The notes under the pieces are model-generated. The model saw nothing but the letters and a program-made list of their open reading frames with translations, searched no databases and was not told the origin of the DNA. From contig NZ_CP037452.1 in assembly GCF_007754425.1 (NCBI RefSeq), forward strand, positions 6,055,164 to 6,119,163: DNA of 64,000 nucleotides. Reading direction: 5' to 3'. The DNA is from Gimesia fumaroli. Lineage in GTDB: Bacteria; Planctomycetota; Planctomycetia; Planctomycetales; Planctomycetaceae. Positions 1-64,000 of the stretch are shown in pieces. Each line of letters opens with the position of its first letter. Positions within the stretch are counted from its first letter, which is position 1. Made by a program: the position numbers and the translations under genes.

Positions 1-3000
1 ATTGTGTTTCCAGCACATTCAGCAGCGAGCGGGGAATTTTATTGACGACTGTAATTCGATCGTCAGTTGTGGGTGCTCGCTCCTCAGCTTGGGAACCAGG
101 CGCGGTTTGTGCAGTCCGTGATTGGAGCGACTGCTCAAAGAGGGTCGCCACATCTCTGGTGCCGGAAGAGAGTGCTGCCTGGATCGCGTTCAGACTTTCA
201 GCCAGATGTTGAAATCGCTCTGAAAAATCTTTGGCATAGAGATCAAGGTTGGTTTCTTTCTTTTCCGTCAACCGATTCATGCCAGCGTCCATCGTTTCGC
301 GGATGTCCTGAAGTCCCTCGCCGACATTACTGAGCTGCAGCACTGCCTGCGCCAGACGATCTTCACCTCCCACACTTTTGAGCTGTTGATTTTTGCGGAA
401 CGATTTCTTGATATCGTTCCAGCGTTCGAGCTCGAATTCGGTTAAAATCCCCATCAACTCCTTGAACTTCAGCAGATTGGCTTCGGTATCCGAAGTCAAT
501 GTCTGGGCGTCGTTCTCGTAATTGGAAACAATCAGCGTTTCGAGTTCTTTCTCGTTCATCACCGCAAACACTTTTTCGGCGATGCGGTTCATATTTCGGT
601 ACGAGCCCTGTAATTTAAACGCAGGTTCGGTCCGATACTCATCAGACTGGGCCGCAGAGCGGATGTATTCCCGGTTGACGCTCAAAATCACATCACGTAC
701 GCGGATCAGTTTTTTCATGGTGGAAACCATCTCGTTGAGCTCTTCCACCGAGTAATTGCCTTCCAGATCTCCGCGTTCACCCGATCCATCCTCTGCCATC
801 TGGATGATCGTATAAACATCTTTCTGACTGCGCGAAGAAAGCGGATTCAGCACTGGATTGGACGTGATACAGTTTTCCAGATAACTCATTTCAAAGGCAT
901 CCGCGTGTTCGCCGATCACTTCTCCCAGGTTATAAATGTCGGCCCGGTTGGAGAGCATGTCGGGAATCTGGAATTTCTCGCCGCTTTCCGTATAAGGATT
1001 ACCCGCCATCACAACGGCGACTTTTCTACCGCGTAAGTCATAGGTACGTGTCTCGCCTTTATAAACGCCTTCAATTTTCCGCTGGGCATCACAAAGAGAA
1101 ATGAATTTTTGCAGGAACTCTGGATTACAGTGCTGAATGTCATCCAGATAAATCATGACATTGTCCCCCATCTCCAAAGACAGATTGAGCTTCTTGACCT
1201 CTTCTCGGGCGCCGGCATTGGGGGCAGCCGCCGGATCGAGCGAAGTTACCTGATGCCCGAGAGCCGGTCCGTTGATTTTCATGAAGATGATTCCCAACCG
1301 ATTGGCGATATATTCCATCAACGTCGTTTTTCCGTAACCGGGGGGAGAGACCAGCATCAGTAATCCCATGCGGTCAGTCCGTTTCTGTTCGCCTGCTTCC
1401 CCCATCTGCTTGGCCAGATTATCACCAATGACTGGCAAATAGACTTCGTCTAGTAGTCTGTTTCGAACAAATGAAGTCAGTACGCGCGGTCGGAATTCAT
1501 CAAGCCGCAGGGAATTACGGGATCGATCTACGATCTCTTTTTTCAATGCCAGATACGATTCATACCGGGGAACGTTCACCGACTCAAACTCGGTTAACCG
1601 CTTCATATAGCGATTGAAGTGCAGATGATATTCTCCATTTTGAATGCGTGGATGTGAGCCTGACAGACCGGAAATCTGTGCGGTCACGGTCGCATCAATC
1701 AGTCGACTGCGATCGAGTTTGTCCTGAAGCAACAGCAGCGCCACTTCATCCAGATAATCAAAATCTTCGTCTGAATCCAGATGATCCAGATACGCCTGAA
1801 CCCAGTCGCGAGCCAGGAGGAACCAGTCCGCCGGATTTTCATTCGTGGCCTCTAGACTTTCCTGCAGTCGTTCCAACGCGTTATTGTGTTTTAAATATTT
1901 TTCAAACTCCTGGTAGAGATCAGCGGCCCGCTTGCTGATTACAAACGCCTCTCCGCGTACCAGTTCCTGAAATAGATACTCGGCAGCTTCCGGAATCAAT
2001 GCCTGATCACAGCAGGATATTTGCTGTACGAATTGCGAAAGCTGTTGCTGTAATTCATTGATGTAATACTGTTGTTGGCCTGTTTGGGGAAAGACCTGCA
2101 TGATCCGGCCAAATCCGGCTAATTTCGTGGCAAAAAGTGCTTTTGTTTCCGGCTCGCAAAAATATTCCCAGTAGAGTGACGCTAATGCGCGTGCGCCCGA
2201 CTGATATCGCAAAAGCCCGAGCGCCGGTTTCACTTTCAGCAGTGACCGCAACAGCAACAAGGTATCCTGATCGTGGACCCCTTTGACATAACCTTCACTG
2301 TAACGCGGCCCCATGAATTTCTGAATGAATGCCAGCAGCTCTTCATCAGATAGTTTGGCAAGCGATTCCACGGAATGTTCCGGATCCGACTCCAAAGATT
2401 TCATCAGACAGTACGTTAAATATTCCACCCGATACACATCACAGTTTTCCGAAACGACTTCCTGATCCCAGACTTCTCTGGTTGCTAACAGACGTTCGTC
2501 TTCGATCACTTCAAAGAAATTGGTTCCCGTCAAATGCAGCTGCAGGGCATCATCACGATAGACGGTTGTTAAATCGAGCGGCTGACGATTGACGGTGAAT
2601 TGGCGATTGCCGAGCTTGATGATATTTTCGCCATCAACAAACAATTCCTGCTTGTCTTTTAACTGCCGGACGGCATCTTCGCGAATACTTTTCAGACGGC
2701 TCTGAATATCATCGACTTTAACCGTATCTTCCAGCTCACCCAACTGCCGAACGATGTCCCGGACCTTGTCGATCATCAGGTCAGAAGCAAAGTAGCCATT
2801 GATCTCATTGATCGATTCCAACTGCTCTGCACGACTGCGGATACCGGTCAGAATTCGGTCTGCCGACTTCGCCAGAGAATTCGCCCGTTTATTGCGACTT
2901 TCGACAATCGCCAGTTTGCGCGTCTCAAAGGCGGCGTAGATTTCTTCCCGCTTCTCGGTCAACTGTTCAACGAACTCATCAAATTCCGAAAATCGACCTT

Positions 3001-5191
3001 CGAGTTCCTCTACCTGAATCATTAGTTTGGTGAGAAAATCATCACACTTTTCAGGTGAATCGGAAACGTCCAGATAATTGACCACTCCTTGATTCAACAG
3101 CTTGATCTGGGCATTGAATTCCGCCACTCCTTCCACGGACATCAATTCCTTGATGCGTCGTTTCAAAGCAGCTCGGGACTGATTGATCCGCGAAAAGTTC
3201 GTGGAAATATTGTCAATGATCGCGGTGCGCTGTGTTGTGTCCTCGACTTTCAGATTACTGACAATATCGATCAACATTTCGAGCTCGTTCGAGCTGGCCT
3301 CGATCTCCTGCTCGACTTTTCGTGCGTCGGCAACCTTTTCTACAGTTTGAATCTGTTCTGTCGCAACTGTGATTCGATCTGCGTAGGGCTTAAGTGCATC
3401 CTCTCTCAGCAGGAACGAAACACAGCGGGTCGCCAGTTTTTCGGTTCGCTCGCCGACATTTTTTTCCATCCGATCGACCAGCCCATGATCGACATATCTC
3501 AGATCACGTAACGAAATTACATCGCCGCGCAAACCTCGTAAACTTGCCAGACTCTGGACAAAGTCATCAATCTTATCAAAACGTCGATGATCAATGTCAG
3601 TGAAAGTTTTCTTTGTCTTTGACTCAATCTCGGCTGTTGTTTTTTTCGTATTCTGCCTGAGCTGCAGAACTTTTTCATACTCAGAGACGGCCGCTTCCGC
3701 AGCCTTTTTGATCTCAAGTACGACCTCGCCTAAGACAAACGTTTCCTGGTGATTGATCCAGAAATAGGAATCGAGCACAACACTGGCCTGTTTCACCAAA
3801 TCAACATACAGATTTTCGTAAGCATCTTTTCGGTAGATCAACCCGAGAAGCTCATGGCATTCGGCCATGCCGCGTACGATATCTTTATTACCAATTTTAT
3901 CGAGATAAGAATCAGTTTTGTGTGGAACCTGAAATGATTCACTGATGTAAGGGGTCTTCCAAAGCTGAATCATGTGATGTTTTTGCGGCTCATCCTGGCC
4001 GGAAAAACAGATCAACTCTCCCCCTTCGAAGCGGGTGAAACCGTGGCAGATTAAAGGAGTATCGAGCTTTTGTTCGATCACATTGTACTGGAGAAGAACA
4101 TAGGCTCCCTGATCCGGCTGATAGAACACATACAGAAAGTCTTCGCCGTTCGGAGACGCAATGCGTTCCTGATAGAGCATGTCCTGCAGTTCGGTGTCGA
4201 AGGTTTTTGATTCTCCGTTCTGCAAATAATAGCCGTTTGAAAAAACCAGACCATGATCATCAGGGAGCAAAATGCAGGCATCTTGAATTGAATCCAGCCG
4301 CTGGGCTTTTTGCAATTTCTCGTTGTAGATGAAATACCGGAATTTTGTTTCTTTATACGGGCGTATTTTCAGCAGAATTAATGAGCCGATGATCGCATAG
4401 AAAATCTCGGCATCGTCCAGAACCTGATCGGGATCATCAACGGGTTCGGAATAGATTCCCTCGCCCGATTCGGTATTGTTTTCGATTTTGATTGTCAGGT
4501 CGCCGCCGATGGTTTCGACAAACAAACGATCATCGATCGAAATATGAGGATGTGCTCCTGTGTAATGCAGATCGCGATGAGTACGCGTCCATTCAAATTC
4601 CTGCTGAGGCGGATACTGGACCTCGTGGTCACTCCGGTTATCTACATAAACGAGTTCGCTACCCTGAATCGCCCACTTGAACGACTTGAAATCCTTGGGG
4701 CCATCCCCGACCTTAAACAACATATACAAAAAAGGACCTTTGACAAAAAACTTGGCAAAGGTGGCATTTTTGTAATAGCGGTAGATGTCCTTGAAGTCTT
4801 TTTCGAACTCGGCATTCTGAATCAGATCGAGTGGCAACGCATGATACGTGCCCTCTTTGAATTCGTAGACCGAGAACACGTCACTCAGATGTGTTTCTGA
4901 TTTCAGGCCAAAGTGCACGTTGTAACCGAACAGAAACTGGTTCCCCACCGCCAGCATATCACGGGGGATGCAATTATGCTCGGTTGTGATGCGGTCACTA
5001 CCCAGCAGCTGGGTTTCAATGGAACCGAAGACCTCTTTACGCAACTCATTCAGTTTTCCGAGTCGCGCCTTCAGCTCTTTTCCATGGCTCTGTAAGCGAT
5101 TTTGAATAATTTCATATGTACTGCTTTCGAGGGCAATCGCATCTGCATTGCCGCCGGCAGTCTCTTCTGAATTATTTTCCAAATCGGCCAT
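1..5191 (-). CDS. Giant AAA+ ATPase of the DUF3686 'DNA repair ATPase' type (C-terminus outside window)
   Basis: The reading frame is open from an ATG at 5191 to the left edge, about 1730 codons with no stop, so the C-terminus is missing. A Walker A motif (SPPGYGKTT, Lys about residue 1288) and a Walker B (MIYLDD, about 1346-1351) place an AAA+ domain near residues 1250-1450. Ahead of it lie a beta-rich region (about 60-500) and long Lys/Glu-rich helical stretches (about 560-960) that look like coiled coil; more helix follows the ATPase. This layout resembles proteins annotated as DUF3686/'DNA repair ATPase'; the DNA repair role is a database label, not shown here. It is the third gene after an NfeD/YqiJ-like protein and a flotillin, so a membrane-associated or envelope-stress role is more likely (inference). 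The 151-bp gap before it contains a strong hairpin. Confidence 0.8.
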   Translation of the reverse strand, partial: MADLENNSEETAGGNADAIALESSTYEIIQNRLQSHGKELKARLGKLNELRKEVFGSIETQLLGSDRITTEHNCIPRDMLAVGNQFLFGYNVHFGLKSETHLSDVFSVYEFKEGTYHALPLDLIQNAEFEKDFKDIYRYYKNATFAKFFVKGPFLYMLFKVGDGPKDFKSFKWAIQGSELVYVDNRSDHEVQYPPQQEFEWTRTHRDLHYTGAHPHISIDDRLFVETIGGDLTIKIENNTESGEGIYSEPVDDPDQVLDDAEIFYAIIGSLILLKIRPYKETKFRYFIYNEKLQKAQRLDSIQDACILLPDDHGLVFSNGYYLQNGESKTFDTELQDMLYQERIASPNGEDFLYVFYQPDQGAYVLLQYNVIEQKLDTPLICHGFTRFEGGELICFSGQDEPQKHHMIQLWKTPYISESFQVPHKTDSYLDKIGNKDIVRGMAECHELLGLIYRKDAYENLYVDLVKQASVVLDSYFWINHQETFVLGEVVLEIKKAAEAAVSEYEKVLQLRQNTKKTTAEIESKTKKTFTDIDHRRFDKIDDFVQSLASLRGLRGDVISLRDLRYVDHGLVDRMEKNVGERTEKLATRCVSFLLREDALKPYADRITVATEQIQTVEKVADARKVEQEIEASSNELEMLIDIVSNLKVEDTTQRTAIIDNISTNFSRINQSRAALKRRIKELMSVEGVAEFNAQIKLLNQGVVNYLDVSDSPEKCDDFLTKLMIQVEELEGRFSEFDEFVEQLTEKREEIYAAFETRKLAIVESRNKRANSLAKSADRILTGIRSRAEQLESINEINGYFASDLMIDKVRDIVRQLGELEDTVKVDDIQSRLKSIREDAVRQLKDKQELFVDGENIIKLGNRQFTVNRQPLDLTTVYRDDALQLHLTGTNFFEVIEDERLLATREVWDQEVVSENCDVYRVEYLTYCLMKSLESDPEHSVESLAKLSDEELLAFIQKFMGPRYSEGYVKGVHDQDTLLLLRSLLKVKPALGLLRYQSGARALASLYWEYFCEPETKALFATKLAGFGRIMQVFPQTGQQQYYINELQQQLSQFVQQISCCDQALIPEAAEYLFQELVRGEAFVISKRAADLYQEFEKYLKHNNALERLQESLEATNENPADWFLLARDWVQAYLDHLDSDEDFDYLDEVALLLLQDKLDRSRLIDATVTAQISGLSGSHPRIQNGEYHLHFNRYMKRLTEFESVNVPRYESYLALKKEIVDRSRNSLRLDEFRPRVLTSFVRNRLLDEVYLPVIGDNLAKQMGEAGEQKRTDRMGLLMLVSPPGYGKTTLMEYIANRLGIIFMKINGPALGHQVTSLDPAAAPNAGAREEVKKLNLSLEMGDNVMIYLDDIQHCNPEFLQKFISLCDAQRKIEGVYKGETRTYDLRGRKVAVVMAGNPYTESGEKFQIPDMLSNRADIYNLGEVIGEHADAFEMSYLENCITSNPVLNPLSSRSQKDVYTIIQMAEDGSGERGDLEGNYSVEELNEMVSTMKKLIRVRDVILSVNREYIRSAAQSDEYRTEPAFKLQGSYRNMNRIAEKVFAVMNEKELETLIVSNYENDAQTLTSDTEANLLKFKELMGILTEFELERWNDIKKSFRKNQQLKSVGGEDRLAQAVLQLSNVGEGLQDIRETMDAGMNRLTEKKETNLDLYAKDFSERFQHLAESLNAIQAALSSGTRDVATLFEQSLQSRTAQTAPGSQAEERAPTTDDRITVVNKIPRSLLNVLETQ

Positions 5192-5254
5192 TGATCTTAT
5201 TTCCCGTGGCACCTGATATCGTTAATTCTTACAGGCCATTGCCCTGAATTCAAT

Positions 5255-5299
5255 CGGCTCTCTCCACTGAAGTTCACACTTCAGATGGAGAGCAAGCCG
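5255..5299 (-). promoter_or_regulatory. Long hairpin between flotillin and ATPase genes
   Basis: An 18-nt arm (5255-5272) and a nearly complementary arm (5279-5299) flank a 6-nt loop, with one bulged base and two extra bases in the right arm. There is no T-run on the transcribed side, so it is not a typical intrinsic terminator. Its place between two genes of one operon suggests an mRNA processing or stability element that sets the ATPase level separately, or a partial attenuator (inference). Confidence 0.6.
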
Positions 5300-5342
5300 A
5301 CAGAACAACTATAAAAAGTCGAAAGTTGAGGTTTACACTTTT

Positions 5343-7496
5343 CTACTTTTTGACTTTTGCATTGATAAAGGAAGAAACTTTTTTGTCTGAAATCCCGAGG
5401 TTTTTCACAGTCTCCAACAGACGATTCAAGACGGACTTGTCTTCATCGCTGTCTGCCTGGACGAGCAGTTGAGAAATCAAAGCTGCCACGGAAAGATTCT
5501 TCACATCTTCAAAGGACATACCAAACCGGGAAATAAACGTCTGGAGTTGATCTTCGAAGTAATCAGGGTTTCCATTAAAGAACGTATTTTTAATATCGGT
5601 CAATGTTTCGCTGTTATGCACGAAGCGATCGATGGATTTACCACTCTTGATCGAATCGACAATCTTATCGAAGAAGGTCGTTTCGCCACCAACAATGTCG
5701 ATGCGGGCTGACTTGAGTGCTTCCCCAACAATACCAGCCTGTGCTTCTGCGATTTCCTGTTGAGCAGCGATGGCCGCCAGTTCGATATCCTTATCTTTAT
5801 TAATCTTAATCTTGAACTCTTCGTGCTCTCGACCAACACCATCGAACAGTTTCATCGCCTTGGCTTTTTCTACAATACCAGTCGCTTCAGAACTGAACTT
5901 GAGCTTCATAACAGTCGCCTCCGCCGTTCCGGCCTTCTCGGCTCCATCGGCTTTGGCAATCATGACATTGGCTTCGGCTTCACCAGTTTTCTGTACGCCT
6001 TCCGCTTTCGCAATCATAACATTGGCTTCTGCCTGACCAGCCTTTTCGGTCGCGGTGGCCTTGGCAATCATGACCTGGGCATCTGCCAGTCCGATCGCAG
6101 CACCGTCTGCTGTCTTGGCTTCCGCCATGACTTTGATCGCGTCCGATTTCTTTTCGGTGGCCGTTTTCTCAGCCTCGGCTTCGATGACCACTTTTTCAGC
6201 CAGCAGTTCGGCTGAGGTTTTCTGTGCTTCCGCTGCTTTGACTTCTTTGACCAGATTTTCTTCTGCTTCCATTTCCGCCTTGGTCACGGTGACCTGCTTG
6301 AGTCGATCTGCGCCGGCGAACTCTTCGGTATCCTTGATTCGTTCCTGCTCTTCCACAACCGCACGTTCTACAATCACACGCTCGCGAATCACTTCCTGAA
6401 TATTACGTTTTTCTACTTCGATGGCTTTATCTTTCTCGATGTCAGCCACACCCACGACACGTTCGCGCTCCTTGACTTCCAGTAACCGGTCTTTTTCGAC
6501 ACGTTCCGTTTCGACTGCGTCAGTCCGCTGTTTACTTTTTTCAGCCACGATCACCTGTCGTAGTTTATTTTCCTCGGCAATCGCCAGTTCTTCATCTGTG
6601 CGAATCCGGGCCGATTCTGCCTTCAGGCGTTCTTCATGCTCGACACGGCGTGCTTCTGCATGCTCTCGAGCCGTTAATGAAGCAATTTCCCGCGTTTGTT
6701 TCTCAACAGCTTCGACTCGCTGGCGTTCCAGTTCCAGAATGGTTTCCTGGGCTTCTACGTCCTGCTTCTTAATGGTCTTTTCTTTTTCACGCGTAATATT
6801 ATTCGACAAGACATGCTCACGAGCCGTGAGGTCGGTGATCTTTTTGATCCCCTCCGCATCGAGAATATTCGTCGGGCTTAGTTTTTCCAGAGGAGTCTGT
6901 TCCAGATAGTCAATCGCACAGTCATCCAAAACATAACCATTCAGGTCTGTTCCGATAATCTTCAGAATCTCTTCCTTGAACTTATCCCGTTCATTATAGA
7001 GTTCTACAAAATCGAAATGCTTTCCAACGGTTTTCAATGCTTCGGAAAATTTGGCATCAAACAATTCCACCAAGGCTTCCCGGCTGGAGGCCCGTTTACA
7101 CCCCAGTGATTGAGCTACGTTGCGAATATCGCCAGCCGTATTATTCACACGTACAAAGAAGGCGACTTCAATATCAGCCCGGATATTGTCCCGACAAATT
7201 AAACCCACTTCGCCTTTTCGAGCGATTTCGATCCGCTTAACAGACAGGTCCATCTTATCAGCCTGATGCAGAACCGGAATCACAAAGATTCCTTCACCAG
7301 TTGCAACTTGCAGTTTCCTGACACCAGTACGCACCAGAGCCTCTTCCGGCCCGACTTTACGATAAAACCTTGTTACCGCTACCGCGAAACCGATAACGCC
7401 TATTAAAATTACGGCGCCCCCGAACGAGATTGACCAACCGAAGAGATCGGCCCCCAGCAGTTGAACTGTGGGAAGATGGAACAATGAAATGGACAT
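5343..7496 (-). CDS. Flotillin / SPFH (band 7) membrane scaffold, YqiK-type
   Basis: This 717-residue protein has one N-terminal membrane segment (about residues 22-44), then an SPFH/band-7 domain (about 50-230, containing the RTGVRK region). A very long Glu/Lys/Arg-rich coiled coil (about 235-480) follows, then an Ala/Glu-rich region (about 480-570) with repeated ANVMIAKA units spaced about 20 residues apart, which is typical of flotillins. Flotillins oligomerise on the inner face of the cytoplasmic membrane and organise membrane domains. The start ATG lies 4 bp after the stop of the upstream NfeD-like gene, with an AGGAG-type site inside that gene's end, so the two are translated from one mRNA. 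NfeD/flotillin pairing is a known conserved arrangement. The C-terminal 150 residues are not Ala/Glu repeats and may carry the interaction site. Confidence 0.9.
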   Translation of the reverse strand: MSISLFHLPTVQLLGADLFGWSISFGGAVILIGVIGFAVAVTRFYRKVGPEEALVRTGVRKLQVATGEGIFVIPVLHQADKMDLSVKRIEIARKGEVGLICRDNIRADIEVAFFVRVNNTAGDIRNVAQSLGCKRASSREALVELFDAKFSEALKTVGKHFDFVELYNERDKFKEEILKIIGTDLNGYVLDDCAIDYLEQTPLEKLSPTNILDAEGIKKITDLTAREHVLSNNITREKEKTIKKQDVEAQETILELERQRVEAVEKQTREIASLTAREHAEARRVEHEERLKAESARIRTDEELAIAEENKLRQVIVAEKSKQRTDAVETERVEKDRLLEVKERERVVGVADIEKDKAIEVEKRNIQEVIRERVIVERAVVEEQERIKDTEEFAGADRLKQVTVTKAEMEAEENLVKEVKAAEAQKTSAELLAEKVVIEAEAEKTATEKKSDAIKVMAEAKTADGAAIGLADAQVMIAKATATEKAGQAEANVMIAKAEGVQKTGEAEANVMIAKADGAEKAGTAEATVMKLKFSSEATGIVEKAKAMKLFDGVGREHEEFKIKINKDKDIELAAIAAQQEIAEAQAGIVGEALKSARIDIVGGETTFFDKIVDSIKSGKSIDRFVHNSETLTDIKNTFFNGNPDYFEDQLQTFISRFGMSFEDVKNLSVAALISQLLVQADSDEDKSVLNRLLETVKNLGISDKKVSSFINAKVKK

Positions 7497-7500
7497 AATC

Positions 7501-8130
7501 TTAGGACTCCTGGTTAATCTTTACGACGTAAAAAACCTGTTGTTCTGTGTTAAAGTCAGCTAAACGCACCAGATCTCCCTTCTGGATTGCCTCCTCTTCC
7601 GAACGAACATGCAGCTTCAGAGGAGCTCCCTCTGTTTCTAATTCTGCCTGACCGAACTGATCAGTAACCGTACTACTGGTAACACGACACGACTTCCCCA
7701 ATAACGTCTCGATCTGATTAGGGGGCGTAAACTGGAAATACCCTTTAAATGGCTGTGTAATCAACTTTGTGACCACCAGACTGATCCCCGCGTTTCTCAA
7801 AAACAGAGGCAGATAATCCATCAAAGTATTGATTTCGATCTCGGAATCGAAATTGATCGAAAGCATCCACATGCTGAGTGAAAAAATGCTGAGCCACAAC
7901 ATCACCGGCACTTCGCCCAGATTGAGAAACCGCAAACCGATGAAACCAAAATCAAGAACTGAAGGACTATCTGAACCGATTTCAAAGTCCAGATCGATAT
8001 CGAGAAAATCGATCTCTAATACTCCCACGATCACGCTTAGCCAATACAACACGCAAATGGCGACCAGCACCGTTGCCGGCAGTGTGGGCCAGTTTATTGC
8101 AGCGTGTATCAATTCGCTCACGATTTTCAC
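7501..8130 (-). CDS. NfeD/YqiJ-like membrane protein with OB-fold tail
   Basis: A 209-residue protein with three hydrophobic segments (about residues 17-38, 72-95 and 105-128), followed by a soluble beta-rich C-terminus (about 140-209) that fits the OB-fold of NfeD/YqiJ proteins. Such proteins are encoded next to flotillins and are thought to be their membrane partners. It is the first gene of the operon and ends 4 bp before the flotillin. The start is a GTG at 8130 without a convincing ribosome-binding site; a GTG three codons downstream is an alternative. The acidic stretch after the first membrane segment (many Asp, about residues 38-58) is notable. The assignment rests more on context and topology than on a catalytic motif. 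Confidence 0.75.
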   Translation of the reverse strand: MKIVSELIHAAINWPTLPATVLVAICVLYWLSVIVGVLEIDFLDIDLDFEIGSDSPSVLDFGFIGLRFLNLGEVPVMLWLSIFSLSMWMLSINFDSEIEINTLMDYLPLFLRNAGISLVVTKLITQPFKGYFQFTPPNQIETLLGKSCRVTSSTVTDQFGQAELETEGAPLKLHVRSEEEAIQKGDLVRLADFNTEQQVFYVVKINQES

Positions 8131-8444
8131 CGGACAATAAGGGGATGTGAAATGATCCTACGAGCTCGTTCTGGATAGAATCCAACGAGTATGATTACTC
8201 CAGTATGAACCCTAAAAACGGGTCTATCGCATTGAGAACGCAATTTTCCCCGATTGGATCACGAAAACCTGCGAAACCGGCAGATTTTTTCTCGATGTCG
8301 GAATCGTTAGCAAAAAGCGAGTTGTTCAGAGAACATTCAATGTAAGACAAGCGAATGAGCAAAATGGAAAATTTGTTCCTGTGAGGCAAGATTTGCTCAA
8401 GATTTCATTTCTGTCAGTCACGAAACTGGGGAGATCAAGGCGTG
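8131..8444. other. Non-coding gap upstream of the NfeD/flotillin operon
   Basis: I see no convincing gene here. Short open frames on the minus strand lack ribosome-binding sites and overlap the fabI terminator. The promoter of the NfeD-flotillin-ATPase operon should lie here, but I could not pick a clear -35/-10 pair. Confidence 0.5.
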
Positions 8445-8486
8445 AAAAAAGCCACCTGTTGTAACGGTTATGTTCAACAGGTGGCT
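8445..8486 (-). terminator. Intrinsic terminator of fabI
   Basis: A perfect 12-bp stem (arms 8450-8461 and 8475-8486) is followed on the minus strand by six T residues. It lies about 30 bp after the fabI stop codon. Confidence 0.9.
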
Positions 8487-8515
8487 TGATAGTATTATGT
8501 GAATCGCAGGTGCTG

Positions 8516-9337
8516 CTAAGCTTCAGCCTGCTGTTGCTGCAATTCAATCGGCGGGGCGCCCATAATGTGGTAGCCCGAATCGACGTGATGATTTTCGCCG
8601 GAGACACCACTCGACAGATCACTTAACAGGTACATGCCGGCCTTGCCAACATCTTCCGGAGTAATATTTTTGCGTAGCGGCGACATGGTCTGATACAATT
8701 TCATCATCATATCAAACTCGCCGACGGCAGAGGAACTGAGTGTCTTCAAAGGTCCGGCACTCAGACTGTTAATACGAATGCCTTCAGGGCCGAGTTCATT
8801 CGCCAGATACATCACGGAATTCTCAAGGGCGGATTTGCAGATTCCCATCACATTATAACCGGGGATCACTTTTTCGCCGCCCAGGTAACTGAGAGTCAAA
8901 ATGCTTCCGCCGGGCTTCAAAATCTCTTTGGACCGATTGGCAATCGCCAGCAGACTATAGACACTGATTTCCATCGACAGTTTGAAGCCATCGCGACTCA
9001 CGTTGTAGACGGGCCCCTTCAGGTCATCCATGGGAGCATAGGCAATGGAGTGCAGCACAAAGTCAATCTCGCCATACTCTTGCTTAACCGTTTCAAAGAC
9101 GCGATCCAGGTCTTCGTCTTTGGTGACATCACAGGGAAGCATGATCTTGGCCCCCTTGGGCTCAACGAGCTTTCTCAAACGCCGTTCCATACGTGGTCGT
9201 TCAGGATCTTTGTCGGGAAGGTGCGTGAATGCGATCTCGGCCCCTTCGTCGTAAAGTTTCTCCGTAATGGCCCATGCGATTGAATGGTCGTTCGCAATTC
9301 CAAAAACCAGACCTTTTTTGCCTTCAAAAAGCCCCAT
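8516..9337 (-). CDS. fabI: Enoyl-[acyl-carrier-protein] reductase (NADH), FabI type
   Basis: FabI reduces trans-2-enoyl-ACP to acyl-ACP in the last step of each fatty-acid elongation cycle. The 273-residue product has the FabI-type dinucleotide motif [10 protein letters not shown] (residues 13-22), where classical short-chain dehydrogenases have GxxxGxG, and the Tyr-x6-Lys catalytic pair (Y161, K168). Length matches the family. I chose the ATG at 9337 because it begins the conserved [10 protein letters not shown] sequence and has a GGAG site about 9 nt upstream; the longer upstream frame adds 43 residues with no family resemblance. It lies downstream of the sigma factor gene on the same strand, but hairpins on both sides suggest it is transcribed alone. 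Confidence 0.95.
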
Positions 9338-9464
9338 ACTGTGGTACTCCGTAAATATTATGAGATCTAAGAAGATTGAAGTTCGCAGAACGTCCAACCT
9401 GTTGCTGATGTCAGATTTCGCTGATTCCGTATAAACTATTCGAATTGCGCGAAATAGAAAAGTC

Positions 9465-9504
9465 AAAGGCGGCTTGTTGTTCGTGAAAACAGCAAACCGC
9501 CTTT
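9465..9504 (-). terminator. Hairpin between sigma factor and fabI genes
   Basis: Arms 9465-9480 and 9489-9504 form a GC-rich stem with a small mismatch and an 8-nt loop, 33 bp beyond the sigma factor stop codon. On the minus strand it is followed by a broken T-rich run (TTTGACTTTT), so termination may be partial. Confidence 0.65.
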
Positions 9505-9536
9505 AATATGGAACTTATTGAATGGCTTGTCAGAGA

Positions 9537-11303
<1,767 letters not shown>

Positions 11304-11497
11304 GGGTCACTCCCTTAATATGTATTATCAAAAAAATTACGGCCACACGTCCGTGTGTAACCACGGCGTTTCAGTTTATGAGAATAAAAGGATCGTATTT
11401 CCAGAAGACATTAAGCCTGCTCCTCTCACTATCCTTTTCCAAAATTTTGTTACTGAGTTCACTCGTTATTTATAACTGTCACTCTACTCTGCACCCA

Positions 11498-11761
11498 TCA
11501 ATTCCTATAGCGATAGAGCAATGAAATAATTGCAAAAACACCAAAACCTGACAGCAGTTTGTAAACCGGCTCCAGATTCCTTCCCCCATAACCGAAGATG
11601 GAAGAAGAACGATCTTTTAAATACAGCCTGATCGTCAGCGGTAAAGTGGGCATCGCGTAGAGCATCTGAAAAACTATGTTGCTCAAATACGCTTTCACGC
11701 TCTTAGTCGGAGCATCCGGTTCGCCAACAAAATTAATCAAGAGGGTTCTCTCCCAAGGCAT
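11498..11761 (-). CDS. Small hypothetical membrane protein
   Basis: An 87-codon frame from an ATG at 11761 with a GGAG site 8 nt upstream. The sequence has a hydrophobic C-terminal segment (about residues 68-82) and a less hydrophobic one near the middle (about 26-46), so a small two-pass membrane protein is possible. I do not recognise a family. It sits alone between the sigma factor and citrate synthase genes. Its existence rests on the ribosome-binding site and plausible composition only; it may be spurious. Confidence 0.4.
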   Translation of the reverse strand: MPWERTLLINFVGEPDAPTKSVKAYLSNIVFQMLYAMPTLPLTIRLYLKDRSSSIFGYGGRNLEPVYKLLSGFGVFAIISLLYRYRN

Positions 11762-11827
11762 CCTTACTTCTCCCGAGAACCTGAAAAAGCTAATAAGCCT
11801 CCAGCTCATATAGCCCCATCCTACCAC

Positions 11828-12202
11828 AACTTTTCGTAACGTCTACGGAAATCCACAACGACGATTTAAAAAATCTTAAAAAACCTCTGTCACGTTACCA
11901 GCTAACAACTTACGTCAGCTGATGGTTTTCCCTTCATTTTAAAAAGCAGAATTGGTCGCGAACCCAGCCATTCTGGTTAAATCACAAGGCGACAGTACCT
12001 TAAGCTGCAGAACCGCTCCGGACTAAAACCAGCACACCCCTGCCTCTTACCTCTATTTTCACACCCTCTGGTAAATAGTCAATCCCCTGATTCCAAACCT
12101 TGTGAAGCATAGATGAACATTTATTAAACAAGGCGTTTAAACTGTTCCCCTGAATCCTGTCAGAAACTCCCCTCACTCTCTCGAGGAAACAATTTCGCTT
12201 GA
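11828..12202. other. Non-coding region upstream of citrate synthase
   Basis: AT-rich stretch with no credible gene on either strand. It precedes the citrate synthase promoter. Confidence 0.5.
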
Positions 12203-12230
12203 TTGAACTTATGGCGGGGCTTGATATACT
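12203..12230 (+). promoter_or_regulatory. Putative sigma-70 promoter of citrate synthase
   Basis: TTGAAC (12203-12208) and TATACT (12225-12230) are separated by 16 bp, a good match to the sigma-70 consensus. Transcription would start near 12237, leaving a leader of about 130 nt before the ATG at 12366. Confidence 0.6.
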
Positions 12231-12287
12231 GGAGTCTGCGAATTTTCAATAGTTTGTTTAATAAAAGTCGGTCGAGGATTACTGTCT

Positions 12288-12305
12288 AAACCAGAGCCCT
12301 GGTTT
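12288..12305 (+). promoter_or_regulatory. Inverted repeat in the citrate synthase leader
   Basis: Perfect 7-bp arms (12288-12294 and 12299-12305) with a 4-nt spacer lie between the predicted transcription start and the chosen start codon. It could be an operator or a small mRNA hairpin. Confidence 0.45.
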
Positions 12306-12365
12306 GTGATCGCAAACCTTACTGTAAATTTATTGGCTGTAGTTGAGAAAGTGGAATCAGTTCAA

Positions 12366-13514
12366 ATGAGCGCAGACGACGTAGAGAAAACATCAAGCGA
12401 AGCTGTCAAAGGGCTTAAAGGAATCATTGCGGCTGACAGTTCGATCTGTCTAGTCAACGGAACTGTGGGGAAACTCCTGTACCGTGGTTATAACATCGAC
12501 GATCTGGCAGAAAATGCGACATTTGAAGAAGTCTCTTATCTGCTGCTGAACGGAGAACTTCCCAACGCCAGCCAACTGTCGGAGTATCAGGAAAGCCTGA
12601 AGAAATATCGCAGTATCCCGGGCGAACTGATCGATGCTCTCAAGCAGCTTCCCACCTCAGCATCACCCATGGCACTGTTGCGAACACTCACCTCGATGGC
12701 CGGAGTTTATGATCCTGATGCAGAATCAGAAACAGACGAAAAACGGATGCAGATCTCGATCAAATTGATTTCGCAGATCCCCACCATCGTCGCTGCCATT
12801 CATCGTGTCCGAAAAGGTCTTGAACCTGTTGCCCCCGATCCAGGTTTGTGCCACGCCGGAAACTTCATGTACATGATTAATGGGGAAAAACCAAGTGAAG
12901 ATGCCACACGTGCGATGGACCTGATCCTGACCCTGCACGCAGAACACGGTTTGAATGCAAGTACTTTCACCAGCCGCGTGATCATTGCAACGCTGCCTGA
13001 TATTTACTCCGCAATCACGGGGGCCATCGGGGCCTTAAAAGGAAAACTGCACGGCGGAGCAAATACAGAAGTTCTCAAAACACTGTTTGAAATCGGTTCA
13101 GTAGACAACATCGCACCGTATGTCAAAAAAGTGCGAGAAGCCAAAGGAAAATTCATGGGCTTCGGTCACGCTGTTTATCAGGTCGAAGATCCTCGCGCCA
13201 AGCATTTAAAAGAACTCTCACGACGCCTGGGTAATGAAACTGGTGAACCCAAATGGTACGAAATGTCGATCGAGATGGAGAAACTGGTTTACGCAGAAAT
13301 CAAACGCAACTGCAACGTCGATTTCTATTCTGCCAGCCTGCAGCACTACATGGGAATCCCCGGCGATCTGTTTACCTGCATCTTCGCTGCCAGCCGCATC
13401 GCTGGCTGGTGTGCTCATATCCTTGAACAGCTTGACGGAAATAAAATCATCCGGCCGAAAGCAAATTACATCGGGTACGAAGAACGACCTTATGTTTCCG
13501 TAAGTGAGCGTTAA
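12366..13514 (+). CDS. gltA: Citrate synthase
   Basis: The enzyme condenses acetyl-CoA and oxaloacetate at the entry to the TCA cycle. The 382-residue product carries the catalytic residues of the family: one His in LHAEHGLN, one His in GFGHAVYQ (followed by EDPRA, part of the oxaloacetate site), and the Asp in VDFYSA. The N-terminus lacks the extra beta-sheet domain of the E. coli-type NADH-regulated enzyme, and the length fits the shorter class; 2-methylcitrate synthase cannot be excluded from sequence alone. I chose the ATG at 12366, although a GTG 60 bp upstream is in frame; neither has a strong ribosome-binding site, but family similarity begins shortly after the ATG. It is a single-gene unit with its own promoter and terminator. 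Confidence 0.93.
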   Translation: MSADDVEKTSSEAVKGLKGIIAADSSICLVNGTVGKLLYRGYNIDDLAENATFEEVSYLLLNGELPNASQLSEYQESLKKYRSIPGELIDALKQLPTSASPMALLRTLTSMAGVYDPDAESETDEKRMQISIKLISQIPTIVAAIHRVRKGLEPVAPDPGLCHAGNFMYMINGEKPSEDATRAMDLILTLHAEHGLNASTFTSRVIIATLPDIYSAITGAIGALKGKLHGGANTEVLKTLFEIGSVDNIAPYVKKVREAKGKFMGFGHAVYQVEDPRAKHLKELSRRLGNETGEPKWYEMSIEMEKLVYAEIKRNCNVDFYSASLQHYMGIPGDLFTCIFAASRIAGWCAHILEQLDGNKIIRPKANYIGYEERPYVSVSER

Positions 13515-13541
13515 GCAAAATACGAACACTGATTACTCAAA

Positions 13542-13566
13542 CCCCGGTTTCACACCGGGGTTTTTT
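13542..13566 (+). terminator. Intrinsic terminator of citrate synthase
   Basis: A 6-bp all-GC stem (CCCCGG/CCGGGG) with a 7-nt loop is followed directly by six T residues, 28 bp after the stop codon. Confidence 0.92.
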
Positions 13567-13616
13567 CTACGATTGAATTCACAATACACGTTATCGTAAG
13601 AGACAGGGAGCTAACA

Positions 13617-14501
13617 ATGCGAAACGAGATCCGTTTTGTAAGATTCAAATCCGGGTTACTCTGCCTCCTTCTATTGCTGTGTGGATTCCAACCAGTCGAT
13701 GCCCGTGTGATTTATGTGGATAATCGCGCCGGGAGCAATGCCTTAAACGGATTTTCTCCCAAGATTGTTGATGGAAACAATGGCCCCGTAAAAACGATTA
13801 AACGGGCACTCGACTATGCCCGACGAGGCGACAAAATCATTCTCATTAACAACAAGATACCTTATCACGAATCGATCAGTCTCTCCGGAAAACGATTTAG
13901 CGGCATCGGAAAAGAAAAGTTCACCATCCTCGGTAACGGTGCTACACTGGATGGAAGCATCAAAATCCCCATGAATGGATGGAAACAACTGGGAAGTGAT
14001 CTCTGGAAGGTTTCTCCCTATCGAAAAGGATATTTTAACCTGTATCGGGATGGGAAAATTCTGCCGGAATATAAACCCGAGAAAGGACAGCCCGTCAACC
14101 TGGATGATCTCTCTGAAGGAAAATGGGCCGTCTACCAGGGAGCCATCTATTATCGTAGCTCAAAAAATCAACTGCCGCCTGCCGAACCGTTTTCTCTTGC
14201 GGGAAAGTCCGTTGGCATTTCGTTGATTGATGTAGACGGAGTCTCCATTTCCGACCTGAAAATCGAAAATTTCCGAATCGATGGCATCAATGTCCACGAC
14301 CGCTGTAAGAATGTCATACTGGAAAATGTCACCTGCTCAGGAAACGGACGCTGCGGCCTTTCAGTCAATGGGACTTCACAAGTGGAAGTCATCGACTCCA
14401 AGCTTATTAACAATCGCGCAGAAGACCTGCTCGTAACAGAACAGGCGATCGCCAATCTCAAACAGACAAAGCTGAGCAAAAAAGGCACAGTTACTCCCTG
14501 A
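13617..14501 (+). CDS. Secreted right-handed beta-helix protein
   Basis: A 294-residue protein with a signal peptide (basic residues, then a Leu-rich core at about 14-24, with cleavage likely after DA near residue 30). The mature part starts with IYVDNRAGSN, followed by PVKTIKRAL and GDKIIL, the typical opening of pectate-lyase-like parallel beta-helix proteins. Later segments (ISDLKIENF, NVILENVTCSGN, QVEVIDSKLINN) are successive helix coils. Such proteins bind or cleave polysaccharides outside the cytoplasm; no catalytic residues can be assigned. The ATG has a GGGAG site 7 nt upstream. The gene converges on the UPF0104 gene with a gap of 4 bp. Confidence 0.8.
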   Translation: MRNEIRFVRFKSGLLCLLLLLCGFQPVDARVIYVDNRAGSNALNGFSPKIVDGNNGPVKTIKRALDYARRGDKIILINNKIPYHESISLSGKRFSGIGKEKFTILGNGATLDGSIKIPMNGWKQLGSDLWKVSPYRKGYFNLYRDGKILPEYKPEKGQPVNLDDLSEGKWAVYQGAIYYRSSKNQLPPAEPFSLAGKSVGISLIDVDGVSISDLKIENFRIDGINVHDRCKNVILENVTCSGNGRCGLSVNGTSQVEVIDSKLINNRAEDLLVTEQAIANLKQTKLSKKGTVTP

Positions 14502-14505
14502 TGCT

Positions 14506-15573
14506 TCAGCCATTGGTTTCCGGTAGGGTTGCTTCTGCGCCATCGATTCCTTCCAGTTCTTCAAGCTCTTTCTCCGCTTCCCGCTCTGCCTGACTCAGCT
14601 TCAGCCCCTCACGATTGGAAAAATACAATCCGATCAGTGTCACTGGAATATATTGAGAAAGCTGGTAGTAAATGGAGGCTGCGAAAACATCTGCCTTTGA
14701 AACACCAAAGCCTTGCAGACTGACCCAGAAGCAAAACTGAACAATACCAAAGAACCCTGGCGTGGAAGGTACCGTCACACCGAACGCTGTTACCCCCAGC
14801 ACCACAAGCGCTGCGAATGGCGTGACTTGAATATCAAAACTCCAGAGCGCAACGAAAATACTCAGCCCATTGATGGCCCACTGTGCAAAGGAGGTCCAGA
14901 TGATTCCAAAACTCAGCCGCTTGCTTTTCATCGATGCCATTCCGAGAGCCCCCGATTGCATCATTTCCAAAACCAGATGCGTCAACTTCTCAGGCAGGAA
15001 TCGCAAGTAACTGAAAATTTTACGAAACAGACCAATCACGGCATCGGTCCAGATCAGATAGGCGGCTACGACCAGGATCGTCACACAAATAACGAGTGCC
15101 ATAACCAGACTGAGAGAGCGATATTCATCAGGAACATTCGGAGCAAAATAGACCCCAATTCCCAGAAAACACAAAATCGCCACGATATCAAACAACCGCT
15201 CGAGAACGACTGTCGAAAGGACGGTCGTCTTGGGGATCTGAAACTGTTTGCTCATCACATAGACCCGCAAAAACTCCCCCAGATGAGCAGGCAGGATGTT
15301 ATTTCCCATAAATCCAATCATCATCGCCGGGGTAACCTGCCAGACGGAAAGATTTTTGACCGGCTCCAGCAGCATCCGCCAGCGCAATGCTTTAAGCCAG
15401 AAGAAGATATAGAGTAGTGCTAACATTACTGGCAAAGTCCAGTAGTTCGCACGTTTGAAACTTTGTTTGATCTGTTCAAGATCAATTCCCCAGACAGCTG
15501 CCAGCAGGCAGGTGACTGTGATGATGATTCCGATCACCAGCTTGATCAATTTTGATTTATTAATTTGAATCAC
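14506..15573 (-). CDS. Flippase-like UPF0104 / lysylphosphatidylglycerol synthase transmembrane family protein
   Basis: A 355-residue integral membrane protein with about eight hydrophobic segments between residues 10 and 325 and a charged, Glu-rich cytoplasmic tail (about 326-355). The sequence NNILPAHLGEFLRVYVM (about residues 90-106) is the signature region of the UPF0104/AglD-like family, related to the membrane half of MprF. Members are linked to lipid or glycolipid transfer; the substrate is unknown. The start is uncertain: the GTG at 15573 overlaps the only AGGAG site, so initiation may use another codon shortly downstream. Its neighbours give no pathway hint. Confidence 0.8.
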   Translation of the reverse strand: MIQINKSKLIKLVIGIIITVTCLLAAVWGIDLEQIKQSFKRANYWTLPVMLALLYIFFWLKALRWRMLLEPVKNLSVWQVTPAMMIGFMGNNILPAHLGEFLRVYVMSKQFQIPKTTVLSTVVLERLFDIVAILCFLGIGVYFAPNVPDEYRSLSLVMALVICVTILVVAAYLIWTDAVIGLFRKIFSYLRFLPEKLTHLVLEMMQSGALGMASMKSKRLSFGIIWTSFAQWAINGLSIFVALWSFDIQVTPFAALVVLGVTAFGVTVPSTPGFFGIVQFCFWVSLQGFGVSKADVFAASIYYQLSQYIPVTLIGLYFSNREGLKLSQAEREAEKELEELEGIDGAEATLPETNG

Positions 15574-15937
15574 TCCTGAAATAACACGGCAAGATTAATC
15601 GAATCTCGGAGTAGAATCGCATGAATTTGACTATCTCCTTTGCGGCCATCATACAGCAACCCAGTGAGTCCAGCTACGGAAACAAAAACCGCCAGACCTC
15701 TGAAACCTCCCATTTTCTCAAATTCGATGTACTTCTAACATGAATTTTTTACAATGTTTACAGCTTTGCAGTAAAACCTCTTGCCAACTTAATACGAGAA
15801 TTTTATCCTTCTTCCCTCTTCGTATGTTTTGTCGAACTTTATTGATTCGATGAGCATCCGGGACTCTACCCCACTAAAGATTCCCGTTTGGATTTACAGG
15901 AATATTTTTCAAGGGATTGAACGTAAGGAGCTCATGG
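15574..15937. other. Divergent intergenic region
   Basis: The region lies between the divergent UPF0104 and zinc-ribbon genes. Apart from the AAGGAG site at 15925-15930 for the plus-strand gene I see no gene or clear promoter. Confidence 0.5.
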
Positions 15938-16261
15938 ATGAGCATTTTAAAGATTTATTACCCCGAAAATACACACTGCGAGCCTGTTGTCTCGCAGGAA
16001 GAATCTTCTCCTATGATTCTTCCATTCCAGCGAAGTTACCCTAAGAAACCTCATTTTCTTAAACTGGAGAAAGAGGACTGGGTACTCAAGCGAGCACGCA
16101 TTCTATTCCAGAATCAACAGTGCCCCGCTTGTAACAGTTCTTCTGTTGAGAAACTGGAATTACGCGATGGTTTACTCAACAGGAAGAACCGCCTGATTCC
16201 CGGCACCTCAACTGTGGTCGGTTTTCGATGCGAAAGCTGTGATACGGAATGGCCCGCCTGA
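15938..16261 (+). CDS. Small zinc-ribbon protein, function unknown
   Basis: A 107-residue protein whose C-terminal half has two paired cysteines, CPAC (about residue 70) and CESC (about residue 100), spaced like a zinc ribbon, and ending in WPA. The N-terminal half has no recognisable domain. I chose the ATG at 15938 because AAGGAG lies 7 nt upstream; another ATG at 15934 in a different frame gives only a short product. The gene converges on the AAA+ ATPase gene. Zinc ribbons bind nucleic acid or partner proteins, so a regulatory role is possible but not shown. Confidence 0.65.
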   Translation: MSILKIYYPENTHCEPVVSQEESSPMILPFQRSYPKKPHFLKLEKEDWVLKRARILFQNQQCPACNSSSVEKLELRDGLLNRKNRLIPGTSTVVGFRCESCDTEWPA

Positions 16262-16281
16262 CTTTGCGGGAATTGAGCAAA

Positions 16282-17874
16282 TCACATTACTGAGAAGTAG
16301 TTTTCGACCGCAAAGTCAAAAGCGTCTGGTGAAAGTTTCTTAGGCATTTCTTTGTAAACGCAGAAATTTTTCACCTGCAGTAACAGGTCGCGTGGCTGAC
16401 AGGCACGGAACGGCCGATTGACGGCTTTGTAATGCGTGTCGACCAGATACTGGTATGACTTCTCGTCAAATTGAAAGCCCATCAACGGTGCCATCAACTC
16501 GAACAGCGCCCGAAATTCCTCTTCCGAAGGATCGAGGGCTTCGATCTTGTACGGAATCCGCCGCAAAAACGCAGCGTCAACAAGATCCTTCGGCTCCAGG
16601 TTCGTCGAAAAGATAATCAACTGGTCAAACGGAACCTGGATTTTCTTTCCACTGGGAAGGTTCAGAAAGTCGTATCGTTTTTCCAGAGGCACAATCCAGC
16701 GATTTAATAATTCGTCAACGGGCATTCTCTGTCGGCCAAAGTCATCAATCACGAATGTGCCGCAATTACTTTTCAACTGCAGGGGTGCTTCACAGATTTT
16801 GGTCTGCGGGTTTTGGGTGATCTCCAGTTCTTTCATGGTCAATTCACCCCCCGCAATCACGGTCGGACGCACAATCTGAACCCAGCGTGGGTCGACGCCT
16901 GATAAATCAAACAGCCCCTCTGAATTGTTTTCTTGAATGACCTCTTCATGCAATCCGGGATCAAAAATGCGAATGATATCCCCATCAATGCCCAGACAAC
17001 GGGGCACCCAGATCGTTGACCCAAAGGCTTTGGTAATTCGTTCGGCAATACTGGTTTTTCCGTTACCGGCTTCACCGAATAGAAACATCCCCCGCCCTGA
17101 ATTGACGGCAGGTCCCAGGCGATCCAGCATTTTCGGATTGATAATCAAATCGGAAAATGCTTCTTTCAAATCTGCTTCTGTTGCTTCCTGCTTGGCAATA
17201 CTCTGGGCTTCCATTGCCTTCAGATAATCTTTGAAACAAACGGGAGCCGCACCGAAATAAGTACACTCTTGTGTATAGCGCCGGGCGCGCTCGCGCCCCA
17301 GTTCGGTAATCGTAAATTCATAGTCGCCCATTTCAGCCGTGCCACCATAGGCCACCAGTTGATCCTGCTTGGCACGTTTCAAAATGGGGTCGATAATCCC
17401 GAACGGAAGTTTAACCTGCTGACTGATTTGGCGCCCGGTCTGTGTTCCTTTGGCAAGCAGGTACTTTAGGATCAGGCGTTCGATTTCATCCTGGGTTAAG
17501 CCGGTGTCTTCTAGCGTTTCAGGGCATTGAGGAATAAAGCTTCCGTGTTGCTGCTCTTCAGCGTCGCCCTTCAAAAGTGACTGCACACGATTAAACAACT
17601 GGCTGAGGTGCTGATCTTTACCGATCACTCGCATTGGCTCAGAGACATCCGTTTCGCCGGAAAGCTGTTCCGCAGTTTTGATCGCCAACTCTTCCAGCGC
17701 AGCTTCGTTACTCGGATCGTCCGAATCACCATCACCGGTCAGATTCAGCATGCTGAGCGAAGCCAGCAATTCTTCGGTGTTGACAGCATTCGAGGCAGTT
17801 TTGCCCAGCTTCTCAGGATCACTGGTTTTGTCTAACAAACTTGAAAGATCGGATTCAGAGTCGTTCGCTGCCAT
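16282..17874 (-). CDS. AAA+ ATPase with N-terminal winged helix
   Basis: A 530-residue protein starting at the ATG at 17874, the first Met of the likely mature sequence; the longer frame adds 38 unrelated residues. The first 90 residues are acidic and disordered. Residues about 120-210 read as a winged helix ([21 protein letters not shown]). An AAA+ module follows, with Walker [10 protein letters not shown] (about 269-277), Walker B FVIDDFG (about 373-379), a sensor-1-like segment IIFSTNLEP, and an arginine-finger region [10 protein letters not shown]. The combination suggests a DNA- or partner-recruited ATPase, perhaps of the MoxR/chaperone kind, but I cannot name the substrate. It appears to be a single-gene unit. 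Confidence 0.8.
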
Positions 17875-18230
17875 GGTCGGTTCACAATCAATCAATTTGC
17901 ACTGAAATAAACAGTTTGCATCACCTGAATAATATCGCACTGACAATAAAAGCCTGTCAGGAATGATCCAGATAAAATGCAGTGACATTTCATTTTCTTA
18001 GATGCAAGGAAACCTTAGGTCATATAACTCACAAGTCAAATCGATTCTGAACGACAACAGAAAGAACCAGCCCCCCTCTTTCAGTGCAGTCCCTCCCAGA
18101 TGATCCTGTGAATACCCATTCAAGCCCGGGTATCGATCAGTCCGTTTATACCATTCTTCCCGATTAAGCATCGCAAAGAAGATGCGGCCGTTTATTTTTA
18201 TGAACGATAGTGCGATCAAAGACTTACGAT
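17875..18230. other. Divergent intergenic region
   Basis: No convincing gene: a 73-codon minus-strand frame here has no ribosome-binding site. The region should hold the promoter of the AAA+ ATPase gene and lies upstream of the amide/acyl operon promoter. Confidence 0.5.
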
Positions 18231-18258
18231 TTGACTTGATATCGCGGCGACCTAGATT
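18231..18258 (+). promoter_or_regulatory. Putative promoter of the asparagine synthase operon
   Basis: TTGACT (18231-18236) and TAGATT (18253-18258) are separated by 16 bp. The -35 is a near-perfect match and the -10 matches four of six positions. It would give a leader of about 60 nt before the ATG at 18324. Confidence 0.5.
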
Positions 18259-18323
18259 CCTTCTGTAAGAGGTCCCATTCTCGAATGGGCAAGGTCTGTC
18301 TTCACCTACGTATCGGATTAACT

Positions 18324-20297
18324 ATGTGCGGAATTGCGGGAATCATTCAGTCTGACCGACAACCAGTCCAACAGACCGAATTGCAGAACATGATTGAAAC
18401 ACTCAATCATCGTGGCCCGGATGCTTCAGGCGTCTCACCATTGGGCTCCGTCGGATTTGCACATAGCCGCTTAAGCATTGTCGACCTCACCGGCGGTTTG
18501 CAGCCAATGCAGTCCCCTGACGGAATGCTGACCGTCACCTTCAATGGTGAAATTTATAATCATATTGAACTCCGAGCACTGCTTTCGAGTAAAGGCTATC
18601 AGTTCCGTACTCATTCCGATACGGAAGTCATTCTGCATATGTATGCTGAATACGGACCCGAATGCGTTCAACAATTCAACGGCCAATGGGCCTTTGCCAT
18701 TCATGATCAGAAACAACAGCTGGTGTTTCTGTCTCGAGATCGCATGGGAATCCGCCCGCTTGTTTATACGCAGACACCAGGTCGATTCCTGTTCGCCTCG
18801 GAAGTCAAAGCTCTCTTTGCTCTACCTGATGTCGAACGCAAGGTCGATCTGGCCGCGATGAACCAGCTGTTTACATTCTGGTCGCCTTTGCCGCCACGTA
18901 CATTTTTTGAGGGTGTATCCGAACTCCCTCCCGCACACTCCATGATTGTCAAAAACGGTCAAATCAAGATCTGGCAATACTGGAATCTGGACTACAGCCC
19001 GAACGAAGAACATAGAAGCCTGGACGATTGGGCTGAAGAACTGCGGGCCTTGTTGATCAATGCTACCCAGCTTCGTTTACGGGCAGATGTCTCTGTCGGT
19101 GCCTACTTGAGTGGCGGGCTCGACTCGTCAGTCACAGCCGCCATCATTCGCAATTTCACCAATGCGCCGCTGAATACGTTCTCCGTAAACTTCAACGATA
19201 AAGACTACGACGAAAGCCAGTTTCAACAGGAAATGATCCGGGAACTGGGAACAGATCATCAGACCGTCTGCTGCTCTTACGAAGACATTGGTCGCATCTT
19301 CCCACAGGTAATTCAGCACACCGAAAAACCGGTCCTGCGAACGGCGCCCGCGCCGATGTACCTCTTGTCACGGCTGGTTAAAGAAAATCAATTCAAGGTT
19401 GTAATGACCGGCGAAGGGGCCGACGAAGTGCTCGGCGGGTACGACATATTCAAAGAGACCAAGATCAGACGTTTCTGGAGTCGTCAGCCCGATTCAAAAA
19501 TTCGACCGTTGTTGTTGAAGCGACTCTACCCGTACATGAAAAATCTGCAGGCACAGTCCCCCGCTTATCTCAAAGCGTTTTTCAAAATCCGTGAGGATGA
19601 AATCAACAGCCCGTTCTTTTCACACCTGCCTCGCTGGGATTTAACCGCCAAGCTGAAAACATTTTTCAGCGATGACGTCAAACAGGAACTGGTCAACCAG
19701 GACCCGTTGACAGATTTTTCCGACCAGTTACCGGAACACTTTTCAAAATGGCCTTCCTTCTGTCAGGCACAATATCTCGAATCCATCAACCTGATGCCCG
19801 GCTACATTTTGTCTTCTCAGGGTGACCGGATGGCAATGGGCAATTCCATTGAAGGTCGCTTTCCGTTTCTGGATTACCGCGTCGTTGAATTCGCTGCTCG
19901 AATTCCCGTGCGATACAAAATGAACGGGCTCAACGAGAAATTTCTGCTCAAATACGCAATGCGCGACTTGATCCCCGATAGTATTCGGAAACGCCCCAAA
20001 CAACCTTATCGCGCACCAGACGCACATAGTTTTATCGATACCGACAAACAGAAAGCCCGTTTCGAATATGTCGAACGGCTATTGTCACCCGAAAAGCTGA
20101 AAGAGAGTGGCCTGTTTCAACCAACAGCCGTCCAGCGCCTGGTCAAGAAAATTGAACAGGGACGCGCCATCGGCACGCGAGACAACATGGCACTGGTTGG
20201 CATTCTTTCCACACAACTGCTGGTGGAACAAATGATCCAGGGACAACCAGCACCTCAAGAAAACAAGCGCACTGAGAGTGCGGCGTTACAAACTTAA
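18324..20297 (+). CDS. asnB: Glutamine-dependent asparagine synthase family amidotransferase
   Basis: A 657-residue two-domain enzyme. The glutaminase domain starts with MCGIAGII, so Cys2 becomes the N-terminal nucleophile after Met removal, and continues with NHRGPDASG and FNGEIYNH. The synthetase domain has the PP-loop SGGLDSS (about residue 265) that binds ATP. The family transfers glutamine ammonia to a carboxylate activated as an acyl-AMP, making an amide. I chose the ATG at 18324 since the nucleophile must be residue 2. It heads a five-gene operon with an acyl carrier protein, an AMP-forming ligase, an NAD-synthase-like protein and a polysaccharide deacetylase, so free asparagine may not be the product. 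Similar enzymes are found in exosortase-linked exopolysaccharide loci. Confidence 0.9.
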   Translation: MCGIAGIIQSDRQPVQQTELQNMIETLNHRGPDASGVSPLGSVGFAHSRLSIVDLTGGLQPMQSPDGMLTVTFNGEIYNHIELRALLSSKGYQFRTHSDTEVILHMYAEYGPECVQQFNGQWAFAIHDQKQQLVFLSRDRMGIRPLVYTQTPGRFLFASEVKALFALPDVERKVDLAAMNQLFTFWSPLPPRTFFEGVSELPPAHSMIVKNGQIKIWQYWNLDYSPNEEHRSLDDWAEELRALLINATQLRLRADVSVGAYLSGGLDSSVTAAIIRNFTNAPLNTFSVNFNDKDYDESQFQQEMIRELGTDHQTVCCSYEDIGRIFPQVIQHTEKPVLRTAPAPMYLLSRLVKENQFKVVMTGEGADEVLGGYDIFKETKIRRFWSRQPDSKIRPLLLKRLYPYMKNLQAQSPAYLKAFFKIREDEINSPFFSHLPRWDLTAKLKTFFSDDVKQELVNQDPLTDFSDQLPEHFSKWPSFCQAQYLESINLMPGYILSSQGDRMAMGNSIEGRFPFLDYRVVEFAARIPVRYKMNGLNEKFLLKYAMRDLIPDSIRKRPKQPYRAPDAHSFIDTDKQKARFEYVERLLSPEKLKESGLFQPTAVQRLVKKIEQGRAIGTRDNMALVGILSTQLLVEQMIQGQPAPQENKRTESAALQT

Positions 20298-20353
20298 CTG
20301 TTTACTGACACAAATAATCCTTAACTAATATCTACTACTTTAGAGGTAAGAAA

Positions 20354-20620
20354 ATGAGCTCTGTCCAATCGATTCAATCTGATGTACGAAATTTTGTGGC
20401 TGACAATTTCCTGTTCGGCGAAGCCCCGGAATCACTCAACAACGATGATTCGTTTCTGGAAACAGGAATTATCGACTCAACAGGTGTCCTCGAACTGGTG
20501 GCCTTCATCGAAGACAGGTATTCCGTTGAAGTCGATGACGATGAACTGGTTCCTGAAAACCTGGATTCGATTGATCGTCTGATCAATTTCATTGAATCAA
20601 AACTCAAAGAATTAGCTTAA
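20354..20620 (+). CDS. Acyl carrier protein of the amide/acyl operon
   Basis: An 88-residue acyl/peptidyl carrier protein. The attachment motif is DSTG (Ser about residue 40) within the ETGIIDSTGVLELVAF region, instead of the DSL of the fatty-acid ACP, and helix 2 and the acidic helix 3 region (VEVDDDELVPENLDS) are as expected. The serine would be loaded with 4'-phosphopantetheine. A clear AGAGG site precedes the ATG. It lies between asparagine synthase and AMP-forming ligase genes with short gaps (56 and 19 bp), so it probably carries the acyl group activated by that ligase. It is not the fatty-acid ACP. Confidence 0.9.
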   Translation: MSSVQSIQSDVRNFVADNFLFGEAPESLNNDDSFLETGIIDSTGVLELVAFIEDRYSVEVDDDELVPENLDSIDRLINFIESKLKELA

Positions 20621-20639
20621 GTTCCGAAGGAGCAGGCCG

Positions 20640-22196
20640 TTGTTGCTGCAATCATTTTTAGAACAGAGTGCGCAAAATCATCCCGAGAAAGTCGCGCTGG
20701 TTGTCGACCAGAATCGCTATACGTACCTGGAACTCGAACAGCAGAGTAATCGCCTGGCACAGGCATTATTGCAGCGCGGACTCGAGCGTGGAGACCGGGT
20801 CGCTATCCATCTCGAAAATTCTCTGGAAGCTGCCGTCGCAATTTTCGCAGTGCTGAAAGCGGGCGGCGTGTTTGTGATGGTCAACCCCACCACCAAGATC
20901 GATAAATTAACGTACGTTCTGAATAACTGCCGTGCCCACGTTCTGATCATTCCGGAGAAGAAACGCAAAACGGTTTTCGAAAATTCCGATCTGTTACCAC
21001 ATTTGAAAAACGCAATTACGGTCGGAACAACTGCCGAATCACCAGAAGACAATGAACTGCAAATGCCCCGGTTTGATGCCTGGGATCAACTGCAGTCAGA
21101 ATTCGCCGATCACATTTCACCGCCGGCAATCCCCACGATCAACATCGATCTGGCAGCCCTCGTTTACACATCCGGTTCCACCGGAAATCCCAAAGGGGTC
21201 ATGCTAACTCACTTAAATATGACCTCGGCGGCACGTTCCATTACGACCTACTTAATGAACGAGCCTTCGGACATCATTCTGAATGTGCTCCCGCTCTCCT
21301 TCGATTATGGCTTGTACCAACTACTGATGGCGTTTCGCGTGGGCGCGACACTGGTTCTCGAAAAATCATTCACATACCCACATGCGGTCCTGCAGAAAAT
21401 CATCAGCGAACGTGTCACCGGCTTTCCGCTGGTTCCCACGATGTCTGCCATTCTGTTGAAAATGGATCTCTCGAAATACGATTTTTCGAAGCTGCGATAC
21501 ATCACTAATACAGGAGCCGCCTTACCTACGGAACACATTCTCACCTTCCGCAAACGACTGCCCCACGTACAGATATTTTCGATGTACGGTCTCACCGAAT
21601 GCAAACGGGTCTCGTACCTTCCTCTGGATCAGGTTGATACCAGAACTGACTCGGTAGGCATCGCCATGCCCGATACCGAAGTTTTCATCGTGGACGATGA
21701 AGGACACCGTCTGCCGCCGGAACATGTTGGCGAACTGGTCGTCCGCGGCGCGAATGTCATGAAGGGTTACTGGGAAGCTCCCGAACAGACCGCAGAGCGT
21801 TTAAAACCAGCCGATTTACCAAACGAAATGCTACTCTATACCGGCGATTTATTCCGCATGGACCGGGAAGGATATCTCTACTTTGTCGGCAGACGTGATG
21901 ACATCATCAAAAGCCGTGGTGAAAAAGTCAGCCCCAAGGAAGTCGAGAATGTCCTGTTCACACACGAGAAAATTTCAGAAGCCGCCGTCATCGGAGATCC
22001 TGATCCGGTCTTAGGAGAATCCATTCGTGCCATCGTCACCCTGATGCCGGGAGAGAAACTGACTGAAAAAGAAGTCCTCGCTTACTGCCGAAAACATTTG
22101 GAAGATTTCATGGTGCCGCAAAAAATCGAGTTTCGGGATGAACTCCCCAAATCTCCGAACGGCAAGATCGATAAAAAACAACTCACACTTCCCTGA
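20640..22196 (+). CDS. AMP-forming acyl/amino-acid ligase (ANL superfamily)
   Basis: A 518-residue adenylating enzyme. The ATP-binding motif YTSGSTGNPKG is at about residues 181-191, the second core motif YGLTEC at about 317, the motif YTGDLF near 402, and the C-terminal catalytic Lys lies in SPNGKIDKKQL. The start is a TTG at 20640 with AAGGAG 7 nt upstream; no ATG lies near. The enzyme would activate a carboxylic acid as acyl-AMP and pass it to the phosphopantetheine of the adjacent carrier protein. It resembles the acyl-CoA ligases described from exosortase-linked polysaccharide loci. The substrate cannot be read from sequence. Confidence 0.9.
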   Translation: MLLQSFLEQSAQNHPEKVALVVDQNRYTYLELEQQSNRLAQALLQRGLERGDRVAIHLENSLEAAVAIFAVLKAGGVFVMVNPTTKIDKLTYVLNNCRAHVLIIPEKKRKTVFENSDLLPHLKNAITVGTTAESPEDNELQMPRFDAWDQLQSEFADHISPPAIPTINIDLAALVYTSGSTGNPKGVMLTHLNMTSAARSITTYLMNEPSDIILNVLPLSFDYGLYQLLMAFRVGATLVLEKSFTYPHAVLQKIISERVTGFPLVPTMSAILLKMDLSKYDFSKLRYITNTGAALPTEHILTFRKRLPHVQIFSMYGLTECKRVSYLPLDQVDTRTDSVGIAMPDTEVFIVDDEGHRLPPEHVGELVVRGANVMKGYWEAPEQTAERLKPADLPNEMLLYTGDLFRMDREGYLYFVGRRDDIIKSRGEKVSPKEVENVLFTHEKISEAAVIGDPDPVLGESIRAIVTLMPGEKLTEKEVLAYCRKHLEDFMVPQKIEFRDELPKSPNGKIDKKQLTLP

Positions 22197-22285
22197 AGTG
22201 AGAGAGGCAAAACGAACAACGTTATAACCAACAATCAGACGATTTGCTGAACGACTCTGTCAGCGAATAAGGAGAATAGAGAAAG

Positions 22286-23287
22286 ATGATCACTCAGACG
22301 AAAACCTTCAGCCCTGAATTATTAAACCTCGATTGTGCAGCTGAAACAGACCGTATCGTCAATTGGATGCAGGAAACGGTTCGCAAAACAATGCGCAAAA
22401 AAGGCGCCGTGCTGGGTTTGTCCGGCGGAATCGACAGTAGCGTGGTCACAGCGTTGTGCGTCCGCGCATTCGGAGCCGACCGCGTCCTGGGAATCATGAT
22501 GCCCGAACACGATACAAAAGATGAAAGTCTGACCTACGGTCAACTGCTGGCAGATCATTTTAACGTCGAAGCCATCGTCGAAAACATCTCACCGATGCTA
22601 CAGGGAGCAGGCTGCTACGAGCGCCGCGATGCCGCCATCAAACAGGTCATACCGGAATATCAGCCGAACTGGAAATCAAAAATTGTTCTGCCTAACCTGC
22701 TCAAGGAGGGCGGCTATCGCGTCTTCTCTGTCGTTGTGCAAACCCCCTCGGGAGAATTCATCAAAAAACGACTCCCATTGTCCGCTTATCAAACCATCGT
22801 CGCCGCGACCAACTTTAAACAACGTTGCCGTAAAATGATGGAATACTATCATGCCGACCGTTTGAACTACGCCGTCCCGGGGACACCGAATCGGCTCGAA
22901 TACGATCAAGGCTTCTTTGTGAAAAACGGCGATGGTGCAGCCGATTTGAAACCGATTGCGCACCTCTATAAATCACAGGTGTATCAGCTCGCCGCCTACC
23001 TGGACGTTCCTGAAGTCATTCGCATGCGGCCTCCCACAACCGACACCTACTCTCTGGAACAGTCTCAGGAAGAATTCTTCTTCGCTGTCTCTTATGACAA
23101 ACTGGACTGCTGTCTCTACGGACTAAACCACGGCTTTCCAGCTGCAGATGTCGCAGCAGGAATTGGGCTTCCCACAGAACAGGTTGAATTGGTTTACGGT
23201 GATATCGAATCCAAACGCAAAGCGGCTCGTTATTTACACATGCCGCCACAGCTGATTGATTCCGTATCCAAACATGCCGAAGCTTAG
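22286..23287 (+). CDS. NAD-synthase-like ATP-dependent amidase/ligase
   Basis: A 333-residue member of the NadE family with the PP-loop LGLSGGIDSSVV (about residues 44-55), which adenylates a carboxylate before amidation. It lacks the nitrilase-type glutaminase domain of the long NadE enzymes, so ammonia must come from elsewhere. It is longer than usual ammonia-dependent NadE (about 275), with an extra stretch around residues 105-160. A good AAGGAG site precedes the ATG. Its place in an operon with a glutamine amidotransferase, carrier protein, ligase and deacetylase suggests either local NAD supply or, more likely, a diverted amide-forming step in the same pathway (inference). Confidence 0.8.
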   Translation: MITQTKTFSPELLNLDCAAETDRIVNWMQETVRKTMRKKGAVLGLSGGIDSSVVTALCVRAFGADRVLGIMMPEHDTKDESLTYGQLLADHFNVEAIVENISPMLQGAGCYERRDAAIKQVIPEYQPNWKSKIVLPNLLKEGGYRVFSVVVQTPSGEFIKKRLPLSAYQTIVAATNFKQRCRKMMEYYHADRLNYAVPGTPNRLEYDQGFFVKNGDGAADLKPIAHLYKSQVYQLAAYLDVPEVIRMRPPTTDTYSLEQSQEEFFFAVSYDKLDCCLYGLNHGFPAADVAAGIGLPTEQVELVYGDIESKRKAARYLHMPPQLIDSVSKHAEA

Positions 23288-23329
23288 TGTGCTCCCAAGC
23301 CGTCAAGAAATCGAACAGGAAACAGAATC

Positions 23330-24328
23330 GTGAGTAAAAGAGAACTCCTGGCAAAAGCACTGGACTGGTCTGGTTTCAATAAACTGGCTCGTTCGACTCA
23401 TCTCTGGAATGGACTGATTGTCTTGAATTACCACCGGGTCGGTGAAGCCAATCAGTCACTCTTTGACCATGATCTCTGGAGCGCTTCTGTCGAAGGCTTC
23501 GAACAGCAGGTACGTTTCCTCAGCCTGAACTTTGATCTGATCCGCATTCGTGATCTGGACGACCTTTGGAATCGGAAGAAAGGGCGCCACGTTCTGATTA
23601 CCTTCGACGACGGTTATCTCGATAACTATGAATGTGCCTTTCCCATTCTGAAGTCTTATAACTCTCCCGCCACGTTCTTTCTGACAACAGGCTTCCTGGA
23701 TGAAAGAAAAGTAGCCTGGTGGGACGAAATCTCCTGGATGGTGCACAGTGCGACACAAACATCATTACCTGAAAATTCCTGGACAGGCGACGCTGTCTCT
23801 CTGAATGAAGACGACTACGATCAGTCAATCAAAAGACTGCTCAGCGTCTACAAAAAATTATCGGGGGAGAAAACCGAAGCCTATCTGAACTTTCTGGCAG
23901 AGCAAACCGGCGCCGGACGCTGCCCGCAGGAGATCGCAAACCAGATCTGGATGACCTGGGACATGGTCCGGGAAATGAATGACGCCGGCATGGATTTCGG
24001 CGGCCATACTGTCAACCATCCCATTCTGGCAAACCATTCGGAAGAACAACAGCGATTTGAAATTGCACACTGCAAACAGAGAATTGAAACGGAACTCAAC
24101 GATTCGATCTCTGCCTTCAGCTACCCGGTCGGGGGCAAAGACTGCTTCGATCAACGAACAAGAGACTGCCTGAAGCAGACCGGTTATCGCTGGGGCTTCA
24201 GTTATTACGGCGGCTACTCCCAACTCGGCACACCTGACAATTGGGATATCCCGCGGATCGCCGTGGAATCCGAAGAACCAGCAACTCTCTTTCGTGCCGC
24301 CATCTCACTCCCACAAGTCTTTTGCTGA
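23330..24328 (+). CDS. Polysaccharide deacetylase family protein (NodB homology)
   Basis: A 332-residue NodB-type hydrolase. The metal-binding TFDDGYLDN motif is at about residues 87-95, the HTVNH motif (two His ligands) at about 220, and the FSYPVGG motif at about 262. These enzymes remove acetyl groups from N-acetyl sugars in surface glycans or peptidoglycan. There is no signal peptide, so it may act in the cytoplasm, for example on a lipid-linked precursor. Translation starts at a GTG (23330) with AGGA about 10 nt upstream. It is the last gene of the operon, 42 bp after the NAD-synthase-like gene, and ties the pathway to a glycan substrate. Confidence 0.88.
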   Translation: MSKRELLAKALDWSGFNKLARSTHLWNGLIVLNYHRVGEANQSLFDHDLWSASVEGFEQQVRFLSLNFDLIRIRDLDDLWNRKKGRHVLITFDDGYLDNYECAFPILKSYNSPATFFLTTGFLDERKVAWWDEISWMVHSATQTSLPENSWTGDAVSLNEDDYDQSIKRLLSVYKKLSGEKTEAYLNFLAEQTGAGRCPQEIANQIWMTWDMVREMNDAGMDFGGHTVNHPILANHSEEQQRFEIAHCKQRIETELNDSISAFSYPVGGKDCFDQRTRDCLKQTGYRWGFSYYGGYSQLGTPDNWDIPRIAVESEEPATLFRAAISLPQVFC

Positions 24329-24561
24329 ATCGGTATGTACATAAAGTACGTTGCACTGCATCCTTTCCAGACAGGAATCTCTCGTTCCAGCCTCTCCTTT
24401 CGTGATATTTTCTGAGAATTTGTGATCCTGTAGTCCAGTTGGTTGACGATTCTGATTGAATTTGCGATAACAGCGGACCGCTTTAAAGGTTGTGGTACGC
24501 GCAGCAATGTGATGGATATCATGATCCTGACTGCTATATCTAGTCTGATCCTCTTGGCATT
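24329..24561. other. Intergenic region upstream of rpsD
   Basis: No gene seen. A long minus-strand open frame here overlaps the ends of both neighbours and has no ribosome-binding site. I did not find a clear terminator for the preceding operon. Confidence 0.45.
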
Positions 24562-24594
24562 TTGACTGTAAACTATTATGTAAGAATAGTTTAC
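24562..24594 (+). promoter_or_regulatory. rpsD promoter region with a 10-bp inverted repeat
   Basis: TTGACT (24562-24567) and AATAGT (24585-24590, four of six matches) are 17 bp apart, and perfect 10-bp arms (24568-24577, 24585-24594) with a 7-nt spacer overlap the spacer and -10. This looks like an operator within a promoter; alternatively, if the true start is upstream, it is a leader hairpin where S4 could bind its own mRNA. Confidence 0.5.
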
Positions 24595-24678
24595 TATGAT
24601 CAGGCTCTAATAATAATTCTTTGCCGTTCATCAAGTACACAGTACGGCAGCTTGTGATTAATGTGGGAGAAAGTCTGA

Positions 24679-25284
24679 ATGGGTCGTTACACAGGACCAA
24701 AAGGACGGGTTAACCGTCGTTTAGGAGCTTTGGTTTTCGAAGACGCAGGTGCAACACGCGCATTGGACCAGCGAAATCTTCCGCCAGGAATGTCACAGCG
24801 TCGTCGCAAGGCCTCTAACTACGGTCTCGCCTTGATCGAAAAGCAGAAGATCAAATTCTATTACGGTCTGCGTGAGCGTCAGTTACGTCGCTACTTCGAT
24901 AAAGCCCGCCGCATCAAAGGTAACACCGGGGAAGCGTTGCTGATTCTCTGCGAGCAACGTCTCGATAACGTTGTCTGCCGTGCCGGATTTGCTCAAACTC
25001 GTCCTCAGGCCCGACAGGGTATCGTACACTCACACTTCCAGTTGAACGGCGTGACTGTCAACAAGCCATCCATCTGGGTTAAACCCGGTGATGTCATTAC
25101 TGTTCGAAATCGACCGAATCTCAAAAAGCTCTATAGTGAGCTGGTTGATTCTGGCCGTCCCGGATGCCCCTGGATTTCGCTGGACAAAAAAGCCTTGGCT
25201 GCCAACGTGGTCACTGCTCCAAGCTTTGAAGACGTCAGCCTGCCGGTAGACGTGGGTCAGGTTGTGGCACTGATCTCCCGCTAA
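24679..25284 (+). CDS. rpsD: 30S ribosomal protein S4
   Basis: The 201-residue protein binds 16S rRNA early in small-subunit assembly. It starts MGRYTGPKGRVNRRLG, has the conserved RQLRRYF region, and the S4 RNA-binding domain (RLDNVVCRAGFAQTRPQARQ, about residues 94-113). It has none of the four N-terminal cysteines of the zinc-containing form. A GGGAG site precedes the ATG. In many bacteria rpsD lies in the alpha operon with rpsM, rpsK and rpoA; here it stands alone with its own promoter region and terminator. Confidence 0.95.
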   Translation: MGRYTGPKGRVNRRLGALVFEDAGATRALDQRNLPPGMSQRRRKASNYGLALIEKQKIKFYYGLRERQLRRYFDKARRIKGNTGEALLILCEQRLDNVVCRAGFAQTRPQARQGIVHSHFQLNGVTVNKPSIWVKPGDVITVRNRPNLKKLYSELVDSGRPGCPWISLDKKALAANVVTAPSFEDVSLPVDVGQVVALISR

Positions 25285-25307
25285 GGGAATCTCAAAAAAT
25301 CAATTCA

Positions 25308-25346
25308 ACACTCCGAAAAGCGTTATGGCTTTTCGGAGTGTTTTTT
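25308..25346 (+). terminator. Intrinsic terminator of rpsD
   Basis: A perfect 14-bp stem (arms 25308-25321 and 25328-25341) with a 6-nt loop is followed by a T-run, 23 bp after the rpsD stop codon. Confidence 0.93.
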
Positions 25347-25503
25347 ATTTACCTTCATTAATATCTCCCCCTCTGGGGTGAGAATTCATTTGTGAAACGT
25401 TATTGTAATAAACTGACCTCGGGTCAGAACGACCTGAATTCGAACGCAGTAACCGCCGTGGTTTCTGAAATCAATATCGGCCTTGAAACATAGAGGCATA
25501 GTT

Positions 25504-26118
25504 ATGGCGACGGAACGTCGAAAAGCCGTCCTGCTGTTTGGTGCTCCCGGAGTTGGTAAAGGAACTCAGGGCAGAATCCTCGGTCAAATTCCCGGTTTTT
25601 TCCACCTCTCCAGCGGGGACGTCTTTCGTTCGATCGACATTGAATCGCCCGAAGGTCAGGAAATCTATAAATACAGTTCGCGAGGGGAACTCGTTCCCGA
25701 TGATCTCAGTATCCGGATCTGGAAACAGGGACTCGATGCCCGCGCCACGCTCTCAATGTATAAGCCAAGAAAAGACATTCTGATTCTCGACGGAATTCCC
25801 CGAAATGTCGAGCAGTCAAAAATTCTGGAACAACACATTGAAGTCCTCAAAGTTCTGCACTTAACCTGTAGCGACGAAGAGGAAATGATTCACCGCATCC
25901 GTCATCGTGCGATTCGGGAAAACCGGGCCGACGATGCCAATGAAAGCGTCATCCGACGCCGCTTCGAGATCTATCGCGAAGAATCATCCCTGGTTCTTAG
26001 CTGCTACCCCGAAGAGATCATTGCACACATTGACGCCATCGGCTCACCGGCGGGCGTCCTGCTTGCCTGCCTGGAACAGTTGGTTCCCGTTCAGGATGCC
26101 CACTTCCGAGGCGAATAA
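25504..26118 (+). CDS. Adenylate-kinase-family nucleoside monophosphate kinase
   Basis: A 204-residue P-loop kinase. The motif [10 protein letters not shown] (about residues 13-22), the NMP-binding SSGDVFR, and DGIPRNVEQ, corresponding to the DGFPR-x3-Q motif of adenylate kinase, indicate that it phosphorylates AMP or a related nucleotide. The LID segment between IRHRAIREN and the FEIYREES region is short and has no cysteines. I chose the ATG at 25504 rather than the upstream TTG because it has a GAGG site and begins just before the P-loop. It follows rpsD but after a strong terminator. It may be a second, diverged kinase rather than the essential adenylate kinase. Confidence 0.8.
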
Positions 26119-26183
26119 AACACAAACGACCAGAACGGATACCACAACGAACAACACAATCAATTGACCAGAAAGGCGCGCTC

Positions 26184-27659
26184 ATGGCCGGTTTTAATCT
26201 TGGATGCCACTCGTATCTGAATCGAACACGGATCTCTTGTCTCAGTCTTCTAGTCCTCTTGATCGCCGCAGCTTCTGTTCCCCCCGCGACCGCAGCTACC
26301 CGACCAGCCAAACAGCATCCCAACTTCGTAGTCATCTTTACCGACGACCAAGGTTATCAGGATGTCGGCGTCTTCGGCTCTCCCAATATCAAAACTCCCA
26401 ATCTCGACCAGATGGCAAAAGACGGCGTTCGCTTTACTGACTTTTACGCCGCCCAGGCCGTCTGCTCTGCGTCCCGATCGGCTCTGTTAACCGGCTGTTA
26501 TCCGAATCGGATCGGAATCCAGGGCGCACTCGGCCCGCAATCCAAAATCGGCATCAACGCCGAAGAAACGACCATCGCCGAAGTCGTCAAACCATTGGGT
26601 TACGCCACCGCGATTTATGGAAAATGGCACCTCGGTCATCTCCCCGAATTCCTCCCCACCCGGCACGGCTTCGATGAATATTTCGGGCTCCCCTACTCCA
26701 ACGACATGTGGCCCTTTCATCCCACCGCCGGCAAACGTTTTCCCGATCTACCGCTGATCGAAAATGAAACCGTCATCAACCCCAAAGTCACCGGCAAAGA
26801 ACAGGCCCAGCTCACCACCTGGTACACCGAACACGCCGTCTCGTTCATCAACAAAAATCATGACCGACCGTTTTTCCTCTACGTCCCGCACTCCATGCCT
26901 CACGTCCCCCTGTTCGTCAGCGATAAATTCAAAGGCAAATCCGAACAGGGACTCTACGGCGATGTGATCATGGAAATCGACTGGTCTGTCGGTCAGATCC
27001 GGCAAGCTCTCAAAGAGAACGGCCTCGAAGACAACACACTGGTCATCTTCACCTCTGACAATGGCCCCTGGCTCTCCTACGGCGATCACGCCGGCTCGGC
27101 TCTACCGCTCCGCGAAGGGAAGGGAACAGCCTGGGACGGCGGACAACGTGAACCCTGCATCATGGCCTGGCCCGGACAGATCCCTGCAGGCACCGTCTGC
27201 AACCAGCCAGCCATGACCATCGATCTCCTGCCCACCATCGCATATCTCTCCGGCGGAAAAGTTCCCACGGATCGCATTATCGACGGCAAAAATATCTGGC
27301 CTCTGATGAGCGGCGAAAAAGGAGCCAGGTCGCCTCACGACGCCCTGCTTTTTTACTGGGGCGGTCATTTGAACGCCGTCCGTAGCGGCGACTGGAAACT
27401 GCACTTTCCTCATCCCTATCGCAGCCTGAAAGACAAACCCGGTTCCGGCGGTACCCCCGGCCCCTACATACAAAAGAAAACCGGTCTCGCTCTGTATGAT
27501 CTCAAAAACGATATCAGCGAAAGCAAAAACGTCGCCGACCAGCACCCCGACGTTGTCAAACGCCTGACCGCGCTCGCAGAACAGGCCCGCGACGATCTCG
27601 GCGACACCGGCACCAAACGCAAAGGCAAAAACAACCGCCAACCCGGCCGCGTGGACTGA
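26184..27659 (+). CDS. Secreted sulfatase (arylsulfatase family, formylglycine type)
   Basis: A 491-residue protein with a signal peptide (hydrophobic core about residues 19-33, AxA-type cleavage near 38). The metal-binding motif [11 protein letters not shown] follows (about 51-61). The active-site motif [11 protein letters not shown] (Cys about residue 94) fits the C-x-[P/A]-x-R consensus, so this Cys would be oxidised to formylglycine by a sulfatase-modifying enzyme. Further ligands lie in GKWHLGHL and FTSDNG. Planctomycetes use such enzymes to strip sulfate from algal polysaccharides; the substrate is unknown. No modifying enzyme is encoded next to it. It is convergent with the SDR gene, 16 bp away. 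Confidence 0.92.
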
Positions 27660-27675
27660 TTACCGTTTTCTACGA

Positions 27676-28419
27676 TTAACCTTCTGTCATCTCTGCTTCA
27701 ATCACATTCCCGGCAAAGCTTTCGTAAGCGGCACCCACCTGCCGGGCCATCGAATCGGGAAAGTCGAAAAACGAGCCCGCTTTGAGCGCCGCTACAATGC
27801 CATATGCAACCAGTTCCGGTGGCTCCGCGATTTCATCAAACCCGGCCGTATGCCCCATGTCTGTGGCGATCGGCCCCGGATGCACGCTCACGACCAGAGT
27901 CCCCTGCTCCTTGAGCAAATCCTTTAAGCCTTGTGTCACCGAATACGAGGCGGACTTGGACGCACAATACGTCGTAAAATCGGTGAAGTTCGTCAGGGAC
28001 GCGACCGAATTCAACTGCACCAGCGCTCCGCCACCGTTGGCTTTCAACACCGGCGCGAATACCTGCGCCACGCGAATCAGACCATAGACGTTCACATCCA
28101 TTTCGAACTTCAGCGATTCAATCGCATCAGCCGACAGCGGGGTCGCCGCCTTCAGCACTCCCGCATTATTCACCACCAGTGACACATCGCTGGCCACTTC
28201 CGCCGCTTTCTGAATCAGTTCCGGCTTCGTCAAATCAAATTCCAGCGGCACTACGCGTTCCCCGTATTCTTCCGTCAGCCCAGAAGCCGACGAAGTATCC
28301 CGCACCGCCGCATACACTTTTGAAGCCCCTTCTTTCAGCAACGCCTCAACTATCGCTTTGCCGATGCCCCGATTCGCGCCCGTCACCATTGCCGCCTGTC
28401 CCTCAATTTCATAGCCCAT
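27676..28419 (-). CDS. Short-chain dehydrogenase/reductase, tandem copy 2
   Basis: A 247-residue classical SDR: NAD(P) motif TGANRGIG (about residues 14-21), NNAG (about 82-85), the catalytic Ser in QLNSVAS, and the YCASK pair (Tyr and Lys). The Arg after the second Gly and in AAVRDT suggests NADP preference. The ATG at 28419 has AAGGAG 6 nt upstream and starts the MGYEIEGQ sequence shared with the neighbour. It is about 60% identical by eye to the next gene upstream, so the two came from a tandem duplication. The substrate is unknown. Confidence 0.9.
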
Positions 28420-28632
28420 GTTCCACTCCTTATATCTGAATTTACGTTTCTCCACTTGCAGGAGAACCAGTTGCTGAGCAACGGCAACATTGTAGGGGGC
28501 GACTTCAACCAGACAAGTCGCGATCCGAATTCACGGTACATCTTCCAACCCGAGAGAGCCATTTGTTCCTGCTGACAAACAGTTTCAACGAGATAAAAAA
28601 TGAAGTGAAGTCAGGTCGACACTTTAGAAACC

Positions 28633-29355
28633 CTATTCAATCACTTCCGCTGCAAAGCTCTGATAGGCGGCCCCCATCGTCTCTGCCATTGAGCCGGCAA
28701 ACTGATGAAACTGTCCTGATTTTATTGCCGCCACAACCGCATCGGCAACCAACTCCGGCGGATCAGCTACTTCGAAGCCGGCATCGTCTCCCATATCCGT
28801 CGCAGTGGGCCCCGGGTGAATGCTGATTACAGTCGTTCCCTGATCTGCCAGAATCTGTTTCAATGCCTGCGTCACCGAATAGGCGGCTGCTTTGGAAGCA
28901 CAATAAGTCGTAAACTCCGGCACATTTTTCAGTGAAGCAATCGAATTCACCTGCACCAGCATCCCCCCGCCGTTCGCTTTCAATACCGGAGCAAACGCCT
29001 GCACAACCCGAATCAATCCATACACGTTCGTATCAATTTCATACTGTAGTGCCTCAATCACATCCGCATCTAGAGCTGAAGTCTTGGTGAGTACGCCCGC
29101 GTTATTGACAACCAGCGTTACATCACTGGCCACTTCAGCCACTTTGTTGATCAACTCCGGCTTCGTCAAATCCAGTTCCAAAGGAACAACGCGATCCCCA
29201 TACACTCCAGTGAGCGCAGCCACCGATTCAGGCTTTCGCACAGCCGCATAGACTTTCGCGGCCCCTTCTTTCAGAAACGCTTCCAGAATCGATTTACCAA
29301 TCCCTCGATTTGCCCCCGTTACCAAAGCCACTTGCCCCTGAATCTCGCCGCCCAC
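28633..29355 (-). CDS. Short-chain dehydrogenase/reductase, tandem copy 1
   Basis: A 240-residue classical SDR with the same motifs as its neighbour: [12 protein letters not shown], the Ser in QVNSIAS, and YCASK. Translation starts at a GTG with AAGGAG 6 nt upstream. The two paralogues are collinear throughout and differ mostly in the substrate loop after HPGP and at the C-terminus. The 213-bp gap between them suggests separate promoters or a decayed duplication spacer. Confidence 0.9.
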   Translation of the reverse strand: MGGEIQGQVALVTGANRGIGKSILEAFLKEGAAKVYAAVRKPESVAALTGVYGDRVVPLELDLTKPELINKVAEVASDVTLVVNNAGVLTKTSALDADVIEALQYEIDTNVYGLIRVVQAFAPVLKANGGGMLVQVNSIASLKNVPEFTTYCASKAAAYSVTQALKQILADQGTTVISIHPGPTATDMGDDAGFEVADPPELVADAVVAAIKSGQFHQFAGSMAETMGAAYQSFAAEVIE

Positions 29356-29389
29356 TTCAGACTCCTTTCATCAAATTGAAAAGTCTTGT

Positions 29390-29782
29390 TCATTTTTGTT
29401 TTGAATCAACGATGCCAAGTGCAATTCGAATCCCCGATTGAACTACGGCATCCGAATCTTGATTCGCTCTCAGAGCTGCAATCGCCCGATTGACTTCTTT
29501 AGAGTAAGGTGGTTTCACATCCATGAGCATCGTTCCCATTGTCTGTGTAGTGACCCGCCGCACTTCCACGTTCTCATCTGCTAACAGAGAAGTCAATTCT
29601 TCCACAACCTGAACCGCTTGTCCGTCACGACGGTCTGTTTCAAAAACAGCTTTCCAGCGGACACCAGGATCAGGGTCTGACATTTTAGTCCGCAGTTGAT
29701 CGATCGTAAATGTCGAATAATCAACGGGTGGTTCAGACTGACAGCCCAGAACCAGCAGTAATAAAAGTAAACTACGATACAT
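29390..29782 (-). CDS. Small lipoprotein with HEAT-like repeats
   Basis: A 130-residue protein with a lipoprotein signal peptide; the lipobox ends at LVLGC (Cys about residue 14). After the membrane anchor come two or three helical repeats (DPGVRWKAVFET, ENVEVRRVTTQTM, then SDAVVQSGIRIAL) that fit HEAT repeats. Such repeats bind partner proteins in the periplasm. It lies downstream of another small secreted protein on the same strand, 25 bp away, so they may be co-expressed. Confidence 0.7.
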   Translation of the reverse strand: MYRSLLLLLLVLGCQSEPPVDYSTFTIDQLRTKMSDPDPGVRWKAVFETDRRDGQAVQVVEELTSLLADENVEVRRVTTQTMGTMLMDVKPPYSKEVNRAIAALRANQDSDAVVQSGIRIALGIVDSKQK

Positions 29783-29807
29783 GCCTTTTCACCTTTCGCC
29801 GACTTAG

Positions 29808-30299
29808 TTAGTCCATCACTTCCGTAGCCAAGATGATCAAGCCGCATCGATTGGTCCCTGCCTCACGAAAGTTTCCCAGCAGTCGTTCTCCTCGTTCCTC
29901 ATCGGAATAAGTTAATCTAAATTTGACCGATTGGTCGGGTAATAACATCTGTTTCTCTTTACCCAGGCAACACCAGCCGACGTTCGATTTTCGCCAGAGC
30001 CCCCGCCTGAAGATCTCCTGATATAACTGGATATGATCCCGAAAAGTTCCATAATACTCCAGGGGTGTTTTTCCCGTGTTTTTCACAACAACATGCACCT
30101 CGTCCTTTACTTTCTTTCTCGACACAATCGAGGGACGATTCTTCAAGGGAAGAGTGTCCTTAAACAGCTCTCGACGCCAGGCAGGATCCGGTGCCTGCTC
30201 GGGAGGAATGGTCAAACGAACCCGTTGATCCTCCGCAGCAGCACCTGAAGTCAAACAGAACGAAAACAACAGAATCAGAAGACTTTTGATCGCAATCAT
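29808..30299 (-). CDS. Secreted protein of unknown function
   Basis: A 163-residue protein with a signal peptide (cleavage likely after AAA, about residue 22) and a mature beta-rich part including a VHVVVKNTGKTPLEYYG stretch reminiscent of Ig-like or DUF-type extracellular domains. It has three Cys in the mature part (an adjacent pair at GWCCLG and one at TNRCGL). A GGAGG site lies upstream of the ATG. I do not recognise a family. It follows the acyl-carrier-like membrane pair in the same direction, 22 bp away, so all four genes may form one operon. Confidence 0.6.
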   Translation of the reverse strand: MIAIKSLLILLFSFCLTSGAAAEDQRVRLTIPPEQAPDPAWRRELFKDTLPLKNRPSIVSRKKVKDEVHVVVKNTGKTPLEYYGTFRDHIQLYQEIFRRGLWRKSNVGWCCLGKEKQMLLPDQSVKFRLTYSDEERGERLLGNFREAGTNRCGLIILATEVMD

Positions 30300-30321
30300 C
30301 TTACGCCTCCGTGGATCTCCA

Positions 30322-31143
30322 TTAAGGTCCGCTTTTCACAGACGGGCGCACCGCATCACAGTCATGATTGGCAATCCACACCGCCAGATCTCGAAATGTC
30401 TGTAGCTCTGGTGGCAGCGGGTTGGACCAGTAACAACAGAGTGAAATAACGCGCCACATGGTATAGGCAGAGAGAATGGTGACTGTCAGAAAGAGATAGT
30501 CACCATTCGGAAGAAAAATCACGAATGCAACGAATAGAGCCAGAAAAAACATCAGACAGCCACAACCTTCTAATAGAAACCAGAATGATTTCAGATCCGT
30601 CAGTTTAGCTCCTGAGCGCCATTGTAATTCGCCCCAGAACTTTTCCAGCTGTCTGCCACGAAACGCATCCAGAATTTTAGTTGAGGGAGTCACGCGACAG
30701 GTGGCGGAAAAAAACTTGCCCGACAACTCTTCAAGCCCGTAAAAGGCGCCGGCAGGGCCGCACGCACGGTCAATCACTGTTACTGGTTGAAACCTAATGT
30801 AGGGCGCACGCTCTGCAATGAATTCAACCAGTGCCTTGAACGTCAGATTCTGCCCCACCTGTTCTACCCATTCTTCTTCCGATTGATAACCACAGTCGAC
30901 CCCAAAGAACGCTTTCCACTCCTTCGGGGAACATTCGAAATGAAACAGGCACTCAATGACATAACTAAAGTCTGCAAAATCGAATGCGTTCCATTCATTG
31001 ATGTCCTTGAGGTATTGATCGATTCTACGATCAAGATCGGTCATAGGATCTAATGCTTCGTCGTCATCAAGTCCCAAAGTATCCACCAGACAATCTGCAA
31101 GGAGCGGCATAATCTGCTTTTCAGAATATCTGAGCTGACTCAT
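30322..31143 (-). CDS. Acyl-carrier-like domain joined to a membrane hairpin, copy B
   Basis: A 273-residue protein. Residues about 5-95 read as an all-helical acyl-carrier-like domain (ILxLLADCLVDTLG, then DFADFSYVIECLFHFECSPKEW), but the position of the phosphopantetheine Ser is Phe or Ala. A middle beta-rich segment contains PAGAFYGLEE and VTPSTKILDAFRG. Two membrane segments (about residues 192-214 and 220-240) follow, then the conserved LPPELQTFRDLAVWI end. It is a tandem paralogue of the next gene upstream (11-bp gap). An AGAGGAG site precedes the ATG. Role unknown; the carrier fold may have become a protein-binding module. Confidence 0.65.
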   Translation of the reverse strand: MSQLRYSEKQIMPLLADCLVDTLGLDDDEALDPMTDLDRRIDQYLKDINEWNAFDFADFSYVIECLFHFECSPKEWKAFFGVDCGYQSEEEWVEQVGQNLTFKALVEFIAERAPYIRFQPVTVIDRACGPAGAFYGLEELSGKFFSATCRVTPSTKILDAFRGRQLEKFWGELQWRSGAKLTDLKSFWFLLEGCGCLMFFLALFVAFVIFLPNGDYLFLTVTILSAYTMWRVISLCCYWSNPLPPELQTFRDLAVWIANHDCDAVRPSVKSGP

Positions 31144-31154
31144 AAAAACTCCTC

Positions 31155-31967
31155 TCAGTTATTAATGGGACTACTGTTCGCAGGAATCCGTATCGCGTCA
31201 CCATCATGGCCTGCAATCCAGACTGCCAGATCGCGAAACGTCTGAAGTTCTGGCGGCAGTGGATCTGAACGGTGAGTGTAGAGGGAATTAATAAACCAGG
31301 TTGTAATTACATACAGAACTGCGCCAAGCAAGATGTAAAAGTTCCCTGTTAAGAACACCATGGGGAAGGCGATCAACAGACCCCAGAAGGCAATCATGCA
31401 GCCCCAATTCGTGAGAAATCCCCAGTGTCTCGAAAGCTGAGGCAGCCGCACCTCTGATCTCCAGCTGAGTTGACTCCAGAACGAATTCAGCTGATAACCA
31501 CGAAACGCGTCAATGATGTTTGCACTCGGCGTCACCTGACATTTCGCTGAAATCAGCTGATTTGAAATCTGCTCGATGCCATAAAACACACCCGCCGGTC
31601 GGCACTCTTTGTTGATCACCATCACGGGCTCAAAGGAAACCGTATTCACGGCCCGCTTCTGAAGAAATCGTGCCAGTACACCAAACGTTAACTGCGGCGC
31701 GATCTCGTTTTTCCATACTTTAAGATTAGGCGTTTCTGGAAACCCCAACTCTTCATACAGCTCTTTACGCGAAATCTTGATGTCGAACAATTTTTCCAGA
31801 CGGAAAATAATATCAAGCAGATCAACCGGGGCCCTTAAATGATCCTCTTTCATATACAAATCAATGCGTGTCTCAGCATCAAAGGGACGCTCTGTTCCCA
31901 TCGCATCACACCAGCATTCAAAAATGCCGGTCAGAATCTGCTTTTCCGTAAATTGCTTCTCCGTCAT
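31155..31967 (-). CDS. Acyl-carrier-like domain joined to a membrane hairpin, copy A
   Basis: A 270-residue paralogue of the downstream gene with the same layout: helical N-terminal domain (residues about 5-95) whose PVDLLDIIFRLEKLFDIKI resembles helix 2 of acyl carrier proteins but has no attachment Ser, a beta-rich middle with PAGVFYGIEQ, two membrane segments (about 190-212 and 216-236), and the shared LPPELQTFRDLAVWI end. An AGGGG-type site lies upstream of the ATG. The two copies keep the flanking blocks better than the N-terminal domain, which suggests the tail and membrane part carry the common role. Confidence 0.65.
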   Translation of the reverse strand: MTEKQFTEKQILTGIFECWCDAMGTERPFDAETRIDLYMKEDHLRAPVDLLDIIFRLEKLFDIKISRKELYEELGFPETPNLKVWKNEIAPQLTFGVLARFLQKRAVNTVSFEPVMVINKECRPAGVFYGIEQISNQLISAKCQVTPSANIIDAFRGYQLNSFWSQLSWRSEVRLPQLSRHWGFLTNWGCMIAFWGLLIAFPMVFLTGNFYILLGAVLYVITTWFINSLYTHRSDPLPPELQTFRDLAVWIAGHDGDAIRIPANSSPINN

Positions 31968-32272
31968 CGAAGTCCCCTTTCGACAAGCGACAGTAAAATG
32001 ATTCGCAAGAGCTTCATCTCATTAATTCAAATCATAAAAGATATCACCCGCCGATGACAGAAAATCTTCATCCCTGGCCCAAAATCGGGATTTTTTGATT
32101 TCACTCTTCGTTCTCCTGATGCACAATATGAAGATTTGATGCAGGTTTGATGAACCCGCATTTTGACGCTTGAGTGAATTGTGAACCAAACTCACAATGA
32201 TCCAACCATTTTAGAAGTCTTCTGTATGTGAAGATTCCAACCGCTTAACTCCCTGAAAAGGATACACCGATT
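31968..32272. other. Divergent intergenic region
   Basis: No gene seen. It should contain the promoters of the minus-strand acyl-carrier-like pair and of the plus-strand Ntn-hydrolase gene, but no clear -35/-10 pair stands out. Confidence 0.4.
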
Positions 32273-33571
32273 ATGTTCGCGAACCGGGCCTCGCTGATTC
32301 GGATGCTCATACTGCTATTGATCTGGGAATGCGCTCCCCTTGAACTCCAAGCCTGTACCACAGCCGTCATCAGCGGGAAAGCGACTGCCGACGGTCGTCC
32401 TCTGCTCTGGAAGAACCGCGACACGTCCAACATTCATAACGAAGTCATTCTGCTGACTAAAGGGCCGCTTCGCGCTGTTGCCGTTGTCAATGCGGGCGCT
32501 CGCAAGTCGGCATGGATGGGTATGAACGAAGCCGGCTTCTGCATCGAAAATTCGTTGAGCAAAGACCTCAGTATCAAAGGCAAGAAATCAGGACCCGCCA
32601 ATGGTCGCTTCATGAAACAGGCACTGGAAACCTGTAAGACGGTAGCCGACTTCAAAAAGTTGCTTGATGAAACCAATGAGACTGGCCGCCGCACCCTTTC
32701 CAATTTCGGCGTGATTGATGCACAGGGCGGCGCCGCCCTGTTTGAGACCGGCCCCAGCAGCTATACCATGTTCAACGCCAACGACCCCAAAATAGCACCC
32801 CACGGCTATATCGTCCGTTCCAACTTCGCGACCACCGCCCGCGATTTCCCCGCCAATCCGACGCCCGAACAGCTCGGAAAAATCTACTCCGCCGAACGGT
32901 ATTCGCAGGCCTGTTCCCGGCTCGACCTGCAAAAATCAAAAGGCATCACCGTCGACTATCTCATTCGCAATTTGACGCGAGATCTCTCCAGTAAAACAGG
33001 CACCCCCTGGCCCGGCACCGTGAATGGCTCGAAACAAAAACTGCCCGCCATCATCAAGACCAACAACACTATCAGCCGCACGACCACTGTTTCTGCCGCC
33101 GTCTTTCAGGGCGTGAAACCGGGAGAAGATCCAAGCCTTGCCACGATGTGGACCATCCTCGGGGATCCCAGTTTTTCCATCGCCGTCCCCTGTTGGGTCG
33201 AAGTGCAGGAAGTCGCCGATCCTCTCGCCGACGACAAAGGAGCTGAGCTCGGCGAGATCGCCATCACGCTGCGTGCCTGGAGCAAAACCGACGACGGCAA
33301 AGGCATCAAAACCGAATACCTGCCCGGCATCTGGTCCGATCTCTGGCCCGTTGAAGACAAAATCCTGAAACTCACCCAAGCGTTTCAACGGGGACGTCAT
33401 GAGCATGGTTATTCTGCCGATGCCGTCACCCGCTTTCATCAGAAAATGGCGTCGCTCGCCATGGCGGCGATGCAACAAGAGCTCCGCGATATGAAGCAGG
33501 CCGCACTCGCTCTGCCAACGCCACCCGCGCCTCGGTTTGCTCCGGTCAAAAAGACAATCGTGATCCCCTGA
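32273..33571 (+). CDS. Secreted Ntn-hydrolase of the C45/penicillin-acylase-like family
   Basis: A 432-residue protein with a signal peptide ending at LQA just before Cys28 of CTTAVISG, followed by GRPLLWKNRDT. A Cys placed at the mature N-terminus and the WKNRD motif fit the C45/C69-type and acyl-CoA:6-APA acyltransferase-like N-terminal nucleophile hydrolases, which cleave amides. If the signal peptide is cut between Ala27 and Cys28 the Cys becomes the nucleophile; a lipoprotein reading is less likely since -2 is Gln. The C-terminal third (GFGHE-less, proline-rich end) is not conserved in the family core. It is followed 31 bp later by a BPL_N gene. The substrate is unknown. Confidence 0.75.
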   Translation: MFANRASLIRMLILLLIWECAPLELQACTTAVISGKATADGRPLLWKNRDTSNIHNEVILLTKGPLRAVAVVNAGARKSAWMGMNEAGFCIENSLSKDLSIKGKKSGPANGRFMKQALETCKTVADFKKLLDETNETGRRTLSNFGVIDAQGGAALFETGPSSYTMFNANDPKIAPHGYIVRSNFATTARDFPANPTPEQLGKIYSAERYSQACSRLDLQKSKGITVDYLIRNLTRDLSSKTGTPWPGTVNGSKQKLPAIIKTNNTISRTTTVSAAVFQGVKPGEDPSLATMWTILGDPSFSIAVPCWVEVQEVADPLADDKGAELGEIAITLRAWSKTDDGKGIKTEYLPGIWSDLWPVEDKILKLTQAFQRGRHEHGYSADAVTRFHQKMASLAMAAMQQELRDMKQAALALPTPPAPRFAPVKKTIVIP

Positions 33572-33602
33572 CCTCGAATTCTTATAAAAGGATTTGGTAT
33601 TA

Positions 33603-34379
33603 ATGCACCATTTCAAGTTTCTACTGTCCCAGTTATTCGTCCTCAGTTTACTGATTCTTCCCTGTTCGGCTGTTGCCGAGGAAGCCAAACCTGAGACGAA
33701 ACTGGTTCGTGTGGCTGTGTTTGATTACGACGGGAAAGAATCGAACGGACCACGAAACCTGAAACGCATCCTGACACCCGAGCATGGCTTCTCTTTTCAA
33801 GTCATCACTGCTAAGGAAATACGGAACGGCTCCCTCAAGGATTTTGACGTCCTCATCATGCCCGGCGGCAGTGGCGGAAAACAGGCGAAGACCCTGAATC
33901 CGGAAGGCCGCGAAGCAGTCCGTATATTTGTCAAAAACGGAGGCGGCTACGTCGGCATCTGCGCCGGTGCGTATCTTGCCTCTTCGCATTACGACTGGTC
34001 GCTCGATCTGATCAACGCCCGTGTCTGGGATCGTTCACATTGGAAACGCGGCCAGAAAAAGGTCGCCATCCAACTCACTCCGGCCGGTCAGGACGTCCTC
34101 AGTAAAACCCAATCGAAATTCAAGATCTACTATTCGAACGGCCCCTTACTCGTCCCTGACAATCAACCCGATCTCCCCGGCTACGAAGTCCTCGCCCACT
34201 TTGAAACGGAAGTCGCTCGAAACGGTGCCCCCGCTGAAGCGATGATCGGCACACACGCCATCATTCGCTCCCAATTCGGCTCCGGTCGCGTCATCTGTTT
34301 CAGCCCTCACGCCGAAGTCAAAAACGGCCCCCATTCCCTGATCGCCTCGGGCATCTACTGGGCGGCGAATTCTGAATAA
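33603..34379 (+). CDS. Secreted BPL_N / class-I glutamine-amidotransferase-like protein
   Basis: A 258-residue protein with a signal peptide (cleavage near AVAEE, about residue 24) and a GATase1-like fold: VAVFDYDG, LIMPGGSGG (about 86-94) and the nucleophile elbow GYVGICAGAY (Cys about residue 121). It resembles the biotin-protein-ligase N-terminal domain used as a stand-alone secreted protein in many environmental bacteria. The function is unknown; a peptidase or amidase role has been proposed for related folds. I chose the ATG at 33603 over the TTG 9 bp upstream. It is probably co-transcribed with the Ntn-hydrolase gene. Confidence 0.78.
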   Translation: MHHFKFLLSQLFVLSLLILPCSAVAEEAKPETKLVRVAVFDYDGKESNGPRNLKRILTPEHGFSFQVITAKEIRNGSLKDFDVLIMPGGSGGKQAKTLNPEGREAVRIFVKNGGGYVGICAGAYLASSHYDWSLDLINARVWDRSHWKRGQKKVAIQLTPAGQDVLSKTQSKFKIYYSNGPLLVPDNQPDLPGYEVLAHFETEVARNGAPAEAMIGTHAIIRSQFGSGRVICFSPHAEVKNGPHSLIASGIYWAANSE

Positions 34380-34975
34380 CGACGGTCAGTTTCATGCTCA
34401 TCCATTCGCTCTTTGTCTAAGATTTGCCCAATCCACTTCCCGATCTTCAGCTTGACACGTTCCTGAATCGAACGAAACTATGCGGAGATAACGTCGCGCG
34501 TGCGAGGCACGAATTTCTCGTTTGCTCGCATTTCCTGTTCTTGACTCGACTTAGTGAAATTATCATTCAGGAGCCTCAATTGATGCAACAACTGGTTTCG
34601 AATGCATGGGAGAGTCGTTTCACCCAACAAATAGAGAGTATACTCGATATCACCGGCCCGCCCCAGTTCACTCTGAGCAGTACGCTAAAAGGGAGCTTTC
34701 GGAGCGTTTCAAAGGAACTTCCTGAGAGGATGCCGAGTCATCCCAAGACTTCATGGCCCCTTCATAAGCGTTTGATTTGGTACTCATTCTGAAGTCAGCA
34801 TACTAACAGTTGCCCCTTTGTCGCAGATGGGGAGAATCAAACGCGTGCAACAACTCACGACTCAGAAATCCCAGATCGAAAGCCACACGCGATTGTGTTC
34901 CGGATCGAAAATCAATCCATTCCTCGCGTGTGGGTCTGATGTCTTTCCTGATTAAAATGAATCTCCTGCGTTCAC
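34380..34975. other. Gap with a possible decayed gene
   Basis: About 600 bp without a convincing gene. A plus-strand frame at 34424-34792 (122 codons, TTG start) has one helical-looking part (LMQQLVSNAWESRFTQQ) but a poor remainder and no ribosome-binding site. It may be the remnant of a gene; I do not annotate it as coding. Confidence 0.35.
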
Positions 34976-35368
34976 TTATTCTGTCTCGCTTTTGCCTCTT
35001 CGTTTGACATTCACAAGTCGCACGACATCCCCGATCGTCTGAATTTGATCATAGTCGTTATCTGGAATCACGATATCATACTCATCCTCTAATTTCATCA
35101 CGAGTTCAACCAGGTCCAGGGAATCTAGAGAATCACCATCCAACTCTGCAAATCGGGAATCTACTGTGATCGAAGATGCCGTAGTGCCGAGCGCATCTAG
35201 TGAATAGTTTGTGAGTGAATTGACAAGTTCCGTAGAGAACCAGAGCAGACAACCACATTGAGGACAAGGCGCATCGTTTGCCGGGTCAGAAAACTCAATC
35301 CTGACACTAGCCCCACATACGGGACAATTACTGGGAAATCCTTCAGGGGTGCGGGAAGAAACTGTCAT
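34976..35368 (-). CDS. Zinc-ribbon/acyl carrier protein fusion
   Basis: A 130-residue protein. The N-terminal 45 residues form a zinc ribbon with two paired cysteines, CPVCG and CPQCG, followed by CLLWF. The C-terminal 75 residues are an acyl carrier domain with the attachment motif DSLDSLDLVELV (Ser in DSLD) and the acidic DNDYDQ helix. It would carry an acyl group on phosphopantetheine and use the ribbon to dock a partner. The ATG at 35368 is the most natural start; a GTG at 35449 overlaps the stop of the upstream transglutaminase by 4 bp and would add 27 residues, so translational coupling is possible. It is encoded with a secreted transglutaminase, an odd pairing. Confidence 0.82.
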   Translation of the reverse strand: MTVSSRTPEGFPSNCPVCGASVRIEFSDPANDAPCPQCGCLLWFSTELVNSLTNYSLDALGTTASSITVDSRFAELDGDSLDSLDLVELVMKLEDEYDIVIPDNDYDQIQTIGDVVRLVNVKRRGKSETE

Positions 35369-35445
35369 AGCCGTTTCCAATCCATTTATAATCGGCTTCC
35401 ATACCAACTGCTGTTCACAACATAAATCATAATTGACAATTGGAA

Positions 35446-36477
35446 TCACTCAGATTCATTGGAACTCGTTGCAGGCTTGGATTCGCTTTGATCCGGGCTG
35501 CTCGAAAATTCCGGATGCAGCAGTTTCTTGAAATCAACGAACACAATTTTTGTATCTCCCACCATGATATGCCCGGCTTTCAGTCCTTGGGAAGCACCCG
35601 AGAAATACTGTTCTAATTTGGAAAGCGGTACGGTAGGAACCCCCTGCTGTGTTTCAATCAGCAGAATACTTCCCCGGGCTTGTGGCAGATGTTTGTCGTA
35701 ATCCGTATTGAAGGAAAGTTTCACAGTCCATCCTTCGCGTTGCGCCATCGTCTGCAGCATTTGATAATAAGGGGCATTCCCAATGATAAAACACTTGTGT
35801 TCCAGTTTGACGGCAGCCACCTCGTCGGTGGGAAGCAGACTCGCGTCGAGTTTCGTAAAATACTCCCGCGTTTGCTGTTTCCACTCATCCCACTGCAGCG
35901 ACATGATCATTGCTTTGGGATCATTCCCTTTATGATAAGCAAAACGATTTCCAGGTAAGATTCGAGACTGGGGAGAATAACCCGGATAAATCTTGCGTGC
36001 CCCCGGATCGAGCAAGACCCACTGTTTGTCGAGATAAACTTCGAGAAAGACATGTCCCGACCAGGATTGAAACGGCCGCCCCTGTTTCAGATCCCAGATC
36101 CACGGTACATCCATCGTCTTCACCCAGACGGTCGGAATGCTGGCACTTTTTAAAAGCACGCCACACACAATCGCATAATCGGCACACCCACCATAACAAC
36201 CTTCTTTGACGACGGAATCATAGTTTCTCCATTGATACGCTTCATCGGCCTTGTACTTGAGTGTCCCCGTCATCCAATCCAGTACATTCAGGACAGTCTT
36301 GCGATCACTGGTGCCTTTCAACTCCAACGCCTGAGCGGCAATCTCTGCCTGATTGCCCAGGGAATCGGGAACTACGAGATACTTTGAAGGAGTTGCGTAG
36401 TCAATCGCATCAAAGACCGGCTCGGATGCAAACGCAGTCGAGCTCAACAGCATCAGACAGACCAGTGATCGCCACAT
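35446..36477 (-). CDS. Secreted transglutaminase-like protein
   Basis: A 343-residue protein with a signal peptide (cleavage after AFA, about residue 17) and a transglutaminase core: the Cys in GCYGGCADYA (about residue 97), the His in GHVFLEVYLD (about 141) and the Asp in LLDPGA (about 157) form the catalytic triad of the papain-like transglutaminase/protease superfamily. A C-terminal domain (about 205-320) and a Ser/Glu-rich tail follow. Such enzymes crosslink or cleave peptides in the periplasm. An AAGGAG site lies upstream of the ATG. It is upstream of the zinc-ribbon/carrier fusion in the same transcript. Confidence 0.85.
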   Translation of the reverse strand: MWRSLVCLMLLSSTAFASEPVFDAIDYATPSKYLVVPDSLGNQAEIAAQALELKGTSDRKTVLNVLDWMTGTLKYKADEAYQWRNYDSVVKEGCYGGCADYAIVCGVLLKSASIPTVWVKTMDVPWIWDLKQGRPFQSWSGHVFLEVYLDKQWVLLDPGARKIYPGYSPQSRILPGNRFAYHKGNDPKAMIMSLQWDEWKQQTREYFTKLDASLLPTDEVAAVKLEHKCFIIGNAPYYQMLQTMAQREGWTVKLSFNTDYDKHLPQARGSILLIETQQGVPTVPLSKLEQYFSGASQGLKAGHIMVGDTKIVFVDFKKLLHPEFSSSPDQSESKPATSSNESE

Positions 36478-36536
36478 TGGAATACTCCTTTGATCAAGAA
36501 AAGAATCAGACTCGCTTATTGTCCTGATGCCACTGT

Positions 36537-36956
36537 CTATTTAGCCCCCTGCATCGCCTCCAGGTACATTCGATAACCTTCAAGCTCTTCATCAGTCACG
36601 GGTACCTGTTTGATGAACACAGGGTTGTCTTGTAAAAAACCTTCCTTTGCGATTGGAAAATGTCCAATCCCGATACCAGCCGGGTCATTGAGACCTCCAA
36701 GCGTAAGCACCGCAGGATCAACGTCTGCTGGTTTCGCTGTGAATTTATTGGCGTAGCTACGAATATGCACGCTCATATCATCTACTGCAAGCACCTTCAT
36801 AACAGAAAAAGTACCTTCCTTGTTCTGCGAATAGTACAGTCCGCCAACAACAATTTCCGGTGATGAATCATTTTTTTCGTTTTCGGAATGAGACGAGGAG
36901 CACCCGTATAACAAACACAGAATCGCGAGAATGATTATCGGTTGAAGCTGCTTCAT
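36537..36956 (-). CDS. Small lipoprotein of unknown function
   Basis: A 139-residue protein with a lipoprotein signal peptide; the lipobox is LLYGC (Cys about residue 19). The mature part starts with a Ser/Asn/Glu-rich linker and a beta-rich domain (GGLYYSQNKEGTFSVMKVLAVD), followed by a helical C-terminus. An AGGAAG site precedes the ATG. I do not recognise a family. It lies upstream of the transglutaminase gene with a 60-bp gap, so it could be the first gene of that operon. Confidence 0.65.
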   Translation of the reverse strand: MKQLQPIIILAILCLLYGCSSSHSENEKNDSSPEIVVGGLYYSQNKEGTFSVMKVLAVDDMSVHIRSYANKFTAKPADVDPAVLTLGGLNDPAGIGIGHFPIAKEGFLQDNPVFIKQVPVTDEELEGYRMYLEAMQGAK

Positions 36957-36982
36957 CTATTTCTTCCTGATTACCTATCCAA

Positions 36983-37020
36983 GAAAATGTCCGGATAATT
37001 TTTATTACCCGGACATTTTT
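36983..37020 (-). terminator. Intrinsic terminator of the NHL-propeller gene
   Basis: Arms ATGTCCGG (36987-36994) and CCGGACAT (37009-37016) flank an AT-rich loop of 14 nt. On the minus strand the stem is followed by TTTTC, and on the plus strand by five T residues, so it may act both ways. It lies 43 bp after the stop of the NHL gene. Confidence 0.75.
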
Positions 37021-37063
37021 CATAACTTTTGTTTCAACTGGTAATAGCCAGAAGTTCTTAAAC

Positions 37064-38068
37064 CTACTTCACACGCACCAGCTTCATCAGCCGGCCGGAG
37101 ACATTCCAGTCCTGCACATACAGGTTGCCGTCTTTGTCCCAGTACGATCCGTGGGTGCCGCTGAAGATGCCTTCGCGCCATTTATCCTGAGGAACGTTGA
37201 AACTGCCGCGGGTCTTGGGATCTTCATTATTCCCCAGCACGGCGACAATCGTGTTGCTCTTGTCCAGAATCACCAATCGACCATGCAGGTCCGGCACAGA
37301 GACATAATCTCCCTGAATCGCAACAGAAGTCGGCATCCCCAGTCCGGTGATGACTTCTTCGATGAAGTTGCCGTCCAGATCGTAATGCAGCAGGCGGCCT
37401 TTCGGCTTGTGGTTCCGGTCGCAAATTAACAGTCGCGGCGGATTGTATCGCGTATCCAGCGTCATGCCGTGGGCGGTGTTGAATTCCTTCATCCCGTTGC
37501 CCTTCTTGCCGAAGTGCGACAGATACTTGCCGTTCTTGTCGAACTTGAAAATATAATTGCTCGCGTATCCGTCCGATAGAATAATATCGCCATTTGGTGC
37601 AACGGTGATCGCCGTGGGTGCGAACTTCTTCAGATCAAGCCCCGATTCTTTCGGGAACGGCAGCTTGAGAATCATCTCCCCTGTCAACGCATTGAACTTG
37701 ATTCCTTCCGCGTTCGCATTCCGCGCCCCATAAATGAACTCGCCATCCGCTTCGTCGCGAATTTCCATGTCATGAATATTGGAATATTCAGGCCCCAGAA
37801 AACGGCGTACGACTTTTCCGTCGGGCGAAAATACCACCACGCCAATCCGGGCACTTGTGTAAATGTTGCCCGCTTTGTCGATCACCACGCCGCCATGCGT
37901 CGGCCCTAATACAGAACGGCCCTGCTCATCAAAGCCCCAGCCGGGTACCGTATCAAAGGTCATGATTCCACTGCCCATTCGCACCGGAGCCACCTCCTCC
38001 GCCGCAAACCCTGGCACCGCCAGACAAAACACAACAGCCGCCGCAATCGAACACAAGCACTTCTTCAT
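37064..38068 (-). CDS. Secreted NHL-repeat beta-propeller protein
   Basis: A 334-residue protein with a signal peptide (cleavage near AA-EEV, about residue 23) and about six beta-propeller blades marked by repeated GxVxDxxGNIY-type segments (GGVVIDKAGNIYTS, AITVAPNGDIILSDGY, MTLDTRYNPPRLLICDRNH, GSYWDKDGNLYVQDW). It resembles NHL-repeat and peptidyl-alpha-hydroxyglycine amidating lyase-like proteins. Many planctomycetes encode large numbers of these secreted propellers; the ligand is unknown. It is a single-gene unit with its own terminator. Confidence 0.85.
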   Translation of the reverse strand: MKKCLCSIAAAVVFCLAVPGFAAEEVAPVRMGSGIMTFDTVPGWGFDEQGRSVLGPTHGGVVIDKAGNIYTSARIGVVVFSPDGKVVRRFLGPEYSNIHDMEIRDEADGEFIYGARNANAEGIKFNALTGEMILKLPFPKESGLDLKKFAPTAITVAPNGDIILSDGYASNYIFKFDKNGKYLSHFGKKGNGMKEFNTAHGMTLDTRYNPPRLLICDRNHKPKGRLLHYDLDGNFIEEVITGLGMPTSVAIQGDYVSVPDLHGRLVILDKSNTIVAVLGNNEDPKTRGSFNVPQDKWREGIFSGTHGSYWDKDGNLYVQDWNVSGRLMKLVRVK

Positions 38069-38419
38069 AATCCGGGTTCCTGTTTATTAATCATCTAGAT
38101 TGAAAAGTCAGCCTTTCTTGCATCGCCCCATTCAATATAAGGCGAATCACTCTAGTATCCAGCACCCCACCACACTTTGCAACCAGCGGGGACAAAAAGC
38201 CGTTTCCAATACTTCCCGAGTCAGCAACTATTCACTTTCCGCCTCAAAAAACGCTGAAATCACAGACTTAACGATTTTTTCTCAATTTCCCTGTAACACA
38301 TTTCCGCGGTTCTCGCTGAGTGAGGTAGGCAGGCATGTGACCTGCAACACAATCAGGAACGGCCGGATCAAACCGCATGTCGTTCATCTCATTCAGTTAC
38401 GAGATAAGGATATAGAACA
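38069..38419. other. Divergent intergenic region
   Basis: About 350 bp without a gene. A small inverted repeat (GCAGG/CCTGC, loop 7 nt) lies about 70 bp before the next start codon and could be an operator for the downstream PDZ gene; this is weak. Confidence 0.4.
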
Positions 38420-39532
38420 ATGAAACGCTTCACACTCAGCCTGGTTGTCTTGGCAATGGTGTTCGGCACGGTTTCTCTGGACGTTCAAGCCGGGGGAAAA
38501 GGTCGCTCATCAAGTCGCTCAGGACGATCAAGTATGTCTCGCTCAGGTTTTTCCGGTTCACGTCGGAATTTCTCCAGTCGTTCCACAAGTTCGCGTTCAC
38601 CACAACGTTTTCAAAGTCGCTCAAAGAGCACGCGGTCTCCACAGCGAACCACTACGAGAAAATTTTCGTCGTCCCAGAAACTGAATAGTTCAACCACCCG
38701 ACCACGATTTTCGAACTCAACGCCGAAACCTCGACCCACGATGAAACCCATCGGCAATACGCGGCCACAAACGAAACCCTTTACAGGCATTCGTCCTCGT
38801 CCCGGCAATGGTACTCCGAAACCGCGGCCCGGCATCAAACCCATCGATCCAGGAATCGGGAACGGTAAACCAGGGTTCGGCGGCATTCGTCCCAAACCAG
38901 GAGCCGGGGCTCCGAAACCACGGCCACGGCCTAAACCACCTGTCGGCAACGGACCTCCGAAGCCACGGCCACCAAAGCCAAATAATCCGAATAACCCCAA
39001 ACCCAATCCGGGACAGGGTAACAATGGCGGAGGACATCACGACGGAGGTCACCACGGTGGTGGACATCATGGTGGCGGTCATCATGGACACGGACATCAC
39101 GGCAAACCCTGGTTCCACGCTCGTCCTAACTACTGCTGGTGGTGGTTCAACTACTGCACGCCGCTGCAAAACTGCCGCCCCGTTGATTACCAATACTGCA
39201 ACTACATCTACCCCACCTGCGACTATGTCGCTCCCAGTGGTCTGGTAGTCGAAGACGCTCGCTGGTACCTGGGAATGAAAGGCATGATGCTGCCCGGTAA
39301 AGGTGTGGGTGTGGAATCGGTGGAAGAAAATTCCCCCGCCGCCGCAGCCGGACTGGCCCCCGGAATGGTCATCACCAAGGTCAACGGCACCGCGATTATC
39401 AGCAACGAAGTGTTAGCCCAGGTCATCGCCGAATCCGGCGGGGTACTGGAAATGGAACTCTACGAAAAACTGGACGGCCCGTTAATGGAAACCACGGTCG
39501 AAATGATCCGTCTCCCCGCCGCCAGCTTTTAA
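38420..39532 (+). CDS. Secreted low-complexity protein: RS-rich, proline-rich, His/Gly repeats, then PDZ-like domain
   Basis: A 370-residue protein in four parts. A signal peptide (cleavage near VQAGG, about residue 24). An Arg/Ser-rich stretch (about 26-95) with many SRS units. A Pro/Lys/Gly-rich stretch (about 100-200) with repeated KPRP and PKPRP blocks. A His/Gly-rich array of GGHH units (about 200-230), a likely metal-binding patch, then a Trp/Cys/Tyr-rich piece (YCWWWFNYC). A PDZ-like domain follows (about 285-365, ENSPAAAAGLAPGMVI-type). Role unknown; the metal-binding array and PDZ domain suggest an envelope adaptor or chaperone. Its base composition differs from its neighbours. Confidence 0.75.
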   Translation: MKRFTLSLVVLAMVFGTVSLDVQAGGKGRSSSRSGRSSMSRSGFSGSRRNFSSRSTSSRSPQRFQSRSKSTRSPQRTTTRKFSSSQKLNSSTTRPRFSNSTPKPRPTMKPIGNTRPQTKPFTGIRPRPGNGTPKPRPGIKPIDPGIGNGKPGFGGIRPKPGAGAPKPRPRPKPPVGNGPPKPRPPKPNNPNNPKPNPGQGNNGGGHHDGGHHGGGHHGGGHHGHGHHGKPWFHARPNYCWWWFNYCTPLQNCRPVDYQYCNYIYPTCDYVAPSGLVVEDARWYLGMKGMMLPGKGVGVESVEENSPAAAAGLAPGMVITKVNGTAIISNEVLAQVIAESGGVLEMELYEKLDGPLMETTVEMIRLPAASF

Positions 39533-39574
39533 GGAATAAATGCAAGCATGACGCAACCAGGCAACCCCGACGAA

Positions 39575-39612
39575 ACGTCCGGCAAGGTGAGAACCTTGTC
39601 GGGCGTTTTTTT
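39575..39612 (+). terminator. Intrinsic terminator of the PDZ gene
   Basis: A 14-bp stem with a few G-T pairs (arms 39575-39588 and 39593-39606) and a 4-nt loop is followed by seven T residues, 43 bp after the stop codon. Confidence 0.88.
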
Positions 39613-39672
39613 GTCTGGTACTGTTGCTTGATACGACTCTTTCAACACATCTTCATTCGGAAAATCCCAGCC

Positions 39673-40479
39673 ATGATTCGGGAACTCACTCCAGACGATC
39701 AGCCTGCGATCCTCGATTTCGTCTACCAGCGCGAGCAGGAGAATCTGTTTGTCATCGGCAGCTTTGAATTCGTTCCTCATCCCTTCGAAACGAACACTTA
39801 CCTGGGATACTTCAAAGAAAATAAACTGATCGGTCTGGGCACCTACTTCGGACGCTGGAGTGACATCCAGATCAGCACGCAGCATCCCGAAGTCCACAAC
39901 GCCCTCGTCGATGAATTCATGCAGCGAAACAAACCCGTGGAATACGTCGTCGGATTCAAACGATATACGTTACAGACAATAGAACGCCTGCGATCGCATG
40001 GCATTGAGCCGAAAGCCACTTATGAAGAGACCGTCTATCTCCTGACGCACGAAACATTCCACAATCGGTCAACAGGAGAAACAACGAAAGCGACACCAGC
40101 CGACGTGGATGAAATCGTGCGGCTGGAATATCAAGTGGAAGGCAAAAGCGCAGAGACGGAAGTGACACAAAAAGAACGCGATCGTATTCTGCCGGAAAAC
40201 GAATGGGTGCTCAGAAAAGAGGGGCAGATCATCGCCAAAGCCAATATCCACGGCGTTTCCAAACACTACGCCCAAATCGGCGGCGTCCTGACACACCCCC
40301 AATACCAAAACCAGGGCTACGCCAAACAGACCGTCAGCACAGTCTGCCAACATTGGCTGGACCTGGGCAAACAGCCCCTCCTCTTCGTCAAAAACGACAA
40401 CCTACCCGCCATCAAAGTCTACGAACCCCTCGGCTTCCAACCCATCGACGAGTTTCTACTGGCTGAGTATGCTTCATAG
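39673..40479 (+). CDS. GNAT-family N-acetyltransferase
   Basis: A 268-residue protein whose C-terminal half is a GNAT fold: the acetyl-CoA motif lies at YAQIGGVLTHPQYQNQGYAKQTVSTV (about residues 195-220, with the Q-x-x-G-x-A signature), followed by LFVKNDNLPAIKVYEPLGF. The N-terminal half (about 1-120) is a degenerate GNAT-like domain, so this is a two-domain type. The ATG at 39673 was chosen over an in-frame start 45 bp upstream because similarity begins at MIRELTPDD. The substrate is unknown. It lies 60 bp after a strong terminator and is likely independent. Confidence 0.85.
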   Translation: MIRELTPDDQPAILDFVYQREQENLFVIGSFEFVPHPFETNTYLGYFKENKLIGLGTYFGRWSDIQISTQHPEVHNALVDEFMQRNKPVEYVVGFKRYTLQTIERLRSHGIEPKATYEETVYLLTHETFHNRSTGETTKATPADVDEIVRLEYQVEGKSAETEVTQKERDRILPENEWVLRKEGQIIAKANIHGVSKHYAQIGGVLTHPQYQNQGYAKQTVSTVCQHWLDLGKQPLLFVKNDNLPAIKVYEPLGFQPIDEFLLAEYAS

Positions 40480-40501
40480 CACTGGAGAATGTCCCGCCAA
40501 T

Positions 40502-40711
40502 TCACCTTAAGTTAGTGATGTTTCGATTTCTCTCAGGCAACCGCATCTCCAGCTTGAGATTGTGCAGGAATGTTATCGAGACATCATCAAACACAAACAG
40601 AGTCGTCGCCTGTGTCTCAACAAAATAACGAGCGTCTTCCTCCGCCCACACCTTAACAGGCAAACCACAGCACATTACTCCCGCCAACTGCCACAGACAT
40701 AAGCGTATCAC
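40502..40711 (-). CDS. Small secreted protein candidate
   Basis: A 69-codon frame from a GTG at 40711. The first 20 residues look like a signal peptide ending VWA, and the rest (RYFVETQATTLFVFDDVSITFLHNL) has beta-strand character. There is no clear ribosome-binding site and no family that I recognise. It could be a short secreted protein or the broken end of a longer one. Confidence 0.3.
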   Translation of the reverse strand: MIRLCLWQLAGVMCCGLPVKVWAEEDARYFVETQATTLFVFDDVSITFLHNLKLEMRLPERNRNITNLR

Positions 40712-40822
40712 CCTGTCCCCCGGATGAATCAAAGTTGTTAAAACTGCGTTTCATTGTAGAAGATTGAGGATGGGAATTAAGAATAATTGTAGAATCATTG
40801 AAATAAATTTCGCTGACTTAGT

Positions 40823-42139
40823 CTATTTTTCTCGAAATTGAAACGATGCACGAACTTGAGAGAACATTTCACGTTTTTCATCAAAAAGGTCTGCATCACA
40901 TCGGAAACTCATTATATATAAGGCTTCGTTCTTGATGAAAATGTAGATTTGGCAAGACAATAGTCTGCCATCTATTGTTATTTTTCGCGTCTGAAAAAAC
41001 CTGGCAGGAACATTACAAACAGTCGTCTCACCGGAACATACCACAGAGTCTCCGATTCGTTTCATTCGCTTGTCTGCAACTTCATTGAGCAACTCGTGCT
41101 GTGACGTACTCTTCATTTGATTTGTCACTTCAAAATTGACGTCTCGACCACACAAAATAATGATTGAATCATATCCATTTAGATTAATATCGGAATTTGA
41201 CAAGACAGAGTCTGGCTCTGTGCCAGCTTCTTCAAATTTTTCAGGAATACTAATTCTGAATGTTTCTTTTGAATATTCCTTCATTTTTGTACTAATATGT
41301 AAATCTGTCCGAGCCAACAGATCCATGCACTTTTTGGAGTTATGAGAGAGACTGGCAATTGTTTGCTTTGAGACAATTGACGTCTTTGGAGTTCCGATGG
41401 GATATTCATTAATTTTCTTCCAGAGTCCAGTGTTTATCAGTGAAGCGTGTTGCGCCAAATTTGCCAACACAACTCGCACAGCAACATACTCTCTGGTATC
41501 AACACAGGATGAGTCGATCTTTAATGCCTGTTTTAGCTCTTCATACGCTTGATCTGCTGTTTCTATCGCTCGTTCTTCAAAATCTCCAAGGGCCTGCTGA
41601 AACGCATAGTTCGCCTGGTATTCTGCTCTCACTAGACAGGCCCATGCCTGTAGATCAGGAGGAGCTTGATTTGTTATTTCGTTCGAGAATGCCTTCCAGT
41701 TCGGAATATAGCTTCCTGTTATCGTCTTACTGGATTTAAAGTCCGTACTAAACACCTTAGTGGTCGTATCACGATATGGCTCTAATTCGGTAAATGACTT
41801 CGAATCCACGTTCGGCTTGAGAGGGGGATTTTCAACGATCGGCGTCGGTACGCCTGTTTCTTCTGAGGAACAACCAGTCAGCAACAACATCGTCAGAAAC
41901 AGAGTTCCTGCTGCTGAGATTGAACCGATAACTATTTTGAAATTCCGACTCTTTTCAAATTGAACACACCATTCTGTGAATGATGCGGATACACCAATTC
42001 TGCTCCAGAATGCGTTTTCACAATCTACAAACATATTCCACTTTTCTTTGTGTCTAACCATAAACCACAACCAACTCCAGCCAAACGCCATGAGTGAATA
42101 CCCAATAATAAACAAAGTGGAAGTTACATCCCTTGACAA
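40823..42139 (-). CDS. Membrane-anchored hypothetical protein
   Basis: A 438-residue protein with two membrane segments (about residues 8-25 and 73-90), the second ending in the lipobox-like LLTGCSS. The long soluble part (about 95-438) has no motif I recognise; it contains several short helices (AWACLVRAEYQANYAFQQALGDFEERAIE) and a C-terminal beta-rich part. Translation starts at a TTG with AAGGAG 10 nt upstream. It lies in an AT-richer block with other orphans. Confidence 0.6.
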   Translation of the reverse strand: MSRDVTSTLFIIGYSLMAFGWSWLWFMVRHKEKWNMFVDCENAFWSRIGVSASFTEWCVQFEKSRNFKIVIGSISAAGTLFLTMLLLTGCSSEETGVPTPIVENPPLKPNVDSKSFTELEPYRDTTTKVFSTDFKSSKTITGSYIPNWKAFSNEITNQAPPDLQAWACLVRAEYQANYAFQQALGDFEERAIETADQAYEELKQALKIDSSCVDTREYVAVRVVLANLAQHASLINTGLWKKINEYPIGTPKTSIVSKQTIASLSHNSKKCMDLLARTDLHISTKMKEYSKETFRISIPEKFEEAGTEPDSVLSNSDINLNGYDSIIILCGRDVNFEVTNQMKSTSQHELLNEVADKRMKRIGDSVVCSGETTVCNVPARFFQTRKITIDGRLLSCQIYIFIKNEALYIMSFRCDADLFDEKREMFSQVRASFQFREK

Positions 42140-42256
42140 CGTTCTAAAACTCCTTCCGAATTGAATAAGGACCTTTCTACCACACTTTTATAGAATATTG
42201 CAGGTCGTCTCAAAGGTCCAATAGAAATAGCACACCACGCATCCGTCTGTCATTGT

Positions 42257-42934
42257 TCATTTCGGTTCTACCAGAGCAAGAATCCCACGACGGATGAGCT
42301 TATCAATGCTTTTCACCAATCTTTCATCAGACAACCGTATGAGTTCCTCATTATCATTGATTATCAAACAGGTTTTATTTAATCCCATGATTCTCTGATT
42401 ATGAACTTGTAAGAGTTCTTCAAAACAAATATTTGGATAATATGCGATATCACCTCCTGGATCTGAATAACACATTAATCGACCGTTACTGGATGTGATA
42501 TCACTGGGTGGGTCCTCAATAAATGTAAAAATAAAATAAGGCCGTCGTGTTGTCTGGCCTTCATGAAAATCAATAATGACTGAAACTGCTGAATCTACCT
42601 TCTGATGTCGTGAAAGCAAACTAATCCCCGTTTGTGTCAGTCCATTTAAACTGGAACCAGAAATAACCCCTCCAACGAGGGGATCTACAAAGCCATACCT
42701 GGATAACAGGTTCAGTTCTGCTTGAATTTCAGCCTGATAAATCTCTGGCACCTGATCCAGGTCCATCAGATTATCCTGAACGGAGCGAAACACAGGAAAT
42801 GGTTTCCTCTTCAGTCGCTTTATATTCAGCTTGATCATAATCCAATAAAGAACAGCTCCAAGAATATTCGGATACCACATTCCAATATATTCTCGCAAAC
42901 AATATCGCGCGTAATGCTGCTCGTAAAATTGCAT
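42257..42934 (-). CDS. Hypothetical protein, possible membrane anchor
   Basis: A 225-residue protein with one hydrophobic segment (about residues 20-38, AVLYWIMIKLNI) and a soluble part with LNLLSRYGFVDPLVGG and VSVIIDFHEGQTTRRPYFIFTF. I chose the ATG at 42934 because AAGGA lies about 6 nt upstream; the longer frame adds 14 residues. No family recognised. It lies next to the SMI1/KNR4-like gene on the opposite strand, so it might be part of a toxin/immunity-type locus (weak inference). Confidence 0.55.
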   Translation of the reverse strand: MQFYEQHYARYCLREYIGMWYPNILGAVLYWIMIKLNIKRLKRKPFPVFRSVQDNLMDLDQVPEIYQAEIQAELNLLSRYGFVDPLVGGVISGSSLNGLTQTGISLLSRHQKVDSAVSVIIDFHEGQTTRRPYFIFTFIEDPPSDITSSNGRLMCYSDPGGDIAYYPNICFEELLQVHNQRIMGLNKTCLIINDNEELIRLSDERLVKSIDKLIRRGILALVEPK

Positions 42935-43007
42935 CCGGTTCCTTCCCAAAAGATGTTTTAAAAAAATGCACCTCATGTATCACAGTCCGGTGTTGTCAAT
43001 TTAGGAA

Positions 43008-43439
43008 ATGACACCCTATTATAAGTCGATGCAGAAATCCGTCACCAGATTAATAGAACAACTCAATCAATACCAAAAAGATTCTTCTATCTTAGAGGTT
43101 AAGGAGGAGTGGCTTGCTGAGATTGAAAACAAATATCCGCGTATGCCGGAAGATTTAAAAGAGTTGTATCTTACACTGGGTTATGGCTCTATTGCGTCAT
43201 CAAGCTATATGATCCACATACCAACAGAACCAGATGAAATCTATGATGAGGAAACAGCCAAAGGCCTTGAAGGAATATTAATTGTCGGCGACGATTTTTC
43301 TGGGACTTGCGAAGCGTACAATGCGAAACAAGGCTGGCTGTTTGGTACAATCGGGAGTCACGGTCAATTTGAGGAATATGGGCCGGAAGTTCCAGGGCTT
43401 GTTCATTTCCTTATCGACTGGTTCGTAGAGGACAAATAA
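43008..43439 (+). CDS. SMI1/KNR4-family protein
   Basis: A 143-residue protein of the SMI1/KNR4 (SUKH) fold, with the WLAEIENKYPRMPEDLKELYLTLGYG start typical of the family and a C-terminal acidic end. SUKH proteins often neutralise secreted toxins encoded nearby. The start is uncertain: an AGGA lies only 3 nt upstream of the first ATG, and an ATG seven codons downstream is possible. It is followed by another orphan gene in the same direction, but no toxin is evident in the window. Confidence 0.72.
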   Translation: MTPYYKSMQKSVTRLIEQLNQYQKDSSILEVKEEWLAEIENKYPRMPEDLKELYLTLGYGSIASSSYMIHIPTEPDEIYDEETAKGLEGILIVGDDFSGTCEAYNAKQGWLFGTIGSHGQFEEYGPEVPGLVHFLIDWFVEDK

Positions 43440-43483
43440 TCGATTCCGCACATAAAATACAGCCAGCCATAACATCTGAAAAC

Positions 43484-44032
43484 ATGCAATATCTCACCAT
43501 CAACACGCCCCTGGGTGAAGTCAATTTTTTCGTATTCGGCGTCACGCCGGCGGTTACGATTCATCTCGATTCGGTGCCGCTGTCTCCTGCGCTTCCGCCT
43601 GGGATGTCGGTTCAAGGCTGCCTGGGAATTTTATTACGAGTCGGCTGTCATGAGGCTATAGAAGACCTGATCTTCGAATGCCGTTTGCTGGAGCGGAACT
43701 ATTCTGATCACTACTATGAAGGCGGAGAGCATTTGTATGCGCACACTTGGGGAAACGAGCATTCGGTGCTGATGATCGGCACCGAAGACGAAGAGTGCCT
43801 CAACGCGCGACTGCCAGAAAATCAACAGTACGATTTTGAACCTCTGGAAAGTAGCGAGAAAGGAGTTTCGCTATCTCTACCGCGACTAGAGAAGGGCAGC
43901 GAAAGCAGTTTCCATTTCATCTCCGCCTGGAACAATCTTCCCGTTCCCGAAGATATTGCCTGCTGCTACGCGGTTGATTTCAAGCATACCGAGTTGCTGA
44001 AAAATGTGCGATCTAATCACAATCGCGCATAA
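43484..44032 (+). CDS. Hypothetical protein following the SMI1/KNR4 gene
   Basis: A 182-residue protein without signal peptide or clear motif; it contains beta-rich stretches (EVNFFVFGVTPAVTIHLDSV, VLMIGTEDEECL). There is no good ribosome-binding site before its ATG, so it may be translated by coupling or be weakly expressed. It is in the same direction as the SMI1/KNR4 gene, 44 bp away, and may be part of the same transcript. It could be another immunity-type protein (weak inference). Confidence 0.5.
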   Translation: MQYLTINTPLGEVNFFVFGVTPAVTIHLDSVPLSPALPPGMSVQGCLGILLRVGCHEAIEDLIFECRLLERNYSDHYYEGGEHLYAHTWGNEHSVLMIGTEDEECLNARLPENQQYDFEPLESSEKGVSLSLPRLEKGSESSFHFISAWNNLPVPEDIACCYAVDFKHTELLKNVRSNHNRA

Positions 44033-44065
44033 AAAACTGCAAAACAAAGTGGCCAGCCGGAATCG

Positions 44066-45364
44066 CTACTCACCCAGCTTCCCGCCTTCGGCTTCGAAAA
44101 GTGCAAGTACCACTTTCATCCGTGCTTTTTGTGCGGCCGTGACTTCGAACGTTTTCTCCGGAGCGTTTTCGAATGCAACCAGAACTCTTTGAGAGTTCAC
44201 GATATCTTTAATCATTTTCAGTTGCTCTTTTCTCAATGGGGCATCGTATTGCTTCCAACCTCGTTCTTCACGTTCCCTATCTACCGAAACACTCGGGACC
44301 AAAGATGACTCCATGTTTAACAGGAATTCATTCGATAAATTATTCTCTTTATTTAGCTTCGTCGTCAGATTGATAAATTTTTTTTGCAGCCCTTTAGGAA
44401 GACTTTCATAATAAGACACCAACGTTTCGCGTCTTACACTCGCGATAGCTCCTTCTATCACGATTACTTTATCCATAAATTTTGTCTTTTGGCTCAGTAT
44501 CTTCTTATATTTGGCTGCGATCGTATCATATTCCCGGATTGTTTTCTGATAGATGGCTTGATCTTCGTCTTGCTTTTCTCTAGCAGCTTCTACTTTTTTT
44601 ATGGACGCGTCAAACTGATTCTTCAGGTCCTCGATCTTTCGGTTCAATTCTCGTAACTGATCAGCAGTCGGATTGAAAACGGTAACGCGGTATTTTGTTT
44701 TGTCAGTCTGGATTAAAAAACCTGGTTTGCCCAACTCGTCGAACTTGTCAGCTACCTCGTTTGACACTCGGGGTAGAAACTTAACGATCTGAAGGTAAAC
44801 TTTTAATGGCTCATTATTATGCTCTCTGAGATAGAGTCGGAAATTATCATCGGTATATTTGTAACGAGGTCCCTCATTGTGTGTCGAATTTATACACTCT
44901 CGATAATTTTCATCTAATAGTGATCTCCATGTAAATAATGATCGAAGATGCTCAAGTTCAGAAACCGGTTTGATCGTCACATCAATCCAATTCCATTTAT
45001 CATCTTCGCGACGGATCACTCTTAATTTCAGCTCGTCCTTATAGGTATTTTTCTGCAGAAGTTTGTCGCCCTCATCGAACGATTTGAGTACTTTCCCATT
45101 AATTTCGATAATTAAATCTTGATATTCCAAACCTGCTTTTTTAGCACGTGAATCTCGATAGATCCCGTCGACAATCAGCGCGTTGGTCGTCTTGAGTGGA
45201 AACCGGGGAACCTCTTTTCCTTCTTCCCGCAGCGATTTCTTGAAATCAAACACCTTTACCGTGTCAAAACCTAATTCAATATAGTTTTGAGAAGGTGGAT
45301 CCTCTGCAGGAGCAGATGTCGGACAAATGAGATTTAACATCACGAATAACAGCAGATAACGCAT
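44066..45364 (-). CDS. Secreted PDZ-domain protein with coiled coil
   Basis: A 432-residue protein with a signal peptide (cleavage near APAED, about residue 20), a PDZ-like domain (about 65-110, DSRAKKAGLEYQDLIIEING), a middle domain, and a long charged coiled coil (about 230-300, EDLKNQFDASIKKVEAAREKQDEDQ). I chose the ATG at 45364 because the AGGAG site then lies 6 nt upstream; a TTG and an ATG just before it are less well spaced. Role unknown. It converges on the preceding orphan gene. Confidence 0.7.
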   Translation of the reverse strand: MRYLLLFVMLNLICPTSAPAEDPPSQNYIELGFDTVKVFDFKKSLREEGKEVPRFPLKTTNALIVDGIYRDSRAKKAGLEYQDLIIEINGKVLKSFDEGDKLLQKNTYKDELKLRVIRREDDKWNWIDVTIKPVSELEHLRSLFTWRSLLDENYRECINSTHNEGPRYKYTDDNFRLYLREHNNEPLKVYLQIVKFLPRVSNEVADKFDELGKPGFLIQTDKTKYRVTVFNPTADQLRELNRKIEDLKNQFDASIKKVEAAREKQDEDQAIYQKTIREYDTIAAKYKKILSQKTKFMDKVIVIEGAIASVRRETLVSYYESLPKGLQKKFINLTTKLNKENNLSNEFLLNMESSLVPSVSVDREREERGWKQYDAPLRKEQLKMIKDIVNSQRVLVAFENAPEKTFEVTAAQKARMKVVLALFEAEGGKLGE

Positions 45365-45461
45365 CATCAACTCCTGTCTGAGAGGGAGTTCTCGAAACTA
45401 ACAAAAAATATCCACAACCCCACTATATATATACATACGAACAATTTTCAAGCAACCAAAT

Positions 45462-45484
45462 AAAAAAACAGCCCCGAAAGGCTG
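45462..45484 (-). terminator. Intrinsic terminator of glgC
   Basis: A short stem (CAGCC/GGCTG, loop CCGAAA) is followed on the minus strand by seven T residues, 39 bp after the glgC stop codon. Confidence 0.8.
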
Positions 45485-45522
45485 CTTTTTGTTTCTCTGA
45501 GGAAGAGGAAATGGAGGTGCGT

Positions 45523-46803
45523 TTACAGTTTCCATCCATCCGCCAGCACGGTCCCTTTCGGCACGACGATGATGCCGTCGCGGATCAACACGTCGGTGTG
45601 GTCGAAGTCTTGTTCGGTGTGGCCGTTGAGTTCGATGCGGACGTTTTTTCCGACGCGGCAGTTTTTATCGACAATCGCACCATCGATATAGGCACCTTCA
45701 TCAATGCCGAACGGGGGCAGACTGTCATCGGGCGTGTCTTTACACTGGTCCTGATAGAAGTCGGCTCCCATCACGATTGAATTTTTAATCGTCACGTTCT
45801 TGCCGATACGACAACGCAGGCCGATCACGCTGTTTTCAATCACGGCGCCTTCATCAATTTCACAACCATCGGCGATCAGACTGCGTTTGATGTTGGTGCC
45901 TTCGCAGCGCGTCGGTGGCAGGAAGCGGGGACGCGAATAGATGGGCGCTTTCTCGACGACAAAATCGAACGGCGGATCGGGATGCGTCAGCGCCAGGTTC
46001 GCATCAAAGAACGAACGAATCGTCCCGATGTCTTCCCAGTAGCCGTCGAACAGATGCGCGTGAACCTTGTGCGTGCGAATCGACATCGGAAAGATTTCCT
46101 TGCCGAAGTCTTCGTAATCGGTTTTCTTCAACAGATCCACCAGCAAATCGCGATTGAACAGATAGATGCCCATGCTGGCCAGACAGTCGCGGCCCCGGCT
46201 TTCGATGCCCTGCTGATCAATCCATTCCGACGGTGTGCGAACCATCGCCAGTTCTTCTTCTGTCTGTGGTTTTTCCAGGAAGCTTTCCACGCGTCCTTCG
46301 TCGTTGACTTTCATAATGCCGAATGCGGAAGCCTGCTCGCTGGAGAGGGGCACCGTCGCGATCGTCACATCGGCCTGCGAGTTGATGTGTGTCTGCAGCA
46401 TTTCCAGATAATCCATGCGGTAGAGCTGATCGCCGGAAAGGATCAGAACGTAATCAATGTCCGACTGTTCGATGCAGCGGATATTTTTGCGCACCGCGTC
46501 AGCCGTCCCCTGATACCAGTCGGTCCCTTCCATCGTCTGCTGTGCGGCCAGAATTTCCACAAAGCCGCCACCGAAAGAATCAAACTTGTAGGTCTGGCGA
46601 ATGTGACGGTGCAGACTGACCGAGTTGAACTGCGTGATCAGGTAGATACGACTCAGTTCGCTGTTAATACAGTTCGAAATCGGAATATCAATCAACCGAT
46701 ATTTTCCCGCCAGAGGTACTGCAGGTTTAGAACGAAACTGAGTGAGCGGAAACAGACGTGTGCCCTTTCCTCCTCCCAGGATGAGGCTGACGACATTTTT
46801 CAT
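45523..46803 (-). CDS. glgC: Glucose-1-phosphate adenylyltransferase
   Basis: This 426-residue enzyme makes ADP-glucose for glycogen. It has the nucleotidyltransferase motif GGGKGTRLFPLT (about residues 10-21), the sugar-binding LSGDQLYRMDY and the C-terminal left-handed beta-helix with repeated hexapeptides (SVIGLRCRIGKNVTIKNSIVMGADFY) that carries allosteric sites. Length matches the family. It is a single-gene unit; no other glycogen gene is adjacent. Confidence 0.95.
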   Translation of the reverse strand: MKNVVSLILGGGKGTRLFPLTQFRSKPAVPLAGKYRLIDIPISNCINSELSRIYLITQFNSVSLHRHIRQTYKFDSFGGGFVEILAAQQTMEGTDWYQGTADAVRKNIRCIEQSDIDYVLILSGDQLYRMDYLEMLQTHINSQADVTIATVPLSSEQASAFGIMKVNDEGRVESFLEKPQTEEELAMVRTPSEWIDQQGIESRGRDCLASMGIYLFNRDLLVDLLKKTDYEDFGKEIFPMSIRTHKVHAHLFDGYWEDIGTIRSFFDANLALTHPDPPFDFVVEKAPIYSRPRFLPPTRCEGTNIKRSLIADGCEIDEGAVIENSVIGLRCRIGKNVTIKNSIVMGADFYQDQCKDTPDDSLPPFGIDEGAYIDGAIVDKNCRVGKNVRIELNGHTEQDFDHTDVLIRDGIIVVPKGTVLADGWKL

Positions 46804-47122
46804 AAAGTAACCTGATTCTAGTGCAACGCACTGATAACGTGAGTTCGTACATTTTTCTAAGCAAACTTAATGAACAGTTTGCCCGTTGGAAATTGCCTTT
46901 TGTATTTATTTCATGTTACTTAATTTTCAGCGTTCAAACCAGTTTATAAAGAGCTGTACTCGTCAGGCGCAGGAAATTTCCTGGTTGGAATCAAATCTGT
47001 ATTGATCAGGCAAATTAGGAGAATTCCAGGCTGTGAACTGCTTATCGCCAGCGTTAAGATATGATAAATTCTCCATCTATACTCATTTTGATGCATCATT
47101 TGTCTCGCCGAGGAGTGCTACC
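46804..47122. other. Intergenic region between glgC and the cytochrome/HEAT gene
   Basis: Divergent gap of about 320 bp. It includes an in-frame GTG at 47033 for the downstream gene, which I reject as the start. No gene and no clear promoter pair seen. Confidence 0.45.
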
Positions 47123-50100
47123 TTGTTGCCTGTCCACTGTCTGAAATTGTCGTCGCTGATACGCGTCCCTGTCGCTGCGGTTTGTCTGCTCTCGCTTTTC
47201 GGTATGCAATCTGGTTTTGCAGAAACGCCTTACACGCCTGCGATCGCAGAAGCCTCCAAAGAAGGGGCGCAGGCGATTCAAGGATTTCGCGTGCCCAAAG
47301 GGATGACGGTCAGCCTGTTTGCAGCAGAGCCATTGCTGGCAAACCCGGTGGCGTTTTGTATTGATGAGCAGGGCCGGTTTTATGTCGCCGAAACATTTCG
47401 ACAGGGAAAAGGCGTCGAAGACAATCGCGGCCACATGAACTGGCTACATGATGACCTGGCAGCCGAAACTCTGGAAGATCGCATGGCTTTCTTCAAAAAA
47501 CATCTCAAAGACGGAGTCAAAGAATACGCACGCGAACACGACCGCATCCGTCTGGTGGAAGACCGCGACCAAGACGGCAAAGCCGACCATGCCAGTGTTT
47601 TTGCTGATGGGTTCAATGGCATTCTGGAAGGGACTGGTGCGGGAATTCTCGCACGTGGCGGATACGTCTATTACACGTGTATTCCGCATGTCTGGAAACT
47701 CAGCGACACCGCCAACGAAGGCAAAGCGACACTGCGGGAAAAGCTAAGCAGCGGTTACGGGATCCGGGTTGCCTTTCGCGGTCATGACCTGCATGGCTTG
47801 AAGCTCGGCCCTGACGGACGCCTCTATTTCAGCATCGGCGACCGTGGATACAACATCAAAACCAAAGAAGGCAAGCATCTGTTCCGACCCGATACGGGAG
47901 CTGTCTTCCGTTGCAATCTGGATGGCACCGAACTGGAAGAATTCGCTTACGGCCTGCGAAATCCGCAGGAACTGACGTTTGACGATTATGGCAATCTCTT
48001 CACCGGCGATAACAATTCCGACAGCGGCGACAAAGCCCGCTGGGTCTATGTCGTTGAAGGAGGCGACACCGGCTGGCGGATGTATTATCAATATCTCAGC
48101 GATCGCGGCCCCTTTAACCGCGAAAAGATCTGGCACCCGGCCCACAAAGGACAGCCCGCTTATATGGTGCCCCCCGTGATCAATCTCGCCGACGGTCCTT
48201 CAGGGCTCGTGCATTATCCGGGTGTTGGTCTGTCGGATCGTTACAAAGATCATTTTTTTCTGGCCGACTTCCGTGGCACACCTTCCCGCAGCGGGATTCG
48301 CTCCTTTGCTGTGAAACCGAAAGGGGCGTCGTTCGAACTGACCGATTCCCATGAATTCATCTGGCAGATTCTAGCCACCGATGTCGACTTCGGTTACGAC
48401 GGGAGCCTGTATGTCAGTGACTGGGTGAACGGCTGGAACGGCCTGGGTAAAGGCCGGATCTATGAGTTCACCGATACCGAACATGCCAAAGCTGCGAAAG
48501 CCGCTCACTCCGCCACACTGATGAAAGCGGGATTCTCACAGCGTTCCGTTAAAGAATTAACGAAGCTGCTGACACACCCCGACCAGCGCATTCGCATGGA
48601 AGCGCAGTTTGAACTCGTCAACCGAAATAAATTAGAAGCTTTAAAGAGTGTTGCCTATGATTCGAAAGATCAGCTGGCCCGCCTGCATGCCATCTGGGGC
48701 ATCGGTCAACTGGGTCGCAAAACGTCGTCCGCCGTTTCCGGCATTCAAAGCCTACTGAAAGACGCCGACGGCGAAGTCCGCGGGCAGACCGCAAAAGTGA
48801 TCGGCGAAGCAGATTTCAAAGCCGCCGTGCCGGCTCTCATCGAACTGGTTTCTGATCCGAATGCCCGCGTGCAATATTTCGCGACAGTGGCACTGGGAAA
48901 TCTCGAAGCCGCCGATGCGATTCCCGCGTTATTTGATCTGCTCAAGAAAAATAACAATGACGACCCGATGCTGCGACACGCGGCGATTCTAGCGTTGGCA
49001 CGAATCGGAGACGCCGAACAGCTGATTGCCGCCGCGAATAATGAATCAGCGGCCGTACGACTGGGAGCCGTCGTAGCGCTCCGCCGGCTGAAACGCAAAG
49101 AGGTGGGTCTGTTCCTGCAGGATTCTGACCCACTGGTGGTGTTGGAAGCAGCTCGTGCAATCAACGACGCCCCCATTCCCGACGCGGTTTCTGATCTGGC
49201 AGCCGTTTCGATTCACCCCGACCAATCCGAGGCGTTATTACGTCGTGTGATGAATGCGAACTTCCGTCTGGGTGGTGCTGAAAATGCGGCCGCGGTCGCA
49301 AAAATCGCCGCTGACAGTAAAGTGCCTGAAGCACTGCGACTGGAAGCGATTGAAGAACTGAGACAGTGGAACGAGCCCTCTCCACTCGACCGAGTACTGG
49401 GACGCTGGCAGCCGATTGAAAACCGAAAACCCATCGAACTGACCGGCATCGTCGGCCCCATCGTGCCGGATCTGTTTCAGAGTTCCGAGAAGGTCAAAAC
49501 CGCGGGTACGGGACTGGCTGCCAAGTACGGCATTAAGGAAGCCGCTCCGATGCTGGCAGAAATGGTCGCCGATACCAAACGCCCCGTGGATGTGCGTGTC
49601 GCCTCTCTAAAAGCGTTGGATAAGCTGGGATACCCCCAGATCACCGACGTCGCCAAGACCGCAATTAAAGATAAGAAAGCAGCCCTGCGAGTGACAGGCC
49701 GAAACGTCCTGACCCGACATCAGCCGGAAGCCGCGATCAAAGAATTGGAACAGGCCATTGAAAAAGGCCAGACATCCGAAAAACAGGGCGCCATCGAGAC
49801 CTTGGCCGAAATGAAACTCCCCGCGGCGACAGACATTTTAGTGCGTTGGATGCAGCGACTTGCCAAAGGCGAGGTTCCCGCTGAAATTCAACTCGACTTA
49901 CTCAAAGCAGCCAGGCAGAAACAGACTCCCGAACTGGACCAACTGCTGGTGGCCTTCGATCAGAGCCGGCCCAAAGACGATGCAATTTCAGGTTACATTG
50001 AAACGCTGTCCGGCGGGAATGCGGCCCGCGGTCGTGAGATCTTTTACGGACGCAGCGATACGTCGTGTCGTCGTTGTCACATGATCAAAAATAACGGCGG

Positions 50101-50467
50101 TGAAGTTGGCCCCGATTTATCCGGGATCGGCATCGACAAAGATCGGCGTTATCTGCTGGAAGCGATCGTAGCCCCGAATAAAGCAATTGCCAAAGGTTTT
50201 GAAACGACCATGCTGGTAACGCTGGACGGTAAAGTCCTGGTGGGAATCGTACGAAAAGAAGACGATAAAGAACTCGTATTGATGGATGCGAAAGGGACGA
50301 TCACGCGCGTCTTGAAAGCAGACATTGATGAACGGGCATCGGGAAAGTCAGCCATGCCCGAAGAGATTGTCAAACAACTCAGCAAAGACGATTTGCGCGA
50401 TCTGGTGGAATTTTTGAGTCGTCAGAAACAAAAAAAGAAAGCGACTTCCACTAAACATGAGGGTTGA
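47123..50467 (+). CDS. Secreted PVC-type dehydrogenase/HEAT-repeat/cytochrome c fusion
   Basis: A 1114-residue protein of the kind found in many planctomycetes: a signal peptide (hydrophobic core about residues 12-27, cleavage near GFAET), an N-terminal beta-propeller dehydrogenase-like domain (about 40-440), a HEAT-repeat array (about 470-940) and a C-terminal cytochrome c domain with CRRCH (Cys982, Cys985, His986). The haem is covalently attached and would pass electrons from an oxidised substrate, perhaps a sugar. Translation starts at a TTG with AGGAG 7 nt upstream; the upstream GTG would give a poor, overlong signal peptide. The substrate is unknown. Confidence 0.88.
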   Translation: MLPVHCLKLSSLIRVPVAAVCLLSLFGMQSGFAETPYTPAIAEASKEGAQAIQGFRVPKGMTVSLFAAEPLLANPVAFCIDEQGRFYVAETFRQGKGVEDNRGHMNWLHDDLAAETLEDRMAFFKKHLKDGVKEYAREHDRIRLVEDRDQDGKADHASVFADGFNGILEGTGAGILARGGYVYYTCIPHVWKLSDTANEGKATLREKLSSGYGIRVAFRGHDLHGLKLGPDGRLYFSIGDRGYNIKTKEGKHLFRPDTGAVFRCNLDGTELEEFAYGLRNPQELTFDDYGNLFTGDNNSDSGDKARWVYVVEGGDTGWRMYYQYLSDRGPFNREKIWHPAHKGQPAYMVPPVINLADGPSGLVHYPGVGLSDRYKDHFFLADFRGTPSRSGIRSFAVKPKGASFELTDSHEFIWQILATDVDFGYDGSLYVSDWVNGWNGLGKGRIYEFTDTEHAKAAKAAHSATLMKAGFSQRSVKELTKLLTHPDQRIRMEAQFELVNRNKLEALKSVAYDSKDQLARLHAIWGIGQLGRKTSSAVSGIQSLLKDADGEVRGQTAKVIGEADFKAAVPALIELVSDPNARVQYFATVALGNLEAADAIPALFDLLKKNNNDDPMLRHAAILALARIGDAEQLIAAANNESAAVRLGAVVALRRLKRKEVGLFLQDSDPLVVLEAARAINDAPIPDAVSDLAAVSIHPDQSEALLRRVMNANFRLGGAENAAAVAKIAADSKVPEALRLEAIEELRQWNEPSPLDRVLGRWQPIENRKPIELTGIVGPIVPDLFQSSEKVKTAGTGLAAKYGIKEAAPMLAEMVADTKRPVDVRVASLKALDKLGYPQITDVAKTAIKDKKAALRVTGRNVLTRHQPEAAIKELEQAIEKGQTSEKQGAIETLAEMKLPAATDILVRWMQRLAKGEVPAEIQLDLLKAARQKQTPELDQLLVAFDQSRPKDDAISGYIETLSGGNAARGREIFYGRSDTSCRRCHMIKNNGGEVGPDLSGIGIDKDRRYLLEAIVAPNKAIAKGFETTMLVTLDGKVLVGIVRKEDDKELVLMDAKGTITRVLKADIDERASGKSAMPEEIVKQLSKDDLRDLVEFLSRQKQKKKATSTKHEG

Positions 50468-50616
50468 TCGTTGGTTGTTTCCGCAGAAAGATATTTATAA
50501 AATCGCCTCCTTGTTTTGCGTGGGACTGCTGGCTAAAATGAAGACATAATGAAACAGAGAAATAAGCCTCTGCCTTGTTGATTCAAAATCGTGAGTTGAC
50601 CCTACAAATATTAAAC

Positions 50617-50690
50617 TGGGGACCCCCGAAATTCGGCTGCGTGTATATCCGGTATATCCGGCTCACACAACCCGGGTTATCAGGTCCCCA
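50617..50690 (+). promoter_or_regulatory. Structured leader region upstream of rarA
   Basis: Perfect 8-bp outer arms (50617-50624 and 50683-50690) enclose smaller palindromes: a CCGAA/TTCGG hairpin (50626 onward), a direct repeat of TATATCCGG, and AACCCGGGTT. A further CGGGT/ACCCG hairpin follows before the start codon. This could fold into a branched RNA, or be a set of protein-binding sites. No known riboswitch is recognised. Confidence 0.45.
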
Positions 50691-50748
50691 CTTTGCAATC
50701 ACGGGTTCTAATATACCCGCGTCTGAATCACTTGGTGGAGGTTTTTTC

Positions 50749-52086
50749 ATGGGCTTATTCGACCAGCAGGAATCCAGCAATCTGGAAAAAGCCAAGCCGC
50801 TGGCAGCCCGTATGCGTCCCGCTTCGCTGGAAGAATTTGCCGGACAGCAGCATTTTCTGGGTGAAGGAAAGTTACTCCGCCGCATCCTGGCTGCAGACCG
50901 GATTGGCTCACTGATTTTTTACGGCTCTCCCGGCACCGGAAAGACGTCGCTCGCTGAACTCATCGCCCGCCAGTCGCATCGCCGTTTTGAAGCACTGAAC
51001 GCCGCATCCGCCGGGATCAAAGAGGTCCGCGCCGCCCTCGACCGGGCACGCAACGAACTGGCCACCGGCGGAAAACAGACGATTTTGTTCATCGACGAGC
51101 TGCATCATTTCAGTAAAGTCCAGCAGGATGTCCTGTTACCCGATGTCGAATCGGGGGTCGTTTCCTTAATTGGTGCGACGACCTCAAATCCGTTTTTCTC
51201 GCTGGTTTCGGCGCTCATCAGCCGCAGTCAGATCTTTGAATTTCAGCCGTTGACTGCGGAGGAAATTCTGACGTTGATGCAGAGGGCACTCAGCGATGAA
51301 AAACGGGGGCTCGGCCGCTACAACGTGACAGTAGATCCGGAAGCGTTGAATTTTCTGATCGAAGTCTGCGACGGCGATGCGCGGCGTTCGTTGAACGCGT
51401 TGGAAATCGGCGTGCTTTCGATTCATGGCAGTGATCGCGTTTTCGATCTCGATGTCGCGCAGGAATCGATCCAGAAAAAAGCAATTCAATACGATCAGGA
51501 CGGCGATTCACATTACGATTCCGCCAGTGCGCTGATCAAAAGCATGCGCGGGAGTGATCCTGATGCCGCTCTGTACTGGCTGGCTCGCATGATCGAAGCG
51601 GGCGAAGACCCCCGTTTTCTGGCCCGGCGAATTGTGATTGCCGCTTCAGAAGACGTCGGCAACGCCGATCCGACCGCACTGACTTTGGCTATGTCGGTGT
51701 TTAACGCGGTCGAAAAAATCGGGATGCCCGAAGGTCGTATTTTACTGGCACAAGCGGTGATCTATATCGCCACCGCACCAAAATCGAATGCCTCTTATGT
51801 CGCCATTGATGAAGCGATTAGTGATGTGCGAAACAAATCTCTGCTGCCGGTCCCCATCCATTTGAAAGACAGCCACTATTCCGGTGCTGCGAAATTAGGG
51901 CACGGCGAAGGCTATCAGTACGCCCATGCTTCCGAAGAGGGCTGGGTCGACCAGGATTACCTGGGAGTCGAGAAAGAATACTATCGCCCGGTCGAACGGG
52001 GCTTTGAAGCCACGATTCGCAAGCGGCTGGAAGTCTTTAAGCAGCGGCGCAAAAAAACAGGAACGGATGATAACAACCGTTCCTGA
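50749..52086 (+). CDS. rarA: Replication-associated recombination protein A (RarA/MgsA)
   Basis: The 445-residue AAA+ ATPase acts at stalled replication forks. The N-terminal part has the ARMRPASLEEFAGQQHFLG motif, Walker A GSPGTGKTS, Walker B LFIDELHHF, and the sensor-1 IGATTSNPFF; the C-terminal tetramerisation domain carries YWLARMIEAGEDPRFLARR and the YKYPH-like GEGYQYAHASEEG. I chose the ATG at 50749 because GGAGG lies upstream; the frame is open for 58 further codons with no similarity. It is preceded by an unusual structured leader. Confidence 0.93.
   Translation: MGLFDQQESSNLEKAKPLAARMRPASLEEFAGQQHFLGEGKLLRRILAADRIGSLIFYGSPGTGKTSLAELIARQSHRRFEALNAASAGIKEVRAALDRARNELATGGKQTILFIDELHHFSKVQQDVLLPDVESGVVSLIGATTSNPFFSLVSALISRSQIFEFQPLTAEEILTLMQRALSDEKRGLGRYNVTVDPEALNFLIEVCDGDARRSLNALEIGVLSIHGSDRVFDLDVAQESIQKKAIQYDQDGDSHYDSASALIKSMRGSDPDAALYWLARMIEAGEDPRFLARRIVIAASEDVGNADPTALTLAMSVFNAVEKIGMPEGRILLAQAVIYIATAPKSNASYVAIDEAISDVRNKSLLPVPIHLKDSHYSGAAKLGHGEGYQYAHASEEGWVDQDYLGVEKEYYRPVERGFEATIRKRLEVFKQRRKKTGTDDNNRS
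52051..52085 (-). terminator. Intrinsic terminator of the minus-strand gene, inside the 3' end of rarA
   Basis: Arms CAGGAACGG and CCGTTCCTG (52058-52066 and 52077-52085) with a 10-nt loop are followed on the minus strand by seven T residues. It lies 36 bp past the stop of the hypothetical gene at 52122-52766 and overlaps the last codons of rarA. Confidence 0.85.
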
Positions 52087-52121
52087 TCCCCCCTCTGTTG
52101 CATCGTCGTCAGTTTGCTTTA

Positions 52122-52766
52122 CTAGCACAACGGCTGCTGTTTTAAACCGACGATTGTGATCGCCTTGGCGACTTCCCGTTCCTGCAATAAGCCTTCTAGG
52201 TTCGGCATGAAATCAACCGACATGAACCATTGCATCAAAACATCGAACATGGGCTCAATTGCTTCTTCTTGAATCCCAAATTCTTCTTTCATCGGCAGCG
52301 CTTCTTCTGGAGCCATATCCTGAAATTGACTGATCAGTAAAAAGTCGCCTTCATTGGACAGGTTCAAATGCAGATTGCGAATTTCCGATGAAAGGAAATG
52401 ATCAACGGCGATGTGCACGTCTAATGGCCCCCCCTGCAGGTAACGACGTGCTTCATCCGGTTGTTCGTCGATGATGCGGGCCGCTGTTTCACAGACAGCA
52501 TAAACCACGCTCTCATCAACGAGATCGCCTTCGACGTGCTCACTGGCCAGATGCTTGGCCCAGGTCACTGACAGCAGATCCAGTTGAACGTGTGGTGGCA
52601 CGCTCCGTAAAAAAGGAACTTCGGTCAGAAAACCAAATGAGTCAAATGGATCGTCGCCTACCTGCTTCGCCAGAGCGATTCGCTCCAGAGTGTCCATGAA
52701 AGCAATCCGGAATGCGATATAACTCAGAAACGTTTGAGGCAGAATGTCTTTGGAAATTGTAAGCAT
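52122..52766 (-). CDS. Conserved-looking hypothetical protein
   Basis: A 214-residue mostly helical cytoplasmic protein, acidic, with no signal peptide and no motif I recognise. The pattern of helices (MDTLERIALAKQVGDDPFD, VVYAVCETAARIIDEQPDEARRYL) is regular. The first ATG (52766) has no good ribosome-binding site; an ATG 23 codons downstream is an alternative. It ends at an intrinsic terminator placed within rarA. Confidence 0.6.
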   Translation of the reverse strand: MLTISKDILPQTFLSYIAFRIAFMDTLERIALAKQVGDDPFDSFGFLTEVPFLRSVPPHVQLDLLSVTWAKHLASEHVEGDLVDESVVYAVCETAARIIDEQPDEARRYLQGGPLDVHIAVDHFLSSEIRNLHLNLSNEGDFLLISQFQDMAPEEALPMKEEFGIQEEAIEPMFDVLMQWFMSVDFMPNLEGLLQEREVAKAITIVGLKQQPLC

Positions 52767-53173
52767 GTTAATAATCGCTTGGCAAAAGTTGTAGATCTCA
52801 GATGCTTCATGCAGTACTTTAAAAAATGCCTTCAGGCACCGTCATGAAATCAGTTACACTTGGTAAGTGACAGGTATTACTTTGCCAGAGAGGTATCCCA
52901 AACACAATAAAAAAGTTTTGAAAATACTTCGAAAATCAGTGGATTGATTAAAGTGCATGACTCTCTGTCAGCACTGTAAAACAGGGCCTAAATTACTCAC
53001 CGAAACATAGTTCGTGCAGATCACGTAATCGTCAGTCTGACTCTGATTGATACAACCGTTACATTTCGTCAAAATTTAGACCTGTTATAAGCGTTATCGC
53101 AATTTTGAAACCATCCGTGCGGATTCTGCGAGGTAGAGGCGGCTCAAAGACAGGGTGGCGACACGTTCAGATT
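52767..53173. other. Intergenic region
   Basis: About 400 bp between two minus-strand genes. I see no gene, tRNA-like fold or clear terminator for the glycosyltransferase operon. Confidence 0.45.
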
Positions 53174-54292
53174 TCACGAAACATCAGTGCGGCGCCGGCA
53201 GTTTTTGACTCCCTGATCCAACTGCATAACGTGTGTGGACCAATGGAATTGAGCCGTGATCTGCTGTAATTGATCGCGCAAGACCGGATTGAGTGAGTCG
53301 GCCTGTATCGATTTTGAAAACTGGATGATTTTTGACACCAGCGAATCGGTGGAGCCGTCATAAAAACAATCCGGCACTTTTGAAAAAATTTCTGGATACG
53401 CGAGGCGCGAAGGCAGAATCGGAATGCAGCCGGCGTTGACCGCTTCCAGAATGGAGATGCCAAAGAACTCATGCCAGGCCGTCGAAATCACCAGATCCGC
53501 CTGCTGCAGCGCCCGTTGATAATCGGATTGCCGCTCCAGAAATCCCCAATGATCGATACGGTCTGGAAACGCCGCACATAGCGTCTCAAAACAATCAGGA
53601 ACCTCAGGGGATGTCTGGCCGAGCACGCTCAAACGAAACGAGATGCCCTGCCGATCCAATTCATAAATCGCTTCACAGAACTGGCGCGGATTCTTGTCAT
53701 ATTCCCAGCGGGCCACCCAGAGAATTTGGATCGGCCGTTCGTTCCGGCGTTCGACTTCAAACCCGGTCTGCTGAATGCCCGGCGGCACGACGAACGATTT
53801 CTGCTCACAACATGAAAACAGATCCAGCAGAGAAAAATCGGGCATGCGTTTTAGAAAATCAGCAGAGGCCTGAAAGAATTCCCGCCGATGAAAGTCGGAA
53901 TTAAACCAGATTTCATCGGCGGCAATCGCTGTTTTCAGATTTATAAAACCGTATGTCAGATCACGGATTTCATTTTCCGAAACCGGGTACGTCCACTGAT
54001 TTTCGTGAAAATAAACAATCCGGGGCAGTGCCGCGATTTCCGCTCGCACGAACCCCAGAAAAGTAGACAGATCAAACATATCAGTGACAAACAAAACGTC
54101 ATAGCGCTCGCCCGCTTGAAAACGAGCCTCGACATCAGACACCAGAGTCACAGCCGCATGCTGCATCCTCCATTTCCAATGTCGCGCTGGCAGAGAAAGC
54201 AGGCTGAATTCGTGACAACTATGCGAAATCCATTGTTCCAGGAATTCACGATGACTTCCGCCATGATACGTATTGATTGCCAGAATTCGCAT
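53174..54292 (-). CDS. Glycosyltransferase, DUF3524 / tRNA-queuosine mannosyltransferase-like family
   Basis: A 372-residue GT-B enzyme. The N-terminal half (MRILAINTYHGGSHREFLEQWI, then RHWKWRMQHAA and YFHENQWTYP) is the DUF3524 domain shared with human GTDC1, now known as the tRNA-queuosine mannosyltransferase. The C-terminal half has the usual donor site region (AWHEFFGISILEAVNAGCIPILP). Whether the bacterial enzyme also mannosylates queuosine in tRNA is not known from sequence. It follows a SulP transporter gene with a TAATG stop-start overlap, so the two are translationally coupled. Confidence 0.85.
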   Translation of the reverse strand: MRILAINTYHGGSHREFLEQWISHSCHEFSLLSLPARHWKWRMQHAAVTLVSDVEARFQAGERYDVLFVTDMFDLSTFLGFVRAEIAALPRIVYFHENQWTYPVSENEIRDLTYGFINLKTAIAADEIWFNSDFHRREFFQASADFLKRMPDFSLLDLFSCCEQKSFVVPPGIQQTGFEVERRNERPIQILWVARWEYDKNPRQFCEAIYELDRQGISFRLSVLGQTSPEVPDCFETLCAAFPDRIDHWGFLERQSDYQRALQQADLVISTAWHEFFGISILEAVNAGCIPILPSRLAYPEIFSKVPDCFYDGSTDSLVSKIIQFSKSIQADSLNPVLRDQLQQITAQFHWSTHVMQLDQGVKNCRRRTDVS

Positions 54293-56031
54293 TAAACTTG
54301 ACTCAGATTGTCCTCTTCAATGTTGGTTTTGCCTGAAGCCAGATCGGATTCAAGCTCCTGAATTTTGAGGATGGCATCGTTAAATGTTTCCAGACAATGT
54401 TCCCGTCCCACTTTTTCGATCACACGCAAACGGGTCAGAGTCCGATCAACCTGGGGTCGTAACCCTGTGAAGAATACAGTCGCGCCCTGTTTATGTGCTT
54501 TTTCGATAATATCATCCAACAGATAGGCACCCGACATATCAGCCATCGGTACACGAGCCATGCGGACAATCAGATATTTATAATCGACTAATGCCGAAGA
54601 AGCACGATAGATTGTATCAGATACCCCAAAGAACAGAGGTCCTTCCAAACGCAGTTTAAGAACTTTTTCTTTCAGTTCTTCCGGCATGGAAACGTCGGCT
54701 GGTAACTTTCGATCCATGTCATTCAGGCTCACAACATTCTGTTCGTATGCCTGTCCCAGCTCCTGCACGATTCGTACGAAGGCAATCGTAATGCCCACGC
54801 CCATCGCGACCAGCAAGTCGACAGAAATGGTCAAAATCAGCACGGCCCAGAAACAGATCGAGTCCATGAAAGGCATGCGATGCAAGACAGGCAAGACGCG
54901 GTAATCGATGATATCCATGCCCACTTTCAGCAGAATCCCGGCCAGACAGGCCATCGGAATATAGCTGGCGTACGGCGCCAGTCCCAGCATCAATGCCAGC
55001 AGAACCAGACCATGTGTAATGGAAGCCAAACCGGTTTTACCGCCACACTTGATATTGGCAACAGTTCGCATGGTGGCGGTTGCTGTGGTTACTCCACCCA
55101 CAATCCCACAACCCAGGTTGGCAATTCCCTGTCCGAAGATTTCACGGTCACTGTTATGCCGTTCGTTTGTCATATTGTCTGCGACCAGACAGGTCAGCAG
55201 TGAATCGAAAATACAAAGCCCCGCCAATGCGAAGGCCCCCCCCACCATATCTCCAAAGCGAGTAAAATCAGGCCAGTACAGGTGAGGCAGACCAACGGGC
55301 ATTGATCCAATGTATTCGATATCTTTAAACGTAAAGAGATGCGCAATGCTGGTTCCCACAATCAACCCCATCAATGGCGCGGGGAGCCACTCTTTCTTTG
55401 TCACACGAGGCCAGAGCAAAATCGTGAAGAATGTCGCCAGTGAAACAATCAACGCATGTGGTTTCTCATGCATGATGTCATAGGGAATTTGCTTGATCGC
55501 CCCCACCACCGAGTTGGGTGTCGCAAAGCCGAGCATCGGCGGAATTTCGAGCAGAATGATAATCACGCCGATCCCGCACATGAAACCAGAAACGACCGAA
55601 TAAGGCGTGTAATATATGAACCGACCGATTTTCATCAGCGCCAACACAATACAGACCAGACCGCTCAGGAAGACCATCGACATGGCAAATACAATATCCG
55701 GTTCCCCGCTTGCCAGCTTGGTGGCAGCGATAATCGCCGCCAGCTGAACCACTTTCGGTCCGGTCGGACCACTGACCCCGGTATTGGAACCTCCAAACAG
55801 CCCCACCAGAATTCCACCACAGATGGCCGCCCACATCCCTGCTTCTGCTCCCAGCCCGGAAGCCACACCAAATGCCAGAGCCAGTGGCATGGCGATTACG
55901 GCAACCGTGATACCAGCCAGGATATCGTTCGGCACATTGGTATGCATAATCTTGATGTTATGCCAGGGGTTAAAATCGTTAAGATAACTTTTAAGGTTAA
56001 ACTTGGGTTGATTCGAATCAATTTGAGACAT
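54292..56031 (-). CDS. SulP-family anion transporter with STAS domain
   Basis: A 579-residue transporter with about 10-12 membrane segments (residues 28-430) and a C-terminal STAS domain (about 445-560). The SulP signature region (NDILAGITVAVIAMPLALAFGVASG) begins at about residue 34. SulP proteins exchange sulfate, bicarbonate or dicarboxylates; the substrate cannot be read. It is translated in tandem with the DUF3524 glycosyltransferase; the reason for this pairing is unclear. Confidence 0.92.
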   Translation of the reverse strand: MSQIDSNQPKFNLKSYLNDFNPWHNIKIMHTNVPNDILAGITVAVIAMPLALAFGVASGLGAEAGMWAAICGGILVGLFGGSNTGVSGPTGPKVVQLAAIIAATKLASGEPDIVFAMSMVFLSGLVCIVLALMKIGRFIYYTPYSVVSGFMCGIGVIIILLEIPPMLGFATPNSVVGAIKQIPYDIMHEKPHALIVSLATFFTILLWPRVTKKEWLPAPLMGLIVGTSIAHLFTFKDIEYIGSMPVGLPHLYWPDFTRFGDMVGGAFALAGLCIFDSLLTCLVADNMTNERHNSDREIFGQGIANLGCGIVGGVTTATATMRTVANIKCGGKTGLASITHGLVLLALMLGLAPYASYIPMACLAGILLKVGMDIIDYRVLPVLHRMPFMDSICFWAVLILTISVDLLVAMGVGITIAFVRIVQELGQAYEQNVVSLNDMDRKLPADVSMPEELKEKVLKLRLEGPLFFGVSDTIYRASSALVDYKYLIVRMARVPMADMSGAYLLDDIIEKAHKQGATVFFTGLRPQVDRTLTRLRVIEKVGREHCLETFNDAILKIQELESDLASGKTNIEEDNLSQV

Positions 56032-56242
56032 GAACGAGATCCATTATCTAATGTGCCTGATTAATAACTCTCAGGAAGAATGAATGAGAAGCAGCATTCT
56101 CGAAAGAGCTACGCGAACAACACACGGTGAACCAGTCATTTTGCCAATACCAGTACAGCATTGATCAACAACGGTGGTTTGCGAGCGCAGCAAAAAACGA
56201 AAATAAAAAGCAGGAGAATGCCGGAAAGAGGCCGAGCATTAA
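56032..56242. other. Intergenic region upstream of the SulP operon
   Basis: About 210 bp, likely carrying the promoter of the SulP/glycosyltransferase operon. No gene seen. Confidence 0.4.
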
Positions 56243-56704
56243 TTAGCAGGCGCGAGGCGGGCCACGTGAAGCGTGAATCTCATTGTAGTCAGATTCTTTG
56301 ACACTGAATTCAACGCAATGAACCACGGAATTCGAGGTCGAAAAGGTAATCAGGAATTCAGCGTCCTGAATCAAAGTCTCCTCTTCACCGCTCTCTTCAT
56401 TTTCTTCCAGCTCAAATTCAGAATAGAGCCAGTCAGCATTGGATTCCATTGAATCCATGAGAACCGGTCCAGCCAATAGAAATGCGATGTCCAGCAGGAA
56501 CACTGTACAAAAAATGAACATCAGAGATTGGCGGGAGTACTGGAGCATATATAGATCGTATTTTATGTTTCTTACTTTGTCAATGACCGGTTTGTGAACT
56601 AACCTAGAATAAGGAAATGCCCAGAGAAATACCTCAGAGGTAAAAGGCCTAAGTACTTTCCAAGTCATTACTAAATCGTATTTTCCTTGTTCTCTGGTAT
56701 TCAC
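56243..56704 (-). CDS. Hypothetical membrane protein
   Basis: A 153-residue protein with one strong membrane segment (about residues 61-80, LMFIFCTVFLLDIAFLLAGP) and an acidic part after it (LEENEESGEEETL). The GTG start at 56704 lacks a clear ribosome-binding site. No family recognised. Confidence 0.45.
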   Translation of the reverse strand: MNTREQGKYDLVMTWKVLRPFTSEVFLWAFPYSRLVHKPVIDKVRNIKYDLYMLQYSRQSLMFIFCTVFLLDIAFLLAGPVLMDSMESNADWLYSEFELEENEESGEEETLIQDAEFLITFSTSNSVVHCVEFSVKESDYNEIHASRGPPRAC

Positions 56705-56914
56705 ATTCAGTGATGTTCATGTGAGAATATAAACAACTTCTACAAAATGTGTCTTATATTAAAGCATGGTCTGATAGGAAAGAATTACCGCTTATCGTAT
56801 TCTCGCTGTTGAACTTTGCTTGGCATCGATTCCTGCCTCACTGTCTAAAAAACTGATCACATTAAAGATTAAACCAGGGCCCATTGCCCTGATTCCCGAA
56901 AGCTTGAGGGTCTG

Positions 56915-59900
56915 ATGAATATTTTGAATCGTCAAAGTCGCACACGTTGTTCTCTGATCGTGGCAGTCATTGTCTGCAGCATCTTCCAATCAACGGATCG
57001 AGTTGCTGCACAATCACTCAAAGAGGAATTATGTGATTGCTCACCCGAATTGACGCTCCTGCTGCGAGTGAACGATGTCCGGCGAACCGCCAAGCTGGTA
57101 ACGAAAGCGGGAGGAAAGATTGTCTACGATCCCAACCTGGGCATTGGCAATGACATTCCCTTCCTGGTTGTGAATCTTCCTCCGAGCAAATTGAACGATA
57201 AAAAATTCATTGATTCTCTGAAGCTTCCTTCCGGCGTGATGGAAGAAATTCAGCCCGGTAAAATTACGCCCCAGGCAGCCCCTGAACCTGCTGCAAACGG
57301 GGCCAATGTAGTCGAGCCTCAGGCAGCCCCCGAACCCGACTTTGATTCACTATACGTTCCCCTGGATGACATCAAGGTTCCCGCACTGCGAAAACGAGTG
57401 GCCGGCAAAGGTCTCGGCGAAGGTACCATTGTCGCCATTATCGACACCGGCATTGACACCAGTCACCCCGTCTTTCAAGACCGAGTGATTTTCTGGAATG
57501 ATGCCACAGGCGAAGGACGAACGAAATTAACCAAAGTCAGACAGCGGGATGGGAAATTCGAACTGGAACACGATAAGTTCATTGCACTTCCCGAAACGAT
57601 CAAAGAAAACGAATATGTCTTTGCCGGCTATATCGACGAGAAAAAACTCGGCTTCCAACAAGGCGATATCTGGACCACACTCGGAAAAGAGGGTGTTGAC
57701 ATCAACCGCAATGGAACCAAGGACGACAAGCTGCTGGTGGTCGTCGGCTTAATTCCGAACCCGGAACTGCAAAAAGAAGAAGAAAAGAAAAAAGCAGCTG
57801 CTGAGAAAAAAGCGAAAGATCCAGAAGCACCACTGGAAGCCCTGAAGCCTAATCTGAAAATTCATGACTTACCCAAAGAATACACGCTGGCCTTCGTCGA
57901 TGTAGATATGGACGGAAAATTCAGCAAAGAAGAAGCGAAGACCCCAATCATCGATTTCAATACCGCACGCAAGATGCAGAAAGACGGGCTGAAGGTTCCC
58001 TATCAAAAGATGCTGGAATTTCCGTCGCGTACCAAACGCATCGCATACCCCTTGCTGTTCCGTCCTAATGCCAAAAAACAGGTCACCGAAATCACGATCG
58101 CCTTCGATCAGCAATCACATGGAACCCACGTTGCAGGGATTGTTGCTGGTAGCGGGCTCCAGATTGAAGGGGCTGCTCCCAAAGCACAATTGATGGCTAT
58201 TAAAGTCTGTTCGGGACGCAGCTGTACTGATCAGGCAATTCTGCGTGGCATTATCGCCGCGTTCTTTAACCCGGAAGGATACGTTCCGGACGTCGTGAAT
58301 ATTTCACTGGGCAGCCACGAAGGTTATCTCAAGCGTCCTTTAAGCATCCTGATTCAGGACCTGTCGGCAAAGTTTGGGACCACGTTCTTTGTCTCTGCTT
58401 CAAACGACGGCCCAGGCTATCGTACGATCAACGGACTGGCAGGATCGAGCCCGGCTGTCTTTGTCGGTGCACATGTCTCAGCCAATACATTAAGAGAACA
58501 CTACCGTCTCGCCGAAGGAGTTCACGCTCCCGAACATGGTTTGTTGTACTTTTCCTCACTCGGTCCTTCCTACACCGGAGAAATGCGTCCCAATGTGGTC
58601 GCCCCGGGTTCGGCACTCTCTTCAACCCCGTTAAATTCCGACGGTTCGAGCATGTTCAACGGAACCAGTATGTCGTCACCGATTGCCGCTGGTGCCGCTG
58701 CAGCCATGCTCTCACTGGTGAAAGCAGATAAAGAATATGCCGAAGTCCTGGAACGACAGCAAAAGAAAATTGAAGCGATTCGAAAGAAATCGTCGGACAG
58801 CCGCTACTCACTGACTTCTCTCGCGCTGAGTATGCGACTCGCTCTGGAAAACTCGGCGATGCGGATGAAAGGGTTCACCTATGCCCAGCAGGGAGCCGGC
58901 TTGATCGACATCGACAAAGCCTACCCCGAGTTCATGCGCCTGGCGAAATTAACGCTGGACCCGAAAAAGCAATCCGCAGAATTCAGCATCAATCACTATT
59001 CCAAATACAACCGTCTTTATGACCGTTCGAATAATATTGACGCGCATAAAAAAGTCGACCTGGATCTGAATATCGACGGTGAAGTGTCTGACCGCGGCAG
59101 CCTGCTGCTGAAAAACACGCCTGCCATTATCAAACTGGAAAAAGTCGAAATCCAGGACAGTGACGGTTCCGTCACGATTCTCGATGTGAACGGCAACAAG
59201 GAAAAAATTCCGTTTTCCATTGCCTTACCCGGTAAAGAAGAAGCACAGGGAAATGAGATTTCTCTGGTGCTTTCCAACAGCAGTAAATCGTTCTTCTACA
59301 GTACGCGCAAACGCGATTTGATGGAAACCGGTAAAACGTATCTGGCTTATTACACTGTGACGCAGCATGGCGAACGGGAATTCAGCTTCCTGGACGTCGT
59401 TCATAAACCGATCGAATTATCGGACCTCAAAACAGAAGTCAGTCTTCCCGGTCTGGCGTTACAGGACTCAGAGCGCATCGCCGCGTTTGTGGTTCCGCAA
59501 AAAACGATTTCCGCCGGTGCTTATCACCGTTATCCCATTGCCGTCACCCGACGTGACAGCAGCCTGACGGTTATGCTTGGCTTTGTCGCGAACAGCTCCG
59601 GTCGTTTGCTGGTCAGCGTGTTTAATCCAGATGGTGAGGAAATTGGTTATCGCGTCATTCAACAGACGTCACAACTGGGGGGTGACCGCTCCAATGCCAG
59701 CCTGACGGTTTCAACAAAAGAGGAAGGCATTCACGAAGTGGTTGTCAGTACCTTTAGCGGTAACTGGCTCAATGAATCCAAATACGACTTGCTGATCGAA
59801 GCACAGCGTTTCCGAGCCTCGACAGATGAACTGGCGCTCTCAACCGTTGATTCCGGAAAAGATGCGGAAAAGCTGATCACGTTTTCCAATTCTTCAGGGC

Positions 59901-60646
59901 AGGTCAGAAGTATGACGGCCAGTCTGGGTGGTCTCACACGTGTTGTGCCACAGGAGAAATTTCCGATCCTGGCCAACTACCGTACGTTCCGAAAACTGGA
60001 CATTCCCGCATGGAGACCGGAAAGTGGCGAAAGTCAAACGACCAGCGTTCGCCTGACCTTTCCACCCGATGACAAAAAATATAAAGGTTTCCGAGGCCGC
60101 ATTGATCATCGCCTGTATAAAAAAGGCCCGGATGGCAAACTGGTGGAGGCGTATAAAGGATCATTCTATGGACGCGGAAAATCATTCAATAACATTCCCC
60201 GCCCTGAACCTGGTAAACCTTATGAAACGTTGTACGCCGCCGTCGATACCTACTTCACGGTTCCCTACGATGAAGGCTTAAAACACAGTCAGGGAACTAT
60301 CACGTTAGACGCTTATTTCCCGGGCATCCCTGTGAAGATGGAAGGTTCCGTCGGACTCAGTATTCTGTCTGTCGGCAGACCTGACGTTTACATTCTGAAA
60401 CTCAAAGGACCTCAAAAACTGATCGATGCCTCTGCTGCGAAAACCAACAACAGCAGTTCATCACAGGCGACTCTGGAAATTCCCACAAAAATTGGCGGTG
60501 TCTCCAAGATCAAAGTGACTTTACCGGTGACGGTAACGCCTGATGTGAAATCAACGTTATCCAAACAGTTAATTCGTTCGACGCTCAGTATTTCGACGAG
60601 TGACTCCCGGATTTCCAAATCGATCCCGATTGAAATTTCGCAATAG
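56915..60646 (+). CDS. Very large secreted subtilase (S8 family, tripeptidyl-peptidase-II-like)
   Basis: A 1243-residue protease with a signal peptide (cleavage near VAAQS, about residue 33). The catalytic triad is Asp (IIDTGIDTSHP, about 177), His (SHGTHVAG, about 404) and Ser (GTSMSSP, about 584). The roughly 230-residue insertion between Asp and His, rich in Lys/Glu, and the long beta-rich C-terminal part (about 640-1243) resemble tripeptidyl peptidase II and related giant subtilases. It probably acts in the periplasm or outside the cell. A GAGGG site lies upstream of the ATG. No inhibitor gene is adjacent. Confidence 0.9.
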   Translation: MNILNRQSRTRCSLIVAVIVCSIFQSTDRVAAQSLKEELCDCSPELTLLLRVNDVRRTAKLVTKAGGKIVYDPNLGIGNDIPFLVVNLPPSKLNDKKFIDSLKLPSGVMEEIQPGKITPQAAPEPAANGANVVEPQAAPEPDFDSLYVPLDDIKVPALRKRVAGKGLGEGTIVAIIDTGIDTSHPVFQDRVIFWNDATGEGRTKLTKVRQRDGKFELEHDKFIALPETIKENEYVFAGYIDEKKLGFQQGDIWTTLGKEGVDINRNGTKDDKLLVVVGLIPNPELQKEEEKKKAAAEKKAKDPEAPLEALKPNLKIHDLPKEYTLAFVDVDMDGKFSKEEAKTPIIDFNTARKMQKDGLKVPYQKMLEFPSRTKRIAYPLLFRPNAKKQVTEITIAFDQQSHGTHVAGIVAGSGLQIEGAAPKAQLMAIKVCSGRSCTDQAILRGIIAAFFNPEGYVPDVVNISLGSHEGYLKRPLSILIQDLSAKFGTTFFVSASNDGPGYRTINGLAGSSPAVFVGAHVSANTLREHYRLAEGVHAPEHGLLYFSSLGPSYTGEMRPNVVAPGSALSSTPLNSDGSSMFNGTSMSSPIAAGAAAAMLSLVKADKEYAEVLERQQKKIEAIRKKSSDSRYSLTSLALSMRLALENSAMRMKGFTYAQQGAGLIDIDKAYPEFMRLAKLTLDPKKQSAEFSINHYSKYNRLYDRSNNIDAHKKVDLDLNIDGEVSDRGSLLLKNTPAIIKLEKVEIQDSDGSVTILDVNGNKEKIPFSIALPGKEEAQGNEISLVLSNSSKSFFYSTRKRDLMETGKTYLAYYTVTQHGEREFSFLDVVHKPIELSDLKTEVSLPGLALQDSERIAAFVVPQKTISAGAYHRYPIAVTRRDSSLTVMLGFVANSSGRLLVSVFNPDGEEIGYRVIQQTSQLGGDRSNASLTVSTKEEGIHEVVVSTFSGNWLNESKYDLLIEAQRFRASTDELALSTVDSGKDAEKLITFSNSSGQVRSMTASLGGLTRVVPQEKFPILANYRTFRKLDIPAWRPESGESQTTSVRLTFPPDDKKYKGFRGRIDHRLYKKGPDGKLVEAYKGSFYGRGKSFNNIPRPEPGKPYETLYAAVDTYFTVPYDEGLKHSQGTITLDAYFPGIPVKMEGSVGLSILSVGRPDVYILKLKGPQKLIDASAAKTNNSSSSQATLEIPTKIGGVSKIKVTLPVTVTPDVKSTLSKQLIRSTLSISTSDSRISKSIPIEISQ

Positions 60647-60691
60647 TTCCCCGGACAACCTCAACACCATTTAGAATTGAGATTGCCTCTC

Positions 60692-61099
60692 ATGGACCAG
60701 GCACCGCGTATAGGTTCTTCGAACACGATTTCATTCGAAGTGGAGCAAAGCCACTCGATTACGTTTTCGCAGGAAGCAGATATTTCTGTGCTTTCGACGC
60801 CATCACTGATTTGGTTTCTGGAACAGGCTGCGTTACAATTCCTGCAAGCGTGGCTTGAAGACAAGTCCCTGAGTGTCGGTACGCACGTGGATGTGGAGCA
60901 CTTGGCGCCGACTCCCGTTGGCGCCACCGTGAATTGCACCGCACGGCTCATCTACCAGGATGGGCCCGTGTATCGATTTAGCGTCGAAGCATACGCCGGG
61001 GATGAGAAAATCGCGAAAGGCCTACACTCCCGCCGCATCATTCAAGCCCGCCAGTTAATCAAACGGCTCCAGACTGGATCGCATTCCAAGAAATCATAG
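60692..61099 (+). CDS. FlK-like thioesterase (hotdog fold)
   Basis: A 135-residue hotdog-fold protein. The block VGTHVDVEHLAPTPVGATV (about residues 62-80) and the Thr/Glu/His-type region TPSLIWFLEQAA match the FlK/thioesterase-like family that hydrolyses small acyl-CoA thioesters. The in-frame ATG at 60692 is preferred to an upstream TTG; neither has a strong ribosome-binding site. It lies just after the subtilase gene (45 bp) and may be read from the same transcript. Substrate unknown. Confidence 0.8.
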   Translation: MDQAPRIGSSNTISFEVEQSHSITFSQEADISVLSTPSLIWFLEQAALQFLQAWLEDKSLSVGTHVDVEHLAPTPVGATVNCTARLIYQDGPVYRFSVEAYAGDEKIAKGLHSRRIIQARQLIKRLQTGSHSKKS

Positions 61100-61199
61100 T
61101 CTCTCTCATTCGATATGGCTCGGACTAGATGGCTTTGGAAACGCTTTAATGATCCGGGAGACAGGCCCAATCATCGAAACCTGAGTAGAAAGAAGAAAC

Positions 61200-61508
61200 A
61201 TGATTTTTGTCATCGCAGATATTGAGTTAGCCGAAGGAAAACAGGCCGCGTTTCTGGAAGCGTTTCACCAGCTGGTGCCTCAAGTTCTCGCCGAAGATGG
61301 TTGTATTGAATACGGGCCCGCGGTCGATGAAGAAACCGACATTCCCGTGCAGGTCAAAAACGGCAGCCAGATCGTCACCGTCATGGAAAAGTGGGAAAGT
61401 GTCGATGCCCTGAAAGCACACCTCGCTGCCCCCCACATGACAACCTACCGGGAACAGGTCGCGGATCTGGTCAAAGGGACAACCATCAAAGTGCTGAAGC
61501 CGGCTTAA
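61200..61508 (+). CDS. ABM-domain protein, putative quinol monooxygenase
   Basis: A 102-residue single antibiotic-biosynthesis-monooxygenase domain: VIADIELAEGKQAAFLEAF, DGCIEYGP, VTVMEKWESVDALKAHLAAPH. Such small dimeric ferredoxin-like proteins oxidise quinols without cofactor or act as haem-degrading or stress proteins. It follows the thioesterase gene by 100 bp. An AGAAAG site precedes the ATG. A short hairpin overlaps its stop codon. Confidence 0.85.
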   Translation: MIFVIADIELAEGKQAAFLEAFHQLVPQVLAEDGCIEYGPAVDEETDIPVQVKNGSQIVTVMEKWESVDALKAHLAAPHMTTYREQVADLVKGTTIKVLKPA

Positions 61509-61519
61509 CCGGCTCTTTT
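61498..61519 (+). terminator. Short hairpin overlapping the stop codon of the ABM gene
   Basis: Arms AGCCGG (61498-61503) and CCGGCT (61509-61514), loop 5 nt, then CTTTTC. The stem includes the final coding bases and the T-run is short, so terminator strength is doubtful. Confidence 0.5.
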
Positions 61520-61530
61520 CCCCATCCCGA

Positions 61531-64000
61531 CTATGGTTTGGGCGCCACCAGCGGTGCTTCGGCTTGTTCCGGTTCGGTCTGTCCGGCGGGTGCTTCCACT
61601 TGCATCGGAATCAGTTCGCCCGTTAATTGATAGAGATAAAAGCGGATGAGCGGCCGGTAAGGTGTTTCCGGTTGTTCATCCACAATCTCTTGTAAAACCG
61701 CAACCGCCTGATCGGGCTGGCCCGCTTCGATTTCACAGCGGGCCAGATTCAATTTGAGTGGAGTTTGCTGCTGCGAAAGTCCATACAGATAGTTGGCAAC
61801 AGAGGCCGTATGCTGGGCAGGCCAGAAGCTGTTCGAAGGTGGCTGAATCAAAGGCAACGACTGCAATACACCGGCAATGCGTGCTTCTTCATGCGATCTG
61901 AGTTCTTGCTTCCACAAATCAAAACTGCCCCGATAATTGCCATTTCCCAAACTCGTAAACGCGGCCTGGGAACGCCAGGGAATCCGTGGATCGTTTTGTG
62001 CCAGCGATTCCAGTTGCGCCATCTGCGAGTCCGCTTCTTCTGAAAGCCCGACTTCCATTAAGACGGTTGCTTTCAGATTTTGTGCCAATGGGTTTTGTGC
62101 AATAAAAACGGGATCATCCAGATAGTGATGAGCCAACAGGACATATCCATTCTGGTAAGCCTGGCTTGCCAGCTGCATCCGGTCAGCACCGTCTGCCAGC
62201 TGCTTATCCAGCTCCTGAGTAATCTGGTCGATTTGTGTTTTGAGTTTTTCCAGATGATCCGTGTAGGCTCTCAATCGTGCCAATGCGTCATCTTCCAGTT
62301 GCTCCTGATCTTCCACCATCGACAGATAGGTTTGTAATTCACGATGCGACAGATCCACCTTGCCCATATTCGAATACAGGTCAAACAGAAACAGATGAGT
62401 GGGTGCATAGTCCGGTTCGATAATTAACGATTGATGATACGCGTGCAGAATTTGAAAATATCGCATTCGATCAATCTGTAATGGCTGCCGCTGTTGATTT
62501 CGTGCCGCCGGGGGAACCATTAACTGTGCTTCCAGACCTGCCAGATAACCATAGGCACTTCCCAGGATTCGATAGGCTTCGGCACTGTTAGGATTTTCAA
62601 TCAGGCCACGATTGGCCAGTTGAATCGCCAAAACCGCAAAGCAGGAACCCAGTTCGTGATTCCTGCCAGACTGAGACATCAGCCCCAGATAGTGCCGCGC
62701 GGTTTGCACGTCGTTTTCCAGCGTTTCCGTTTGAGGCAGAAAATAGCGACTGTAAAACGATTTGGGACGTGCCCAGTCTGCCCGGATTTCCGGAAAGTCT
62801 TTTTGCTCCTGAAAGGCACGTTTTTTAAAGTCCAGTTGATGCGCCGCCAGATAGGATTTTGTTTCTGCGTTCTCCGTGTCCGTACGATAAAAGACGGCCG
62901 TCGCTGCGTTCAAATCGGTCAATTGCCAGTCGGGCGTTGTCAATAAATCGAAGAATGTCCGATAGTCCGGGTTCGCTCCTGACAGGCGCGGAATCACATG
63001 GGTTACCTGATATTCATCAAAGGTTTCTTTCCAGACATCGGGAATTCCGCTTCCCAGTTGATCTTCGCGTTGAACTCGCAATGCTCGTCGTGTTTTATCG
63101 TGTAAATCGACCAGGCTCTCTTCTCCCTCACCGGCAAACAGAGCAATTCGATTGTCCACGAACGACTTCTGGTCCAGCCAGATCAACAGGTCTCCCTGCT
63201 CCAGAACAAAATGAAACGGGCGATCATCCAGCGACTCTGCCAACGCACTCTGATAACCGTCAATCGTTCGCGTCAATGCCGGACTGAAGCCCAGACCAAC
63301 GGCGTGTCTGGTTGCCCCCTGTCCCTGAAAACGACCGCAAACCACTAGATACGCCAGAGCAAAAAACGTGAGCACCGTCAACGCTCGTCCGCCACGCGAG
63401 AACAACAGCTCCGACGTCTCCACACTGTAAGTCTGTCGAAAATTCTCACGGTACCAGATCTGAAAATTCGTATTCGCAAAAATCGCACAGAGTACACTGG
63501 TCACCACTAGCTCATGGCTGGCCGTAATAGACAGTCCACAAAAACCAAGAAAGACAAACAGGTATCCCCAGCTCATCTTCGTTTGATTCAATATAAAACT
63601 GACAAAGGTGAGTAAAATCATAATGAACGCAGCCACAGCATAATGATTCAGTGACTCCCAGAACACTGGTGACGTCATCGAGAAATAGCCCAGCTCTTCC
63701 GGCCCCACTTTGCCGACAAACATCGACCGCATGATTGGATAATCAACCAGGTAATAATTCAAACCGGCGGTGAGTGAATGCCAGCCAGTCGGGTTCAGCA
63801 GGGTCGCAACCAGACTGCCCCCCAAAACCAGCCAGAGTTCCTTATAGTCGGTGTCGTCATTCAACACAGACCGATCCATCAACGCCGCCACGGTTTCCCC
63901 CAGGGCATACAACAGGAGCAGGACGATTCCCAGCGAAACCCGCGGATCAAAATTGGCCCATACTAAGAACAAGGGTACCAGCATCCACAAGGCACGAGGC
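61531..64000 (-). CDS. Membrane protein with C-terminal TPR-like repeats (N-terminus outside window)
   Basis: The frame is open past the right edge, so the N-terminus is missing; at least 822 codons are visible. The visible N-terminal third has about six membrane segments (LVPLFLVWANF, SLGIVLLLLYALGE, AVAAFIMILLTFVSFIL, LTVLTFFALAYLVV and others). The soluble C-terminal half (about residues 430-780 of the visible part) has TPR-like helical pairs (ANRGLIENPNSAEAYRILGSAYGYLAG) and ends in a Gln/Glu/Pro-rich tail. It resembles planctomycete polytopic proteins related to glycosyltransferases of the PMT/GT39 kind, but no catalytic motif is visible here. Confidence 0.65.
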   Translation of the reverse strand, partial: PRALWMLVPLFLVWANFDPRVSLGIVLLLLYALGETVAALMDRSVLNDDTDYKELWLVLGGSLVATLLNPTGWHSLTAGLNYYLVDYPIMRSMFVGKVGPEELGYFSMTSPVFWESLNHYAVAAFIMILLTFVSFILNQTKMSWGYLFVFLGFCGLSITASHELVVTSVLCAIFANTNFQIWYRENFRQTYSVETSELLFSRGGRALTVLTFFALAYLVVCGRFQGQGATRHAVGLGFSPALTRTIDGYQSALAESLDDRPFHFVLEQGDLLIWLDQKSFVDNRIALFAGEGEESLVDLHDKTRRALRVQREDQLGSGIPDVWKETFDEYQVTHVIPRLSGANPDYRTFFDLLTTPDWQLTDLNAATAVFYRTDTENAETKSYLAAHQLDFKKRAFQEQKDFPEIRADWARPKSFYSRYFLPQTETLENDVQTARHYLGLMSQSGRNHELGSCFAVLAIQLANRGLIENPNSAEAYRILGSAYGYLAGLEAQLMVPPAARNQQRQPLQIDRMRYFQILHAYHQSLIIEPDYAPTHLFLFDLYSNMGKVDLSHRELQTYLSMVEDQEQLEDDALARLRAYTDHLEKLKTQIDQITQELDKQLADGADRMQLASQAYQNGYVLLAHHYLDDPVFIAQNPLAQNLKATVLMEVGLSEEADSQMAQLESLAQNDPRIPWRSQAAFTSLGNGNYRGSFDLWKQELRSHEEARIAGVLQSLPLIQPPSNSFWPAQHTASVANYLYGLSQQQTPLKLNLARCEIEAGQPDQAVAVLQEIVDEQPETPYRPLIRFYLYQLTGELIPMQVEAPAGQTEPEQAEAPLVAPKP

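Follow-up and report, generated by a model that had tools for sequence, protein, structure and literature searches.

The exosortase A (XrtA) exopolysaccharide (EPS) kit includes a ligase (TIGR03098) and an amidotransferase (TIGR03108), both related to enzymes of the locus described here, and a polysaccharide deacetylase is found in both. A PLP decarboxylase of that kit takes the place of the NadE-like enzyme encoded in our locus. A further parallel is the Wbp/Vim linking-sugar pathway of Porphyromonas gingivalis, in which a deacetylase (VimE), a GNAT-type aminoacyl transferase (VimA) and an AsnB-type amidotransferase (WbpS) act jointly on a sugar and build an N-aminoacyl uronamide sugar; in the sections of its description drawn on here (PMC7468200), an acyl carrier protein (ACP), a ligase or a NadE-like enzyme is not mentioned.

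The ligase and the ACP have counterparts in Sinorhizobium meliloti. The pSymB ligase SMb20650 is cotranscribed with the ACP SMb20651, and SMb20650 together with holo-SMb20651 in E. coli yields acylated SMb20651; SMb20650 does not substitute for FadD in growth on oleate (excerpts of PMC7232532, for the acylation citing Ramos-Vega et al. 2009). The function of SMb20651 is called open in the relevant part of PMC5686131, and smb20650 is reported as down-regulated under Myxococcus xanthus predation in an excerpt of PMC10315480.

We analysed a 64-kb stretch of the complete 7.70-Mb genome of Gimesia fumaroli, called the window in the following. Its plus strand carries a five-gene operon (18324-24328) for an AsnB-type amidotransferase, an ACP, an AMP-forming ligase, a NadE-like protein and a CE4 deacetylase. 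An earlier sequence-only reading had named the same five genes on this strand, with gaps of 19-89 bp; all ORFs are present, the Pfam matches agree and the gaps measure 56, 19, 89 and 42 bp in order. The features are:

14506-15573, minus strand: flippase-like LPG_synthase_TM protein (from the protein-family scan of window neighbours)
18231..18258, plus strand: promoter-like hexamers, 9/12 matches, chance level
18324..20297, plus strand: AsnB-type glutamine-dependent amidotransferase, 657 aa (Pfam Asn_synthase 302 bits, GATase_7 155)
20354..20620, plus strand: acyl carrier protein, 88 aa (PP-binding 27.2 bits, cut-off 20.8)
20640..22196, plus strand: AMP-forming acyl/aminoacyl ligase, 518 aa, TTG start (AMP-binding 324 bits)
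22286..23287, plus strand: NadE-like N-type ATP pyrophosphatase (PRK00876 type), 333 aa (NAD_synthase 169 bits)
23330..24328, plus strand: CE4/NodB-type polysaccharide deacetylase, 332 aa, GTG start (Polysacc_deac_1 94.8 bits)

The hexamers at 18231-18258 had been taken for a possible promoter, but they are no evidence of one, since the number of such sites (8) was not above that in shuffled sequence (6.8, sd 2.9). Genes for an AAA-like protein and the flippase-like protein lie 5´ of the set on the opposite strand, and genes for ribosomal protein S4, adenylate kinase and a sulfatase are located 3´ of it. The scan of ten window proteins (14.5 to 27.7 kb) gave neither an exosortase nor a glycosyltransferase, just as the sequence-only reading had stated for the adjacent genes, and it showed no genes of a uronic-acid pathway. 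A defence system was considered and dropped, since PADLOC gave no match for any of the five proteins.

The mechanical ORF of the amidotransferase begins at 18285; the start is best placed at the ATG at 18324 (MCGIAG) because the glutaminase cysteine, Cys2, then directly follows the initiator methionine. In the alignment of cassette AsnB proteins, Cys2 and the NGE motif (Asn74, Glu76) are each kept in 61/62, and the Asp and the second Gly of the synthetase P-loop SGGLDSS in all 62. With the glutaminase Cys, the P-loop and 525.4 bits against the TIGR01536 equivalog (cut-off 267.1), the protein has the sequence features of an asparagine synthetase B. It stays below the cut-offs of TIGR03108 (416.8 bits, cut-off 816.9), PRK09431 for the E. 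coli type AsnB (338, short of 499) and the model of the N-acetylglutaminylglutamine amide enzyme (395 bits, cut-off 570). Two further strong AsnB paralogues are encoded in the genome, in surroundings that contain no ACP, ligase or NadE-like gene.

The ACP carries the motif DSTG, whose serine, Ser42 (codon 20477-20479), is expected to bear the phosphopantetheine; Asp41 and Ser42 are invariant across 55 aligned cassette ACPs. The ligase scores 509.2 bits against TIGR03098, under the cut-off of 592.35, and its Arg323 is present in 64/64 cassette ligases. We equate Asp222 with position 235 in the A-domain code of gramicidin. Of 34 close cassette ligases, 27 have Asp at this place, and of all 64 ligases 30 do; on these counts an amino-acid-specific ligase was dropped. 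Many non-planctomycete loci contain divergent ligases (about 30-38% identity), so that different subfamilies may fill the ligase slot; many of these loci lack Asp222.

The NadE-like protein shares the fold and the ATP-site motifs with the NH3-dependent NAD synthetase (NadE) and reaches the cut-off of NF002048 ('NAD(+) synthase'). Unlike NadE, it has an extra insertion with additional strands at about residues 130-163 and a fixed place beside AsnB. In addition, NadE-type loci occur at two more places in the genome (best 231 bits), therefore the copy in the cassette need not make NAD. These observations suggest another function for a NadE subfamily that carries the annotation NAD synthase.

Scanning public genome contigs with the NadE-like protein yielded 69 loci, in which the partners were searched by tblastn within 6 kb of NadE. 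Of these, 35 were well flanked, with at least 6 kb to each side. Among the well-flanked loci, AsnB was found in 35, the ligase in 33, the ACP in 28 and all three in 28; the ACP was undetected in seven, two of which were also without the ligase. The deacetylase was located within 6 kb of NadE in 4 of the 35 well-flanked and in 10 of all 69 loci. The first four genes (AsnB, ACP, ligase, NadE-like) form the conserved unit, and the deacetylase is lineage-specific. The sequence-only reading had proposed a conserved system of five genes, which was dropped because the deacetylase is near in 10/69 loci only and stands alone in six genomes of the family. It had also asked whether the genes are scattered in relatives: they are not, as the 28 well-flanked loci with all three partners show.

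An independent draw of 294 Planctomycetota genomes contained 11 with NadE-like matches: the source genome, four of the five other members of the genus, none of the 11 other genomes of the family and six elsewhere. With so few and such unevenly spread genomes, the distribution is patchy. All five genes are present in the same order in 4/4 other same-genus genomes holding NadE, therefore the arrangement is not due to chance. Beyond the genus, three of the six genomes have AsnB, ACP, ligase and NadE, one has AsnB, ACP and NadE, and two have NadE alone, in one case on a contig of 7 kb. In a tree of 52 NadE-like proteins, the protein of the window clusters with Gimesia. Its proteins fall under ten phylum labels, and the tree requires a total of 10 label changes compared to a minimum of 9, so that most phyla hold together; the changes needed are 3 for Planctomycetota and 5 for Myxococcota. 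A planctomycete invention was dropped, since the cassette occurs under ten phylum labels. It is also found on rhizobial and Azospirillum plasmids, and a plasmid search detected the NadE-like protein in 117 records, mainly from Sinorhizobium. No paper on the four genes together was found in the open-licence literature of PubMed Central. The four-gene cassette is real, conserved and largely undescribed, and it is a variant of known glycan-tailoring kits.

On pSymB of S. meliloti strain 1021 (locus L105), the order AsnB-ACP-ligase-NadE on one strand is the same as in the window, with identities of 51%, 53%, 53% and 60%, respectively. Unlike in Gimesia, no deacetylase was found at this cassette by the same search. 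PF00501 detected a single AMP-binding enzyme on the whole of pSymB, which is the cassette ligase. PF00550 gave two ACP matches and missed the cassette ACP; the better match has no homologue of the cassette ligase in the 22 kb surveyed around it, and the ACP at 677.6 kb was rejected as SMb20651 since no ligase is located there. Because the one AMP-binding ligase of pSymB lies in the cassette, we deduced from the sequence, in a record without a gene table, that SMb20650 and SMb20651 are probably the cassette ligase and ACP. Among the genes seen around the cassettes of Gimesia and S. meliloti, none was a glycan gene; a lipopolysaccharide biosynthesis protein is encoded 12 kb from the S. meliloti cassette.

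The sequence-only reading had pointed out the likeness to exosortase-linked EPS enzymes, and the scores for TIGR03108 and TIGR03098 bear this out, both below cut-off. The deacetylase reached 18.3 bits against TIGR03006 (cut-off 276.2), and the cassette proteins thereby fail all three curated exosortase-EPS cut-offs. The locus also differs from the XrtA kit in its NadE-like enzyme and in the lack of an exosortase match: across the complete 7.70-Mb genome, PF09721 detected nothing with an E value of 0.001 or better. Among 48 cassette genomes tested (of the 69 loci), 21 had an exosortase match and 27 had none. The set is hence not always part of an exosortase/EPS locus, a question likewise raised before, and a dependence on exosortase was dropped. 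Some cassettes are nevertheless near exosortases. NadE and exosortase share a contig in 6 of the 21 genomes, about 2, 9, 12, 15, 40 and 42 kb apart, the matches at 12 and 15 kb being weak (52-54 bits); in the other 15 they are on separate contigs, many of which are fragments.

The deacetylase contains the motifs TFDDGY at residue 91, GGHTVNHP at 224 and YPVGG at 265. Outside the genus, 7/11 genomes of the family have the deacetylase without the cassette, and in the six cases where its surroundings were read no cassette gene adjoined it. A tandem-GNAT-like protein of 337-397 aa is encoded directly after NadE in 11/69 loci, all of them planctomycete (L018 and L024 included), and in six of these the deacetylase follows it. 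Its Pfam matches are weak; its structural model (pLDDT 74.8, moderate) matches the fold of tandem GNATs, N-myristoyltransferases, MprF and an aminoacyl-tRNA-dependent peptide synthase (best match E 3.3e-8, TM 0.49). The pathway of the sequence-only reading had no acyltransferase, but one adjoins the cassette in many relatives. The source genome has one GNAT homologue (29% identity), about 528 kb from the cassette; such homologues are present in 6/6 same-genus genomes and in 2/11 other family members (~25% identity). The same-genus genome G227 has the GNAT and the deacetylase and no NadE match, and on this account the idea that GNAT and NadE always occur together in the genus was dropped. The contig with the G227 deacetylase is 6.1 kb long and ends 0.1 kb from this gene, thus the cassette may be missing because of a gap in the assembly.

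The sequence-only reading had thought of a possibly compact pathway; the cassette is not compact everywhere, since some lineages carry it inside EPS loci. In Azospirillum ramasamyi the order is deacetylase-ACP-ligase-AsnB-NadE-GNAT, and genes for glycosyltransferases, a glycosylphosphotransferase and an O-antigen ligase lie upstream of it. Another family, of 350-370 aa, adjoins the cassette in Shinella, Nitratireductor, Roseateles, Mesorhizobium and S. chiapasense, with a sub-threshold GNAT match (E 0.07) in one of four members scanned. Hexapeptide-type proteins (15 loci), secreted SGNH-like proteins (7) and flippase-like proteins (7) recur in the fetched stretches, and PrmC-type methyltransferases are found inside the cassette in a few loci. 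Among the first 25 Pfam families listed for neighbouring ORFs, the commonest glycan families have 3 to 10 members each; this tally is descriptive only, covering 178 hand-chosen ORFs of 390 from a crude longest-ORF caller with no random-gene control.

Taken together, we propose, with a probability of roughly 0.42, an amide pathway that depends on a carrier protein and decorates a glycan of the cell surface or envelope. The ligase would adenylate a small acid, for which our guess is a dicarboxylic acid or an acidic amino acid, and load it onto the phosphopantetheine at Ser42 of the ACP. AsnB (with glutamine) and the NadE-like enzyme (with ammonia and ATP) would then convert the free carboxylate or carboxylates of the bound acid, or of the acceptor, to amides. 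The tandem-GNAT acyltransferase, encoded beside NadE in relatives and elsewhere in the source genome, might pass the acyl group to an amine, which in Gimesia the deacetylase could expose on an N-acetyl sugar in the cytoplasm. Others have shown for the relatives in S. meliloti that the ligase loads the ACP, and by inference this would apply here; this part of the pathway put forward in the sequence-only reading has gained support, while we infer its amidation and its glycan target. Amidation, GNAT transfer and exposure of a sugar amine are predicted from families, motifs and neighbourhoods.

Several observations speak for the glycan pathway: the synteny of the quartet in 28/35 well-flanked loci, its spread over ten phylum labels and onto plasmids, the acylated SMb20651 of S. 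meliloti, the A. ramasamyi locus, the GNAT neighbours, the Wbp/Vim parallel and the two additional NadE-type loci of the source genome. Compared to the one-cluster arrangement of Wbp/Vim, the deacetylase of Gimesia is in the set and the GNAT homologue elsewhere in the genome. Against it stand this distance of ~528 kb, the presence of the GNAT in G227 as well, the lack of a glycosyltransferase among the ten neighbours scanned in Gimesia, the minority share of glycan genes among the neighbours and the deacetylases standing alone in relatives, as well as the seven well-flanked loci without a detected ACP, NadE alone in 2/6 further planctomycetes and the many divergent ligases.

It might also be that AsnB amidates a sugar uronic acid like WbpS does, with ligase and ACP adding an unrelated acyl group and the NadE-like enzyme making a second amide on the sugar. 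The 417 bits with TIGR03108 would fit such a uronamide, but AsnB falls short of that cut-off (817) and exceeds the one for asparagine synthase, and the scanned window neighbours include no uronic-acid pathway genes; we consider this explanation unlikely. Another possible product is a diffusible small amide (an osmolyte, a signal or an antibiotic-like compound), the deacetylase and the glycan neighbours being incidental. The cassette does lie among unrelated genes in S. meliloti and Gimesia, AsnB is related to the N-acetylglutaminylglutamine amide enzyme, and a few cassettes contain PrmC-type methyltransferases. However, a CE4 deacetylase is associated with the cassette in Gimesia, in SH-PL62-like loci and in Azospirillum, there in an EPS locus, and flippases, sugar transferases and hexapeptide acyltransferases are located near many other loci; we consider a diffusible product likewise unlikely. 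That AsnB and the NadE-like protein have no product in common, the former being a true asparagine synthetase and the latter a true or backup NAD synthase, agrees with their scores above the TIGR01536 and NF002048 cut-offs and with the retained NadE fold and ATP-site motifs; it is very unlikely given that the genome encodes two further loci of the NadE type and two further strong AsnB paralogues, and that AsnB lies beside NadE in all 35 well-flanked loci. A fragment of an exosortase (XrtA/PEP-CTERM) EPS locus, to which the exosortase-associated ligase and amidotransferase models as best or second-best subfamily hits and the 21 cassette genomes with exosortases (six on the NadE contig, one ~2 kb away) would point, is extremely improbable and largely refuted for the source genome by its lack of an exosortase match, shared by 27/48 cassette genomes, and by the three failed TIGR cut-offs.

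For the model symbiont S. meliloti, the cassette provides a genetic context for an ACP that has been without an assigned function since 2009. A further-reaching version of the carrier-dependent amide pathway is rather doubtful: a widespread, undescribed route in which the AsnB/NadE pair would amidate an ACP-held acid, a NAD-synthase fold having been recruited with a new insertion, before transfer to a glycan amine. If this is true, many 'NAD(+) synthase' database entries would be misnamed. If the glycan pathway holds, an amide substituent made on a carrier protein would join the known decorations of bacterial sugars, with or without exosortase.

Two genes on the opposite strand lie beside the five-gene operon in the window:

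14506-15573, minus strand, flippase-like LPG_synthase_TM protein (165 bits)
16282-17988, minus strand, AAA-like protein of 568 aa (weak IetA/IteA matches)

The first of these is 2.7 kb away from the operon, and its product is a possible glycolipid transporter, unlinked to the operon. For the AAA-like protein, the matches to the IetA/IteA anti-phage ATPase scored 28.7 and 25.7 bits, which is far under the cut-off. A further AsnB gene is present elsewhere in the Gimesia fumaroli genome (C1:2471088-2472131, genome coordinates; locus L096), in surroundings that look like a nonulosonate/O-antigen locus, with the gene names there read from sequence starts alone.

Among the loci read around homologues of the cassette genes, two cassettes contain a tandem pair of ligase genes (L021:6589-9808 and L034:6786-9980). 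At L111, from the Planctomycetota genome G235, and at L068, a search for cassette partners near the NadE-like gene detected none; these genes possibly represent decayed cassettes or have a different role. L014, on a contig that bears the title Candidatus Kuenenia stuttgartiensis, has a cassette that hardly differs from the ones in Planctomyces SH-PL62-type bins; an error in binning or naming is the probable source of that title.

A family of 271-373-aa proteins adjoins the cassette in L034, L036, L048, L051, L054, L065 and L071. Most of these proteins show a signal-like N-terminal start together with SGNH-type motifs, and the one member scanned gave weak GDSL matches (E 0.01). PrmC/HemK-type methyltransferases are encoded in or close to four cassettes:

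L023:12673-13353, PrmC/HemK-type methyltransferase
L028:14547-15371, PrmC/HemK-type methyltransferase
L069:12605-13282, PrmC/HemK-type methyltransferase, assigned by similarity alone
L101:14139-14864, PrmC/HemK-type methyltransferase

An amide nitrogen could be the target that these enzymes methylate.
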